DNA from: Hyphomonadaceae bacterium
GTDB taxonomy: Bacteria > Pseudomonadota > Alphaproteobacteria > Caulobacterales > Hyphomonadaceae
Length of the DNA: 49,468 nt
Direction of reading: 5' to 3'
NCBI GenBank assembly: GCA_022760335.1
Contig: JALEGE010000117.1
Location: forward strand, 1-49,468
The position numbers were made by a program, and so were the translations under genes. The first letter of the stretch is position 1; every line of letters begins with the position of its first letter. This document shows, piece after piece, positions 1-49,468 of this stretch. The notes beneath the pieces were generated by a model. It saw nothing but the letters and a program-made list of their open reading frames with translations. It made no database searches and was not told the DNA's origin.

Positions 1-57
1 GGCGTTATATGTGAAACGCTCGATGCTCTAGGTTTTTTTGTGGTCGCGCCGGCTCAT

Positions 58-84
58 GCGAAAAACCGGAGTCCACTTTTTCGC
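58..84. repeat. Inverted repeat, probable dispersed extragenic element
   Basis: A perfect 8-bp inverted repeat, GCGAAAAA (58-65) and TTTTTCGC (77-84), flanks an 11-nt loop containing CCGG. It sits just beyond the stop of the TIR gene. Similar sequences with GAAAA-CCGG-CCAC-TTTTC are, from memory, common between genes in alphaproteobacteria. It could act as a terminator for the minus-strand gene, but the stem is AT-rich and has no separate T-tract, so that role is uncertain. Confidence 0.55.
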
Positions 85-92
85 CCGGCGCT

Positions 93-1028
93 CTAGCACC
101 CGCTTATTCGGACGGTCACGCGGCCGATCCGGCAGCTTGATGAAGGAATGGCGCAATTGCCCGCGCCCATCAGATCCGCCTCGTCAATATCCTCGTCCTG
201 GACCAGCAGTGTGATGCGGTCCTGGCGCCCGGTATTCTGAAAGTTCCCGCTGGAGCAGCGATAGTCATTATCGCAACTGAAGCGGACATTGCCATGACTG
301 TCGCTGGTGACGGTAATATCTGGCCGAGGGGCGGGGAAATCCCAATTCCCGTGTGGGCCTTTCTCATCTGCGGTGATCGAAAGGCGAATGCAGGCCGGGG
401 CCTGAGGCTCTGGCGGTGGGGTTGGCTCTGGCGCAGGCGTATCGATCTCGGAAGTATCGGTCTCGGCGGTCAAGAGGGCGAGCGGCTTGTCCAGGAGGCC
501 GGTAGCATAAAGCCCCCCGCCGCCCCCGACCAACAAGATGGCCAGCACGGCATAAAGTCCCGTCCGGCTTTTCCGCCCCGGTCTGGATGAGCCGGGAGCG
601 GAGGTCGACGGTCCGATACTGCCAGGCGCTGAGCCCGTCCCGGCCACGAGACCGCGCACCCAGCCGACAAGTTTTTGGAAGCTGCGATCAGCCGGGTTGC
701 CGTCCCAGGCGCTGAGGTCGACGGTCTGCGTGCGGCGATAGGCGAGGGGGATCGAGCAGGCCTCCAGGATGACTGGAACCAGCTTGCCCTTTTCCTTGGC
801 ATAGTCGGCCTCTGTGCGCACCCATTCCGACAGAACAGAGCGAGGCGTCCACAACACAACCACGGCCTTGGCAGCGGCGATCTCCGCCTCGATTGTCTCA
901 TCCCAACTGGTATGCGGCGTGATCCGTTCATCATACCAGACCGAGAACCCGGCATCCTGCAGCTGGTGAATCGTGTCCTCTGCGAGGTGCTTGTCTTCAC
1001 GTTTGTAGGAAATGAAAATATCGGCCAT
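93..1028 (-). CDS. Membrane-anchored TIR-domain protein with cysteine-rich periplasmic domain
   Basis: 311 aa from the ATG at 1028, which has a GGGGAG ribosome site; upstream in-frame codons look non-coding. Residues 1-125 form a TIR domain: FISYKRED at the start, WYDE at 31-34, and W69-V-R-T-E73 placing E73 at the catalytic glutamate position of NAD-cleaving TIR domains. A Ser/Pro/Gly linker (131-150) and a basic GRKSR precede one membrane helix (about 157-176). A Pro/Glu-rich stalk (about 190-212) leads to a domain of about 100 residues with six cysteines (213, 252, 258, 292, 299, 311). Positive-inside logic puts TIR in the cytoplasm and the cysteine domain in the periplasm. Family knowledge suggests NAD+ hydrolysis or signalling by TIR assembly. 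The trigger and the C-terminal fold are unknown to me. It stands alone, divergent from the peptidase gene. Confidence 0.85.
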   Translation of the reverse strand: MADIFISYKREDKHLAEDTIHQLQDAGFSVWYDERITPHTSWDETIEAEIAAAKAVVVLWTPRSVLSEWVRTEADYAKEKGKLVPVILEACSIPLAYRRTQTVDLSAWDGNPADRSFQKLVGWVRGLVAGTGSAPGSIGPSTSAPGSSRPGRKSRTGLYAVLAILLVGGGGGLYATGLLDKPLALLTAETDTSEIDTPAPEPTPPPEPQAPACIRLSITADEKGPHGNWDFPAPRPDITVTSDSHGNVRFSCDNDYRCSSGNFQNTGRQDRITLLVQDEDIDEADLMGAGNCAIPSSSCRIGRVTVRISGC

Positions 1029-1169
1029 CGGACTCCCCTGAACTTGGAACGCTAGCATCTGGCTTTGCGGAGGTAAAAGCTTTCCGTTCAAGCGGCAGTT
1101 CCGCATCTTGCAAAATCGTACCGGCCTTGCCCTTATGCGGGGCACGAGGAACCCAAGCGAGGATAAATC

Positions 1170-3407
1170 ATGCGTATTCTGTTCGCGACAACGGCGCTTG
1201 CCGCGCTAACACTTGCCGCTTGCGTCTCATCTGAGCCAAGCGATCTGGCGCCTGCGGTGGCGCCGGATGTCCCTATGGCGGCAGATGCTCCTACCCCTGA
1301 CTCTGGAGAGACAATGACTGAAACGGCAGACGCCGAAGATCCATTCCTGTGGCTGGAAGAAGTTGAGGGCGAGGCCGCACTCGCCTGGGTGGAGGGCCAG
1401 AATGCCCGCAGCCTGGCAGTGCTGGAGGCCCAGCCGGTCTATGAAGGCTATCTGGCGGCCGCCACGGAGGTTGCGACATCCTCCGAGCGCATCCCCTATG
1501 TCACCATCCGCGATGGCATGGCGTATAATTTCTGGCAGGACGAGACCAATGTGCGCGGCCTGTGGCGCCGCACCACGCTGGAGAGCTATCGCAGCGAAAG
1601 CCCGGATTGGGAGACCATTCTCGATTTCGATGCCCTCGCCGCCGAGGAAGAGGCCAACTGGGTCTACAAGGGCGCAAACTGCTTCGACCCCAAAGATGAG
1701 GGCGGCTGGCTGTGCATGGTCTCGCTGTCGAACGGCGGCAAGGATGCGGTGGAAACGCGCGAGTTCGACCTGAAGACCAAGACATTTGTCGAGGGCGGCT
1801 TCACCACGCCGGAAGCCAAGCAGGGCGCGGCCTGGGTCGATCGCGACACGCTGCTGATCGCCACCGACTGGGGCGGGGATGGCGCCACGCTGACCGAGTC
1901 CGGCTACCCGTCCGTGGTCAAGCGCTGGACGCGCGGCACGCCGCTGGAAGAGGCTGAAACCCTGATCTCCGGCGACAAGACCGATGTCGGCGTCTGGCCC
2001 TTCACGCTGGAGCTGGAAGACGGCACCGTCCTGCAGGGCGCGGTCGAGGCCGACACTTTCTTCACCTCGAAATACTGGTACCTGCCAGCCGATGGTGGCG
2101 ATCCGGTGCAATGGCCGATCCCGCCCAAATCCACCCCGCGCGATGTCTATGGCGACAAGCTGCTCGTCACGCTGGAACAGGACTGGGCGCCGGAAGGCCA
2201 TGATGCCTTCAAGTCAGGCGATGTGATCGCCTTCTCGATTTCCGAATTCCTGGAAACCGGCGCATTGCCGGAGACCGTCGAGCTGGTCTTCCATCCGAGC
2301 GAGACCCAGGCCGTGGAAAGCGTGTCGGTGTCGAAGAATGCCGTGCTGCTGGCGATCAACGATACCGTGGTCGGCAAGGTCCTGCGCCTCGATGAAGGCT
2401 TTGACGGCTGGGTCGCCTCGCCGGTCGAGTTGCCGGGCAAGGGCCAGGCAGGGATTGCCTTCGCCGACAAGGATGAAGCGACCGTCCTGCTCAATTATGA
2501 GGGCTTTCTGACACCGGATTCCCTGCTGGAATGGGATGCCGAAACCGGCACCACCACCACGCTGAAATCCCTGCCTGCCAAGTTCGACACCGAAGGCCTG
2601 GTGGTCGAGCAGAAATTCGCCACTTCCACCGATGGCACACAGATCCCGTATTTCGTGGTCCGCGGCGAAGACACGGTGATGGACGGTTCCACGCCGACGC
2701 TGCTCTATGGCTATGGCGGCTTCCAGGTCTCGCTGAACCCGTCTTATTCGGCGACGATCGGCCGGCTCTGGCTGGAGCAGGGCGGGGCCTATGTGCTGGC
2801 CAATATCCGTGGCGGCGGCGAGTTCGGCCCGACCTGGCACCAGGCCGGCCTGAAGCTCAACCGCCAGCGCATCTATGACGATTTCATCGCCGTGGGCGAA
2901 GATATCGTGGCCGATGGCCTGACCACGCCGGAGCATCTCGGCATCATGGGCGGCTCAAATGGCGGCTTGCTCATGGGCGTGATGCTGAACCAGCGCCCGG
3001 ATCTCTGGAACGCGGTCGTCGTGCAGGTGCCCCTGCTCGACATGATGCGCTATCACATGCTGCTGGCGGGCGCCTCCTGGGTGGATGAATACGGCTCGCC
3101 GGATGTGCCCGAAGAGCGCGACTTCCTGATGACCATCTCGCCCTATCAGAACTTCGATGCGGGCAAGGATTATCCCACGCCCTTCTTCGTGACCTCGACA
3201 AAGGATGACCGCGTCCATCCCGGCCATGCCCGGAAAATGGCCGCCAAGTTCGAGGCGGCGGGGCTCCCGTTCTATTACTACGAGAATACCGATGGCGGAC
3301 ACTCGGCGGCGGCCAACCAGGTCGAACGCGCCCGCCGCTCGGCGCTGGAGTTCACCTATCTGACCCTGCAGCTGATGGATGCGCCAGAGGAAGGTGAGAG
3401 CGAGTAG
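1170..3407 (+). CDS. Prolyl oligopeptidase family serine peptidase, lipoprotein (S9A)
   Basis: 745 aa. Residues 1-18 are a lipoprotein signal ending LTLAAC, with the lipidated Cys at 18, so the enzyme is probably membrane-anchored on the periplasmic side. A low-complexity Ala/Pro linker (about 25-50) is followed by the S9 N-terminal segment (DPFLWLEEVEGEAALAWV), a beta-propeller region and a C-terminal alpha/beta hydrolase domain. The catalytic triad is visible: S596 in GGSNGG, the Asp in KDDRVHP (679-680) and H711 in GGHS. The length is close to normal for prolyl oligopeptidases plus a signal and linker. It should cleave short peptides after proline or a related residue; exact specificity is not readable. 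An AGCGAGGA ribosome site precedes the ATG, and an intrinsic terminator follows the stop. Confidence 0.93.
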   Translation: MRILFATTALAALTLAACVSSEPSDLAPAVAPDVPMAADAPTPDSGETMTETADAEDPFLWLEEVEGEAALAWVEGQNARSLAVLEAQPVYEGYLAAATEVATSSERIPYVTIRDGMAYNFWQDETNVRGLWRRTTLESYRSESPDWETILDFDALAAEEEANWVYKGANCFDPKDEGGWLCMVSLSNGGKDAVETREFDLKTKTFVEGGFTTPEAKQGAAWVDRDTLLIATDWGGDGATLTESGYPSVVKRWTRGTPLEEAETLISGDKTDVGVWPFTLELEDGTVLQGAVEADTFFTSKYWYLPADGGDPVQWPIPPKSTPRDVYGDKLLVTLEQDWAPEGHDAFKSGDVIAFSISEFLETGALPETVELVFHPSETQAVESVSVSKNAVLLAINDTVVGKVLRLDEGFDGWVASPVELPGKGQAGIAFADKDEATVLLNYEGFLTPDSLLEWDAETGTTTTLKSLPAKFDTEGLVVEQKFATSTDGTQIPYFVVRGEDTVMDGSTPTLLYGYGGFQVSLNPSYSATIGRLWLEQGGAYVLANIRGGGEFGPTWHQAGLKLNRQRIYDDFIAVGEDIVADGLTTPEHLGIMGGSNGGLLMGVMLNQRPDLWNAVVVQVPLLDMMRYHMLLAGASWVDEYGSPDVPEERDFLMTISPYQNFDAGKDYPTPFFVTSTKDDRVHPGHARKMAAKFEAAGLPFYYYENTDGGHSAAANQVERARRSALEFTYLTLQLMDAPEEGESE

Positions 3408-3429
3408 GCTCCTTCTTCAGCTCCGAACA

Positions 3430-3467
3430 AAAAAGCCCGCCGGATGAAAGTCCGGCGGGTTTTCTGT
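3430..3467 (+). terminator. Intrinsic terminator after the prolyl oligopeptidase gene
   Basis: Nine-bp GC-rich stem, CCCGCCGGA (3436-3444) with TCCGGCGGG (3451-3459) and a 6-nt loop, followed by TTTTCTGTTT. An A-run precedes it, so it could also stop minus-strand transcription. Confidence 0.9.
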
Positions 3468-3557
3468 TTGCGGTGGTTCTCGGAAGATTATCCCGGGCCA
3501 GGAAAGATGCGGCCTGTGGCTCAGCCTATAAATGTGAGCGTTCTCATTTGGTTTCGG

Positions 3558-3599
3558 TTGACGGTCTCGAGGGGACGAATATATTGTTTTTCAATAAAT
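3558..3599 (+). promoter_or_regulatory. Promoter with overlapping palindrome, upstream of the DUF2306-like gene
   Basis: TTGACG (3558-3563) and TATATT (3580-3585) are 16 nt apart. The -10 region overlaps the inverted repeat TATTG-TTTTT-CAATA. The 23-nt block at 3577-3599 recurs with a single mismatch at 4471-4493 in front of the next gene. A repressor bound here would occlude the -10. ArsR- or PadR-type regulators bind AT-rich palindromes of this kind, but no regulator gene lies nearby. Confidence 0.6.
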
Positions 3600-3641
3600 C
3601 CAAACGGCGAGACGCCCGCTTATAGTCGAGTGAACAGACCA

Positions 3642-4436
3642 ATGACAATTGCCAGATACATTGCCCTCCTCCTTGCCTTTGGCTGTCTGTTTGCCGGTTC
3701 GGCGGAGGCGACGCGTCTTGAAGTGGCCGAGGATGCCCCTTTCTGGGCCCATCTTGGCGCAGCAGTCCTGCTTTGGGCCCATATTGGCGGCGGCGTTCTC
3801 GGCCTGCTGTCCGGCGTAGCGGCAATTGCCTCGCGCAAGGGATCTCGCCTGCATCGGCTGGCCGGCAAGATATTTTTCGTCTCGATGTTCGTTACATATG
3901 CCATCGGCGCAGGCGTTGCGCCTTTCCTCCCCGAAGGACAGCGCCCGAATTTCGTCGCCGGCATCATGGCGCTTTATCTCCTTATATCCGGCGTGCTGAC
4001 CGTACAGGGCCGCGGGCGGGTATCTGCCAGTTGGACCAGCTATGCAGGCCTTGCGTCAGCGCTGGCGATCACGGCAATGGGCGCAACCTTCATGTATATG
4101 GGCGCAAACAGTGAGACCGGTACGGTTGATGGGTCCCCGCCGCAGGCCTTCATCCTGTTCATGGTGGCGGGCAGTTTTGCCGCCATCGGAGAGCTCAACC
4201 TGATCCTTCGCCGCTCGCTGGCCGGCGCGGCGCGCCTGGCCCGGCATCTCTGGCGCATGTGTTTTTCCATGTTCCTGGCGTCTGGCTCGCTTTTCCTCGG
4301 CCAGCCCCAGGTCTTTCCCGACTGGTTCCACGCGACAACCCTGCCGATCTGGCTCGCCTTTGCGCCCCTTCTGGCGATGCTGGTCTGGCTGGTCCTCGTC
4401 AGATTGCCGCGCCGCAAGCGGATGCAGGCGGCCTAG
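3642..4436 (+). CDS. DUF2306-like multi-pass membrane protein
   Basis: 264 aa from the ATG at 3642. The open frame extends upstream through the terminator and promoter and is not credible there. After an N-terminal hydrophobic segment ending GSAEA come about seven membrane helices. The segment HIGGGVLGLLSGVAAIASRKG followed by HRLAGKIFFVSM matches the pattern of DUF2306 predicted membrane proteins (HR-x-x-G after helix two). No function is established for the family to my knowledge. Transcription probably starts at the promoter at 3558-3585, which carries a palindrome shared with the gene at 4509, so the two genes are probably co-regulated. Confidence 0.75.
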   Translation: MTIARYIALLLAFGCLFAGSAEATRLEVAEDAPFWAHLGAAVLLWAHIGGGVLGLLSGVAAIASRKGSRLHRLAGKIFFVSMFVTYAIGAGVAPFLPEGQRPNFVAGIMALYLLISGVLTVQGRGRVSASWTSYAGLASALAITAMGATFMYMGANSETGTVDGSPPQAFILFMVAGSFAAIGELNLILRRSLAGAARLARHLWRMCFSMFLASGSLFLGQPQVFPDWFHATTLPIWLAFAPLLAMLVWLVLVRLPRRKRMQAA

Positions 4437-4450
4437 TCACTGGTAACGGC

Positions 4451-4493
4451 TTGACGCTCAGCCGGTTTTTGAATATATCGTTTTTCAATAAAT
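4451..4493 (+). promoter_or_regulatory. Promoter with the same palindrome, upstream of the gene at 4509
   Basis: TTGACG (4451-4456) and TATATC (4474-4479) are 17 nt apart. The block at 4471-4493 equals 3577-3599 except for one T-to-C change in the left arm (TATCG-TTTTT-CAATA). The ATG follows 15 nt after the block, leaving a very short leader with GGAG at 4497-4500. Confidence 0.6.
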
Positions 4494-4508
4494 TTCGGAG
4501 CTGGTCCC

Positions 4509-4919
4509 ATGTCGCAATACACTGCTGAAATCGTCCGCATGACCACCGATGAGATCGACATCAAGCTGATCAGTGGCGAACGCATGCATGTGTTGCAATG
4601 GCGCCGGCGCATGTTCTGGGACGATGTGCTGCTGGACGGCAAGCTGCAGGCGCGCTCCACCGGCCTCTGGGGCCGGGAAAAGGTCTATGGCCTCATTTTT
4701 GGGCGCAATGAAGTCGGCGAGGGCGGCGAGCAGATCATGCTGATTGTCGATCCGCGCAATTCCGACCGCTGGACCGGCATGGGCGATGCGGTCAATGGCG
4801 TCCGCCTGGAAACCGCGACCGGCCCGCTGATGGCCTATGGCTCGCTAGACCCGAAAAACCTGGAAAAGCCCTCCACCTTCTCCGACTGGATGAAAAAGCA
4901 GATGGGCATGGAGTGGTAG
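4509..4919 (+). CDS. Hypothetical protein, 136 aa
   Basis: Soluble-looking protein without signal peptide or membrane helix and without a motif I recognise. It starts MSQYTAEIVR and is rich in beta-type sequence, with many Trp, Arg and Asp residues (RWRR-like and RNSDRW stretches), and ends in a short charged helix (DWMKKQMGMEW). Codon use and the ribosome site (GGAG at 4497) support a real gene. Its own promoter carries the palindrome also found before the DUF2306-like gene, so both may respond to the same regulator. No function is proposed. Confidence 0.75.
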   Translation: MSQYTAEIVRMTTDEIDIKLISGERMHVLQWRRRMFWDDVLLDGKLQARSTGLWGREKVYGLIFGRNEVGEGGEQIMLIVDPRNSDRWTGMGDAVNGVRLETATGPLMAYGSLDPKNLEKPSTFSDWMKKQMGMEW

Positions 4920-4973
4920 GCGCGCCGGCCTGACATATCCGACCGGTTCCACTTGCGCCTCAGAATAAGGCGC

Positions 4974-5351
4974 ATGACCTGGCGGCCCCACCATCCCGAT
5001 TATGCCCATGTGCACCCGCTGTTCTGGCCGGTGTTGTGGTGGAACCTGCACCGCTTCGTTGCCCGGCTCGAAATCCTGATGGAACACTATGGGCGCGATG
5101 CGCGCATATCCTGGCGCGTCAGCTGGTATGGCGTGATCGAGATCTACGAGGTGCGGCCTGTGCCAAGGCCGACATGGCGACATGTGCTGGCGGACTGCCG
5201 TACGGTGGTGGCGCGGATCTGCGCAGAGCCGATGGCTGTGATGGCGCGGTTTCTGCCGCGCGGGCAGAAATGGGTTGGGCGCGAACCTTTCGCCAGTCCC
5301 GCTCCGCAGGGCCCGGCCCGTCAGCTACCAGCGTTTCTCGACTCCAGCTGA
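4974..5351 (+). CDS. Small hypothetical protein, basic and Trp-rich
   Basis: 125 aa from the ATG at 4974; an in-frame ATG at 4953 would add 7 residues. The N-terminal half is rich in aromatic residues (WRPHHPDYAHVHPLFWPVLWWNLHRF), followed by an Arg-rich region and a Pro/Ala-rich tail. There is no recognisable domain and no membrane helix of normal length. It lies 54 nt after the preceding gene with no terminator between, so it may be co-transcribed. The start is weakly supported (AAGG at 4967-4970), so this may not be a real gene. Confidence 0.45.
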   Translation: MTWRPHHPDYAHVHPLFWPVLWWNLHRFVARLEILMEHYGRDARISWRVSWYGVIEIYEVRPVPRPTWRHVLADCRTVVARICAEPMAVMARFLPRGQKWVGREPFASPAPQGPARQLPAFLDSS

Positions 5352-5592
5352 CACAAAGTGCCGCTTATCCTCGCGCCCTTCGACTTCGCCCAGAGTGTGA
5401 TTGGGGGCGGCCCATCATGGTTCATCTTTCCTCTCCACCGCACGGCTTCCGCCGCTGCGGACGCCCGTGCGCGCCATCCCAACATTTCCGTAATCTATCT
5501 TTCCCGCGCCGCGCGCGCGCCCCATTCCGGCCCTGCCCGGCAGGCATCTGAGAGTCTCGCAAACAATCAGATACCTGCAAGGAGACTGGCCG

Positions 5593-7017
5593 ATGACTTC
5601 CACGGCTGACACCTCACCCACACCGCCGCCTGGCGGTGGCCCACCCGGCCTGCCGCCGCTTGACCGCTTTATGCCCAAGCGGTCGGCGGGACTGAAACTG
5701 TTGCTGGTCTGCGGGCTCGCCCTGCTCATGGCGATCCCGGCCCTGTTCGTATACGGCGTTGTGCATGAGCGCACGCTGGGCGCACGCCAGGCCATGAATG
5801 AAGTGGCCGAAAAGGTTGGCGGCAACCAGACCGTGCTCGGCCCTTTTCTGTCGGTGCCCTATGCCCGCGCGCCCAATCCGGAAAAGCCGGATACGGTGGT
5901 TTACGGCACCGCCATCGCCTTCGCCGAAACCGGGACAGCCGATGTGCAAGTCACGGTGGAAGAGCGCAAGCGCGGCATCTATCTCGTGCCGGTCTTCGAT
6001 GCTGAGATCGAGATGGAAGCGGTGTTCGACCCCCAGGCGCTGCGCGATGCTCTGCCGTCTGATGCAGTGCCCTTCTGGGAGGATGCGCGCATCTATTCCG
6101 GCGTCTCCGACACGCGTGGCCTGCGCGGCGATCTGGTGCTGACAGCCAATGGTCAGCGCCTGAGTGTAGAGCCAGCGGTCTCATCGGGCTATCGCGAAGC
6201 GGGCGAGTACAATCCCGTTCCGGCCGCTTCGATTGGCCTGGCAGCAGCCGAGCTGGCTGATCTGGAAACGCGGGAGGCGCCGCTCACGCTCACCCTGTCG
6301 CTGGGGATTTCGGGCGCGGAACGGTTCGCCCTGGCGCCCTTCGCCAAGTCCACCGCCATGACCATGGCCAGCAATTGGGATCATCCGAGCTTTACCGGTG
6401 GCGTGCTTCCGCTTGAGCACACGGCGAGCGAGGATAGCGTGGATGGCTTCACCGCCCGCTGGGAGGTGCCGTATCTGGCGCGCGGTGTGCCCGGCGCGGG
6501 CGCGCGCATTGATCTCACCCAGCTCACCAACTGGGACGCACGCGATATGGCGGTGCGCTTTGTGCGGCCCGCCAACCCATATCAGAGCGTGGAACGCGCG
6601 CTGAAATATGCCGCCATGTTTGTCGGCTTTGTCTTCCTCACCTATTTCCTGTTCGAGGTGACGCAATCGGCGCGGGCTCACCCGGCGCAATATGTGCTGG
6701 TGGGCCTGGCCCAGTCGATCTTCTATCTCCTGCTGCTGGCTTTTGCCGAGCGGATGGGTTTTGATCTCGCTTTCTTCCTGGCAGCCGGCATGACGGTGGG
6801 GCTGGTTTCGCTCTATTCGGTCAGCGTGTTCAAATCCACTGCGACGGGCCTGAAAGCTTTCGGCGTGCTGAGCGGGATTTATGGCCTGATCTATGTGCTG
6901 ATGCGCGCGGAAGATCAGGCCCTGCTGGCCGGCGCGATTGCCAGCTTTGCCGCCATCGCGCTGACCATGTTCATGACGCGAAATGTGAACTGGTATGGTG
7001 AGCGGTCGCCAGCGTGA
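5593..7017 (+). CDS. creD: CreD family inner membrane protein
   Basis: 474 aa, close to the E. coli CreD length. A Pro/Gly-rich cytoplasmic N-terminus (1-27) leads to the first helix (about 35-55) and the family signature around GARQAMNEVAEKVGG followed by GPFLSVPY. A large periplasmic beta-rich domain (about 80-330) and a cluster of four to five helices at the C-terminus follow. In enterobacteria CreD is the output of the CreBC two-component system and affects envelope integrity. No creB or creC homologue is visible here, so its control must differ. An AAGGAGA ribosome site stands at 5579-5585. It is convergent with the acyltransferase gene, with only 6 nt between stops. Confidence 0.88.
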   Translation: MTSTADTSPTPPPGGGPPGLPPLDRFMPKRSAGLKLLLVCGLALLMAIPALFVYGVVHERTLGARQAMNEVAEKVGGNQTVLGPFLSVPYARAPNPEKPDTVVYGTAIAFAETGTADVQVTVEERKRGIYLVPVFDAEIEMEAVFDPQALRDALPSDAVPFWEDARIYSGVSDTRGLRGDLVLTANGQRLSVEPAVSSGYREAGEYNPVPAASIGLAAAELADLETREAPLTLTLSLGISGAERFALAPFAKSTAMTMASNWDHPSFTGGVLPLEHTASEDSVDGFTARWEVPYLARGVPGAGARIDLTQLTNWDARDMAVRFVRPANPYQSVERALKYAAMFVGFVFLTYFLFEVTQSARAHPAQYVLVGLAQSIFYLLLLAFAERMGFDLAFFLAAGMTVGLVSLYSVSVFKSTATGLKAFGVLSGIYGLIYVLMRAEDQALLAGAIASFAAIALTMFMTRNVNWYGERSPA

Positions 7018-7023
7018 GCAAAC

Positions 7024-7932
7024 TTAATCCGACGGGGCAGTCTGGAAAGATAGTCTGGGCTGCCCCGCCAACTCATAGGAGACATAATCGCGCAGGGCAT
7101 CGGTGACGGTCTGCGCGCGTCCTTCCAGCGCCTCGGGCGGGATGACCGGCCCGAAGGTCATGTCAAAACGGGCGCGGGTCTTGTTCAAGAGCTCATGAAA
7201 CAGCGTAATGTCGCGCAGCTCGCCATTCAGACGCGAGAGGAAATAATAGAGCCGCGAATTGCGCGCTTTCACATTCAGCGGACAGATCGGGGCGTTTTGC
7301 TTTTTCGCGAGGCCGACAACGGTGGTGAACCAGTCCTTCTCGGTCAGTTTACCGTCCACCATGTTGGCGAGCCGGCCTGAGGGGAAGATCAGGACGCATT
7401 TTTCTGCGGCAAAGGCCTCAGCGGCCTGGCGCAGGGTTTCGCGTGTCTTGGCCGGGGAGCGTTTTTCGGTCAGCCATTCCACGGGGATGATGACATCGGT
7501 AAAACGCGGATTGACGCGCACGGCATCGGCATTGGCGAAGACGACAATATCTTCGCGCACCTCGCGTAGAACCTTCCACACCGCCACACCATCAGCGAGA
7601 CCCGTGGGATGATTCGCGGCAACGATGACCCGTCCGCTCTTGGGCAGGCTCTCGATCCCACTTGTGCTGGTGCGCATATCGAGCTCGCCTTCGAGATATT
7701 CAAAGGACTGGCGCCCGTTCAGCGTCACCAGATGGTCGGCCATGGCCCGCGCGCGCGTATAGCCCAGCATTCCATACAGGATCGGGCGCATCACGGGCCA
7801 GGTCCAGTGCGCGGTGAAGCTGGGGCAGCGCTCCTGGATCAGTTCATCGACGATGTGCAGATCGCTTTCGGCAACGCCCTGCAGGAACACCGCATTGGCG
7901 CCAAGCTCGGCACTGGCGGGATCGTTCGTCAT
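7024..7932 (-). CDS. PlsC-like lysophospholipid acyltransferase family protein
   Basis: 302 aa from the ATG at 7932; an alternative ATG at 7953 adds 7 residues. The acyltransferase signatures are present: ANHPTGLADG for the catalytic His motif (spacing to Asp is one residue longer than the classical HX4D), and IFPSGRLAN for the FPEG-type motif III. A central PICPLNVKARNSRLYYFLSRL resembles the product-binding segment of this family. It probably transfers an acyl chain to a glycerol- or ornithine-type lipid at the inner membrane, but the acceptor cannot be read. It lies downstream of suhB on the same strand with an 87-nt gap. Confidence 0.82.
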   Translation of the reverse strand: MTNDPASAELGANAVFLQGVAESDLHIVDELIQERCPSFTAHWTWPVMRPILYGMLGYTRARAMADHLVTLNGRQSFEYLEGELDMRTSTSGIESLPKSGRVIVAANHPTGLADGVAVWKVLREVREDIVVFANADAVRVNPRFTDVIIPVEWLTEKRSPAKTRETLRQAAEAFAAEKCVLIFPSGRLANMVDGKLTEKDWFTTVVGLAKKQNAPICPLNVKARNSRLYYFLSRLNGELRDITLFHELLNKTRARFDMTFGPVIPPEALEGRAQTVTDALRDYVSYELAGQPRLSFQTAPSD

Positions 7933-8019
7933 GATGGATCGACCTTTCGGCATTCAACGCGGGCAGGCTATCGCCTCTTTTGGCGTCATCAAAGCCTTGA
8001 AAACCGTGGAGATGCTGCC

Positions 8020-8847
8020 TCAGGCGTCGTTATCTTCCGCGCGCGCGAACGCCTTGGCCTGTTTCAGGCGCGTGCGCAGTTCAGGCATCAGGGCTTCGTT
8101 CGCGGCCAGGATAGAGCCGGTGCGCAAGACGTCGCCGCCATCGATTTCCTCGGCAAAACCGCCCGCCTCGCGCACCAGAACGATGCCGGCTGCGATGTCC
8201 CAGGATTTCAGGTCGCGCTCCCAGAAGCCGTCGAACCGGCCGGCGGCAACCCAGGCAAGATCCAGCGCTGCCGAGCCATAGCGGCGAATGCCGCCGGCGA
8301 CCGGTGTCAGCGCTGCCAGCTCACTCCAGAACTTCTCGTGCAGCGTTTCGGCTTTGCCAAGCCAGGGTGTTCCGGTCGCGATGACCGCTTCGCCGAGTTT
8401 GCGGCGTGCGGCGACGACAAGCTTGCGCTGGTCGAGCCAGCAACCGCGGCCTTTCTCGGCCCAGAAGATTTCATTCTTGGCGACATCATAGACCACGCCA
8501 GCAAACAATTGGCCCTCACGCATAAGCGCGATCGATACCGCATAATGCGGCTGGCCGTGCAAGAAATTCATCGTGCCATCAAGCGGGTCGATAATGAAGG
8601 TGTTGGACTTGTCCGTGCCTTCCACGACACCGGATTCTTCCATGATGAAGCCGTAACCCGGTCGCGCCTTGGAGAGGCTGTCATAGATGATCTGCTCGGC
8701 CTTGTGATCGGCATTGGAGACGAAATCGGCCGGGCCCTTCTTGGAGACCTGCAGATGCTCGACCTCGCCGAAATCGCGCGCCAGCGCACGGCCCGCGGCG
8801 CGCGCGGCATTGATCATCACGGTGCCAACGGCAGAAGGTTTGGACAT
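8020..8847 (-). CDS. suhB: Inositol monophosphatase family protein, SuhB-like
   Basis: 275 aa, the usual family length. Metal-binding and catalytic motifs are intact: MEESG (motif with the metal-binding Glu), IDPLDGTMNFLHG, and the C-terminal WERDLKSWDIAAGIVLVREAGG. The segment GSAALDLAWVAAGRFDGFWE is characteristic of SuhB/IMPase enzymes. It dephosphorylates inositol-1-phosphate in vitro; in E. coli SuhB also works in rRNA antitermination. It is the last gene of a minus-strand run that begins with efp and includes two small membrane proteins, 48 nt after the 39-aa gene. Placement of suhB close to efp recurs in alphaproteobacteria as I recall. Confidence 0.92.
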   Translation of the reverse strand: MSKPSAVGTVMINAARAAGRALARDFGEVEHLQVSKKGPADFVSNADHKAEQIIYDSLSKARPGYGFIMEESGVVEGTDKSNTFIIDPLDGTMNFLHGQPHYAVSIALMREGQLFAGVVYDVAKNEIFWAEKGRGCWLDQRKLVVAARRKLGEAVIATGTPWLGKAETLHEKFWSELAALTPVAGGIRRYGSAALDLAWVAAGRFDGFWERDLKSWDIAAGIVLVREAGGFAEEIDGGDVLRTGSILAANEALMPELRTRLKQAKAFARAEDNDA

Positions 8848-8895
8848 GGCTGTTCAGCGCTGGAATGGCGCTGCTCTCATCTGGGGCTGAAAGTT

Positions 8896-9015
8896 TCAGT
8901 TCTGGTCGTGCGGATTATGAGATTGCACGCGCCCTGCGACCCACATGGCTACGAAAACACCAATGATAAACATTGGCGCCATCAGAATGGATTGCAGAAT
9001 CGGATCAATTTCCAT
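8896..9015 (-). CDS. 39-aa small membrane protein coupled to the gene before it
   Basis: The frame from the ATG at 9015 encodes MEIDPILQSI, then a single hydrophobic helix (about residues 8-28, rich in Met, Ile, Val and Phe) and a polar tail ending SHNPHDQN. The start lies one base after the stop of the preceding 71-aa gene (TGA-C-ATG), and AAGAGA before it could serve as a ribosome site. Tight packing, a clean helix and a location between two conserved genes support translation. Function unknown; it may form a complex with the two-helix partner. Confidence 0.65.
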   Translation of the reverse strand: MEIDPILQSILMAPMFIIGVFVAMWVAGRVQSHNPHDQN

Positions 9016-9016
9016 G

Positions 9017-9232
9017 TCAGTCTCTTGGTTTCAGACCCAATATATAGAGCGCAACGAAGTGAATTGCTATGCCGGTCATGAAGGCTGCGACGCCGCCGAG
9101 AAAGCCCAGTTCTGTTTGATCCAGAAATGGACTGACCGCACCGCCTGCAACAAACAGCTTGGAAACAGTGTTCACAAGGTCTGCTGACAGCTTCAATTGG
9201 TCAGAAGTCAGCGGGAAAAACTTCTGAAACAT
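9017..9232 (-). CDS. 71-aa two-helix membrane protein overlapping the efp stop
   Basis: 71 aa with two predicted helices: one around LVNTVSKLFVAGGAVSPFL and one around GFLGGVAAFMTGIAIHFVALYIL. The ATG at 9232 shares one base with the efp stop (TGATG), a classic coupling arrangement, so it should be translated with efp. The next start follows one base after its stop. I do not recognise a family. The sequence is poorer in GC and Ala than neighbouring genes. It may be a small envelope protein with the 39-aa partner. Confidence 0.75.
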   Translation of the reverse strand: MFQKFFPLTSDQLKLSADLVNTVSKLFVAGGAVSPFLDQTELGFLGGVAAFMTGIAIHFVALYILGLKPRD

Positions 9233-9798
9233 CAATCACTGCGGCGCAAATAGGTCGAATCCGCTGTTTGCACGACGATCTTTTCACCGACGCCGACAAA
9301 GGGCGGGACCATGACACGCACGCCATTGTCGCAAGTCGCCGGCTTGAACGAGTTGGCCGCTGTCTGGCCTTTCACGACCGGCTCGGTTTCAACGATCTCC
9401 AGTATGACCTGCTCGGGCAGGGCCACGCCGATCGGGGTGGTTTCGTAAAATTCGATCTCGATCACCATGCCGTCCTGCAGGAAGGCGCCCTGGTCGCCGA
9501 GGAAGTCATGCTGCAGCTCGATCTGCTCAAAGCTTTCCTGGTCCATGAAGGTATAGGCCTCGCCAGTGTCGAACAGGAACTGGAAGGGTTTCTGCTCCAG
9601 GCGCACCTTTTCAACGGTCTCGTTGGCGCGGAACCGCTCGTTCAGCTTCGAGCCATTCATCAGGTTGCGCAGCTCGACCTGGTTGAAGGCGCCGCCCTTG
9701 CCGGGCTTGACCGCATTGGTCTTCATCGCGCGCCAGACGCTGCCCTGATGCTCAATCACATTCCCGGGCTTGATCTCGTTGCCATTGATCTTGGCCAT
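9232..9798 (-). CDS. efp: Translation elongation factor P
   Basis: 188 aa from the ATG at 9798, giving the canonical start [17 protein letters not shown]; an upstream extension of the frame is not conserved in type. EF-P relieves ribosome stalling at polyproline. K34 sits in the loop PGKGGAF, the position lysylated by EpmA (after EpmB) in many bacteria, so a lysine-type modification system is expected rather than arginine rhamnosylation. All three beta-barrel domains are present and the protein ends [10 protein letters not shown]. Its stop overlaps the start of a small membrane protein gene, so efp heads a cluster leading to suhB. Confidence 0.97.
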
Positions 9799-9918
9799 TT
9801 GCGTTCTCCGAAAGTATTGGCGCGGCGTAACCGGGGCTTGGCGAAGGGTCAAGCGGGCGGGTTTTTGCGCCTGTAGAAATCCAGTGTAAACAGCAAAGAA
9901 AATCAGTAGGTGGACGGA

Positions 9919-10419
9919 ATGGGAAACTGGCTTGAAAAATTCCTGAGCTTCGACCGGATGATGGGCGAAGATCTTGTTCGCAAAACCTATTATGTTGGAT
10001 TGGTTCTGATCGCAGGCTGGGTCGTCTTATCCCTGCTCCTGGCTCTGGTCTCGGTCTTCTCCAATTTCGGGCGGGCTTTGAGCCTGATTGTGACCACGCC
10101 CCTGCTGGCATTGTTCGCGCTGATGATCTGGCGCGTCATTGCCGAGCGGCTGATGCTGGATTGGCAGAACGGTGATACAAACTCTGAGGATGCGCAAGCC
10201 GATGAAGCGCCGATCCCGGGCGAGGTTGTGGGTGCGGCGGACGCTGAAGGCGATATCGTCGATGCGGAATTCGATGTTGCGGCGGAGGCCGGGACAACTG
10301 AAGACGACGCCGTTAAGGCTGAAGTCGTCGAGATCGAGGAAGATGAGGCGGAAGAAGTCTCGGAGGTGGAGTCCGAAGAGAATGACGCGCTTGAGGAAGA
10401 CGCTGAGACCCGGCCTTAG
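9919..10419 (+). CDS. DUF4282-like membrane protein with long acidic tail
   Basis: 166 aa from the ATG at 9919, which has AGGTGG upstream; a GTG at 9910 is possible. Residues 8-70 resemble DUF4282: a short amphipathic start ([11 protein letters not shown]) and two membrane helices (around [20 protein letters not shown] and [16 protein letters not shown]). The remaining 85 residues are almost entirely acidic and small (repeated Glu, Asp, Ala, Val), presumably an unstructured cytoplasmic tail. Function unknown. Its stop codon overlaps the stop of the convergent thiE (TTAG, 10416-10419). It is divergent from efp. Confidence 0.75.
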
Positions 10420-11078
10420 TCTCCTGCCCGGGCAAGCTCATCGAACAGGGCATTGAAGCCTGCAATGGCCGCGGCAGGTCCGCAGTCTGCATCCCAAATG
10501 CCGGAGCTTACAGCGAGGAAATCGGCTCCCGCGGCAATCAGAGGGCGGGCATTTTCCAGTGTGATGCCGCCAATCGCCACGCAGGGCAGTTCCGTCATGG
10601 CCTGCCAGTTTGAAAGCAGATCCGGGCTGGCTGGTGTGGTCTCAGCCTTGGTTTTTGTGGGATAAAAGGCACCGAAGGCGACATAGTCCGCGCCTGCCTC
10701 GCCCGCCTCCATGGCGGCATGATAGGAGTCTTTCGCCGAGGCGCCGACAATCGCATCCGGGCCGAGCAGTTTGCGTGCTTCGCTCACCGACATATCCGTC
10801 GGGCCAAGATGAACGCCATCCGCGCCCAGCTCCAATGCCAGGGCCGGGCTGTCATTGATCACCAGCGCCACGCCGGCCTCCTGCACCGGACGAAGCACAG
10901 TTTCGGCGAGCTTGCGCGTGGCGGCCTGGTCAATCTCGCCGACCTCATCCTTCAGGCGCAGCTGCAGGCAGGCCACATCGCCGGCCGCCAGTGCGGACAT
11001 CAATACGTCCCCAAATGCGGCGACGTCACCAATCTTTGGTGGTGTGATGAGATAAAGGCGGCAGCGATTTTCTGTCAT
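10416..11078 (-). CDS. thiE: Thiamine-phosphate synthase
   Basis: 220 aa TIM-barrel enzyme joining the thiazole and pyrimidine phosphates to make thiamine phosphate. Motifs seen are LQLRLKD near residue 40, [25 protein letters not shown] in the centre, [33 protein letters not shown], and [29 protein letters not shown] at the C-terminal phosphate site. Length fits the family. No other thiamine gene is visible and no TPP riboswitch was recognised upstream. It starts 9 nt after the DUF1272 gene and is probably in one transcript with it. Confidence 0.92.
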
Positions 11079-11087
11079 GAAAGCGGC

Positions 11088-11327
11088 TTAAACGCAGCCG
11101 GTCTGCTTCACAATCCGCTTGGTCGATGCGGGGAATTTCGCCAGCGCCGTGCCTGTGCGGGTCGGGCGCGGCACAAGCCCGCCACCGCAATTTGGGCAGG
11201 CGCCATTCAGAACATCCTGTGTGCATGGCGCGCAGAAGGTGCACTCGAAGGAACAGATCATCGCGCCATCCTCGCTGGCCGGCAGGTCGCGGTCACAGCA
11301 TTCGCAGGATGGGCGCATTTCGAGCAT
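11088..11327 (-). CDS. DUF1272 family cysteine-rich protein
   Basis: 79 aa. It starts MLEMRPSCECCDRDLP and continues with ICSFECTFCAPC and CPNCGGGLVPRP, the DUF1272 pattern of paired cysteines, most likely a zinc-binding domain. Function of the family is unknown. Located upstream of thiE on the same strand with a 9-nt gap. Confidence 0.88.
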   Translation of the reverse strand: MLEMRPSCECCDRDLPASEDGAMICSFECTFCAPCTQDVLNGACPNCGGGLVPRPTRTGTALAKFPASTKRIVKQTGCV

Positions 11328-11376
11328 GAGCGGAGCATAGTCCGAACTGGCCGGAAAGTCATTGGGCCAGCTTCTT

Positions 11377-11400
11377 AAAAAAGGGGCGCCGAAGCGCCCC
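11377..11400 (-). terminator. Intrinsic terminator of the aldolase gene
   Basis: On the minus strand, GGGGCGC and GCGCCCC pair (11383-11389 with 11394-11400) around a TTCG loop and are followed by six Ts. It lies 27 nt past the fda stop. Confidence 0.9.
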
Positions 11401-11426
11401 TTGTCGTTGGTTGATGCGCTGTTCCG

Positions 11427-12335
11427 TCAGGCCTTCGAGCAGGCATAGATCTTGTCGATGGCCCCGGCGAGCATGGCGTCGAACTCGGCATCCGATTGCT
11501 GGGCCGAGAGACCTTCGGAGAGGGCGCGCGAGAAGCTTGCGATCATGCCGTCATTCTCAGCGAGCTTGGCGCAGGCCTCCTCGCGCGAATACCCGCCCGA
11601 CAGGGCCACGACGCGCATCACGCGCGGATGGTCGACCAGGGGCTTGTACTGGTTCGGCTTGGTCGGGATGGAGAGCTTTAGCATCACCTGCTTGCTCTCA
11701 TCCATGGCGTCGAGATGCTTCAGGATCTCATCGCGCACCATGTCCTCCGCCTCGGCCTTGTCGGCGATCTTGATGTTCACTTCCGGCTCCAGGATCGGCA
11801 TCAGACCGTGCGACAGGATCTGCTCGCCGGCTGCAAACTGCTGGGCGATGATCGCGGCAATGCCTTCGGCGTTCGCGGCATTGATGTTGGAGCGCATCTT
11901 GGTGCCGAAAATGCCCTTGGAGACGGCCCGCGCGCACAGCGCGTCAAGTTCCGGCATCGGCTTCATCAGCTGAACGCCGTTTTCCTCGTCGGCAAGGCCC
12001 TTGTCGACTTTCAGGAATGGGACAACGCCGCATTCTTCCCAGAGATATGTCGCCGTCGGCACACCGTCGATCTCGCCATCCATGGTGCGCTCGAACAGGA
12101 TCGCGCCCATCACCTTCTCCCCGGTGAAGGCGGGCGACTTGATGATCCGCGCGCGCATCTCGTGGATCAGGCCGAACATTTCCTCATCGCCCGAATAGGC
12201 GTCTTCCTCGATGCCATAAAGGCGCAGGGCCTTGGGCGTGGAACCGCCGGACTGGTCGAGCGCGGCGATGAAGCCATCCTTTTCCGCGGCCTGCTTGGTC
12301 ATCTCGGCCTGTTTGGTCGTTTCAAGTTGGGTCAT
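11427..12335 (-). CDS. fda: Class I fructose-bisphosphate aldolase
   Basis: 302 aa, bacterial class I type (about 295 aa usual). It catalyses reversible cleavage of fructose-1,6-bisphosphate to the two triose phosphates through a Schiff-base lysine. Motifs are [17 protein letters not shown] near the start, [18 protein letters not shown] and [11 protein letters not shown], the last carrying the likely Schiff-base Lys. Alternative starts 12 residues in are possible, but the first ATG has AGAGAG before it. Last gene of the tkt-gap-pgk-fda block. A LacI/GntR-like palindrome lies about 110 nt upstream, and a terminator follows. Confidence 0.95.
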
Positions 12336-12444
12336 AACTACTCTCTATCCCCTGGGAGGTTGGTGGTGTGAGCGAGGTGCGGGCATGACAAGGCACCGTT
12401 CGCGATCTGCGCGAGCGCCGTCTGCCGGAATCTGTTTTGGGTTG

Positions 12445-12460
12445 ATGTTATCGCTAACTT
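12445..12460. promoter_or_regulatory. Candidate LacI/GntR-type operator upstream of fda
   Basis: ATGTTATCGCTAACTT matches the palindromic LacI-family form ATGTTA-n-CG-n-TAACAT at all but one arm position. It lies in the 187-nt space between pgk and fda, about 110 nt before the fda start, consistent with sugar-responsive control. This rests on pattern similarity; no regulator gene is in the window. Confidence 0.35.
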
Positions 12461-12522
12461 TGATCCCCGGGCCGCCAGTGTTCCAAGCCTGTCTTGAAAC
12501 GCTCTGGCGGATTTGATCATGG

Positions 12523-13719
12523 CTAGCCTTTCAGAGCCTCGACGCCGGGCAGCGCCTTGCCCTCCATCCATTCAAGAAACGCGCCGCCCGCGGTGCTGAC
12601 AAAGGTGAAATCCCCAGCAGCGCCAGCGTGGTTCAGCGCGGCCACCGTGTCGCCGCCGCCCGCCACGGCGGTCAGCGTGCCAGCCTTGGCTTTCGCGCCA
12701 GCCGCAAGGGCCGCAGCCACGGTCGCCGCATCGAATGGCGTGATCTCGAAGGCGCCGAGCGGGCCGTTCCAGACCAGCGTCTTGGCCTTGTCCAGCGCGG
12801 CCTCAACAGCCGCCACGGTTTGCGGCCCGGCATCAAGGATCATTTCATTGTCTTCGACGTCATCCAGCCCGCAGGTTCTGTTCGGCGCATTGGCGGCGAA
12901 TTCCTTGGCGACCACGACGTCCACCGGCAGGATGATCTCGCAGCCGGCCGCCGCGGCATTGGCCTCGATCTCTTTCGCAGTGCCTGCCAGATCATGTTCG
13001 CAGAGCGAGGCGCCGACACTGTAGCCGCGCGCGGCAAGGAAGGTGTTCGCCATGCCGCCGCCGATCGCCAGCATGTCCACTTTCGAGACGAGATTTTTCA
13101 GAAGGTCGATCTTGGAGGAGACCTTCGCGCCGCCGACCACGGCGAGGACAGGACGCTGCGGCGTGCCGAGTGCGGCGTCGAGCGCAGAAAGCTCGCGCTC
13201 CATGGACTTGCCGGCATAGGCGGGCAGGAGCTGGGCGAGGCCGACTGTGGAGACATGCGCGCGGTGTGCTGCGGAGAAGGCGTCGTTGATATAGATGTCG
13301 CCCAGCGCAGCGACCTCTTCGGCCAGCGCCGGATCGTTCTGTTCCTCGCCAGCATAATAGCGGGTGTTTTCCAGCAGGATGACACCGGCCGGGGGCAGGG
13401 CGGCGATCTCTTCGGCCACGGCCGGGCCCTTGCAATCGGCGGCGAAGGCGACCGGGCTGCCGAGCACTTTCTCGAAGGCGTGGGCGACGGGGGCGAGGCT
13501 CATCTCCGGCTTGCGCTCGCCCTTGGGACGGCCGAAATGCGCCAGCAGCGCGACCTTGGCGCCCTGTGTGCGCAGCGTGTTGACCGTCTCCAGCGCGGCG
13601 GTGAGACGGGTGTCGTCGGTCACCTTGCCACCATCCATGGGCACATTGAAATCGACGCGGACCAGGGCAACCTTGCCCGTCAGGTCGCCAGCGCTTTCGA
13701 TGGTCTTGAAATCACTCAT
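12523..13719 (-). CDS. pgk: Phosphoglycerate kinase
   Basis: 398 aa from the ATG at 13719, five bases after the methyltransferase stop. The frame is open for 73 codons further upstream but only as an overlap of the methyltransferase gene. Motifs include [18 protein letters not shown] for 3-phosphoglycerate binding, [27 protein letters not shown] and the C-terminal [15 protein letters not shown] for ATP binding. It transfers phosphate between 1,3-bisphosphoglycerate and ADP in glycolysis and gluconeogenesis. Likely transcribed with the methyltransferase and possibly gap. Confidence 0.97.
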
Positions 13720-13724
13720 CAGAG

Positions 13725-14354
13725 CTACTCCGGTTTGCGGTAGACCGCGCGCAGCAGTGCGGCGGGGCCAGTATGGTAGGGGCCTTCGGTGAGGTGCTCG
13801 ACCCCGGTCCAGAAGGCGTAAGGGGTGGCAGCGCTGAAATCCGCGCGAAGTTCGTCGGGTGTGGGCATCATCAGCGGATCGGGTGGGCCGCCGGACTTGT
13901 GAGTCTTCTGGAACTCGGCCTGCTCGCGCGTAAAGCATTCCAGGAAGATCAGCCCGCCGGGCTTCAGCGCTTCGACCATCTTCCCATGAAGCACTGGGCG
14001 TAGGGACGGTGGCAGGTGGAAAAACATCGCGGCGATAACGTCAATCTCGCCCTCGGGCCAGTCCCACTCGGCGAGATCGGCCTGTTTGGTGTTGACGGTC
14101 ACGCCGCGCGAAGCTGCCAAGGCCTCAGCGCGCTGCAGGCCGACAGATGAAAGATCCAGCGCCAGGACATCCAATCCGCATTCGGCCAGATACACCGCAT
14201 CGCGCCCTTGCCCGGCACCAGGCACCAGCGCGCGTCCGCTGGCGGGAAAAAGGTCGCGAAAGCCAATGAGCAGGCGGCTGGCCCGGTCGCCATAGACCAG
14301 ATCCGCCTCGCCGAAACGCGCATCCCAGAATTCTGCGGGGATGGGCTCGCTCAT
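13725..14354 (-). CDS. SAM-dependent methyltransferase, thiopurine methyltransferase/TehB-like
   Basis: 209 aa class I methyltransferase. It begins [22 protein letters not shown] and carries the SAM motif [27 protein letters not shown]; motif IV is [12 protein letters not shown]. This is the pattern of the TPMT/TehB-like group that modifies small molecules, often metalloids or thiols; the substrate here is unknown. It sits between gap (36 nt) and pgk (5 nt), so it is embedded in the triose-phosphate operon without an obvious metabolic link. Confidence 0.85.
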
Positions 14355-14390
14355 CCTGTCTCCTGCGCCGTGACCTCTCCTCTGCCTGGC

Positions 14391-15398
14391 CTAGAGCAGA
14401 CTTCCCAGATGCACCGCCGTGTCGGACATCCGCGTGGCGAAGCCCCATTCATTGTCATACCAGCTCAGCACACGGACGAGCGTTCCGTCCGTGACCTGTG
14501 TTTGCGGCAGGGCGAAGGTCGAGCTGGCCGGGTTGTGGTTGAAGTCGGCGGAGACAAGTGGTGCGTCGGTATAGGCCAGCACGCCCTTCATCGGACCATC
14601 GGCGGCGGCGATGATGGCGGCATTGATTTCCTCGACCGTGGTGGCCTTGCCGGCATCGAAGACGAGGTCGATCATGGACACGTTCGGGGTCGGCACGCGC
14701 ACGGCCGAACCGTCGAGCTTGCCAGCCAGTTCCGGCAGTACGAGGCCAACAGCCTTGGCCGCGCCAGTGGAGGTCGGGATCATGGAATTGGCGGCGGCGC
14801 GGGCGCGGTAAAGATCCTTGTGCATACGGTCCAGCGTTGGCTGGTCGCCGGTATAGGCATGCACGGTGGTCATGTAGCCGCGGACAATGCCGACAGCGTC
14901 GTTCAGGGCCTTGGCGACCGGCGAGAGGCAGTTGGTGGTGCACGAAGCATTCGAGACGACCATGTCATCTTTGGTCAGCGAGCTGTGGTTCACGCCGTAG
15001 ACGATGGTCTTGTCGGCGCCCTTGGCCGGGGCTGAGACCAGGACGCGCTTGGCGCCGGCCTCAAGATGCATGGAGGCCTTTTCCTTGTCGGCGAAGATGC
15101 CAGTGCATTCCATCGCGATATCGACGCCCATCTCACTGTGGGGCAGCTCCTTGGGATCGCGGATGGCGGTGCACTTGAAGCTGCGCGAGCCGGCGATGAT
15201 CGTATCGCCTTCCACCTTCACCTCGACGGGGAGCTTTCCGTGTACGGAATCGTATTGCAGGAGGTGGGCATTGGTTTCGATCGGACCCAGATCATTGATC
15301 GAGACCACTTCGATATCGCTGCGGTCATGCTCGATGATCGAGCGGAGGACGAGGCGGCCAATCCGGCCAAATCCATTGATAGCAACACGAACGGCCAT
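14391..15398 (-). CDS. gap: Glyceraldehyde-3-phosphate dehydrogenase, type I
   Basis: 335 aa. NAD-binding GFGRIGRLVLRS at 9-20 and the acidic residue D36 in SINDLG favour NAD over NADP. The catalytic cysteine is C153 in NASCTTNC, and the His of TVHAYTGDQ is present. The conserved end SWYDNEWGFATRM is intact. It oxidises glyceraldehyde-3-phosphate to 1,3-bisphosphoglycerate, feeding pgk further along the same strand. The 149-nt space before it, after the LysE gene, is where its promoter should lie; I saw no clear consensus there. Confidence 0.97.
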   Translation of the reverse strand: MAVRVAINGFGRIGRLVLRSIIEHDRSDIEVVSINDLGPIETNAHLLQYDSVHGKLPVEVKVEGDTIIAGSRSFKCTAIRDPKELPHSEMGVDIAMECTGIFADKEKASMHLEAGAKRVLVSAPAKGADKTIVYGVNHSSLTKDDMVVSNASCTTNCLSPVAKALNDAVGIVRGYMTTVHAYTGDQPTLDRMHKDLYRARAAANSMIPTSTGAAKAVGLVLPELAGKLDGSAVRVPTPNVSMIDLVFDAGKATTVEEINAAIIAAADGPMKGVLAYTDAPLVSADFNHNPASSTFALPQTQVTDGTLVRVLSWYDNEWGFATRMSDTAVHLGSLL

Positions 15399-15547
15399 GA
15401 TGTTCCCTCACGTCTGGCATCTTCAAATATCGAAGCAGGGTCTAAACTCCGATGGCCCGTTCGTCCAGCCATGGCGGCGGACAGATGCGCGCGGTTTTCC
15501 CCATCTGGCGGGTTGTTAAGCAAAACCGCGTCGTGCCTAACGCGATG

Positions 15548-16183
15548 TTAGCGTGCAACATGCCAGACGAACCAGGCTGCGACCGCGAGAAGGGCGAGGG
15601 AGAGCATGCGTCGGAGGAGGCGGTTTTGGCCCGGATCGGCGAGGATCGGGCGCAGGCTGGAGGCGGTCAGGACAATGAGCAGGTGTATGCCGGTTGCAAT
15701 GGCAACATAGAGGCTGGTCAACAGTGTCGTCTGCGGTATAACGGGCGCGGTTTCGGCCATGAAACCGGGCAGGACCGCGACATAAAAGACCGCGGCTTTC
15801 GGGTTGAGCAGGTTGACGATCAGCCCGCGCCGGAAGTCCGCCCCCAGCGAGGTTGCCTCGCCAATCCTGGCCGGGGAGCTTTCCCCCGCCTCGCGCCAAC
15901 CCTCCCAGGCAAGGTAGCAGAGATAGGCCGCTCCGCCCCAGCGCAAGATTTCATAGAGCAGGGGCGAAGTGGAGAGGAAGGCGGCAAGTCCGGCTGCGGC
16001 GGCTAGGCCAACCAGTGCCAGGCCAAGTGCGACGCCAGCGACAACGGCAAAGCCGTGCCGGCGGCCCTGATCCAGGCTGACAATCGCCAGATAGGCCATG
16101 TTCGGCCCGGGCGTGAGTTCGATGGCGATGCAGGTCAGCACGAAACCGGCAAGGGCATCGAGGGTCAGGCCTGCAAGCGCCAT
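15548..16183 (-). CDS. LysE/RhtB family amino-acid exporter
   Basis: 211 aa with six hydrophobic helices. The family signature ELTPGPNMAYLAIVSLDQGRR lies in the first loop, followed by GVALGLALVGLAAAAGL and the conserved NLLNPKAAVFYVAVLPGF in the centre. LysE/RhtB proteins export amino acids or homoserine lactone-like compounds by proton exchange; the substrate is not readable. It starts 7 nt after the tkt stop and is probably co-transcribed with it. Confidence 0.9.
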   Translation of the reverse strand: MALAGLTLDALAGFVLTCIAIELTPGPNMAYLAIVSLDQGRRHGFAVVAGVALGLALVGLAAAAGLAAFLSTSPLLYEILRWGGAAYLCYLAWEGWREAGESSPARIGEATSLGADFRRGLIVNLLNPKAAVFYVAVLPGFMAETAPVIPQTTLLTSLYVAIATGIHLLIVLTASSLRPILADPGQNRLLRRMLSLALLAVAAWFVWHVAR

Positions 16184-16190
16184 GCGGGCG

Positions 16191-18158
16191 TCAGATCCGC
16201 GCTTTTACCGCTGCGACTACCGCCTCGGCAGTGATGCCGAAATGCTTATAGAGCTCCTTGTACGGCGCGCTGGCACCGAAGGAGGACATACCGACAAAGC
16301 CACCCTTTCGGCCGATCCAGCGGTCCCAGCTCTGGCGCACGCCGGCTTCCACGGCCACTTTCGGCAGGTCGCCGCCCAGAACGTCTTCTTGATAGGCCTC
16401 GTCCTGAGCTTCGAAGAGATCCATGCAGGGCACGGAGACGACGCGCACCGCGATGCCTTCACCGGCGAGCGACTCCTGCGCCGCAACGGCGAGTTCCACT
16501 TCCGAGCCCGAGGCCAGGATCACGGCCTTTGCCTCGCCCTTCGCTTCGCTGATCACATAGGCGCCTTTTGCCGATGGGTTGCCAGTCGCGTCCTTGCGCA
16601 GGCTTGCGATGCCCTGACGTGTGAGTGCCATGGTGCTCGGGCCACCGGTATTGCTAAGCGCGAGTTGCCAGCATTCGGCGGTTTCCACGCCGTCACAGGG
16701 CCGGAAGACCAGCATGTTGGGCATGGCCCGCAGGCTGGTGACCTGCTCGACCGGCTGGTGGGTCGGCCCATCCTCGCCAAGGCCAATGGAATCATGGGTC
16801 ATGACATGGATCACGCGGATGCCCATGAGAGCGCCAAGCCGGATTGCGGCACGCGAATAGTCCGAGAAAATCAGGAAGGTGCCGGAGTAGGGAATGATGC
16901 CGCAATGCAGCGCCATACCGTTCATCGCCGCCGCCATGGCATGCTCGCGAATGCCGTAGTGGACATAGCGCCCGCCCCAATTATCGGGCGTCATAGGGGC
17001 GGTGACAGCGGTCTTGGTGTTGTTCGAACCGGACAGGTCAGCCGAGCCGCCGACCATTTCGGGGATCGCCTTGGTCAACACTTCCAGCGCCGCGCCGGAC
17101 CATTTACGGGTCGCGTCCGACTTGCCGCCCGCGATCACGGCTTCCTTGTGCGCCAGCACCTGGGCGTCAAGATCAGCGGGCAATTCGCCGACCATGGCTG
17201 AGGTAAAGGCGCCGGCCTGGCCGCTGGCGTTCAGGCGCTCGCCCCAGGCGGCATGTTCGGCCTGGGCGTGTTTGCCGCCTTCGGCCCATGCGGCCTCGAT
17301 TTCGGTGGGAATCTCGAAGGGTGGATGTGGCCAGCCGATGTTCTCGCGGATGCCTGCAATCTCGTCGGCGCCATAGGGCCCGCCATGCGCCTTGCCGGTG
17401 CCCTCGATTGTCGGTGCGCCATAGCCGATACGGGTCTTGCAGGCGATCATCACTGGCTTGTCCTGGGTCTTCGCCCAGCTGAGCGCCTCGTCAATGGCGG
17501 CCGGGTCATGCCCGTCAATCTTGCGTGTCACCCAGCCTGAGGCTTCAAATCGCGCGCACTGGTCGGTCTCGTCTGCAAGGTCGATGGAGCCATCAATGGT
17601 CACGGCATTGTCGTCGAACAGGACGATCAGCTTGCTCAGCTGCATATGCCCGGCGAGCGTGATGGCTTCCTGGCTGATGCCTTCCATGAGGCAGCCATCA
17701 CCGGCGATCACCCAGGTATGGTGATCAACAAGATCGTCGCCAAAGCGCGCATTGAGATGGCGCTCAGCCATCGCCATACCGACCGCCGTGGCAATGCCCT
17801 GTCCGAGTGGGCCGGTGGTGGTCTCCACACCGGGTGTGACGAAATTCTCGGGGTGACCCGGCGTGGAGGCGCCAAGCTGGCGGAAGTTGCGGATATCGTC
17901 TCTGGTAACGCTATCATATCCGGTGAGATGAAGGAGCGAATAGAGCAGCATGGATCCATGCCCGTTCGACAGGACGAAGCGGTCACGGTCGGCCCAGTCC
18001 GGGGTGGCGGGATCATGCTTGAGATGTTTCGTCCACAGTATTGTGGCGACATCAGCCAGGCCCAGCGGGGCGCCGACATGCCCGGATTTGGCCGCTTCGA
18101 CGGCATCCATGGAAAGTGCGCGAATGGCGTTTGCCATGTCCTTGTGAGTTACGGTCAT
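16191..18158 (-). CDS. tkt: Transketolase
   Basis: 655 aa, normal length. Thiamine-diphosphate motif GDGCLMEGISQEAITLAGHMQLSKLIVLFDDN, N-terminal GHVGAPLGLADV and GHGSMLLYSLLHLTGY, and the transketolase signature GEDGPTHQPVEQVTSLRAMPN are all present. The C-terminal domain continues to KHFGITAEAVVAAVKARI. It moves two-carbon units between sugar phosphates in the non-oxidative pentose phosphate pathway. First gene of the minus-strand carbon block, divergent from the DUF4164-zapA operon across 92 nt. Confidence 0.97.
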   Translation of the reverse strand: MTVTHKDMANAIRALSMDAVEAAKSGHVGAPLGLADVATILWTKHLKHDPATPDWADRDRFVLSNGHGSMLLYSLLHLTGYDSVTRDDIRNFRQLGASTPGHPENFVTPGVETTTGPLGQGIATAVGMAMAERHLNARFGDDLVDHHTWVIAGDGCLMEGISQEAITLAGHMQLSKLIVLFDDNAVTIDGSIDLADETDQCARFEASGWVTRKIDGHDPAAIDEALSWAKTQDKPVMIACKTRIGYGAPTIEGTGKAHGGPYGADEIAGIRENIGWPHPPFEIPTEIEAAWAEGGKHAQAEHAAWGERLNASGQAGAFTSAMVGELPADLDAQVLAHKEAVIAGGKSDATRKWSGAALEVLTKAIPEMVGGSADLSGSNNTKTAVTAPMTPDNWGGRYVHYGIREHAMAAAMNGMALHCGIIPYSGTFLIFSDYSRAAIRLGALMGIRVIHVMTHDSIGLGEDGPTHQPVEQVTSLRAMPNMLVFRPCDGVETAECWQLALSNTGGPSTMALTRQGIASLRKDATGNPSAKGAYVISEAKGEAKAVILASGSEVELAVAAQESLAGEGIAVRVVSVPCMDLFEAQDEAYQEDVLGGDLPKVAVEAGVRQSWDRWIGRKGGFVGMSSFGASAPYKELYKHFGITAEAVVAAVKARI

Positions 18159-18250
18159 TATATGCCCCTTCGTTTCAGCGTGGGATGGCGAACACGGAAC
18201 GCTACGTCAAGCGGCTTGGCGTTAGACACTGCAGCGGTTAGGAAAATTAC

Positions 18251-18520
18251 ATGGACCAGTTGGAAACCGCGTCGCAGCGCCTGGACAAGGCAATGAAACG
18301 GCTGGAAGGCACGCTTGAAAGCCTGATCGAGCAGGCGCGAGAGCCTGTTGCCTTGCGCCGTGAGCGCGATGCTTTGCTGGTTGACCGGGATGAGTTGGCC
18401 GAGCGTCTGGAAGCAGCCCTGAGCCGTGAAATTGAACTCGAAGGCCTTACCGAAGAAGCCTCTGGTGCGATCGGCACGGCGATTGAAGAGGTTCGTGCCG
18501 CACTTGGACAGGACGAATAG
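18251..18520 (+). CDS. DUF4164 coiled-coil protein next to zapA
   Basis: 89 aa, almost wholly alpha-helical with heptad-like Leu spacing (MDQLETASQRLDKAMKRLEGTLESL and a second helix from LRRERDALL). It matches the short coiled-coil DUF4164 proteins that precede zapA in alphaproteobacteria; in Caulobacter the equivalent pair has a role in FtsZ-ring organisation with ZapA, as I recall. It ends 15 nt before zapA. Function here is inferred from position. Confidence 0.8.
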   Translation: MDQLETASQRLDKAMKRLEGTLESLIEQAREPVALRRERDALLVDRDELAERLEAALSREIELEGLTEEASGAIGTAIEEVRAALGQDE

Positions 18521-18535
18521 GTCCGGGAGAGGGGC

Positions 18536-18865
18536 ATGGCGAAGGCAACCATCCGCGTTTATGGCCGCTCCTACACGGTGGCGTGTTCTCCGGGGCAAGA
18601 ACAGCGACTTTCTGAACTTGGCGCGGAACTCGACACGCGTATCTCCCGAATCGCTACCGCAGTCGGTGATGTCGGCGATGATCGCTTGCTGCTTGTCGCG
18701 GCATTGTCATTGCTGGATGAGCTTCATGCAGCCATGGGCGGGAGCCAGGTTCAGATTGAGAAGATGAAAACGCAGGCCGCCGATGCCCTTGAACAGGCTG
18801 CGGTGCGAATCGAAGCGTTGGTCCAGCGTGTCGAAACCAGGCTTGATGGGGATGGCGCATCCTAG
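18536..18865 (+). CDS. zapA: Cell division protein ZapA
   Basis: 109 aa. The N-terminal beta/alpha head (ATIRVYGRSYTVACSPGQEQRLSELGAELDTRI) is typical of ZapA, followed by a coiled-coil tail from DRLLLVAALSLLDEL to the end. ZapA binds and bundles FtsZ filaments at midcell. Second gene of the DUF4164-zapA operon. The GGGAGAGGGG sequence just before the start is a strong ribosome site. Confidence 0.93.
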   Translation: MAKATIRVYGRSYTVACSPGQEQRLSELGAELDTRISRIATAVGDVGDDRLLLVAALSLLDELHAAMGGSQVQIEKMKTQAADALEQAAVRIEALVQRVETRLDGDGAS

Positions 18866-18903
18866 CTCCAGATTTTTTCTCAGAACAGTCGGACACATGA
18901 ACC

Positions 18904-19170
18904 ATGCGTAGTGATGACAATCTCCAACCCTTTCTCGTTGCCTTCCCCATGGAGCAGGGCGGCCAGCAGGTGATGCTGGACCCAGGCTTTTTTCACGGCG
19001 CGGATGAAGTGGGCGTATTCCTTGCGGATCTGGCACGCCACTATGCCCGCGCCTTTGTGCAATCGGGGCGCGCGCGGGACATGGAAGACGCGCTTGAACA
19101 GATTGCGGAATACTTCCAGTCCGAGGTGGATGAACCCATGGATGAGGGTGAAGGTTCCACTCCAACATGA
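18904..19170 (+). CDS. Small hypothetical protein, possible DUF5076
   Basis: 88 aa, soluble, acidic. It starts MRSDDNLQPFLVAFPMEQGGQQVMLDP, has a helical centre (GVFLADLARHYARAFVQSGRARDMEDALEQIAEYFQSEVD) and ends with an acidic tail. It resembles short alphaproteobacterial proteins annotated DUF5076, but I am unsure of that name. It follows zapA by 38 nt and is likely in the same transcript. Function unknown. Confidence 0.65.
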   Translation: MRSDDNLQPFLVAFPMEQGGQQVMLDPGFFHGADEVGVFLADLARHYARAFVQSGRARDMEDALEQIAEYFQSEVDEPMDEGEGSTPT

Positions 19171-19284
19171 CGCAACAAACACCTGAAACTTCAAGAAATC
19201 TTCAAACGGACATAATCGCGCCCTGTTCCCGGCTGGAAGGAGTCGTGCTTTAGTCTGGCTGAGGAAATAAGACGGAGCATTGCA

Positions 19285-22200
19285 ATGAGGACGCCGCACA
19301 GATGGGCCAGGGGCATTCTCGCAGCCGGAGCGCTTGCCTTGATGGCAGCCTGCGGCGGCGGTAGCGAGACCCCCGATCCCGGTGGTGTCGAGATTGAAGA
19401 GCCCTTGGGCGATCTGGTTGAGCGCTCCGAGCGCGACCAGCGCGCGGCCGAGCGCCGCGAACGTCTGCGCCAGCGCGCGATCGCCGAAAACGAAGTGGAT
19501 TTCAGCTATTACCGCTACCGAATCGATACGGGCGGTGACACGCCGGTGGCGTGCTTCGTGTTTTCTGCGCCGCTGGATCCGGAACTCGATTATTCGCCCT
19601 ATGTGGATTTTCGCTCTGCGTTCCAGTCAGCACTTTCTGTATCTGGTTCGGATCTGTGCGTTGGCGGCCTGGAATTCGGCACCAGTCAGACAGCAATTCT
19701 GAAATCCGGCTTGCCGGCCGCCGATGGCCGTATCCTCGAGGCCAGCGAGGAAGTGCCGATCGATTTTGACGATCGTCCGCCTTATGTCGGCTTCCGCGGC
19801 GCCGGGGTGATCCTGCCGCGTTCAGATGCCGATGGCTTGCCGGTGGAAACGGTGAATGTCGATCAGGTGCGCCTGACCGTGTCTTACGTTCCCGATCGTG
19901 TGCTGTACGAGAAGTCGATCAGCCAGGGCGAAACCGCCCAGCAGGGCCGCTATACCTATTTGTATGGGGATCAGCGTGCCTCGGATGTGGCTGAGGAGAT
20001 CTGGACCGGCACCATGGATGTGGATGCACTCCAGAATGCGCCGGTGGTCACCGTCTTCCCACTTGAAGATGTAATCGGCCAGCTGGAGCCCGGTGCCTAT
20101 TTCGTTGAGATCGAGGACGCCAAGGAAATGGCGTCAAATGCCGGCCCACCTGCTTCGGCCAAACGGTGGATTGTCCTGACCGATCTCGCCCTGACAGCCT
20201 ATCGTGGCGAGCATGGCCTGGATCTCACCCTGCGCTCACTACAGGATGGCCAGGAAGTGATCGGCGCGAATGTGCAATTGGTGGCCTATAATAACGATGT
20301 CCTGGCCGAGACGGAAACCGATGCCAATGGCCGGGTCTCGTTCAGCAAGCCAATCATGTCGGGCAATGGCAATGCCGCGCCGAAACTGGTGATGGCCTAT
20401 GGTGCGCGCGGCGATCTTGCGGTGCTGGACCTGACACGGGCTCCGGTGGATCTCTCGGAAATGGGTACGGGTGGGCGCGCGACACCGGGCCCGGTAGACG
20501 CCTATCTTTATACTGAGCGCGGGATCTATCGCCCTGGCGAAACTGTTTACATCACCTCGCTCCTGCGTGACCGGGCCGGCGTGGCGATAGAAGACCGTGC
20601 CGGCCAGTTGGTGGTTTACCGTCCCAATGGCATGGAGGCCCAAAAGCTGCGTTTCTCAGAAACCGGCGATGATGCCGGTGGGATTTCGCTGGATTATCCG
20701 CTGGCACGCGATGCCGCGCGCGGCAATTGGCGTGCGGTGCTGGAAATCGACGGGGTTGGCTATGCCGGCAGTGTCAGCTGGTCGGTCGAGGATTTCGTGC
20801 CCCAGCGCATTGCCGTAGAACTCGACGCCGATGAGGAAACCCCGATCCGCGTCGGTGAGACACGCCCCGTGACCGTGGACACGCGCTTCCTCTATGGCGC
20901 GCCCGGCGCGGGCCTGAAAGTGGAATCACGGGCACGTCTGCAGCGCGATCCCAGCCCGTTCGAGGGGCTGGATGGCTTCCGCTTCGGCCGCCATGATGAG
21001 CAATTCCGCGAGGAAATCCTGGAAATGCCGACGACCACATCCGATGGTGCCGGCATCGCCACGGTGCGGCTGCAGCCGGGCCGCCGCGGCGCGGCCAGCA
21101 GCTTCCCGCTGCGCCTCAATACAGTGGTCAGCGTGGAAGAACCCGGCGGGCGCGCGGTCAGCGAGAGCCTGCGTGTGCCTTACCGCCCGGCCGATCTCTA
21201 TATCGGCGTAAAACCGGACTTTGACCGACGTGCGCCGATTGGCGAGACAACGGGTTTCGAGGTGGCTGCAGTGGGCGCTGATGGCACGCTGGTCAGCCAG
21301 CAGCTCTCCTGGAAGATCCTCGCCATCAATTACCATTATGACTGGTATCGCGAGGATGGCCGTTGGCGCTGGCGCCGCTCGCGCACAGTGGATGAGATCC
21401 GCGAAGGCCTCGTCAACACCGCCACGGGTGCGACCGCCAAGATTGATGTGGCCGACCTGGAATGGGGCAGTCATGAACTGATCGTGGAAGGCCCTGACGG
21501 GCGCATGGCCAGCTACAGCTTCTATGCCGGTTGGGGTGGACGCGTCTCAGATGATGGCGTGGAAGCACCTGACCGTGTCGAGGTCAGCCTGGTGGATGAT
21601 GCCGTTCTGCCCGGCCGTACTGCAGAATTGGTCATCGTGCCCCCGTATGATGGCGAAGCGCAGATCGTTGTGGCGACAGACCGCATTCTGTCGGTGGAAA
21701 CCCGCCCGGTTTCGGCTGAAGGCACCCGTGTCACCTTGCCCGTGAACGAGGATTGGGGCGAGGGCGCCTATGTCATGGTGTCGGTCTATACGCCGCGCGA
21801 TCCGGTGCTGGACGCCAAACCGCGTCGCGCCGTGGGGGTGGCCTACGCGCCGGTGAACATGGAAAACCGGACCTTCGAACTCACTATCAATGCGCCTGAT
21901 GTGGTGCGTCCGCGCCGGGAACAATTGATCGAGGTGGAGATCGATGGCGGCCCGCGCGAACCGGTCTATCTGACGCTTGCCGCTGTGGATGAAGGCATCT
22001 TGCAACTCACCAAATTCTCAGATCCCGATCCGGTGAGCTATTTCTTCGGCCAGAAGGCGCTCGGCGTTTCGCTCTATGACGATTATGGCCGCCTGCTTGA
22101 TCCCAATCTTGGCTTGCCGGCGGAAGTCCGCACCGGTGGTGACCAGCTTGGCGGGGAGGGCCTCTCCGTCGTGCCGACCAAGACTGTGGCGCTCTTTTCC

Positions 22201-24252
22201 GGCATCGTGGATGTCGGGCGATCCGGCTCGGCCAAGGTCCGCTTTGACCTGCCGGACTTCAATGGCGAGCTGCGCCTGATGGCGGTGGCCTGGTCAGATG
22301 AAGGACTTGGCACGGCCTCGCGTCCGATCACAGTGCGCGATCCGGCCCCGGCTGAGCTGATCATGCCGCGCTTCCTGGCGCCCGATGATGAAGCCATCAT
22401 CACCGCCACGCTCGACAATGTGGAGCTGGAAGAAGGCGAGTTCACCGCCACGGTAACCGGCGCTGGCAATGTCACCCCCGCCGATGGCAATGTCTCGCGC
22501 ATCCTGCCCCAGGGCACGCGGGCCGATGTGCCGGTGCGTATCAGCGCGGGCGAGGAGGGCATTTCCCGCCTGCGCCTGGCGGTCGAAGGGCCACAGAATT
22601 ACGGCGTCGATCATGAATATCTGATCCAGACCCGCTCTGCCTATCTGCCGATTACGCGGATCACGTCTGGTGTCATGCAGCCGGGCGAGACTTTTGCGCT
22701 GTCGCCGGAAATGGTGGGTGGCCTGGTGCCGGGCTCCATCGACATGACAGTCAGTTTCTCGACCCTGCCGGTGGATGAAGGCGCGCTTTATGCCTCGCTG
22801 GCGCGCTATCCTTATGGCTGCACTGAACAGACGGTCAGCCGCGCCATGCCGCTTATTTATGCCGAGCAACTGGTTTCGCTTGGCGCGGATGGCGACAATG
22901 CCGATGCCCATGCAAAGGTTCAGGAAGCCGTTACGCGTATCCTGAACCGCCAGTCTGCTGATGGTGCCTTTGGGCTCTGGCGCGAGGGTGACAGGCATGC
23001 TTCGCCCTGGCTCGGCGCCTATGCCACCGATTTCCTCTATCGCGCCCGGGAAGAGGGCTATTCGGTGCCGCGCGAAGCGCTCGACCGGGCCTATGGCGCG
23101 TTGCAGAATGTCGCCAGTGGCGATGCCTGGCGCGTCTATGGCTACGACACCGATGTGTGGGAGAGCCGCTGGCATTACGACACCCAGTCGCGCCTGATGA
23201 AGCGGTCGTCGGCCTATGCGCTTTATGTGCTGGCCAAGGCGGGCCGAGCCGATATTTCCCGTCTGCGCTATCTTCATGACCGGGAATTGCAGCAGATCGA
23301 AAGCCCGCTGGCCAAGGCGCATCTCGCTGCGGGCCTGGCGCTGATGGGCGATCGTTCGCGTGCTTCAAGCGCCTTCCGTGCCGCTGTGGACGGGCTCGGC
23401 TATGACAATAATGGCGACTATTACCAGACGCCGCTGCGCGATACGTCGGCTGTTCTGGCGCTCGCCCAGGAGGCCGGCTTCCCGGATCTGGTGGTCGAGC
23501 TGTCCGAACGCCTCGGCACCGACACGCCGGACCCCACGGAGCTGACGACCCAGGAAAAGGCCTTCATGCTGCTCGCGGTCAATGCCCTGACTGGCGGTGA
23601 TCCGGATGAGTTCCGCATGGATGTGGAAGGCCTTGGCCGCGGCAATGACAATGATCGCCGCTACATGATTGGCGAGGCTCAGATCTCAACGGATGTGAAC
23701 TTCACCTATAATGGCGAAGCGCCAGTCTACCGCACGGTCTTTGTCTCCGGTTCGCCCACCAGCGCGCCGCCGCCAGTCTCCTCGCGTCTGGCTGTGAACA
23801 AGCGCTACTATACGCTGCAGGGCCGGTCGGTGAGCCTGGCCGATGTGCGCCAGGGCGACCAGATCGTTACGGTGATCACCATGGACCCCGGCGAGCGGCG
23901 GACCAATCCGCTGATCGTGGCGGACCTCCTGCCGGCGGGTTTCGAAATCGAGACAATCCTGCGCCCGGCTGATGGTGCGCGTGATTATGGCGATGATGGC
24001 GCCTTTTCCTGGATCGGCCGTATCGATAGTGCGAAGACCGCCGAGGCGCGCGATGACCGCTTCGTAGCTGCGCTGGATGTGCGCTCGGAAAACCGCACAT
24101 TGGCCTATGTTGTACGCGCGGTGACGCCGGGCACATTCGCCGTGCCCGGTGTGGTGGCCGAGGACATGTATCGTCCACAGGTCAATGCCCGCTCGCGCGC
24201 CACGCGCCTGACCGTGCAGCCAGCGGAGACAGGCCCCGGCGGTCAGCAATAG
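19285..24252 (+). CDS. yfhM: Bacterial alpha-2-macroglobulin lipoprotein with thioester
   Basis: 1655 aa, typical of the YfhM-type family. The N-terminal lipoprotein signal has Cys at 23 (LALMAAC-GGG), so it is anchored in the periplasm. Macroglobulin beta-domains fill the middle, with the usual family segments (DAYLYTERGIYRPGETVYITSLLRD; LTLAAVDEGILQLT). The thioester motif CTEQ is intact, with C1179 in YGCTEQT, followed by an alpha-helical thioester domain. The family traps attacking proteases through the thioester and is paired with PBP1C, thought to guard and repair the envelope after a breach. The pbpC start follows 4 nt after the stop. A GGAG ribosome site at 19274-19277 supports the start. 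Confidence 0.95.
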   Translation: MRTPHRWARGILAAGALALMAACGGGSETPDPGGVEIEEPLGDLVERSERDQRAAERRERLRQRAIAENEVDFSYYRYRIDTGGDTPVACFVFSAPLDPELDYSPYVDFRSAFQSALSVSGSDLCVGGLEFGTSQTAILKSGLPAADGRILEASEEVPIDFDDRPPYVGFRGAGVILPRSDADGLPVETVNVDQVRLTVSYVPDRVLYEKSISQGETAQQGRYTYLYGDQRASDVAEEIWTGTMDVDALQNAPVVTVFPLEDVIGQLEPGAYFVEIEDAKEMASNAGPPASAKRWIVLTDLALTAYRGEHGLDLTLRSLQDGQEVIGANVQLVAYNNDVLAETETDANGRVSFSKPIMSGNGNAAPKLVMAYGARGDLAVLDLTRAPVDLSEMGTGGRATPGPVDAYLYTERGIYRPGETVYITSLLRDRAGVAIEDRAGQLVVYRPNGMEAQKLRFSETGDDAGGISLDYPLARDAARGNWRAVLEIDGVGYAGSVSWSVEDFVPQRIAVELDADEETPIRVGETRPVTVDTRFLYGAPGAGLKVESRARLQRDPSPFEGLDGFRFGRHDEQFREEILEMPTTTSDGAGIATVRLQPGRRGAASSFPLRLNTVVSVEEPGGRAVSESLRVPYRPADLYIGVKPDFDRRAPIGETTGFEVAAVGADGTLVSQQLSWKILAINYHYDWYREDGRWRWRRSRTVDEIREGLVNTATGATAKIDVADLEWGSHELIVEGPDGRMASYSFYAGWGGRVSDDGVEAPDRVEVSLVDDAVLPGRTAELVIVPPYDGEAQIVVATDRILSVETRPVSAEGTRVTLPVNEDWGEGAYVMVSVYTPRDPVLDAKPRRAVGVAYAPVNMENRTFELTINAPDVVRPRREQLIEVEIDGGPREPVYLTLAAVDEGILQLTKFSDPDPVSYFFGQKALGVSLYDDYGRLLDPNLGLPAEVRTGGDQLGGEGLSVVPTKTVALFSGIVDVGRSGSAKVRFDLPDFNGELRLMAVAWSDEGLGTASRPITVRDPAPAELIMPRFLAPDDEAIITATLDNVELEEGEFTATVTGAGNVTPADGNVSRILPQGTRADVPVRISAGEEGISRLRLAVEGPQNYGVDHEYLIQTRSAYLPITRITSGVMQPGETFALSPEMVGGLVPGSIDMTVSFSTLPVDEGALYASLARYPYGCTEQTVSRAMPLIYAEQLVSLGADGDNADAHAKVQEAVTRILNRQSADGAFGLWREGDRHASPWLGAYATDFLYRAREEGYSVPREALDRAYGALQNVASGDAWRVYGYDTDVWESRWHYDTQSRLMKRSSAYALYVLAKAGRADISRLRYLHDRELQQIESPLAKAHLAAGLALMGDRSRASSAFRAAVDGLGYDNNGDYYQTPLRDTSAVLALAQEAGFPDLVVELSERLGTDTPDPTELTTQEKAFMLLAVNALTGGDPDEFRMDVEGLGRGNDNDRRYMIGEAQISTDVNFTYNGEAPVYRTVFVSGSPTSAPPPVSSRLAVNKRYYTLQGRSVSLADVRQGDQIVTVITMDPGERRTNPLIVADLLPAGFEIETILRPADGARDYGDDGAFSWIGRIDSAKTAEARDDRFVAALDVRSENRTLAYVVRAVTPGTFAVPGVVAEDMYRPQVNARSRATRLTVQPAETGPGGQQ

Positions 24253-24256
24253 GCTC

Positions 24257-26419
24257 ATGCAACGTCTTGCTGCCTCATCAGCTGCCTGCCTCCGGATCGC
24301 CGGCGGGCAGGCGCGCCTGTGGGGTGGGGCGGCGTTGACAGGCTGGCGTGGCTTGCCGCGCCGGTTACGTCAGGGACTGGTCACCCTTGCGGCTTTGGCC
24401 ATCACTGTGATCGCTCTCGATCGGGCTTTCCCCCCGCCGCTGGAGCGGGGCGAGAATCTTTCCCAATGGGTCAGCGACCGGGAAGGCCGGCCCCTGCGCG
24501 CCTTTCCGACAGCTGAGGGCCGATGGCGCTTGCCGGCAGAGCTGGACGAGATTGACCCAGTGTTTCTCGATGCGCTCCTGGAAGTGGAAGACAAGCGCTT
24601 CCGCCGGCATGGCGGGGTAGACTGGATCGCCATGGTGCGCGCCCTGGTCAGCTCTGCACGCGCCGGCCATGTGGTCTCGGGTGGCTCCACCATCACAATG
24701 CAGACGGCCCGGCTCTTGGAGCCGCGCCCGCGTACTGTGGGATCGAAACTGATCGAAATGGTCCGCGCCCATCAGATCGAGGCGCGGCTTTCGAAGGATG
24801 AAATCCTGGAACTTTATCTCACACTCGCGCCCTATGGCGGCAATCTGGAGGGCGTGCGCGCCGCCAGCTGGAGCTATTTCGGTCATGGGCCAGACCGGCT
24901 GAGCGATGATGAGATTACTCTCCTGATCGCCTTGCCGCAAAGCCCGGAGCAGCGTCGGCCAGACCGGCGCGAGGCTGGTGCCTTGGCGGGCCGTGAGGAG
25001 ATCGCCGGCAAGCTGGAACGGCTCGGTTTCCTGTCGCCCCAGCGCGCGGAAGAGGCCCGCACGGCCGCGCTGCCATCCTCGCGTCATGCCTTCCCCAACA
25101 TGGCCTGGCATGCCAGCGCTGAGGCGCGCCGTGATGCTAATCCGGCCGGGGATGTGCGCACAACGCTTTACCGCCCTCTGCAGGCCGAGCTTGAAGCCAT
25201 GCTCGCCACGCGCGCCGCTATGTTGGACGAGGATGTCCAGATATCAGCCATCATTGTGGACATTCCCACCCGCGCCGTGCGGGCGGCAATTGGTTCGGCG
25301 GATCGTGGTCGCCCTGGTGGCTGGATCGATCTCACAGACCAGCCGCGTTCACCCGGGTCCACGCTGAAACCCTTCATATATGCGGTCGCATTCGATGACG
25401 GCATCGCCGCACCCGGCACTGTGATTTCCGACTTGCCCAAGCGCTTCGATGCTTATCAGCCGGAGAATTTCGACCGCTCCTTCCGCGGCGATGTCACCGT
25501 GGCTGAGGCGTTGCAGCACTCCTTGAATGTGCCCGCCGTTCTGGCGCTCGCAGAGGTGGGACCGCACCGGTTCGCCGCTCAGCTGGCAATGGCGGGTGCA
25601 CCGCCGCGCTTGCCACCTTCGGCTGACCAGGAGGCGGGACTGGCCCTGGCGCTGGGCGGGGCCGGTATGACGGTGCAGGATTTGGCCTTGCTCTATGCCG
25701 CGCTTGGAGATGGCGGCGTGGCCCGGCCCCTGGTCTGGCTGGAAGACGAGGTGGAGGTGGCCAAGGCCCGGCCGGGCCAGCGCCTGCTCGGTGAGGCTAG
25801 CGCACGCTCCATCCTGGAAATACTCGCGCGCGCGCCCACGCCCTCGGGCCGAATTCCGGGCCGGCTCACCGAGGGCGCTCCCGAAGTCGCCTTCAAGACA
25901 GGCACGTCCTATGGCTTCCGCGATGCCTGGGCTGCGGGCGTCGCCGGCGATCTCGCGATTATTGTCTGGGTCGGGCGAGCCGACGGTGCTCCGCGCCCAG
26001 GCGAGACAGGCCGCAAGGCGGCGCTGCCTATCCTGTTCGAAATCGCCGACCGCGCAGCTCACCATCTGCCGGGGCAGGGTGAGGCCAGCCGGCGTATCCT
26101 GGCTGAGGCGCTCCCGCCCGCCCGCGCGGCCCAGCGAAATTTTGACGAATCTGGCCCGCCGGAGATTCTTTTTCCACCGGCGGATGCAGAACTTTGGGCG
26201 GGTCAGTTGGATGGACGCCCCGCGCGCGATTTTGTGATGTCAGGGCGCGGTGAAGGCCACTTGCGATGGTATATCGATGGCCAGCCGGCACGTACCGATG
26301 CCGCGGGTCTGGCCGTATGGTCGCCGCACCGCTCTGGTTTTTATACAGTTTCTGCCGTTGATGAGGCTGGACGCACCAGCCGCGTTCAGGTGCGCGTTAT
26401 TGGTGCGGCGCCGGGCTGA
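24257..26419 (+). CDS. pbpC: Penicillin-binding protein 1C
   Basis: 720 aa. An N-terminal membrane helix (about 38-55) is followed by a GT51 glycosyltransferase domain with catalytic E111 in EDKRFRRHGG and GGSTITMQ at 142-149. The transpeptidase domain has S368-T-L-K371, SLN in QHSLNVPAV, and KTGTSYGFRDAW. The C-terminal region from about 600 is the PBP1C-specific beta domain ending RTSRVQVRVIGAAPG. It builds and may cross-link peptidoglycan in the periplasm. Paired with the alpha-2-macroglobulin gene with a 4-nt gap. An in-frame start further on would remove the basic N-terminus; I kept the first ATG because of its spacing. Confidence 0.94.
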   Translation: MQRLAASSAACLRIAGGQARLWGGAALTGWRGLPRRLRQGLVTLAALAITVIALDRAFPPPLERGENLSQWVSDREGRPLRAFPTAEGRWRLPAELDEIDPVFLDALLEVEDKRFRRHGGVDWIAMVRALVSSARAGHVVSGGSTITMQTARLLEPRPRTVGSKLIEMVRAHQIEARLSKDEILELYLTLAPYGGNLEGVRAASWSYFGHGPDRLSDDEITLLIALPQSPEQRRPDRREAGALAGREEIAGKLERLGFLSPQRAEEARTAALPSSRHAFPNMAWHASAEARRDANPAGDVRTTLYRPLQAELEAMLATRAAMLDEDVQISAIIVDIPTRAVRAAIGSADRGRPGGWIDLTDQPRSPGSTLKPFIYAVAFDDGIAAPGTVISDLPKRFDAYQPENFDRSFRGDVTVAEALQHSLNVPAVLALAEVGPHRFAAQLAMAGAPPRLPPSADQEAGLALALGGAGMTVQDLALLYAALGDGGVARPLVWLEDEVEVAKARPGQRLLGEASARSILEILARAPTPSGRIPGRLTEGAPEVAFKTGTSYGFRDAWAAGVAGDLAIIVWVGRADGAPRPGETGRKAALPILFEIADRAAHHLPGQGEASRRILAEALPPARAAQRNFDESGPPEILFPPADAELWAGQLDGRPARDFVMSGRGEGHLRWYIDGQPARTDAAGLAVWSPHRSGFYTVSAVDEAGRTSRVQVRVIGAAPG

Positions 26420-26549
26420 TTCGTTAACCAAACGTGTCCCTCGCGAAACAGTTACCCATGAACTGTGCAGTGTGATGAGGATTTATCTCGAAACTTGATA
26501 CAGAATACGCATATAGGCTGCAGCAAATCTGACACATACTGGAATACCG

Positions 26550-27197
26550 ATGCCATCGATTCCCAACCTTCAAATGGCCACAGCCATTGCCGCGCTTGCC
26601 GCGCTCGCGTCTGTTGCCGTAACCAGTGCCGGCGCGCAGGGACAGTCTGTTCCGGTGCAGACTGTCGACAATGCAGAGATTGCAATCTTTGCCGGCGGAT
26701 GTTTCTGGTGCGTGGAAGCCGATTTCGACAAGGTTGACGGCGTTCTGGAGACAATCTCTGGCTATACTGGCGGTAGCAGCGAAAATCCGACCTATCGCAA
26801 CCATTCTGAAGATGGGCACATCGAAGCGGTTCAGATTACGTATGATCCAGATGTTGTGAGCTATGAGGAGCTGGTGGATTATTACTTTCACCATATTGAC
26901 CCGGTGGATATGGGCGGACAATTCTGCGACCGTGGGCATTCCTACACCACGGCCATTTTTGCCGTGAATGGCGAGCAGGCAGATATTGCGCGCAGCGAAA
27001 TTTCCGCAATTGATGCCTCGGGCATGCTCCCTTCATCTGTGGTGACCAAGGTCCGCATAGCCGGTGCCTTCTATCCGGCGGAGGAATACCACCAAGATTA
27101 CTATCTGAAGGCGCCGCTGAAATATAATTTCTATCGTCAGGCCTGTGGCCGCGATAATCGCATCGAGGAATTGTGGGGCGTGAAAGCCTCGGGCTGA
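26550..27197 (+). CDS. msrA: Peptide methionine sulfoxide reductase MsrA, exported
   Basis: 215 aa. Residues 1-31 look like a signal peptide (hydrophobic ATAIAALAALASVAV, cleavage near GAQG), so the enzyme acts in the periplasm. The catalytic motif GGCFWCVE has C51; GYTGG, and the conserved EYHQDYY are present. A Cys near the end (RQACGRDNR) may resolve the disulfide. It reduces the S-epimer of methionine sulfoxide. The start at 26550 has only a weak ribosome site; the ATG at 26574 would still leave a signal sequence. No msrB is visible here. Confidence 0.92.
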   Translation: MPSIPNLQMATAIAALAALASVAVTSAGAQGQSVPVQTVDNAEIAIFAGGCFWCVEADFDKVDGVLETISGYTGGSSENPTYRNHSEDGHIEAVQITYDPDVVSYEELVDYYFHHIDPVDMGGQFCDRGHSYTTAIFAVNGEQADIARSEISAIDASGMLPSSVVTKVRIAGAFYPAEEYHQDYYLKAPLKYNFYRQACGRDNRIEELWGVKASG

Positions 27198-27255
27198 TCG
27201 TGCAATTGTATTTGCGATCTGGCACAGCCTTCCAAAATTGGGCTAGACCGGCGTC

Positions 27256-28194
27256 ATGACGGTTTACGCTGACTATGCTTCCATCCCACAGAGTGCGAGG
27301 GGCCATTCCATCGCCATGGGCAATTTCGATGGTCTGCACCCAGGCCATCTCGCGGTCATAGCGGCCGCCCGCCGTTCCGGAAGAAAGCTGGGTGTTGCCA
27401 CTTTCGAGCCACCGCCGCGTGCCTATTTTCGCCCTGGCGACCCGCCATTTCGTATTCTGCGTCCTGAGCGGCGCAATGCCAAGATCCTGGCAGCCGGGGT
27501 CGATACAGTCTTTGAACTGCCCTTCAATGCGGACATGGCAGGGATGACTGACGAGATCTTCGCGCGTGATGTGCTGGCCGATGGGCTGGGCGTATCGCAC
27601 GTCACGGTCGGGTTCGATTTTCGCTTCGGGCGCGGGCGCATGGGCGATGCCGCACGGCTTGCCTCATTGGGCCGGGCCCTTGGTTTTGGTGTGACGATTG
27701 TCGACGAAGTCGAGGGCGATCGGGGCGAGAAGGCCTCTTCCACCGCCATTCGCCAAGCCTTGCGCGCAGGTGAGCCGGAACGGGCCGCCGCCATGCTGGG
27801 CCATGCCTGGGTCGCCGATGGGGTGGTGGAACACGGCGAAAAGCGCGGGCGCACGCTGGGCTTTCCTACGGCTAATCTTCATCTGCATGACCTGATCCAT
27901 CCCCGCCATGGCGTTTATGCCGTACGCGCGCGAATTGAGGGGGAAAGTGCCTGGCGTGACGGGGTTGCCAATTTCGGCCGCACGCCAACCACAGGTATTC
28001 GTGATCCCCTTCTGGAGACCGTGATACTGGATTGGGAAGGCGATCTTTACGGCAAGACACTTGAAGTTGCCCTGTTTGCCTTCCTGCGTCCGGAGCTGAA
28101 ATTCGACAGTCTTGATGAGATGGTCACGCAGATGCACAGCGATGTTGAGCGCGCAAGACTCGCATTGAGCGAGAGCAATCTGCCGCTGCTCTAG
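27256..28194 (+). CDS. ribF: Bifunctional riboflavin kinase/FAD synthetase
   Basis: 312 aa, normal length. The N-terminal nucleotidyltransferase domain shows MGNFDGLHPGHLAVI (HxGH-type motif) and GFDFRFGRGRMGD, with SSTAIRQALRAGE at its end. The C-terminal flavokinase domain has GRTLGFPTANLHLHD and HGVYAVRARIEG. It phosphorylates riboflavin to FMN and adenylates FMN to FAD. In many alphaproteobacteria ribF lies just before ileS; here a YbjN-like gene is between. FAD is the cofactor of SdhA encoded further on. Confidence 0.96.
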   Translation: MTVYADYASIPQSARGHSIAMGNFDGLHPGHLAVIAAARRSGRKLGVATFEPPPRAYFRPGDPPFRILRPERRNAKILAAGVDTVFELPFNADMAGMTDEIFARDVLADGLGVSHVTVGFDFRFGRGRMGDAARLASLGRALGFGVTIVDEVEGDRGEKASSTAIRQALRAGEPERAAAMLGHAWVADGVVEHGEKRGRTLGFPTANLHLHDLIHPRHGVYAVRARIEGESAWRDGVANFGRTPTTGIRDPLLETVILDWEGDLYGKTLEVALFAFLRPELKFDSLDEMVTQMHSDVERARLALSESNLPLL

Positions 28195-28254
28195 CATGCC
28201 CTTGACCTGTAGGTCCGCATATTCGATTCTTTGGCCAATGCGAGGAGGGGAATC

Positions 28255-28752
28255 ATGCTGAAAAAACTTGTACTGGCACTGGTCGGAATGCTGTGCGCAG
28301 TTCCGGCCATGGCGCAGGAAGATGTTGTGCGCCACTTCAACCCGCTTCTCTTCGAAGGTGTTTTGCAGGAGGCCGCCGAGGATCTGGGAGAGACGATCGA
28401 AACCGGGAATGATCAAACCGAAAGCGGCACGCCCATTGTGACCGCCACACTCGGCGATGGCACGCGTTTCGGCCTGATCGGCACGGCTTGCGATTCCGGG
28501 AAATGCGTTGGCGCGAACATGATGATGTTGGTTACGGTTTCACCGGACTGTATCGGTCTTGCACGTGTTAATCAGCTCAATGTTGATCGCGCCTATGCGA
28601 AGTTCCTGATCATGGATGGCAATCAGGTGGCGTTGACCCGTTATCTGATCTTCGATCATGGCCAGAACCGGGAAAACCTGGTGGTGGAAGCAACCAACTA
28701 TATCACAACGGTGCAGGATCTGATGGAAGAGGCGGGCGCTTGCGAAAATTAA
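28255..28752 (+). CDS. YbjN-domain secreted protein
   Basis: 165 aa from the ATG at 28255, which has GGAGGGG just before it. Residues 1-21 form a signal peptide ending AMAQ. The rest resembles YbjN (type III secretion chaperone-like fold): LLFEGVLQEAAEDLGETIE, a short beta region with C-x4-C (ACDSGKC) and a C-terminal helix with another Cys. Three cysteines in a periplasmic protein suggest one disulfide. Function unknown. It lies 60 nt after ribF. Confidence 0.75.
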   Translation: MLKKLVLALVGMLCAVPAMAQEDVVRHFNPLLFEGVLQEAAEDLGETIETGNDQTESGTPIVTATLGDGTRFGLIGTACDSGKCVGANMMMLVTVSPDCIGLARVNQLNVDRAYAKFLIMDGNQVALTRYLIFDHGQNRENLVVEATNYITTVQDLMEEAGACEN

Positions 28753-28944
28753 GGCACCGCGTCTCCTTTATTGCAGCTTAACCGATCTGGACGGCTGGGC
28801 AGGTGGCTGCTAAGCCGCGCGCCATGGCATATCTGTGCATCATACGAATTCGCGGCCCGGTCGGGCGTTGACGCGGTCCCCCGCGTCCCCTGGCCGGGAG
28901 ACTTTCGCGCATTTCCGCCCCACGCCAATCAGGTCGCACATTCC

Positions 28945-31900
28945 ATGACATCCGACACCCCGACCACCCGCGATTATCGCGACACCGTATTCCTGCCGAA
29001 GACTGATTTCCCCCAGCGCGCCGGCCTGCCCAAGCGCGAGCCGGAATGGATCCGGCGCTGGGATGAGATGAGCCTCTATCAAAAGCTGCGCGAAGATGCG
29101 GCCGGGCGGCCGAAATGGCTGCTGCATGACGGCCCGCCCTATGCCAATGGGCATATCCATCTCGGCACGGCGATGAACAAGATCCTGAAGGATATCTGCG
29201 TGCGCAGCCACCAGATGACGGGCTTTGACGCCTCCTACCTGCCGGGCTGGGACTGTCATGGCCTGCCCATCGAATGGAAGGTGGAAGAGGAGTTCCGCTC
29301 CAAGGGCCGCACCAAGGATGATGTCGCCCCGGCCGAGTTCCGCGCGCGCTGCCGCGAATATGCGGCTGAATGGGTGGATGTGCAAAAGGCTGAATTCCGC
29401 GCGCTTGGCGTGGAAGGCGAATGGGACGATCCGTACCTGACCATGGAGTTCGGCTCGGAAGCTGCGATTGTCGGCGAATTCCTCGATGTGGCCATGAGCG
29501 GGCGCCTGGTGCGCGGCGCCAAGCCGGTGATGTGGAGCCCGGTGGAGCGCACCGCGCTGGCCGAAGCGGAGGTGGAATATCACGACCGGAAAGTGCCGGT
29601 GATCTGGGTGAAGTTTCCGGTGATAGCCATTCGAACGGAGACTCGCCACGAAGTTCCGGGCGGCGTGAGGCTACATTCGCAATCGTTGATGGCGTGGCGT
29701 AAGGCATCTGATCTGTGGGGTGCCAGTATCGTCATATGGACGACGACACCTTGGACGATTCCAGCCAATCAAGCGATTAGCTTTAGTCCGGACGTGGAAT
29801 ACGGCTTATATGAAGTGAAGTTGGTCATGTCCGAGGAAGATCTTGGGTTTCCACCCTACGCAAAACAAGGGGACAGAATCGTCATAGCGCAAGACTTGGC
29901 TGACGCTACGATGGCCGCGGCGAAAGTGACGGATTTCGAGTTGCTTAGACTGGTTGACCCTAGAGAAATTGCTTACTGCAAACATCCGTTAGCAACCCCC
30001 GGCTGGGCTGAGGATGAAGCTAGCTGCGAATGGGAAAAGGGGTTCTTCGATAGTCTGATTGATGTGATCCCTGGCGAGCATGTCACCGCTGATGCCGGGA
30101 CGGGCTTCGTGCACACTGCACCGGCGCATGGCGAAGATGACTTCGAGGTTTGGAAAGACACAGAGATTCACCGTCGAGAAAACCGGGCGGCTTTGGAATC
30201 GGCGTCACAAGAATTCCAGAGAATTCGGGAAAGCGATGACGCCATTCGGGAAATCGTCGACGCCGATGGCTGCTACACTTCCGACCTGCCCGAGCGTCTT
30301 CGCGGCCTCGACATCATCCGCACTTCCGGCAAGAAGCGTGGCCAGCCGGGCAAGGCCAATGATGAGGTGATCAAGGCGCTGGCCGAGAGCGGGAATCTGC
30401 TCGCGCGCGGGGTGACCACGATCCGCGACGCCCATTCCTGGCGCTCGAAAGCCCCGGTCATCCGCCGCGCCACGCCGCAATGGTTCATCGCCATGGACCA
30501 GAAGGGCACGGACGGCTCCCCGCCGCTGCGCGAGCTGGTCATGAATGCGCTGCAGGATGTCGAATTCTTCCCCAAACAGGGCCGCAACCGGCTGGAAGCC
30601 ATGGTCAAGGACCGCCCGGACTGGCTGGTCTCGCGCCAACGCAATTGGGGCGTGCCGCTGACCATTTTCGTCAATAGCGAAGGCCAGTCGCACACCGCCG
30701 CACTGCCGGCCAAGCAGGCAGAAGCCGTGAACACGCGCATCAAGGCTGCTGTGGCCGAGGGCGGTGTCGAAGCCTGGTTCTCCACCGATCCGGCTCATTT
30801 CTTTGAAGGCACCGGCGCTTCGCCCGAGGGCTGGGAGAAGGTGACCGACGTGCTCGATGTCTGGTTCGACTCGGGCACGACCCATGCCTTCGCGCTGCGC
30901 AAACGCGGCATCATCGACGAGAAGACCGGGCGGGCCGACCTCTATCTCGAAGGCTCAGACCAGCATCGCGGCTGGTTCCAGTCTTCGCTGCTGGAATGCT
31001 GCGCCACGCGCGGCATGGCGCCCTATCGCGAAGTGCTGACGCACGGCTTCATCGTCGACAGCGAAGGCAAGAAGATGTCGAAATCCATCGGCAATACGGT
31101 GGAGCCGCAGGAGGTGCAGAAACAATACGGCATTGAGATTCTGCGCATCTGGGCCGCCAGCGCCGATTTCACAGAGGATCTGCGCATCTCCGAGGAGATC
31201 CTGAAGGGAACGGCTGAAAGCTATCGCCGCCTGCGCAACACGCTGCGCTACCTGCTCGGCGCGCTTGAGGGGTATACGGAGGCTGAAGCTGTCGCGCCGG
31301 CCGATATGCCCGGACTTGAACGGTGGGTGCTCCATCGCCTGGCGGAGCTGGATGTGCTGGTGCGCTCCGCCTACGACCAATATGACTTCAAGCGCGCCAT
31401 GGCGGCGCTGGTCAATTTCTGCGCGGTTGATCTGTCTGCGGTCTATTTCGATATTCGAAAGGACAGCCTGTATTGCGACCCGGTCTCGGCCACCGCCGAC
31501 CACTGGGATGACGAGACCGCCGCATATGGCAATCGTCGGCGCGCGGCGCGCACGGTTATGCATGCCGTGCTGGAGCGCCTCGTCACCTGGCTCGCCCCGA
31601 TCATGCCTTTCACGACCGAAGAGGCCTTCCTGGAAAGCGTGCTGTCTGGCCGGGCCGCGAGTGTTCACCTCTTGCAGTTGCCCAAAACACCGGCGGATTG
31701 GCGCGATGAGGCATTGGCTGAGCGCTGGGAGCGGATTTTCCGGGTGCGGAAGGTTGTTACCGGTGCGCTGGAAGTCCAACGCCGTGAGAAAACCATCGGG
31801 TCCTCGTTGGAGGCTGCACCAGAAGTGCACATCACGGATTCTGCGTTGCTGGCCGCATTTGAAGGCGAGGATGCGGCGGACATCTTCATCACCTCGGGGG

Positions 31901-32103
31901 CTGTTCTGACACAAACCGACGCCCCGGGCGGCAGTTTTACGCTTGATGATGTGGAAGGCGTTGCCGTCGTGTTCGAACGGGCCGAGGGCGTGAAATGCGC
32001 GCGCAGCTGGAAATATTTTGATCCGGCCACGGCGCTGGATGGTTTTCCGGACATCACCCCGCGCGACGCGCTGGCCGTGAGGGCGCTCGATGCTGAAGCC
32101 TGA
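28945..32103 (+). CDS. ileS: Isoleucyl-tRNA synthetase with mosaic editing domain
   Basis: 1052 aa from the ATG at 28945 (MTSDTPTTRDYRDTVF, the usual alphaproteobacterial start); codons upstream are unlikely. Class I signatures: PPYANGHIHLG at 64-74 and KMSKS at 710-714. CP1 editing motifs are retained: TTTPW at 266-270 and GTGFVHTAPAHG near 385. The anticodon-binding region follows. The C-terminal end has KCARSWKYF with only one Cys, so the zinc finger of the E. coli enzyme is not formed. Between about 29617 and 30250 (residues 225-436) base and codon use change abruptly: my hand count gives about 51% GC over 29701-30000 against about 66% over 29401-29580, with rare codons such as TTA, AGA and ATA. 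The frame stays open, so the protein should be functional. It charges tRNA-Ile and removes misactivated valine. Confidence 0.96.
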   Translation: MTSDTPTTRDYRDTVFLPKTDFPQRAGLPKREPEWIRRWDEMSLYQKLREDAAGRPKWLLHDGPPYANGHIHLGTAMNKILKDICVRSHQMTGFDASYLPGWDCHGLPIEWKVEEEFRSKGRTKDDVAPAEFRARCREYAAEWVDVQKAEFRALGVEGEWDDPYLTMEFGSEAAIVGEFLDVAMSGRLVRGAKPVMWSPVERTALAEAEVEYHDRKVPVIWVKFPVIAIRTETRHEVPGGVRLHSQSLMAWRKASDLWGASIVIWTTTPWTIPANQAISFSPDVEYGLYEVKLVMSEEDLGFPPYAKQGDRIVIAQDLADATMAAAKVTDFELLRLVDPREIAYCKHPLATPGWAEDEASCEWEKGFFDSLIDVIPGEHVTADAGTGFVHTAPAHGEDDFEVWKDTEIHRRENRAALESASQEFQRIRESDDAIREIVDADGCYTSDLPERLRGLDIIRTSGKKRGQPGKANDEVIKALAESGNLLARGVTTIRDAHSWRSKAPVIRRATPQWFIAMDQKGTDGSPPLRELVMNALQDVEFFPKQGRNRLEAMVKDRPDWLVSRQRNWGVPLTIFVNSEGQSHTAALPAKQAEAVNTRIKAAVAEGGVEAWFSTDPAHFFEGTGASPEGWEKVTDVLDVWFDSGTTHAFALRKRGIIDEKTGRADLYLEGSDQHRGWFQSSLLECCATRGMAPYREVLTHGFIVDSEGKKMSKSIGNTVEPQEVQKQYGIEILRIWAASADFTEDLRISEEILKGTAESYRRLRNTLRYLLGALEGYTEAEAVAPADMPGLERWVLHRLAELDVLVRSAYDQYDFKRAMAALVNFCAVDLSAVYFDIRKDSLYCDPVSATADHWDDETAAYGNRRRAARTVMHAVLERLVTWLAPIMPFTTEEAFLESVLSGRAASVHLLQLPKTPADWRDEALAERWERIFRVRKVVTGALEVQRREKTIGSSLEAAPEVHITDSALLAAFEGEDAADIFITSGAVLTQTDAPGGSFTLDDVEGVAVVFERAEGVKCARSWKYFDPATALDGFPDITPRDALAVRALDAEA

Positions 32104-32611
32104 CATGTCCGCCGAAACCCTGCAGATCTTGCCGGAAGATCCCGCGCGGGATGCGGAAGCGATTGAGGCCCTGTTCGATGCCACATTCGGGCCGGGCCAC
32201 TTTGCCAAAACGGCAGAGCGGCTGCGTGAGTACAGCCGCTCCCTGCCGGCGATCAACCGCGTGGCGCGGCTGGGCGATGAGGTGATCGCGGTGTGCCGTG
32301 TCTGGCCGATCCGGGTTGGCGAGACCCGTGCGCTGTTTTACGGCCCGGTCGCCGTGGCGCCAGACCATCGCGGCTCACGCCTTGGCCTCACCGTGACAGG
32401 GGAGGCGCTGGAGGCCGGCGCGGCGGCAGGCTGGCCAGTGGCAATCCTGATTGGCGCGCCCTCCTATTTCGGCGAAATCGGGTTTGAGGTGGCTGCGCGC
32501 GACTCGATCAGCTTTCCTGGTCCGCAGGACCAGGCGCGTGTGATGTGGCGTGGTCTTTCCAGTGACGCTGTGCCCGCCGGAGCCGTGCAGGCGGCGCCGG
32601 ATTTGGCTTAA
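32090..32611 (+). CDS. GNAT family acetyltransferase, YhbS-like
   Basis: 173 aa from the ATG at 32090, which overlaps the ileS end by 14 nt and has GAGGG upstream; an ATG at 32105, one base past the ileS stop, would give 168 aa. The fold signatures are PVAVAPDHRGSRLGLTVTGEALEAG for acetyl-CoA binding and the segment LIGAPSYFGEIGFEVA, which is typical of the YhbS/COG3153 subgroup. Substrate unknown. It is translationally coupled to ileS. The stop overlaps the stop of convergent queD in TTAA (32608-32611). Confidence 0.85.
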   Translation: MLKPDMSAETLQILPEDPARDAEAIEALFDATFGPGHFAKTAERLREYSRSLPAINRVARLGDEVIAVCRVWPIRVGETRALFYGPVAVAPDHRGSRLGLTVTGEALEAGAAAGWPVAILIGAPSYFGEIGFEVAARDSISFPGPQDQARVMWRGLSSDAVPAGAVQAAPDLA

Positions 32612-33027
32612 AGCTCCAGGCGCACTTTTTCGTTCAGGCTGGGGCGGCTGAGTTCCACCGCGACCAGGCCGGGCAGGGCGGGGGTGAGCGCGCGGGCGAC
32701 CCAGAGGCAGATGCGCTCCATGGTCGGGGTTTCCAGGCCTTCAATCTCGTTCAGCAGCCGGTGATCCAGGCGCGCGGTGACGCCCTCCAGCGCGGCGGTG
32801 ATGTCGGCAAAATCCTCGACCCATTCCGCGCCGGGCTGCACGGTTCCCGCCACGGTGATTTCGACCCGGAAGCTGTGGCCATGGATGTGGCGATAGGGAT
32901 GGCCCTCGGGTTTGTGGCCCATATAGTGGGCTGCCTCGAAACCGGCGGATTTGGACACGCGAAACCGATGCCCGGCAGGATCTGCCAGGGGCGTTGCCAG
33001 TTCGGTTTCGGTCTCGTTGCGTGCCAT
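32608..33027 (-). CDS. queD: QueD-like 6-carboxytetrahydropterin synthase variant lacking the catalytic Cys
   Basis: 139 aa. Zinc ligands H34 (EAAH), H49 and H51 (HIHGHSF) are present, and DHRLLNEIEGLETPT matches the substrate-pocket segment with H89. Aligned without gaps to E. coli QueD over EAAH to HGHSF, the catalytic Cys27 position is Tyr45 (PEGHPYRHIHGH). The C-terminal Glu motif is also altered (AVELSRPSLNEKV). Being 77 nt after queC in the same direction supports a queuosine role, converting dihydroneopterin triphosphate to carboxytetrahydropterin; with this active site another reaction is possible. queE is not in the window. Overlaps the stop of the GNAT gene. Confidence 0.85.
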   Translation of the reverse strand: MARNETETELATPLADPAGHRFRVSKSAGFEAAHYMGHKPEGHPYRHIHGHSFRVEITVAGTVQPGAEWVEDFADITAALEGVTARLDHRLLNEIEGLETPTMERICLWVARALTPALPGLVAVELSRPSLNEKVRLEL

Positions 33028-33104
33028 GGGTGAAACTCTGGTGTCTCCGTTGGAAAATCAGCCTTTTTCGGTGCCGCAAAAGCCGGGCGAAGTCCAGCGC
33101 CGCA

Positions 33105-33815
33105 TCACACCTTGCCTGCCTTCCATTTTTTCCAGCCTCTGGACCGCAGATCACAAGCCGGGCAGTTGCCGCAACCATATCCCCAGTCATGGCGGTGCTC
33201 ACGATCGCCGCGATAACAGGTGTGTGTGTCTTCGACGATGACCTGGGTCAGGGCATCGCCGCCCAGTTTCTGGCCAAGCCCCCAGGTCTCGGACTTGTCG
33301 AGTTCCATCAGCGGGGTGTGCAGCTTCAGCGGATATTCCATGCCAAGGAATATGGCGCGCATCTGCGCGTCCAGTGTTTCGCGCCGGCAATCAGGATAGC
33401 CGGAATAATCGGTTTCGCACATCCCGCCGACCAGGAAAGGGATCGCCCGGCGATAGGCGAGTGCGGCAGCCAGCACAATGAAAAGCAGATTGCGGCCTGG
33501 CACAAAGGTCGAGGGCAGGCCGGCGGCGGTCATCTCGATCTTGGTTTCGTGCGTCATCGCGGTTTCGCCGACATCGCGCAGGCTCTGGGCTTCGAGCACA
33601 TGATCAGGCCCCAGGCGTCCGGCCCAGTTGGCGAAGCCACCTTTCAGGTGATCCCGGATGCGTTGGCGGCACTCCATTTCCACACTGTGGCGCTGACCAT
33701 AGTCAAAACCCACGGTTTCAACATGCTCGTACCGCGAGAGCGCCCAGGCCAGGCAGACCGTGGAATCCTGACCGCCGGAAAACAGAACCAAAGCTCTAGA
33801 GTTTTGTGTCGACAT
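33105..33815 (-). CDS. queC: 7-cyano-7-deazaguanine synthase
   Basis: 236 aa. The PP-loop [14 protein letters not shown] near the N-terminus binds [35 protein letters not shown] and [15 protein letters not shown] are family segments, and the C-terminal zinc site is visible as C-x-n-CGNCPAC. It converts carboxydeazaguanine to preQ0 for queuosine tRNA modification. First gene of queC-queD. I found no preQ1 riboswitch in the 240-nt space shared with the TonB-dependent receptor gene. Confidence 0.96.
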
Positions 33816-33842
33816 AGGATTCGCTTACCAGTATTGCTGCAT

Positions 33843-33920
33843 TTGCGAAAGCAGATGTAACCTTAGGTAAGCCCTGCGTTACACCCGCGACACAACGCAT
33901 TGCGAAATATTTTTTGCGAA
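33843..33920. repeat. Three direct TTGCGAA heptamers in the queC/receptor intergenic region
   Basis: TTGCGAA occurs at 33843-33849, 33900-33906 and 33914-33920, all in the same orientation. The second and third are 14 nt apart and lie just upstream of the receptor promoter. Possible binding sites for a regulator of the receptor. The sequence evidence is limited to the repetition. Confidence 0.4.
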
Positions 33921-33930
33921 GTCTAGCCCG

Positions 33931-33958
33931 TTGACAAGATGGGTCAGCTGGCTCTGTC
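33931..33958 (+). promoter_or_regulatory. Caulobacter-type promoter of the TonB-dependent receptor
   Basis: TTGACAA (33931-33937), a 13-nt spacer, then GCTCTGTC (33951-33958). This fits the Caulobacter housekeeping consensus TTGACGS-N10-14-GCTANAWC at most positions. It leaves a leader of roughly 90 nt before the ATG. Confidence 0.5.
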
Positions 33959-34056
33959 ATGTCGTACGAGGCACGTTCCAACAAAAGGAATGGCCCGGTG
34001 AGGAAACGCAATTTGGTACGCTTCGCAGTCTCTGCCTGCGTGCCAGGGAGGATAAA

Positions 34057-36987
34057 ATGAAATTCAACTGTGACTCGAGAACCGCCTTGCTGGCGGGGGC
34101 TTCAGCACTTGCATTGGGCCTGGTCGGACCGGCGGCTCAGGCTCAGGAAACGGGTGAGGATGGCTCGCCACGTACCCTTGGAACGGTCCTTGTGACCACG
34201 CAGAAGACAGAAGAATCAATTCAGGATGTGCCGATTGCTGTGTCGGCCTTTGACGAGGAATCGCTCGATAAATTACAGCTCGCCGGCGGGCCGGACCTGG
34301 TCAAGTCGATCCCGAACGTCAACTTCTCCAAAGGCAACTTCACAGGCTTCAATTTCCGCATCCGCGGTATTGGTGTGGATGCTGTGTCGACGTCTGCTGA
34401 CGAGGGTGTCGGTGTCCACCAGAATGATGTGCCGTTAACCGCCAACAACCTGTTCGAGGCTGAGTTCTACGATATTGAACGGGTTGAGGTGCTGCGCGGC
34501 CCGCAAGGGACACTGTATGGCCGGAACGCGACCGGCGGCGTCTTCAACCTGATCACGGCCAAGCCGGTTCTTGAGGAGTTCCAGGCCGATGCCCGTCTGA
34601 CCTATGGCAACTACAACACCATCAAGACCAAGGGCATGATCAACCTGCCGCTTGGCGAAACTGCCGCGCTGCGCTTGGCGGGGTCGTATCTCTCGCGCGA
34701 TGGCTTTGTCGACAATCTCACAACCGGAAATGATGTCGATGATCGCGATCTGTATTCGATCCGTGGCTCATTTGCCTGGGAACCGACCGATCGTTTCCGC
34801 ATGCTGCTGATGTATGAGCACTTTGAGGAAGAAGACAATCGTATCCGGTCAGGCAAACAATTCTGCGCCAAGGATCCGGTCAAGACGTCCTATGCGGGTA
34901 TCCCGATTTCCGCATTCGACCAGTTGATCACCTCGCAAGGGTGTCTGGAAGCCAATCTCGATGATCCTGCCTCCCTTGGGGGGGTGAACACAGCCGCCAC
35001 ACTGGCAGGACAATATGGTTTCCTTTCGGGAACCATTGGCGGCATTGATCCGCTCACAGGCAACGCCATCAATGTTGACTACAACACAAATGGCATCACC
35101 CCGGGCCTGCGCCAGGTGGAAAGCTATTTCGACCCAACCTACGAAGCCCAGCAGGATCTGTTTACCTTCCGCGCCGAGTACGATCTCACCGATAGTCTGA
35201 CCATGACCTATCTGGGCAGCTACAATGAGAACGATCTGACTTCGCAAGAAGATTACAACGAGTATGCGGCAGATCTGAACTTCAACACCGCAGCAAGTCC
35301 CTTCGTTGCGCTGGCGGGAGGCATCGATCCGGCTTTGCCCGCAGGGTTCACGGCGCTATATCCCTTGCTCTTCCCAGGCGGGGTCGTCTCCGATCCGCAA
35401 CTCGGCCCTTACAATTCAGCCGTGGCCGCGGATATTTCCGGCCGCAAGTCCGAGCAAACCACCCACGAAGTGCGTCTTCAGTCTGATTTTGATGGCCCGT
35501 TCAATTTCAACCTGGGCGCGATCAAGGTTGATTATGAAGTCAACCAGGGGCCGGCACTCCAGGAGAGCTATTACGTCTTCTTCAACACGTCGACGGCGTT
35601 CAACCAATTGCTGAATGCGGCGCTGGGCTCGGAAGTGTACCCGATTGAGGATGTTGCAGACTTTGGCGCGACCCCGATTGATAATCTGGACGGTGTCTCG
35701 CGGCAGTATTTCCGGTCTATCACGCCCTACAAACTCGACAGCTATGCGGTGTTCGGGGAAGGCTATTTCGACATCAATGATGAGCTGACGGCGACGGTCG
35801 GTCTGCGCTACACCAGCGATGACAAGGAAGTCCTGCGTATCCCCACCTTTATCAGCGAGTCGGTCGTGGACATTCCCGATCCGCTTGCGGGGACGGGAAC
35901 AGCCCAGGCGAGCTTTGAGGAAGTGACGGGCAGGTTCGGTTTCGACTGGACGCCGAACTGGTCCTTCTCTGAAGACACGCTGATCTATGCCTTCTACTCA
36001 CGCGGCTATAAGGGCGGCGGCATCAACCCACCGCCGCCAGTCGGTAATGTGAGCGCATTCGATGAGGAATTCGCTCCCGAGTTCGTCAATTCCTACGAGA
36101 TCGGTACGAAGAACACGCTGGCGGATGGCGCATTGCAGCTGAACGCCACGGGCTTCCTCTACGACTATGAAGGCTATCAGATCACTCAGATCGTCAATCG
36201 TCAGTCAGCCAACTTCAACGTGGATGCCGAGATTACCGGCTTCGAGCTGGAAGGAATCTGGAACCCGGCTTCGACTTTGATTTTGAACGCCAATCTCGGC
36301 CTTCTGGACGCCACAGTGACAGACACATACGGCATTGATGTGCTCGACCGCACCAATGGCCGCGATGATCTGGTGGTTCTGAAAGCCTTCCCGGGCGCGA
36401 GCAATTGTGTGGTCTCAGCGACAGGCTATGCCACGGTGCTTGGCGCAATTCAGGCCGGCGCTCTGGATCCAGGCACGACGCTTGGTCTGTGCTCAGGCGC
36501 GCTGCAAGGTGCGGAAGCCGCTTTTGGTCTGGATGGCTTCACAGTCAGCTATGTTGATAGCAATGGCGTGATGCAAACCGCAACGGCGTTCGAGCCATTC
36601 GAAGGCGATGCCGCAGACCTGGATGGTAACAATCTGCCCGGTACGCCTGACACCACGTTTAGCCTTGGTGCGGAGTACACTTTCGAAGGCCTTGGAAACG
36701 GTGATTGGGACCTTCGTCTGCGTGGCGACTATTACTTCCAGGCGTCCAGCTATTCGCGCGTCTGGAACACTGGCCGCGACGAACTCGACAGCTGGGACAA
36801 TATCAATCTCTCGATTGGCTTGTTCAATGATGCCAATGGTTTGAGCGTTGAAGTGTTTGGCAAGAACATCGCCGATGAAGATGTGATCACCGGTTCTTAC
36901 CTCACCGATGACAGTTCTGGCCTGTTCACGAATGTGTTCCTGAACGAGCCTGCCACCTACGGCATCACGGTTGCCAAGAGCTGGTAG
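34057..36987 (+). CDS. TonB-dependent outer membrane receptor
   Basis: 976 aa from the ATG at 34057 with GGGAGG just before it. A signal peptide of about 29 residues ends AAQAQ. The plug domain has the TonB-box-like region around TLGTVLVTTQKTEESIQDVPIAVSAF, then RIRGIGVDAVST and VEVLRGPQGTLYGRNATGGVFNLITAKP. A 22-strand barrel follows, ending in the aromatic C-terminus (YGITVAKSW). It imports a large substrate across the outer membrane using TonB energy. The substrate cannot be named, and no adjoining hydrolase, siderophore or vitamin gene helps. It has its own promoter and terminator, so it is a single-gene unit. Confidence 0.95.
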   Translation: MKFNCDSRTALLAGASALALGLVGPAAQAQETGEDGSPRTLGTVLVTTQKTEESIQDVPIAVSAFDEESLDKLQLAGGPDLVKSIPNVNFSKGNFTGFNFRIRGIGVDAVSTSADEGVGVHQNDVPLTANNLFEAEFYDIERVEVLRGPQGTLYGRNATGGVFNLITAKPVLEEFQADARLTYGNYNTIKTKGMINLPLGETAALRLAGSYLSRDGFVDNLTTGNDVDDRDLYSIRGSFAWEPTDRFRMLLMYEHFEEEDNRIRSGKQFCAKDPVKTSYAGIPISAFDQLITSQGCLEANLDDPASLGGVNTAATLAGQYGFLSGTIGGIDPLTGNAINVDYNTNGITPGLRQVESYFDPTYEAQQDLFTFRAEYDLTDSLTMTYLGSYNENDLTSQEDYNEYAADLNFNTAASPFVALAGGIDPALPAGFTALYPLLFPGGVVSDPQLGPYNSAVAADISGRKSEQTTHEVRLQSDFDGPFNFNLGAIKVDYEVNQGPALQESYYVFFNTSTAFNQLLNAALGSEVYPIEDVADFGATPIDNLDGVSRQYFRSITPYKLDSYAVFGEGYFDINDELTATVGLRYTSDDKEVLRIPTFISESVVDIPDPLAGTGTAQASFEEVTGRFGFDWTPNWSFSEDTLIYAFYSRGYKGGGINPPPPVGNVSAFDEEFAPEFVNSYEIGTKNTLADGALQLNATGFLYDYEGYQITQIVNRQSANFNVDAEITGFELEGIWNPASTLILNANLGLLDATVTDTYGIDVLDRTNGRDDLVVLKAFPGASNCVVSATGYATVLGAIQAGALDPGTTLGLCSGALQGAEAAFGLDGFTVSYVDSNGVMQTATAFEPFEGDAADLDGNNLPGTPDTTFSLGAEYTFEGLGNGDWDLRLRGDYYFQASSYSRVWNTGRDELDSWDNINLSIGLFNDANGLSVEVFGKNIADEDVITGSYLTDDSSGLFTNVFLNEPATYGITVAKSW

Positions 36988-37010
36988 GCGATCCTTTGAA
37001 CTGCGAACCG

Positions 37011-37038
37011 AAAGGGCGGCCCAGGGGCCGCCCTTTTT
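37011..37038 (+). terminator. Intrinsic terminator of the TonB-dependent receptor gene
   Basis: AAAGGGCGGCC pairs with GGCCGCCCTTT around a short loop and runs into five Ts. It starts 24 nt after the stop. Confidence 0.92.
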
Positions 37039-37281
37039 CATTCCTCAGAAGTGACCAGCGCATGTGACTGACAGGTGATGGCTTGCCAGGCCACACGCGC
37101 CGGTCCTCCTCCGCGTGCGTCCCCCCGCGTGCGGATGAAGCCCTGCATCTATCAAAGGCGCAGGATTTTCAGGTTGCGGGTCAGGCGTGTGAAAAGATTT
37201 TTTTGAGGCTGGATTTGCCTTGATTTTGCGAGGCTTTCGCGCCCTTCCTAGGGTCTGCCAAGCGACCCATGGGGAGACTTG

Positions 37282-39669
37282 ATGTCGGACGAACAGTTTG
37301 AACGCCGTGCACTGAAACTGCTGGAAGAGGCCTTGGCGCATCCCGAAGCCGAGCAGGAAGCCTATGTCCTCGCGGCAACGCTGGAGGATATCGATTTGCG
37401 CGGGCGTGTCCTCTCCCTGCTCGCCGTGGAATCGAGCGGGGCGGAGATCCTGCGCACCGGTGGGGCCGGACGCGATGCAGAGGAGATCGAGCCGCCTGAG
37501 CGTGTCGGAGCTTACAAGGTGACCGATATGATCGGGCAGGGCGGCATGGGAGCGGTCTTTGCAGCTGAGCGCGACACTGGCGATTTTGAGCACAAGGTGG
37601 CGATCAAGATCATCCGTCCAGGCGCGCTCTCTGAGGCCCTGATCGAACGTTTCCAGCGTGAACGCCAAATCCTGGCCGATCTCGCCCATCCCCATATTGC
37701 GCGCCTGTTTGACGGCGGGGAACTGCCCGATGGCGCGCCCTATATGATCATGGAATATGTCGATGGTGAGCCGATTTCGGCCTGGGCGGGCAGCCATGGC
37801 AAGGACCTGGAGGGCCGGCTCGCCTTGTTTGGTGATGCCTGCGCGGCGGTGCGTCATGCCCACCAGAACCTGATCATCCACCGCGATATCACGCCTAGCA
37901 ATGTGCTCGTCACCGATGCGGGACAGGTCAAGCTGATCGATTTCGGCATTGCCAAGCCGCATGCCGCTTCAGGAGAAGGCGGTGTCACCACCGGGCCGTC
38001 GCTGGCCAGTATGAGCTTTACCCCGGGTTTCGCCGCGCCGGAGCGTGCCACAGGTGCGCCGGCCAACACGCTGTCGGATGTCTACTCTCTCGGAAAATTG
38101 CTTGATGCCTTGACCGAAGGCCAGGCCGGGCGTGGGCGGGAACTGGAGGCGATCATCGCAAAGGCCGCTGCGCTGGAGACCGAGGCGCGCTACCCTTCGG
38201 TTGATGCGCTGATGGAGGATCTCGACAATCTTCAGCATGGATATGCCGTGGAGGCTCTCGGCGAAGGGGCTGGATACCGCTTTCAGAAATTCATCGCACG
38301 CAGACGCGGGCCAGTGGCGGCAGGGGTCGCCGCCTTTGCCGCGCTCACCGGCGCGTTGATCGTGTCGCTCAACCTCTACAGCCAGGCGGAAGCAGCTCGC
38401 CGCGAGGCTGATGCGCGGTTCAATGAGGTGCGCGATATCGCCTCCACCATGATGTTCGACATTTATGACGAGATCGATGTGGTGCCTGGCACGGTGGAGG
38501 CCAAGCGCACGCTGGCCGAGGCCGCCAAGACCTATCTCGACTCGCTGTTGGCGGATGCCCGCGCGGAGCCGGATCTGCTCTATGATGTCGCGCGCGGGCG
38601 CCTGCGCCTGGCGCAGATTGTCGGCACGCCGGGCTTTTCCTCCTTCTCCGAATTCGATGACGCGAAGGTCTATCTCGATGAGGCCGAGGCCATTGTGAAA
38701 GACCTGCTGGAAGCCGAGCCGGACAATCCCGATACGCTCCATCTCGCGGCCGATCTGGCCTTCGAGCAATCCGACCTCCAGCTCTTTGTCTATTCCGATC
38801 CGGAGGCATCGCTGGCGCGCATGGATGAAGCGGAGGCCTATCTCGGCCGGGAGCTTGAAATCCGCCCGGAAGATTATGATGCCCGGCTTCTGGCGCAGAC
38901 CATGTGCTCCAGCCGGGCCACACTGCTTTACAGGGCGGGCGAGGGCGATGAAGCCGTCTCTACGATAAATGCGTGTATCGACACCTTGCAGGAGATGGCC
39001 GAGGCCAAACCAGAAGACATCAACACACTCAGCAATCTGGGCCGCGCCCTGCGCCTGAAGGCCGAGATCCATCTGGGCGGTGCGACCAGCAATGCCGAAG
39101 AGGCCGAAGCGGCGGCTGAGGCCGCGTTGGACGTGCTCGCCCGGCTGGAAGCCCTGGGCGAAGGCGCCAAGCAATCCCATCTGCGCGGCGTGGAGTTTGC
39201 CCACTGGCGCCGGGCCTTCGCGCGCTACAATCTCGGCAAATATGACGCCGCCGTGGAGGATTATTACGACGCGCTGGACCTGGCGGCAGAGCGCGCCCGG
39301 CGCGACCCGAATGACCGCGATGCGCGGCGCTCGTTGGCGACCTATTATGGCGAGATGGCCTACAGCTTGCTGGCGCTGGAACGCTATGACGAGGCCGAGG
39401 AAAGCCTGCTTGGCGCGACCGAGTGGTTCCAGGCGCGCTATGACGAAGAGCCCGAGATCGGCTCCAACCAGCGCGCCATCATGGTTCAGCATGTTCAGCT
39501 GCACGAGTTCTACAAGGCGCGCGGGGCCGAGCGCGAGGTGGAGCGCTGTTACCATCTCGCACAGATCAAGCATTTCTGGGATGTCCAGGCCGAGGCCGGC
39601 ACGTTGCTGGAAAGCGATGTGCCGGAACTTGAGGCCTATCTGGAGGCCAATCCCCTGTGTGAAGGGTAG
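37282..39669 (+). CDS. Membrane Ser/Thr protein kinase with C-terminal helical repeat region
   Basis: 795 aa from the ATG at 37282; a TTG one codon earlier is possible. GGGGAG precedes it. The N-terminal helical region (1-75) leads to a kinase domain: glycine loop IGQGGMGAVFAAE (84-96), VAIK with K109, HRDITPSN at 200-207 and DFG at 220-222. The usual Lys two residues after the catalytic Asp is Thr204, as in some bacterial kinases of this group. One membrane helix lies at about 343-366. The C-terminal 400 residues are alpha-helical with TPR-like repeats, probably periplasmic. Such kinases often neighbour an ECF sigma factor, but none is next to this gene. Targets unknown. Confidence 0.92.
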   Translation: MSDEQFERRALKLLEEALAHPEAEQEAYVLAATLEDIDLRGRVLSLLAVESSGAEILRTGGAGRDAEEIEPPERVGAYKVTDMIGQGGMGAVFAAERDTGDFEHKVAIKIIRPGALSEALIERFQRERQILADLAHPHIARLFDGGELPDGAPYMIMEYVDGEPISAWAGSHGKDLEGRLALFGDACAAVRHAHQNLIIHRDITPSNVLVTDAGQVKLIDFGIAKPHAASGEGGVTTGPSLASMSFTPGFAAPERATGAPANTLSDVYSLGKLLDALTEGQAGRGRELEAIIAKAAALETEARYPSVDALMEDLDNLQHGYAVEALGEGAGYRFQKFIARRRGPVAAGVAAFAALTGALIVSLNLYSQAEAARREADARFNEVRDIASTMMFDIYDEIDVVPGTVEAKRTLAEAAKTYLDSLLADARAEPDLLYDVARGRLRLAQIVGTPGFSSFSEFDDAKVYLDEAEAIVKDLLEAEPDNPDTLHLAADLAFEQSDLQLFVYSDPEASLARMDEAEAYLGRELEIRPEDYDARLLAQTMCSSRATLLYRAGEGDEAVSTINACIDTLQEMAEAKPEDINTLSNLGRALRLKAEIHLGGATSNAEEAEAAAEAALDVLARLEALGEGAKQSHLRGVEFAHWRRAFARYNLGKYDAAVEDYYDALDLAAERARRDPNDRDARRSLATYYGEMAYSLLALERYDEAEESLLGATEWFQARYDEEPEIGSNQRAIMVQHVQLHEFYKARGAEREVERCYHLAQIKHFWDVQAEAGTLLESDVPELEAYLEANPLCEG

Positions 39670-39707
39670 GGCACTATAAGTTTGAGGATAACATTTGAGA
39701 TCCGCGA

Positions 39708-39801
39708 ATCCCCGCGAAAGCGGGGATCCATGGACGAAAGATGCGGGCCAAGAGTTCCCGGTTGAGAGGGTTGTCCATGGACACCTGCCTTCGCAGGTGT
39801 C
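39708..39801. repeat. Paired palindromes between convergent genes, REP-like
   Basis: Two perfect hairpins: ATCCCCGC-GAAA-GCGGGGAT (39708-39727) and GACACCTGC-CTTC-GCAGGTGTC (39780-39801). The 9-mer TCCATGGAC abuts both (39727-39735 and 39774-39782). The arrangement and the GNRA-type loop resemble dispersed extragenic palindromes in alphaproteobacteria. The element occupies most of the 169-nt gap between the kinase and the amidotransferase and may also end both transcripts. Confidence 0.75.
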
Positions 39802-39838
39802 TACGGAGTAAATGTGTTTCGCCAGAGTTTAATCCGCT

Positions 39839-40573
39839 CTAACTGCTCCCCCTGGTCTCGGCCACGCCGCGATAGAAGGCGGCGATCCATTGGGCCAGCA
39901 GGTCATTGTCCTCCGGCTGCTCAAGCGAGGCCACAGCGGTGTCGACCTGGTCGTCGGTCAGTGGATCGTGGCGGCGGTTTTCATACAGCGCGGCAGAGAA
40001 AGCGTCGGAAAATTCCGGATGGCCCTGAAAGCTGATGGCCGGCCCCTGGGCATAGGCGAGGCCGGCAAAGACGCAGAAATCTGACGCGGCGGTGACAATT
40101 GCGCCGGGCGGTGGTGCGATGACCTGGTCCTGATGGCTGACCGCCAGCGCAAATGTTTCGGGTGCTTCCTCGCCCATCCAGGACTGGCGCGCGGCGACGT
40201 CATATGTGTGCCGCCCAAGCCCCCAGCCCTTGGGCGATTTCACCACCTGGCCACCCAGCGCCTGGGCCATGGCCTGATGGCCGAAACATATCCCGACCTG
40301 GGGAACAGACTTGGCCGCACACCAGCGGATGAAATCCATCAGCATCGGCATCCAGGGCTCGGGATCATAGACCCCAGCCGGTGAACCGGTGATCAGCACG
40401 GCGTCCAGTGTTTCCGGATCGGGCAGCGGCGCGCCGTCGAGCAACGCGACTGTCTCATAGGAGAACCCGTCATCAGCGCATGAGATCAAGGCTTCGAACA
40501 TGGCGGGATAGTTCGGAAAGCGATCCCGCAGCGGCGCCATGGGCCGGCCGGTTTCGATGATGGTGATCTTCAT
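39839..40573 (-). CDS. Class I glutamine amidotransferase-like protein
   Basis: 244 aa from the ATG at 40573 (MKITIIETGRPMAPLRDRFPNYP); a longer in-frame extension looks non-coding. The nucleophile Cys is in VGICFGHQAMAQALGG, with the His and Glu of the triad in FQGHPEFSDAFSAAL. This is the GuaA-like stand-alone group (YfeJ type). It should hydrolyse glutamine or gamma-glutamyl compounds; no partner synthetase is near. It lies 28 nt upstream of nothing on its own strand and follows the DUF885 gene by 28 nt, so both may be co-transcribed. Confidence 0.88.
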   Translation of the reverse strand: MKITIIETGRPMAPLRDRFPNYPAMFEALISCADDGFSYETVALLDGAPLPDPETLDAVLITGSPAGVYDPEPWMPMLMDFIRWCAAKSVPQVGICFGHQAMAQALGGQVVKSPKGWGLGRHTYDVAARQSWMGEEAPETFALAVSHQDQVIAPPPGAIVTAASDFCVFAGLAYAQGPAISFQGHPEFSDAFSAALYENRRHDPLTDDQVDTAVASLEQPEDNDLLAQWIAAFYRGVAETRGSS

Positions 40574-40601
40574 GCCGCCATATACCCTGTCTGCGCGTTG
40601 T

Positions 40602-42425
40602 TCAGGGCAGGTGTGCCGCAGCGGCTTCGCCATGCGCCAGTTGATCCTCAATCCACTGGTGCATGCGGGCCGAGAGCGTCGAGAGCGGCATGGAGCCTTC
40701 GCCGAGCAGATGGTCATGGAAGGCGCGGATGTCGAAATCGGCGCCCAGCGCCTGCCTGGCTTCCGTGCGCAGCTCCAGGATTTTCAGTTCGCCGACCTTG
40801 TAGGCCACGGCCTGGCCCGGCCAGCCGATATAACGCGTCACCTCGGTCTCGATGTTCAGCGGGCTGAGCGCGGTGTTCTCGATAAAGCAGGCCTCGGCCT
40901 GGGCGCGCGACCAGCCATACCAGTGCAGACCCGTATCGGCGACCAGCCGGCAGGCGCGCCACATCTCATAGGAGAGCTGCCCGAAGCGTTCATAAGGCGT
41001 CTCATAGAGGCCCGCCTCACCGGCAAGTTTTTCAGAGTATAGGCCCCAGCCTTCGCCAAAGGCGGTGGCGTAAAAGCTGCGCCGGAACTCGGGTACGCCT
41101 TCCAGTTCCTGGGCGAGTGCGATCTGAAGATGATGTCCCGGCACGGCCTCATGCGCGGTCAGGGCCGGCAGCTCATACAGCGGGCGCTGGTCCAGCCGAT
41201 ACGTGTTCACCAGATAGGTGCCAGAACGGCCAGTTTCCTGGTCGCCCTGTACATAGCGGCCCGTGGTATAGCCCGGCGCAATTGAGGCCGGCACAGGCGA
41301 GACACCATAAGGCAGCCGTGGCAGGCGCCCGAAATATTGCGGCAGGATCGCATCCAGCCGTTTGGAAATGGTCGAGGCCTTTTCGATCAGGTCCGATGGC
41401 GTGCGGGCATAAAAGCGCGGATCCTCCCGAAGGAAGGCGATGAAATCCTGCAGACTGCCGTCAAAGCCGACCTCGGCGATGATGGCGAGCATTTCCTCGC
41501 GAATGCGCGCGACTTCCGTCTGGCCGATCGCATGGATTTCTTCCGGGCTGAGGCCGGCACCGGCGGTGTGTATGGACACCAGGTCGGCATAGATGCCGCG
41601 TCCGCCGCGCAGACTGGCAAGGCCGGGTTTTTCCCGGGCATGTGGGGCGTACTCGGTTTCCAGAAACGTGAGCAGCTCGCGATAGCTCTCAATAGTGGCG
41701 GTGACGGCTTCGCGGCCTTCTCGCTGCAGGCGCGCGCGGTCTGCGCTGGTAAAGCTGTCCGGCAGACTGCTGAGTGGGGCATAAAGGTCTGAGGCTTCGG
41801 GCGTTTCCACCACTTGCTCGGCGACCTGATCCAGCGTTGTGGCCAGCGGATCGGTATGGGAGGTCCACCCGGTCGCGATGCCACGGCGCATATTCTCGAC
41901 ATTCTGCTGGAAGTAACGCGGCGTGTCGTTCAGTCGGGCGATATAGGCCTCGGCATCGGCAACCGAGCGAATTCGCGCGCGTGCGGCAGCAAAGACCGGC
42001 CAGGAATGAAACCCGCTATCGCCGGTGAAGGGCAGGCGCGGAGTGTCATGATGTGTCTCGATCAGGATCTCGGTGAGGATGTGTTCGAGAATGGCTTGAT
42101 CTATGACCCGGTCAGTCTCGATCTCTCCCAAACGATCCAGAAGGGCTGCAGCTTCTTCGGCCTGCACGTGGACTGCCTGTGGTGACACATCCGGCCAGGC
42201 TGTCGGCCCTGTTCCTGTTCCGCGCGCCCTCGCGGAGGGATCATGCCGGCGGCGGAACGCGCTATAGTCCGCGATGATCCTGTCCAGCGCGCCTGCCTCG
42301 GCCATCGCGCCGGAAAGCGGCACTGGCTCGGCCGTCGCTGCAGCAGGTACAGAAAATATAAGGCACAGTGCCGCGACGACACAGCGCGCGCTCCCAGCCA
42401 AAACTGCGCGTTGACAGTAATTCAT
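40602..42425 (-). CDS. DUF885 family zinc metallopeptidase, exported
   Basis: 607 aa. An N-terminal hydrophobic segment (VVAALCLIFSVPAAATAE) reads as a signal peptide, giving a periplasmic or outer-membrane-associated enzyme. The DUF885 signature HEAVPGHHLQIALAQ carries the HExxxHH-type metal site, and the third ligand is expected in FGEGWGLYSEKLAGEAGLY. Family members are predicted peptidases, mostly of unknown specificity. The predicted sdh promoter overlaps its first codons (42411-42438), so the two units may interfere. Confidence 0.9.
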   Translation of the reverse strand: MNYCQRAVLAGSARCVVAALCLIFSVPAAATAEPVPLSGAMAEAGALDRIIADYSAFRRRHDPSARARGTGTGPTAWPDVSPQAVHVQAEEAAALLDRLGEIETDRVIDQAILEHILTEILIETHHDTPRLPFTGDSGFHSWPVFAAARARIRSVADAEAYIARLNDTPRYFQQNVENMRRGIATGWTSHTDPLATTLDQVAEQVVETPEASDLYAPLSSLPDSFTSADRARLQREGREAVTATIESYRELLTFLETEYAPHAREKPGLASLRGGRGIYADLVSIHTAGAGLSPEEIHAIGQTEVARIREEMLAIIAEVGFDGSLQDFIAFLREDPRFYARTPSDLIEKASTISKRLDAILPQYFGRLPRLPYGVSPVPASIAPGYTTGRYVQGDQETGRSGTYLVNTYRLDQRPLYELPALTAHEAVPGHHLQIALAQELEGVPEFRRSFYATAFGEGWGLYSEKLAGEAGLYETPYERFGQLSYEMWRACRLVADTGLHWYGWSRAQAEACFIENTALSPLNIETEVTRYIGWPGQAVAYKVGELKILELRTEARQALGADFDIRAFHDHLLGEGSMPLSTLSARMHQWIEDQLAHGEAAAAHLP

Positions 42426-42438
42426 CCGTCTCTAGAAC
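42411..42438 (+). promoter_or_regulatory. Caulobacter-type promoter of the sdh operon
   Basis: TTGACAG (42411-42417), 13 nt, then TCTAGAAC (42431-42438), matching GCTANAWC at seven of eight positions. The start site would fall about 30 nt before sdhC, with GAGAGG at 42461-42466 as the ribosome site. It overlaps the beginning of the divergent DUF885 gene. Confidence 0.6.
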
Positions 42439-42474
42439 CACCACCAAACATGTAAAGCAAGAGAGGTTGGCCAT

Positions 42475-42894
42475 ATGTCGAGCGGTGATTGGACCGATCC
42501 ACGTCCCATGTCGCCCCATCTGCAGGTGTGGAAACCTCACCTGACCATGGCGGCTTCGATTACGCAGCGGATCACGGGTGTCGCGCTGTATTTCGGCACT
42601 TTTCTTATCACCGCCTGGGTCTTCGCGCTGGCCATGCCCGCCAAGGCCGATGGGGCTCCGGCGGAGTGCTACACAGTTATCGAATCAATCATCAGCTCTG
42701 TATTCGGCCAGATTTTGCTTGTTCTCTGGGCCGCTGCAGTGCTCTTTCACCTCGCGAACGGCATTCGCCACCTGCTCTGGGATGGTCCCCATCTGGGGTT
42801 TGAGCCCAAGACAGCGAGCGCCTGGTCGGCCTTCAACTATATCTTCGCCATTGTCGGCGCTGCGGCCATCTGGTTCGCGGCGGCGTATATCTAG
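42475..42894 (+). CDS. sdhC: Succinate dehydrogenase cytochrome b556 subunit
   Basis: 139 aa with three membrane helices. RPMSPHLQVWKPHLTMAASITQRITGV is the SdhC signature with the quinone-site Ser and Arg, and the haem ligand is in FHLANGIRHLLWD. It anchors complex II in the inner membrane and binds haem b and ubiquinone. First gene of the sdh operon; sdhD starts 13 nt after it. Confidence 0.96.
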   Translation: MSSGDWTDPRPMSPHLQVWKPHLTMAASITQRITGVALYFGTFLITAWVFALAMPAKADGAPAECYTVIESIISSVFGQILLVLWAAAVLFHLANGIRHLLWDGPHLGFEPKTASAWSAFNYIFAIVGAAAIWFAAAYI

Positions 42895-42907
42895 GAGAGG
42901 CGCGCAC

Positions 42908-43306
42908 ATGTCCAGCAATCAGGATTTCGCCACGCCCACCGCTCGTGCCCGTGGACTGGGATCGGCCAAGGCCGGGACAGAGCATCATATTCGTCAGCGT
43001 GTTTCAGCCATTGCGCTGATTTTCCTCGTTCCATGGTTCCTGTTCTCGGTGATCAATGCGGTTCAGGCCGGCTATGATGGCGCGCAGGACTGGGTGGCCC
43101 AGCCCTGGAATGCGATCCTGTTGATTCTCACCGCGGGTGCGGCGTTCTACCATATGCGTCTTGGTATGCAGGTGGTGATCGAGGACTACATCTATACTCC
43201 AGGTATGAAGAGTGCCCTTCTGATCCTGAACAGCTTTGCGAGCATCGCACTGTTCGTGACCGTGGCGGTCTCTGTCCTGAAAATCTGGTTCACGGCCGGC
43301 GTTTAG
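42908..43306 (+). CDS. sdhD: Succinate dehydrogenase hydrophobic membrane anchor
   Basis: 132 aa from the ATG at 42908 (MSSNQDFATPTARARGLGSAKAG), which has GGAGAGG upstream. Three helices; the family segments TEHHIRQRVSAIAL and AAFYHMRLGMQVVIEDYI (with the haem His) are present. It forms the anchor with SdhC. Confidence 0.95.
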   Translation: MSSNQDFATPTARARGLGSAKAGTEHHIRQRVSAIALIFLVPWFLFSVINAVQAGYDGAQDWVAQPWNAILLILTAGAAFYHMRLGMQVVIEDYIYTPGMKSALLILNSFASIALFVTVAVSVLKIWFTAGV

Positions 43307-43339
43307 CGCGCGACAGGCCAGCGGAAGGAATATGCGGCG

Positions 43340-45127
43340 ATGAGCGAATACAAGTGGATCGATCATACATATGACGTGGTTGTGGTCGGCGCCGGCGGTT
43401 CCGGCCTGCGCGCCGCACTCGGCGCCGCACAGGCCGGCCTCAGAACGGCCTGTATCACCAAGGTTTTCCCCACACGCTCGCACACCGTGGCGGCCCAGGG
43501 CGGGATCGCCGCCTCGCTGGGCAACATGTCTCAGGATGACTGGCGCTGGCACATGTATGACACCGTGAAGGGGTCTGACTGGCTCGGCGACCAGGATGCC
43601 ATCGAGTATCTTTGCCGCAACGCGCCGGCCGCCGTTTACGAGCTGGAACACTGGGGCATGCCCTTCTCGCGCACCGAAGAAGGCAAGATCTATCAGCGTG
43701 CCTTTGGCGGCATGACCAAGAATTTCGGCGAAGGTCCGGTCCAGCGCACCTGCGCCGCGGCTGACCGCACCGGCCATGCCATGCTGCACACGCTTTACGG
43801 CCAGTGCGTGAAGGAAGAGACGGAATTTTTCATCGAGTATTTCGCCATGGACCTTATCATGGATGAGGAAGGCGCCTGTCGCGGTGTGACCGCCTGGAAA
43901 CTCGACGATGGCACGCTGCATCGCTTCCGCGCGCAGAAAGTCGTGCTGGCGACTGGCGGCTATGGCCGGGCTTTCTTCTCATGCACCTCAGCCCATACCT
44001 GCACTGGCGACGGCAATGCCATGGTGCTGCGCGCCGGCCTGCCGCTTCAGGATATGGAGTTCGTGCAGTTCCACCCGACCGGCATTTATGGCGCCGGCTG
44101 CCTGATCACCGAAGGTGCACGCGGCGAGGGCGGGTATCTGACGAACTCGGAAGGCGAGCGCTTCATGGAGCGCTATGCCCCGTCCGCGAAGGATCTCGCC
44201 TCGCGCGATGTCGTCTCGCGCGCCATGACCATGGAAATCCGCGAGGGGCGCGGTGTGGGCGAGGAAAACGACCATATTCACCTCAACCTCAACCACCTGC
44301 CGCCGGAAACCCTGGCCGAGCGTCTGCCCGGCATTTCCGAAAGCGCGCGCATCTTCTCCGGCGTGGATGTCACCAAGGAGCCGATCCCGGTGATCCCGAC
44401 CGTGCACTATAATATGGGCGGTATCCCGACCAATTATCACGGCGAAGTGCTGACCAAGGCCAATGGTGATCCCGACCATGTGGTGCCCGGCCTGATGGCT
44501 GTGGGCGAGGCGGCCTGTGTGTCGGTGCATGGCGCCAACCGTCTCGGCTCGAACTCGCTGATTGACCTGGTTGTGTTCGGCCGCGCGGCGGGCCTGCATT
44601 GCGGGGCGTCGGTGGATGCCGGTGCGACCCAGCCGGAAATGAAGGATGCCTGGACCGACAAGCATCTGGCGCGCCTCGACAAGATGCGCAACGCGTCGGG
44701 TGACCAGCCGGTCGCCAAGCTGCGCCTGGAAATGCAGAAGGCCATGCAGGGCAATTGCGCGGTGTTCCGCACCGGCGACGTGCTGCGCGAAGGTGTTGAG
44801 AAGATCGACGGCGTGTTTGCCAAACTGCCCGGCATCGATGTGTCCGACCGCACCATGGTCTGGAACACCGACCTGGTGGAGGCGCTGGAATTCGACAATC
44901 TCATCGCCCAGGCCGCCGTAACGGTGAACTCGGCGGCCAATCGCGAGGAAAGCCGGGGCGCCCATGCCCGCGAGGATTTCTCAGACCGCGATGATGAAAA
45001 GTGGATGAAGCACACCCTGGCCTGGGTGGACGAAGGCGGCCATGTCACCATCGACTACCGCCCGACCCACGACTACACCATGTCCAACGACATCGCCTAT
45101 ATCGAGCCGAAGGCACGGGTCTACTAG
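43340..45127 (+). CDS. sdhA: Succinate dehydrogenase flavoprotein subunit
   Basis: 595 aa, standard length. The FAD-binding [21 protein letters not shown] starts the protein; the covalent flavin His lies in [12 protein letters not shown]. Substrate-binding [23 protein letters not shown] and the active-site segment around [13 protein letters not shown] are complete. The C-terminal [22 protein letters not shown] is conserved. It oxidises succinate to fumarate. An intrinsic terminator follows 26 nt after the stop, separating it from sdhB. Confidence 0.98.
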
Positions 45128-45151
45128 GCTTCAAGGCATTGAATTCAAAGG

Positions 45152-45184
45152 CGCTCCGGGCTTCCATGCTCGGAGTGTTTTTTT
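45152..45184 (+). terminator. Intrinsic terminator after sdhA, inside the sdh locus
   Basis: CTCCGGGC (45154-45161) pairs with GCTCGGAG (45168-45175) with one G-T pair, closing a 6-nt loop, and leads into TGTTTTTTT. A terminator inside the sdh operon implies a drop in sdhB relative to sdhCDA, or an independent sdhB promoter. Confidence 0.85.
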
Positions 45185-45289
45185 ATTTCGGACTGGCTCT
45201 TGATGCAGTTCTGATCCTGCACAAGCCGGGCTATTGAACTGTCATGGACACACGATAAGTTTATTTTCGGCGTGAGCTGGGAGGCTAAG

Positions 45290-46240
45290 ATGGTGGTTCA
45301 GGCATTCAGTTTTGGAGATGCGCTGTCGCATTTCTCAAAGACCCCATCGCCAGCTAGGTTCATCATAAAGTTCACCTTGGCCTATGCCCTGTTCTATGGT
45401 CTCGCATTTGCCCTGATCGGAGCTTTGATCGGGCCGGCTTACATTCGGCTATTTGAAGTTATGGCCAATTCGCCCATGGGCGAGCCCGACCCTGATGAGG
45501 TCATGGGTATTCTTGGGCCCATACTCGGCGGTTATGCGCTGGCGTTTCCTCTTATGTTGCTTGTCTGGGCGATGCTTGAGGGCTGCGTGCAGCGGCAATA
45601 TGTTCGTGACCGAGGCTTTACTCTGGCGCTTGGCGGTGATGAGTGGCGCCTGATCGTAGTTGGCCTACTCTACGGCCTGGTTTTCTTCGCACTCTATATC
45701 GGTTTTGCAATCGTGGTTTTTGTGCCGGTCGGCATAATCGGTGCGGCAGCCGCATCAGGTGGCGGAGATGGCGCGGCCGTGCTTGCCGGGCTTGTGGCTG
45801 TCGTGCTTGGCATTGCCGCGTTTTGCGCCATGATTTTCATTATGGTGCGCCTGTCGCCCGCCGCCGCGATGACCGTGCGCGACCGCAAGATCCAGTTTGC
45901 CGCGGCATGGGGGGCGAGCAAGGGCCGGTTCTGGCAGATGTTCGGTGCCTATGCGGTGATCTATATTGTCTCCGCGATTGCCGGACAGGTGCTGCAACTG
46001 GTGCTCGTATTTGGTTTGATGGGCGCCATTATTCCAAATGTCCAGGCACTGGAGGCGGGTGATTTCAGTGGCGTGGTGACGTCCCCGACACTGTGGATCA
46101 GCCTTGGGCTCATGCTGATCGGCTATGCCGTGCTCTATGCCGCGACCCATTTCGTCTCCGCGGGCGTTCCGGCCCTGGTTGCGAAAACCGACCCCAACTG
46201 GGCTGGCGACGGATCTGCCGTGCGCGATGCTTTCTCATAA
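45290..46240 (+). CDS. Multi-pass membrane protein between sdhA and sdhB
   Basis: 316 aa from the ATG at 45290; TGGGAGG at 45278-45284 sets this start over the in-frame GTG at 45272. About six hydrophobic helices: around FTLAYALFYGLAFALIGALIGP, ILGGYALAFPLMLLVWAM, LIVVGLLYGLVFFALYIGF, AAVLAGLVAVVLGIAAFCAMIF, the VIYIVSAIAGQVLQLVLVFG region and near LMLIGYAVLYAATHF. Charged loops contain QRQYVRDRGFTLALGGDEWR. I do not recognise a family with certainty. Its place inside the sdh locus suggests a link to respiration or complex II assembly, but it may be incidental. GC is somewhat lower than in its neighbours. Confidence 0.8.
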   Translation: MVVQAFSFGDALSHFSKTPSPARFIIKFTLAYALFYGLAFALIGALIGPAYIRLFEVMANSPMGEPDPDEVMGILGPILGGYALAFPLMLLVWAMLEGCVQRQYVRDRGFTLALGGDEWRLIVVGLLYGLVFFALYIGFAIVVFVPVGIIGAAAASGGGDGAAVLAGLVAVVLGIAAFCAMIFIMVRLSPAAAMTVRDRKIQFAAAWGASKGRFWQMFGAYAVIYIVSAIAGQVLQLVLVFGLMGAIIPNVQALEAGDFSGVVTSPTLWISLGLMLIGYAVLYAATHFVSAGVPALVAKTDPNWAGDGSAVRDAFS

Positions 46241-46346
46241 GGCAGAACAGCCCGGTGCGGCAAAGCGTCCAGTCCACAGTGCAAGCCATGGCGTTCTGTC
46301 TCCATGGCTGTACATCACCTACAGCTTGAGAGGATAGGATCTGCAC

Positions 46347-47129
46347 ATGGTTCAGCTGACACTTCCGCGCAATTCAAAACTGGTGACCGGCAAGACATGG
46401 CCGAAGCCCGAAGGCGCGGCGAAGCTGAAAAAGTTCAAGATCTATCGCTATAGCCCGGAAGAGGGCGGCCAGCCGCGCTGGGACACCTTTTGGGTCGATC
46501 TCACAAAGTGCGGCCCGATGGTTCTCGACGTCCTGATCTATATCAAGAACAATGTGGACCCGAGCCTGGCGTTCCGCCGCTCCTGCCGCGAGGGTGTGTG
46601 CGGTTCCTGCGCGATGAATATCGGCGGCAACAACACCATCGCCTGCACAAAAGGCTGGGACGAGGTGGCCGGAAACACGATCACCATCGCGCCCCTGCCG
46701 CATTTGCCTGTGGTGCGCGACCTGGTCCCGGATCTGACGAATTTCTACGCCCAGCACGCCTATGTGCAGCCCTTCCTGAAAACCGACACGCCAGAGCCTG
46801 AGAAGGAATGGAAACAGTCGGAAGACCAGCGTAACGAGCTCAATGGCCTCTATGAGTGCATCCTGTGCGCCTCCTGCTCGACCTCGTGCCCGTCTTATTG
46901 GTGGAACGGCGACAAGTATCTCGGGCCCGCCGCCCTGCTGCAGGCCTATCGCTGGCTGATCGACAGCCGCGACGAAGCCACTGGCGAGCGCCTGGATGAT
47001 CTTGAAGACCCGTTCAAGCTTTATCGCTGTCACACCATCATGAACTGCGCCCAAGTCTGCCCCAAGGGCCTGAACCCGGCCAAGGCCATCGCCAAGATCA
47101 AGCATATGATGGTTGAGCGCGTTTCCTAA
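46347..47129 (+). CDS. sdhB: Succinate dehydrogenase iron-sulfur subunit
   Basis: 260 aa. Cluster ligands are complete: [15 protein letters not shown] with C for the 2Fe-2S centre, [17 protein letters not shown] for 4Fe-4S, and [21 protein letters not shown] for 3Fe-4S. It passes electrons from SdhA to quinone. It is separated from sdhA by a terminator and a membrane-protein gene. Its stop overlaps the convergent lipoprotein gene by four bases (CTAA, 47126-47129). Confidence 0.98.
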
Positions 47130-47905
47130 GGCGCGCCGGTTTTCATTTCTTCTGCTGCGATCGCAAGCTGTTCGAACGCATTGGCAGCCTCATCGACGAG
47201 GGCTTCCACGGCGCGCAGTTCGGCATCCTCGCTCAGCGCGTCGGTGTGCGATCTGGTGGAGACAACGCGCGCCATGCCATCCTTTTCCGCAAAGCCGGTC
47301 AGCGTCGCGTAGGGATAGCCATTGCGCACATCGATCAGAATGGCGCTGGCGGTGGCTTCCACCTCGACATCGCGCGAAGGCAGAACGAACATGCCGATAA
47401 TGGTGAGGTCGGCGAGGGCCAGCCCGTTGGCGCGCTCGTCGCGCTGTGAATTCACTTCATAGACCAGCACATAATCGAGATGCTGGCGCGCGGCGCCGCG
47501 GCGGATATCAGCGATCAGGGCATTTGTGTCCCAAGAGGAATTGTGCGGTGTGGAATCCACCATGGCCGCGATCAGCGGGCTGACCGGTGCGAAAGTGCCA
47601 AAATCGGGGCCGAGTTGGTCCGCAAGGTCACCCCAGACGAAAGCCTCGGGCTCCGGCAGGCCCGTCAAGCGACCATGTTCGATCCGAGCCAGGCCGATCC
47701 GGGCCGGGAATTGCAGATTGGGCTCGATCGCTGCAATCTCGCGAATTTCCGCATCCACCGTGTCAGGCTTGACCGTGCTGGGCGTGGCATAGCTCTCATA
47801 GCGCGCCAGATAGTCCGCCCCGGATGTGGTCTGCACATGCGCCGAACATGCAGCGACCAGCATGAGCGCTGTGGCGCCAAGGGCGAGTTTGAGCGTGTTG
47901 GCCAT
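47126..47905 (-). CDS. Lipoprotein of unknown function
   Basis: 259 aa from the ATG at 47905, with GGAAGGAA upstream; an extension of the frame by 31 codons lacks a signal. A lipobox (TALMLVAAC) places the lipidated Cys at 20. The mature part has a beta/alpha pattern ([64 protein letters not shown]) and a helical C-terminus. I do not recognise the family. Probably anchored in the outer membrane. Confidence 0.75.
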
Positions 47906-47998
47906 GTCCCTGTTCCTTCCTGCTGCGCGGGCAGGCTTGGCGCACCATGATGCCGATTTCAGGACGTAATTGCGGGCGAAACGAGGCACTTGTGCCAA

Positions 47999-48604
47999 TT
48001 AGGCCGCGCGCAGGACATCCTCGGTATCCAGAGCCTGGAACACCTGGTCCAGTGCGCGCAGGCTGGTCATCTGGCGTAGGCGGCGCTCGGCTTCGCGGAC
48101 ATCTACGCGGAAAGTATACACCCCATCGGCGGCTTCCACGCAGAACCCACCGATGCGGCGCAGCAGATTGGCGGCATTGCGGTTTTCCGATAATGTATCG
48201 GCATGCAGCGTGGTAATGCCCATGCGCGCACAATCATGCACCACCGCAGCGATCAGCATGCGCGCCACACCCTGTCCGTGAAACGCGTCCAGTACGCCAA
48301 AGGCCAGCTCGGCTTCCGCGCCCTCATCTCTGCGCATGGCGTGGCAGCCACCAAGTGTGCGTACCTCGCCATCCACCTCGTCCAGTGCGCCCCAGGCGAT
48401 ATGATGGGAATTGTCCACATCCACCAGTTTATCGATAACATGGTCAGGCAAGCGCTTGGCGCAGGTGAAAAAGCGCATATAGCGAGAGCGATCTGAAAAA
48501 TCTTCGATCGTCCGGGCAAGACGAGGTCTGTCTGCGCGACAAAGCGGACGCAGCAAGATTGACGCGCCGTCGCGAGTCTCAGTTTGAATTTCGCGCTTCA
48601 TCAT
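47999..48604 (-). CDS. GNAT family acetyltransferase
   Basis: 201 aa from the ATG at 48604 (MMKREIQTETRDGASILLRPL), following the usual acetyltransferase pattern: first strand with LRPLCRADRPRL, and FFTCAKRLPDHVIDKLVDVD. The CoA-binding motif is LAFGVLDAFHGQGVARMLIAAVVHDCARMGIT, and LSENRNAANLLRRIGG closes the fold. An upstream start would add 27 residues. The substrate is unknown. It lies 93 nt before the lipoprotein on the same strand. Confidence 0.85.
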   Translation of the reverse strand: MMKREIQTETRDGASILLRPLCRADRPRLARTIEDFSDRSRYMRFFTCAKRLPDHVIDKLVDVDNSHHIAWGALDEVDGEVRTLGGCHAMRRDEGAEAELAFGVLDAFHGQGVARMLIAAVVHDCARMGITTLHADTLSENRNAANLLRRIGGFCVEAADGVYTFRVDVREAERRLRQMTSLRALDQVFQALDTEDVLRAA

Positions 48605-48847
48605 GTGTTGAATATGCCTGTAAATGCGTGACCAGACGATGACCAAAAGCTGCTCATGGCGTGGAGCAGATTTGCATTTGTGCAATGCAGCATAAATGCT
48701 GTTTGATTTCAGCTAGCTGCAGGAGCTTGTCTCCATCGGCAGAAAAATGCCCAGCCTCCAAGAGAGGATTGGAATATCATCATGGGCATGAACAAATCAG
48801 GAAAACGGCAAGGGGACATTAACCCTCCGGCGCGTTAGAGTGCATGC

Positions 48848-49345
48848 ATGACTCATACGATTCGTATTCTCGGCATCGATCCGGGCCTACGCGCGACAGG
48901 CTGGGGCGTGGTCGATCAGACCGGTGCGCGGCTCGCCCATGTTGCCCATGGCGTGATCCGCGTGGAGCCTTCCGCGCCGCTGGCCGTGCGGTTGGCCGGG
49001 ATCTTTTCGGAAGTTTCTGCGCTGGTGCTCGCCCACCGTCCGCATGCCGCCGGCGTGGAGGAGACACTGGTCAATGCCGGCGCGCGTTCCGCGCTGAAGC
49101 TCGGCCAGGCGCGCGGGGCGGCCATGGCGGCGCTCGCGCGCGAGGGCCTGGATGTGCACGAATTTGCCCCGCGCCAGATCAAGCTCGCCGTAGTCGGTAC
49201 AGGCGCGGCGGACAAGGATCAGGTGAGCTTCATGGTCCAGCGGCTTTTGCCGCGCGCCGGGAAGATGACTTCGGATGCCGCCGATGCGCTGGCATGCGCC
49301 ATCTGCACCGCTCACCATGCCGGCTATGCGGGGAGGGCGGCGTGA
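48848..49345 (+). CDS. ruvC: Holliday junction resolvase RuvC
   Basis: 165 aa. The RNase H-like catalytic acids are present: D11 in LGIDPGLRATGWG, a Glu of VEETLVN, and the two Asp of MTSDAADALACAICTAH. LKLGQARGAAMAALA and FAPRQIKLAVVGTGAADKDQV are typical. It cuts four-way junctions during recombinational repair with RuvAB. ruvA and ruvB would be expected after it, but the following 120 nt hold a palindromic repeat and the window ends. Confidence 0.96.
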   Translation: MTHTIRILGIDPGLRATGWGVVDQTGARLAHVAHGVIRVEPSAPLAVRLAGIFSEVSALVLAHRPHAAGVEETLVNAGARSALKLGQARGAAMAALAREGLDVHEFAPRQIKLAVVGTGAADKDQVSFMVQRLLPRAGKMTSDAADALACAICTAHHAGYAGRAA

Positions 49346-49380
49346 TGAACTGTTTGGCTGATACTCTGCGACCCGCGCCT

Positions 49381-49468
49381 CCCCCTCCCGAATGCGGGAG
49401 GGGGACCGAGGGGGCGGGCGCGATGCAGTCAGTAAAGCGATACACTCGCACCGCGCCCGCACCCCCAA
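49381..49468. repeat. REP-like palindromic element at the window edge, after ruvC
   Basis: A perfect 10-bp hairpin CCCCCTCCCG-AATG-CGGGAGGGGG (49381-49404) is followed by a longer imperfect inverted repeat: GGGGGCGGGCGCG (49410-49422) with CGCGCCCG-CA-CCCCC (49452-49466). This looks like a dispersed GC-rich BIME/REP type. It may continue beyond the window end. Confidence 0.75.

What the first reader, a model, noticed from the sequence alone, without database searches (positions are those of the whole stretch)
93..1028. Stand-alone TIR-transmembrane protein with a six-cysteine periplasmic domain
The sequence shows an N-terminal TIR domain with the candidate NADase glutamate E73, a basic stop-transfer signal, one membrane helix, a Pro/Glu stalk and a domain of about 100 residues with six cysteines. 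Most bacterial TIR proteins known from defence systems are soluble or paired with sensor genes. A single-chain receptor layout with an outside sensor and an inside TIR effector resembles animal Toll-like receptors in topology. A role in sensing envelope attack or phage adsorption is inference.
Basis: partly seen in the sequence, partly recalled or inferred. Interest (0 to 1): 0.6.

Follow-up and report, generated by a model that had tools for sequence, protein, structure and literature searches.

The report
Membrane-anchored bacterial TIR protein, six-cysteine ectodomain
An alphaproteobacterium carries a gene for a protein whose inner end is a probable NAD-destroying immune domain (TIR) and whose outer end is a small, rare, cysteine-rich domain; this inside-effector, outside-domain layout turns out to be common in its relatives, with many different outer domains.

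Summary
The gene is on the minus strand (1028 to 93; the finding gave none) and encodes 311 residues: TIR_2 (4-121, E=6e-26), basic stretch, one membrane helix (about 157-179), Pro/Glu stalk, and residues 209-311 with six cysteines. All six are conserved in the one full-length relative found (Hyphomonadaceae bacterium UBA5336). The TIR model matches SARM1, TcpB and PdTIR; E73 sits in a WxxxE motif, kept in 36 of 36 relatives. Between the two species the TIR is nearly frozen (dN 0.03); the outer domain changes faster but stays constrained (dN 0.23). The contrast with 'soluble or paired' TIRs is too strong: 24 of 36 relatives share the layout, with FGE-sulfatase, Sel1, CARDB, 8-Cys and other outer parts. 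The six-Cys domain itself is rare and matches no library. Its motifs resemble C2 calcium-binding loops, but profile and fold tests did not confirm this. The locus is housekeeping, not a defence island. Best reading: an inner-membrane TIR NADase switched by a disulfide-stabilised periplasmic sensor. Trigger, activity and defence role are not shown.

The parts
93..1028 (-). whole gene, 311 aa plus stop
   Evidence: ATG preceded by GGGGAG; 78% identical orthologue in UBA5336
666..1019 (-). TIR_2 domain (residues 4-121)
   Evidence: Pfam PF13676 6.2e-26; genome search places it at 666-1019; AF2 model matches SARM1/TcpB/PdTIR/AbTir
810..812 (-). E73, candidate catalytic glutamate in W69-V-R-T-E73
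   Evidence: 36/36 conserved in relatives; aligned with the W..E region of PDB TIRs 3h16, 7uxr, 7uwg
558..596 (-). basic juxtamembrane stretch (about residues 145-157)
   Evidence: net charge +4 on the N side of the helix
492..560 (-). single membrane helix (about residues 157-179)
   Evidence: hydropathy, best 19-mer 161-179, KD 1.84
399..449 (-). Pro/Glu-rich stalk (about residues 194-210)
   Evidence: sequence
96..404 (-). C-terminal domain (residues 209-311) with Cys 213, 252, 258, 292, 299, 311
   Evidence: six Cys conserved in orthologue; dN 0.23, dS saturated; no Pfam hit for the window domain
309..347 (-). first C2-like loop motif NWDFPAPRPDITV (residues 228-240)
   Evidence: motif pair absent from 200,000 shuffles of the domain; not confirmed by Pfam, hhalign or fold search
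165..203 (-). second C2-like loop motif VQDEDIDEADLMG (residues 276-288)
   Evidence: as above; not confirmed by Pfam, hhalign or fold search

Best explanation
A type II inner-membrane receptor-effector. The N-terminal TIR faces the cytoplasm, one helix anchors it, and a small disulfide-stabilised domain sits in the periplasm on a Pro/Glu stalk. A periplasmic event (ligand, envelope damage or a binding partner) clusters the outer domains; this drives TIR-TIR assembly inside, which forms the NADase site with E73 and consumes or converts NAD+, stopping or killing the cell or producing a nucleotide signal. Shown by sequence: TIR identity and fold match, WxxxE glutamate, single helix with inward positive charge, conserved six Cys, conserved TIR against a faster-changing outer domain, and a family of proteins with the same front half and interchangeable outer halves. 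Inferred: membrane insertion, disulfides, NADase activity, clustering as the switch, and any role in defence.
For: TIR_2 6e-26; Foldseek to SARM1, TcpB, PdTIR, AbTir; E73 36/36 and W69 35/36; charge bias across the helix; Cys counts after the helix are even in 24 of 24 relatives with a clear single helix (many share one origin); same architecture with FGE-sulfatase, Sel1, CARDB and 8-Cys outer parts; TIR dN 0.028 against C-terminal dN 0.231 between two species. Prior knowledge: SARM1, AbTir and other TIRs cleave NAD+ through this glutamate after self-association.
Against: No assay. No defence neighbourhood: prolyl oligopeptidase on one side, Tad pilus-like genes on the other. The outer domain has no confident model (pLDDT 46) and no identified ligand family. 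PADLOC and NCBIfam matches are partial, to the TIR only; the NCBIfam ones are far below cut-off.
Confidence: 0.5

Rival explanations
1. Membrane-anchored TIR scaffold: the TIR recruits a partner (another of the 14 or more TIR proteins in this cell, or a non-TIR effector) rather than cleaving NAD+ itself.
For: The genome has at least 14 TIR_2 proteins, so hetero-assembly is possible. In animals most TLR TIRs scaffold (established knowledge).
Against: WxxxE glutamate invariant in all relatives aligned; nearest solved matches include catalytic TIRs.
Confidence: 0.2
2. The C-terminal domain is a C2-type beta-sandwich that binds Ca2+ and phospholipid or outer-membrane lipid, so the protein reports on membrane integrity or calcium rather than on a phage ligand (a special case of the best explanation, not exclusive of it).
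For: NWDFPAPRPDITV and LLVQDEDIDEADLMG match the two acidic loop regions of C2 domains in order and spacing; the joint motif occurs in 0 of 200,000 shuffles and in no unrelated ORF among the fetched DNA; the weak AF2 model is mostly beta.
Against: The motif was drawn up after seeing the sequence. Pfam C2 does not hit it, hhalign with synaptotagmin C2A/C2B gives 0.1% probability, Foldseek finds nothing.
Confidence: 0.3
3. A part of Tad pilus biology: the TIR protein watches the pilus or envelope machinery whose TadE/TadG-like genes lie downstream, for example as a trap for pilus-borne phage.
For: In the window genome and UBA5336 the order is TIR, TadE, TadG on one strand; a third species of the genus lacks all three between the inositol monophosphatase-like gene and the peptidase gene.
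Against: About 340-450 bp separate TIR from TadE, with an inverted repeat in the window genome; TadG homologues in 13 other family genomes examined have no TIR gene within 1.5 kb.
Confidence: 0.08
4. The hydrophobic stretch does not insert and the protein is cytoplasmic; the cysteines bind metal or are reduced.
For: The helix is glycine-rich (VGGGGGLY) and of moderate hydropathy (1.84).
Against: Same position, basic flank and charge bias in more than 20 relatives, most with stronger helices; even Cys counts beyond the helix.
Confidence: 0.07

Closest known systems
Single-pass TIR_2 proteins of Hyphomonadaceae with other outer domains (e.g. L012, L032 FGE-sulfatase; L003 8-Cys; L018 CARDB; L007 Sel1)
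   Same: N-terminal TIR_2, basic flank, single helix, further C-terminal domain; E73 equivalent kept
   Different: C-terminal domains unrelated to the six-Cys domain here
SARM1, AbTir, PdTIR and TcpB-type TIR NADases
   Same: TIR fold and WxxxE glutamate
   Different: not built as TIR, one helix, outer domain (prior knowledge)
Animal Toll-like receptors
   Same: TIR inside, one helix, other domain outside (predicted here)
   Different: reverse order (LRR ectodomain first, TIR last, signal peptide); no LRR here; TLR TIRs mostly scaffold
Thoeris ThsB / ThcB4 and CBASS TIR-SAVED
   Same: partial TIR similarity
   Different: no ThsA, SAVED or cyclase partner seen beside the gene; ThcB4 score far below cut-off
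C2 domains (synaptotagmin type)
   Same: order and spacing of two acidic loop motifs
   Different: no profile or fold support; six cysteines

Membership tests
TIR_2 domain (PF13676) | score over curated cut-off | tested here: met
   91.7 bits against 28
TIR NADase | TIR fold | tested here: met
   AF2 TIR region pLDDT mostly 53-83; Foldseek E 1e-5 to 1e-4 to TIR-1, TcpB, SARM1, PdTIR
TIR NADase | catalytic glutamate in WxxxE | tested here: met
   W69-VRT-E73, E in 36/36
TIR NADase | NAD+ cleavage | not testable with these tools
   needs an assay
Single-pass TIR receptor layout | one helix after the TIR with inward positive charge | tested here: met
   +4 / -3
Single-pass TIR receptor layout | C-terminal domain outside the cytoplasm | not testable with these tools
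   charge rule and even Cys count only
Toll-like receptor | N-terminal LRR ectodomain and signal peptide, C-terminal TIR | tested here: not met
   order reversed, no LRR hit, TIR starts at residue 4
Thoeris | ThsA/ThsB pair, or ThcB4 over cut-off | tested here: not met
   ThcB4 35.7 bits against 220; ThsB only as partial PADLOC hits; neighbours are peptidase and Tad genes
C2 domain (PF00168) | profile match | tested here: not met
   no Pfam hit; hhalign 0.1%
C2 domain (PF00168) | C2 fold | tested here: inconclusive
   model pLDDT 46 with 2 sequences; no meaningful Foldseek hit

The most novel reading that the evidence does not exclude
Hyphomonadaceae carry a repertoire of single-chain, inner-membrane TIR receptors with one conserved NADase front half and many interchangeable periplasmic sensor halves, of which this six-cysteine, possibly C2-like (calcium or lipid reading) domain is a rare form: a bacterial counterpart, by topology, of Toll-like receptors that reads the envelope rather than the cytoplasm.
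Probability: 0.25. Interest if true: 0.7.

Novelty: new variant of a known kind. Interest (0 to 1): 0.42.

Why it matters
Bacterial TIR immunity as described so far mostly senses events in the cytoplasm. A repertoire of single-pass TIR proteins with diverse outer domains would move sensing to the envelope and give a simple test bed: swap outer halves on one TIR front half and ask what triggers NAD+ loss. My searches of the held papers found no description of this class in Alphaproteobacteria, which is not proof that none exists.

Tried and rejected
Homologues of the six-Cys domain: order (398 genomes), class (385), phylum (398), viral contigs and plasmids gave only UBA5336 and a degraded fragment in G197 (L041, between two genes, one Cys lost). 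Weaker hits looked like chance (frames with stops or overlapping other genes). Pfam C2 over 105 family genomes: nothing in the window genome, no match over the cut-off anywhere. hhalign to synaptotagmin C2: no support. AF2 of the whole protein and of the C-terminal domain: C-terminal part at pLDDT about 23-56, so Foldseek hits of it were disregarded. PDB profile search of the domain: two chance fusion-protein hits. Tad pilus link: not conserved. Papers: searches gave conflict-system work with TIR and FGE domains (PMC7159879, PMC10907252) and a TIR survey saying prokaryotic TIR groups have diverse architectures (PMC7075850), but no single-pass TIR receptor family.

Full report
What is there. 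The gene runs on the minus strand from ATG at 1028 to a stop at 93-95. The finding gave no strand; read on the plus strand the interval has four stops. The start is preceded by GGGGAG. The product is 311 residues: TIR_2 at 4-121 (PF13676, E=6.2e-26), a basic stretch RPGRKSRTG, one hydrophobic segment at about 157-179, a Pro/Glu stalk, and a final ~100 residues with C213, C252, C258, C292, C299 and C311.

TIR domain. The AF2 model of the whole protein, made with two sequences, has a TIR part of pLDDT mostly 53-83, with one weak loop. Foldseek places it with C. elegans TIR-1, TcpB/BtpA, SARM1, PdTIR and AbTir. phmmer against the PDB gives 3h16, 7uxr, 7uwg and AbTIR 8g83. E73 lies in W69-V-R-T-E73, the WxxxE arrangement of SARM1 and AbTir (established knowledge for the catalytic role). 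In 36 aligned TIRs from this family E73 is invariant and W69 is 35/36. That is sequence and fold evidence for an NADase-type TIR; activity is untested.

Membrane and outer part. Net charge is +4 before and -3 after the helix, which predicts TIR inside and C-terminus outside. The TIR begins at residue 4, so there is no room for a signal peptide; the protein is type II, the reverse order of a Toll-like receptor. The same bias is seen in more than 20 relatives, and their cysteine counts after the helix are even in all 24 with a clear single helix. That is consistent with disulfides in an oxidising compartment, though many of these relatives share one origin, so the 24 are not independent.

Relatives. 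Only one full-length orthologue was found: Hyphomonadaceae bacterium UBA5336, same genus, 78% identical, all six cysteines kept. Between the two, the TIR has dN 0.028 (dS 0.84), while residues 209-311 have dN 0.23 with saturated dS. So the effector half is nearly frozen, and the outer half changes faster but under constraint. The outer domain was found nowhere else in 398 order, 385 class and 398 phylum genomes, viral contigs or plasmids, apart from a degraded fragment in G197.

The layout is common. The window genome has at least 14 TIR_2 genes. Of 36 aligned family proteins, 24 have TIR, basic flank, a single clear TM and a further part. Those further parts include FGE-sulfatase (L012, L032), Sel1 repeats (L033; L007 with a weaker helix), CARDB (L018), an 8-Cys domain (L003, L011, L021, L024, L026) and others without a Pfam name. 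In a class sample, further single-TM TIR_2 proteins with other C-terminal parts appear (L076, L083, L085, L086, L092).

What the outer domain might be. Pfam finds nothing in the window's domain. By eye, NWDFPAPRPDITV and LLVQDEDIDEADLMG resemble the two acidic loop regions of C2 domains. A joint pattern occurs in none of 200,000 shuffles and in no unrelated ORF of the fetched DNA, but I wrote that pattern after seeing the sequence. Pfam C2 over the family does not hit the window genome, hhalign to synaptotagmin C2A/C2B gives 0.1%, and the isolated-domain model is at pLDDT 46 with no meaningful fold match. I hold the C2 reading at about 0.3.

Neighbourhood. The start of this contig overlaps the start of contig C36, giving the order prolyl oligopeptidase (divergent), TIR, ~450 bp with an inverted repeat, TadE, TadG, an inositol monophosphatase-like gene and an XRE-type regulator. 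UBA5336 has the same order (Pfam names). A third species of the genus has the monophosphatase-like gene next to the peptidase with no TIR or Tad genes between, so the block was gained or lost. In the 13 other family genomes whose TadG loci were fetched, no TIR lies within 1.5 kb. There is no defence island, and PADLOC and NCBIfam give only partial TIR matches.

Mechanism. Most likely the outer domain senses something in the periplasm, clustering or rearranging the protein so that TIRs assemble and E73 cleaves NAD+. The steps after topology are inference. Rivals are a non-catalytic scaffold, a C2-type calcium or lipid sensor, a Tad pilus monitor, and a cytoplasmic protein.

Literature. A TIR survey notes that prokaryotic TIR groups have diverse architectures (PMC7075850). 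Two papers describe TIR and FGE/C-type-lectin domains in conflict systems, mostly as effectors and sensors linked to NTPases (PMC7159879, PMC10907252). A TIR NADase tethered by an N-terminal transmembrane helix has been studied in an amoeba after transfer from bacteria (PMC13142454), where removing the helix made it toxic. No paper found in the held library describes the alphaproteobacterial single-pass family; absence there is weak evidence.

Verdict. Observation confirmed, interpretation partly supported, ordinary front half, uncommon outer half. Interest 0.42.

Noticed in passing
window 1-97 and L064 1-105: The contig start overlaps the start of another contig (C36) of the same genome at an inverted repeat (CCTAGAGCATCG...CGATGCTCTAGG), probably why the assembly broke there.
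   Followed up: yes
L003, L011, L021, L024, L026: A second single-pass TIR family with an eight-cysteine outer domain, found in five genomes including the window's; more widespread than the six-Cys form and a better target for structure prediction.
   Followed up: partly
L012-L015, L019, L020, L022, L025, L027, L030, L032, L034, L037: TIR-TM proteins with an FGE-sulfatase-like outer part (Pfam-confirmed for L012 and L032, the rest by sequence likeness) and six cysteines, widespread in the family; FGE (C-type lectin fold) domains are the variable sensors of some DGR systems.
   Followed up: partly
G094 contig C16 3811-22467; G633 contig C504 3130-15103: Clusters of four to five TIR_2 genes within about 12-19 kb, suggesting local duplication.
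   Followed up: no
[quoted passage not shown]
   Followed up: partly
L009 8001-11178; L065: TIR, TadE and TadG are present together in two species and absent together in a third at the same locus.
   Followed up: yes
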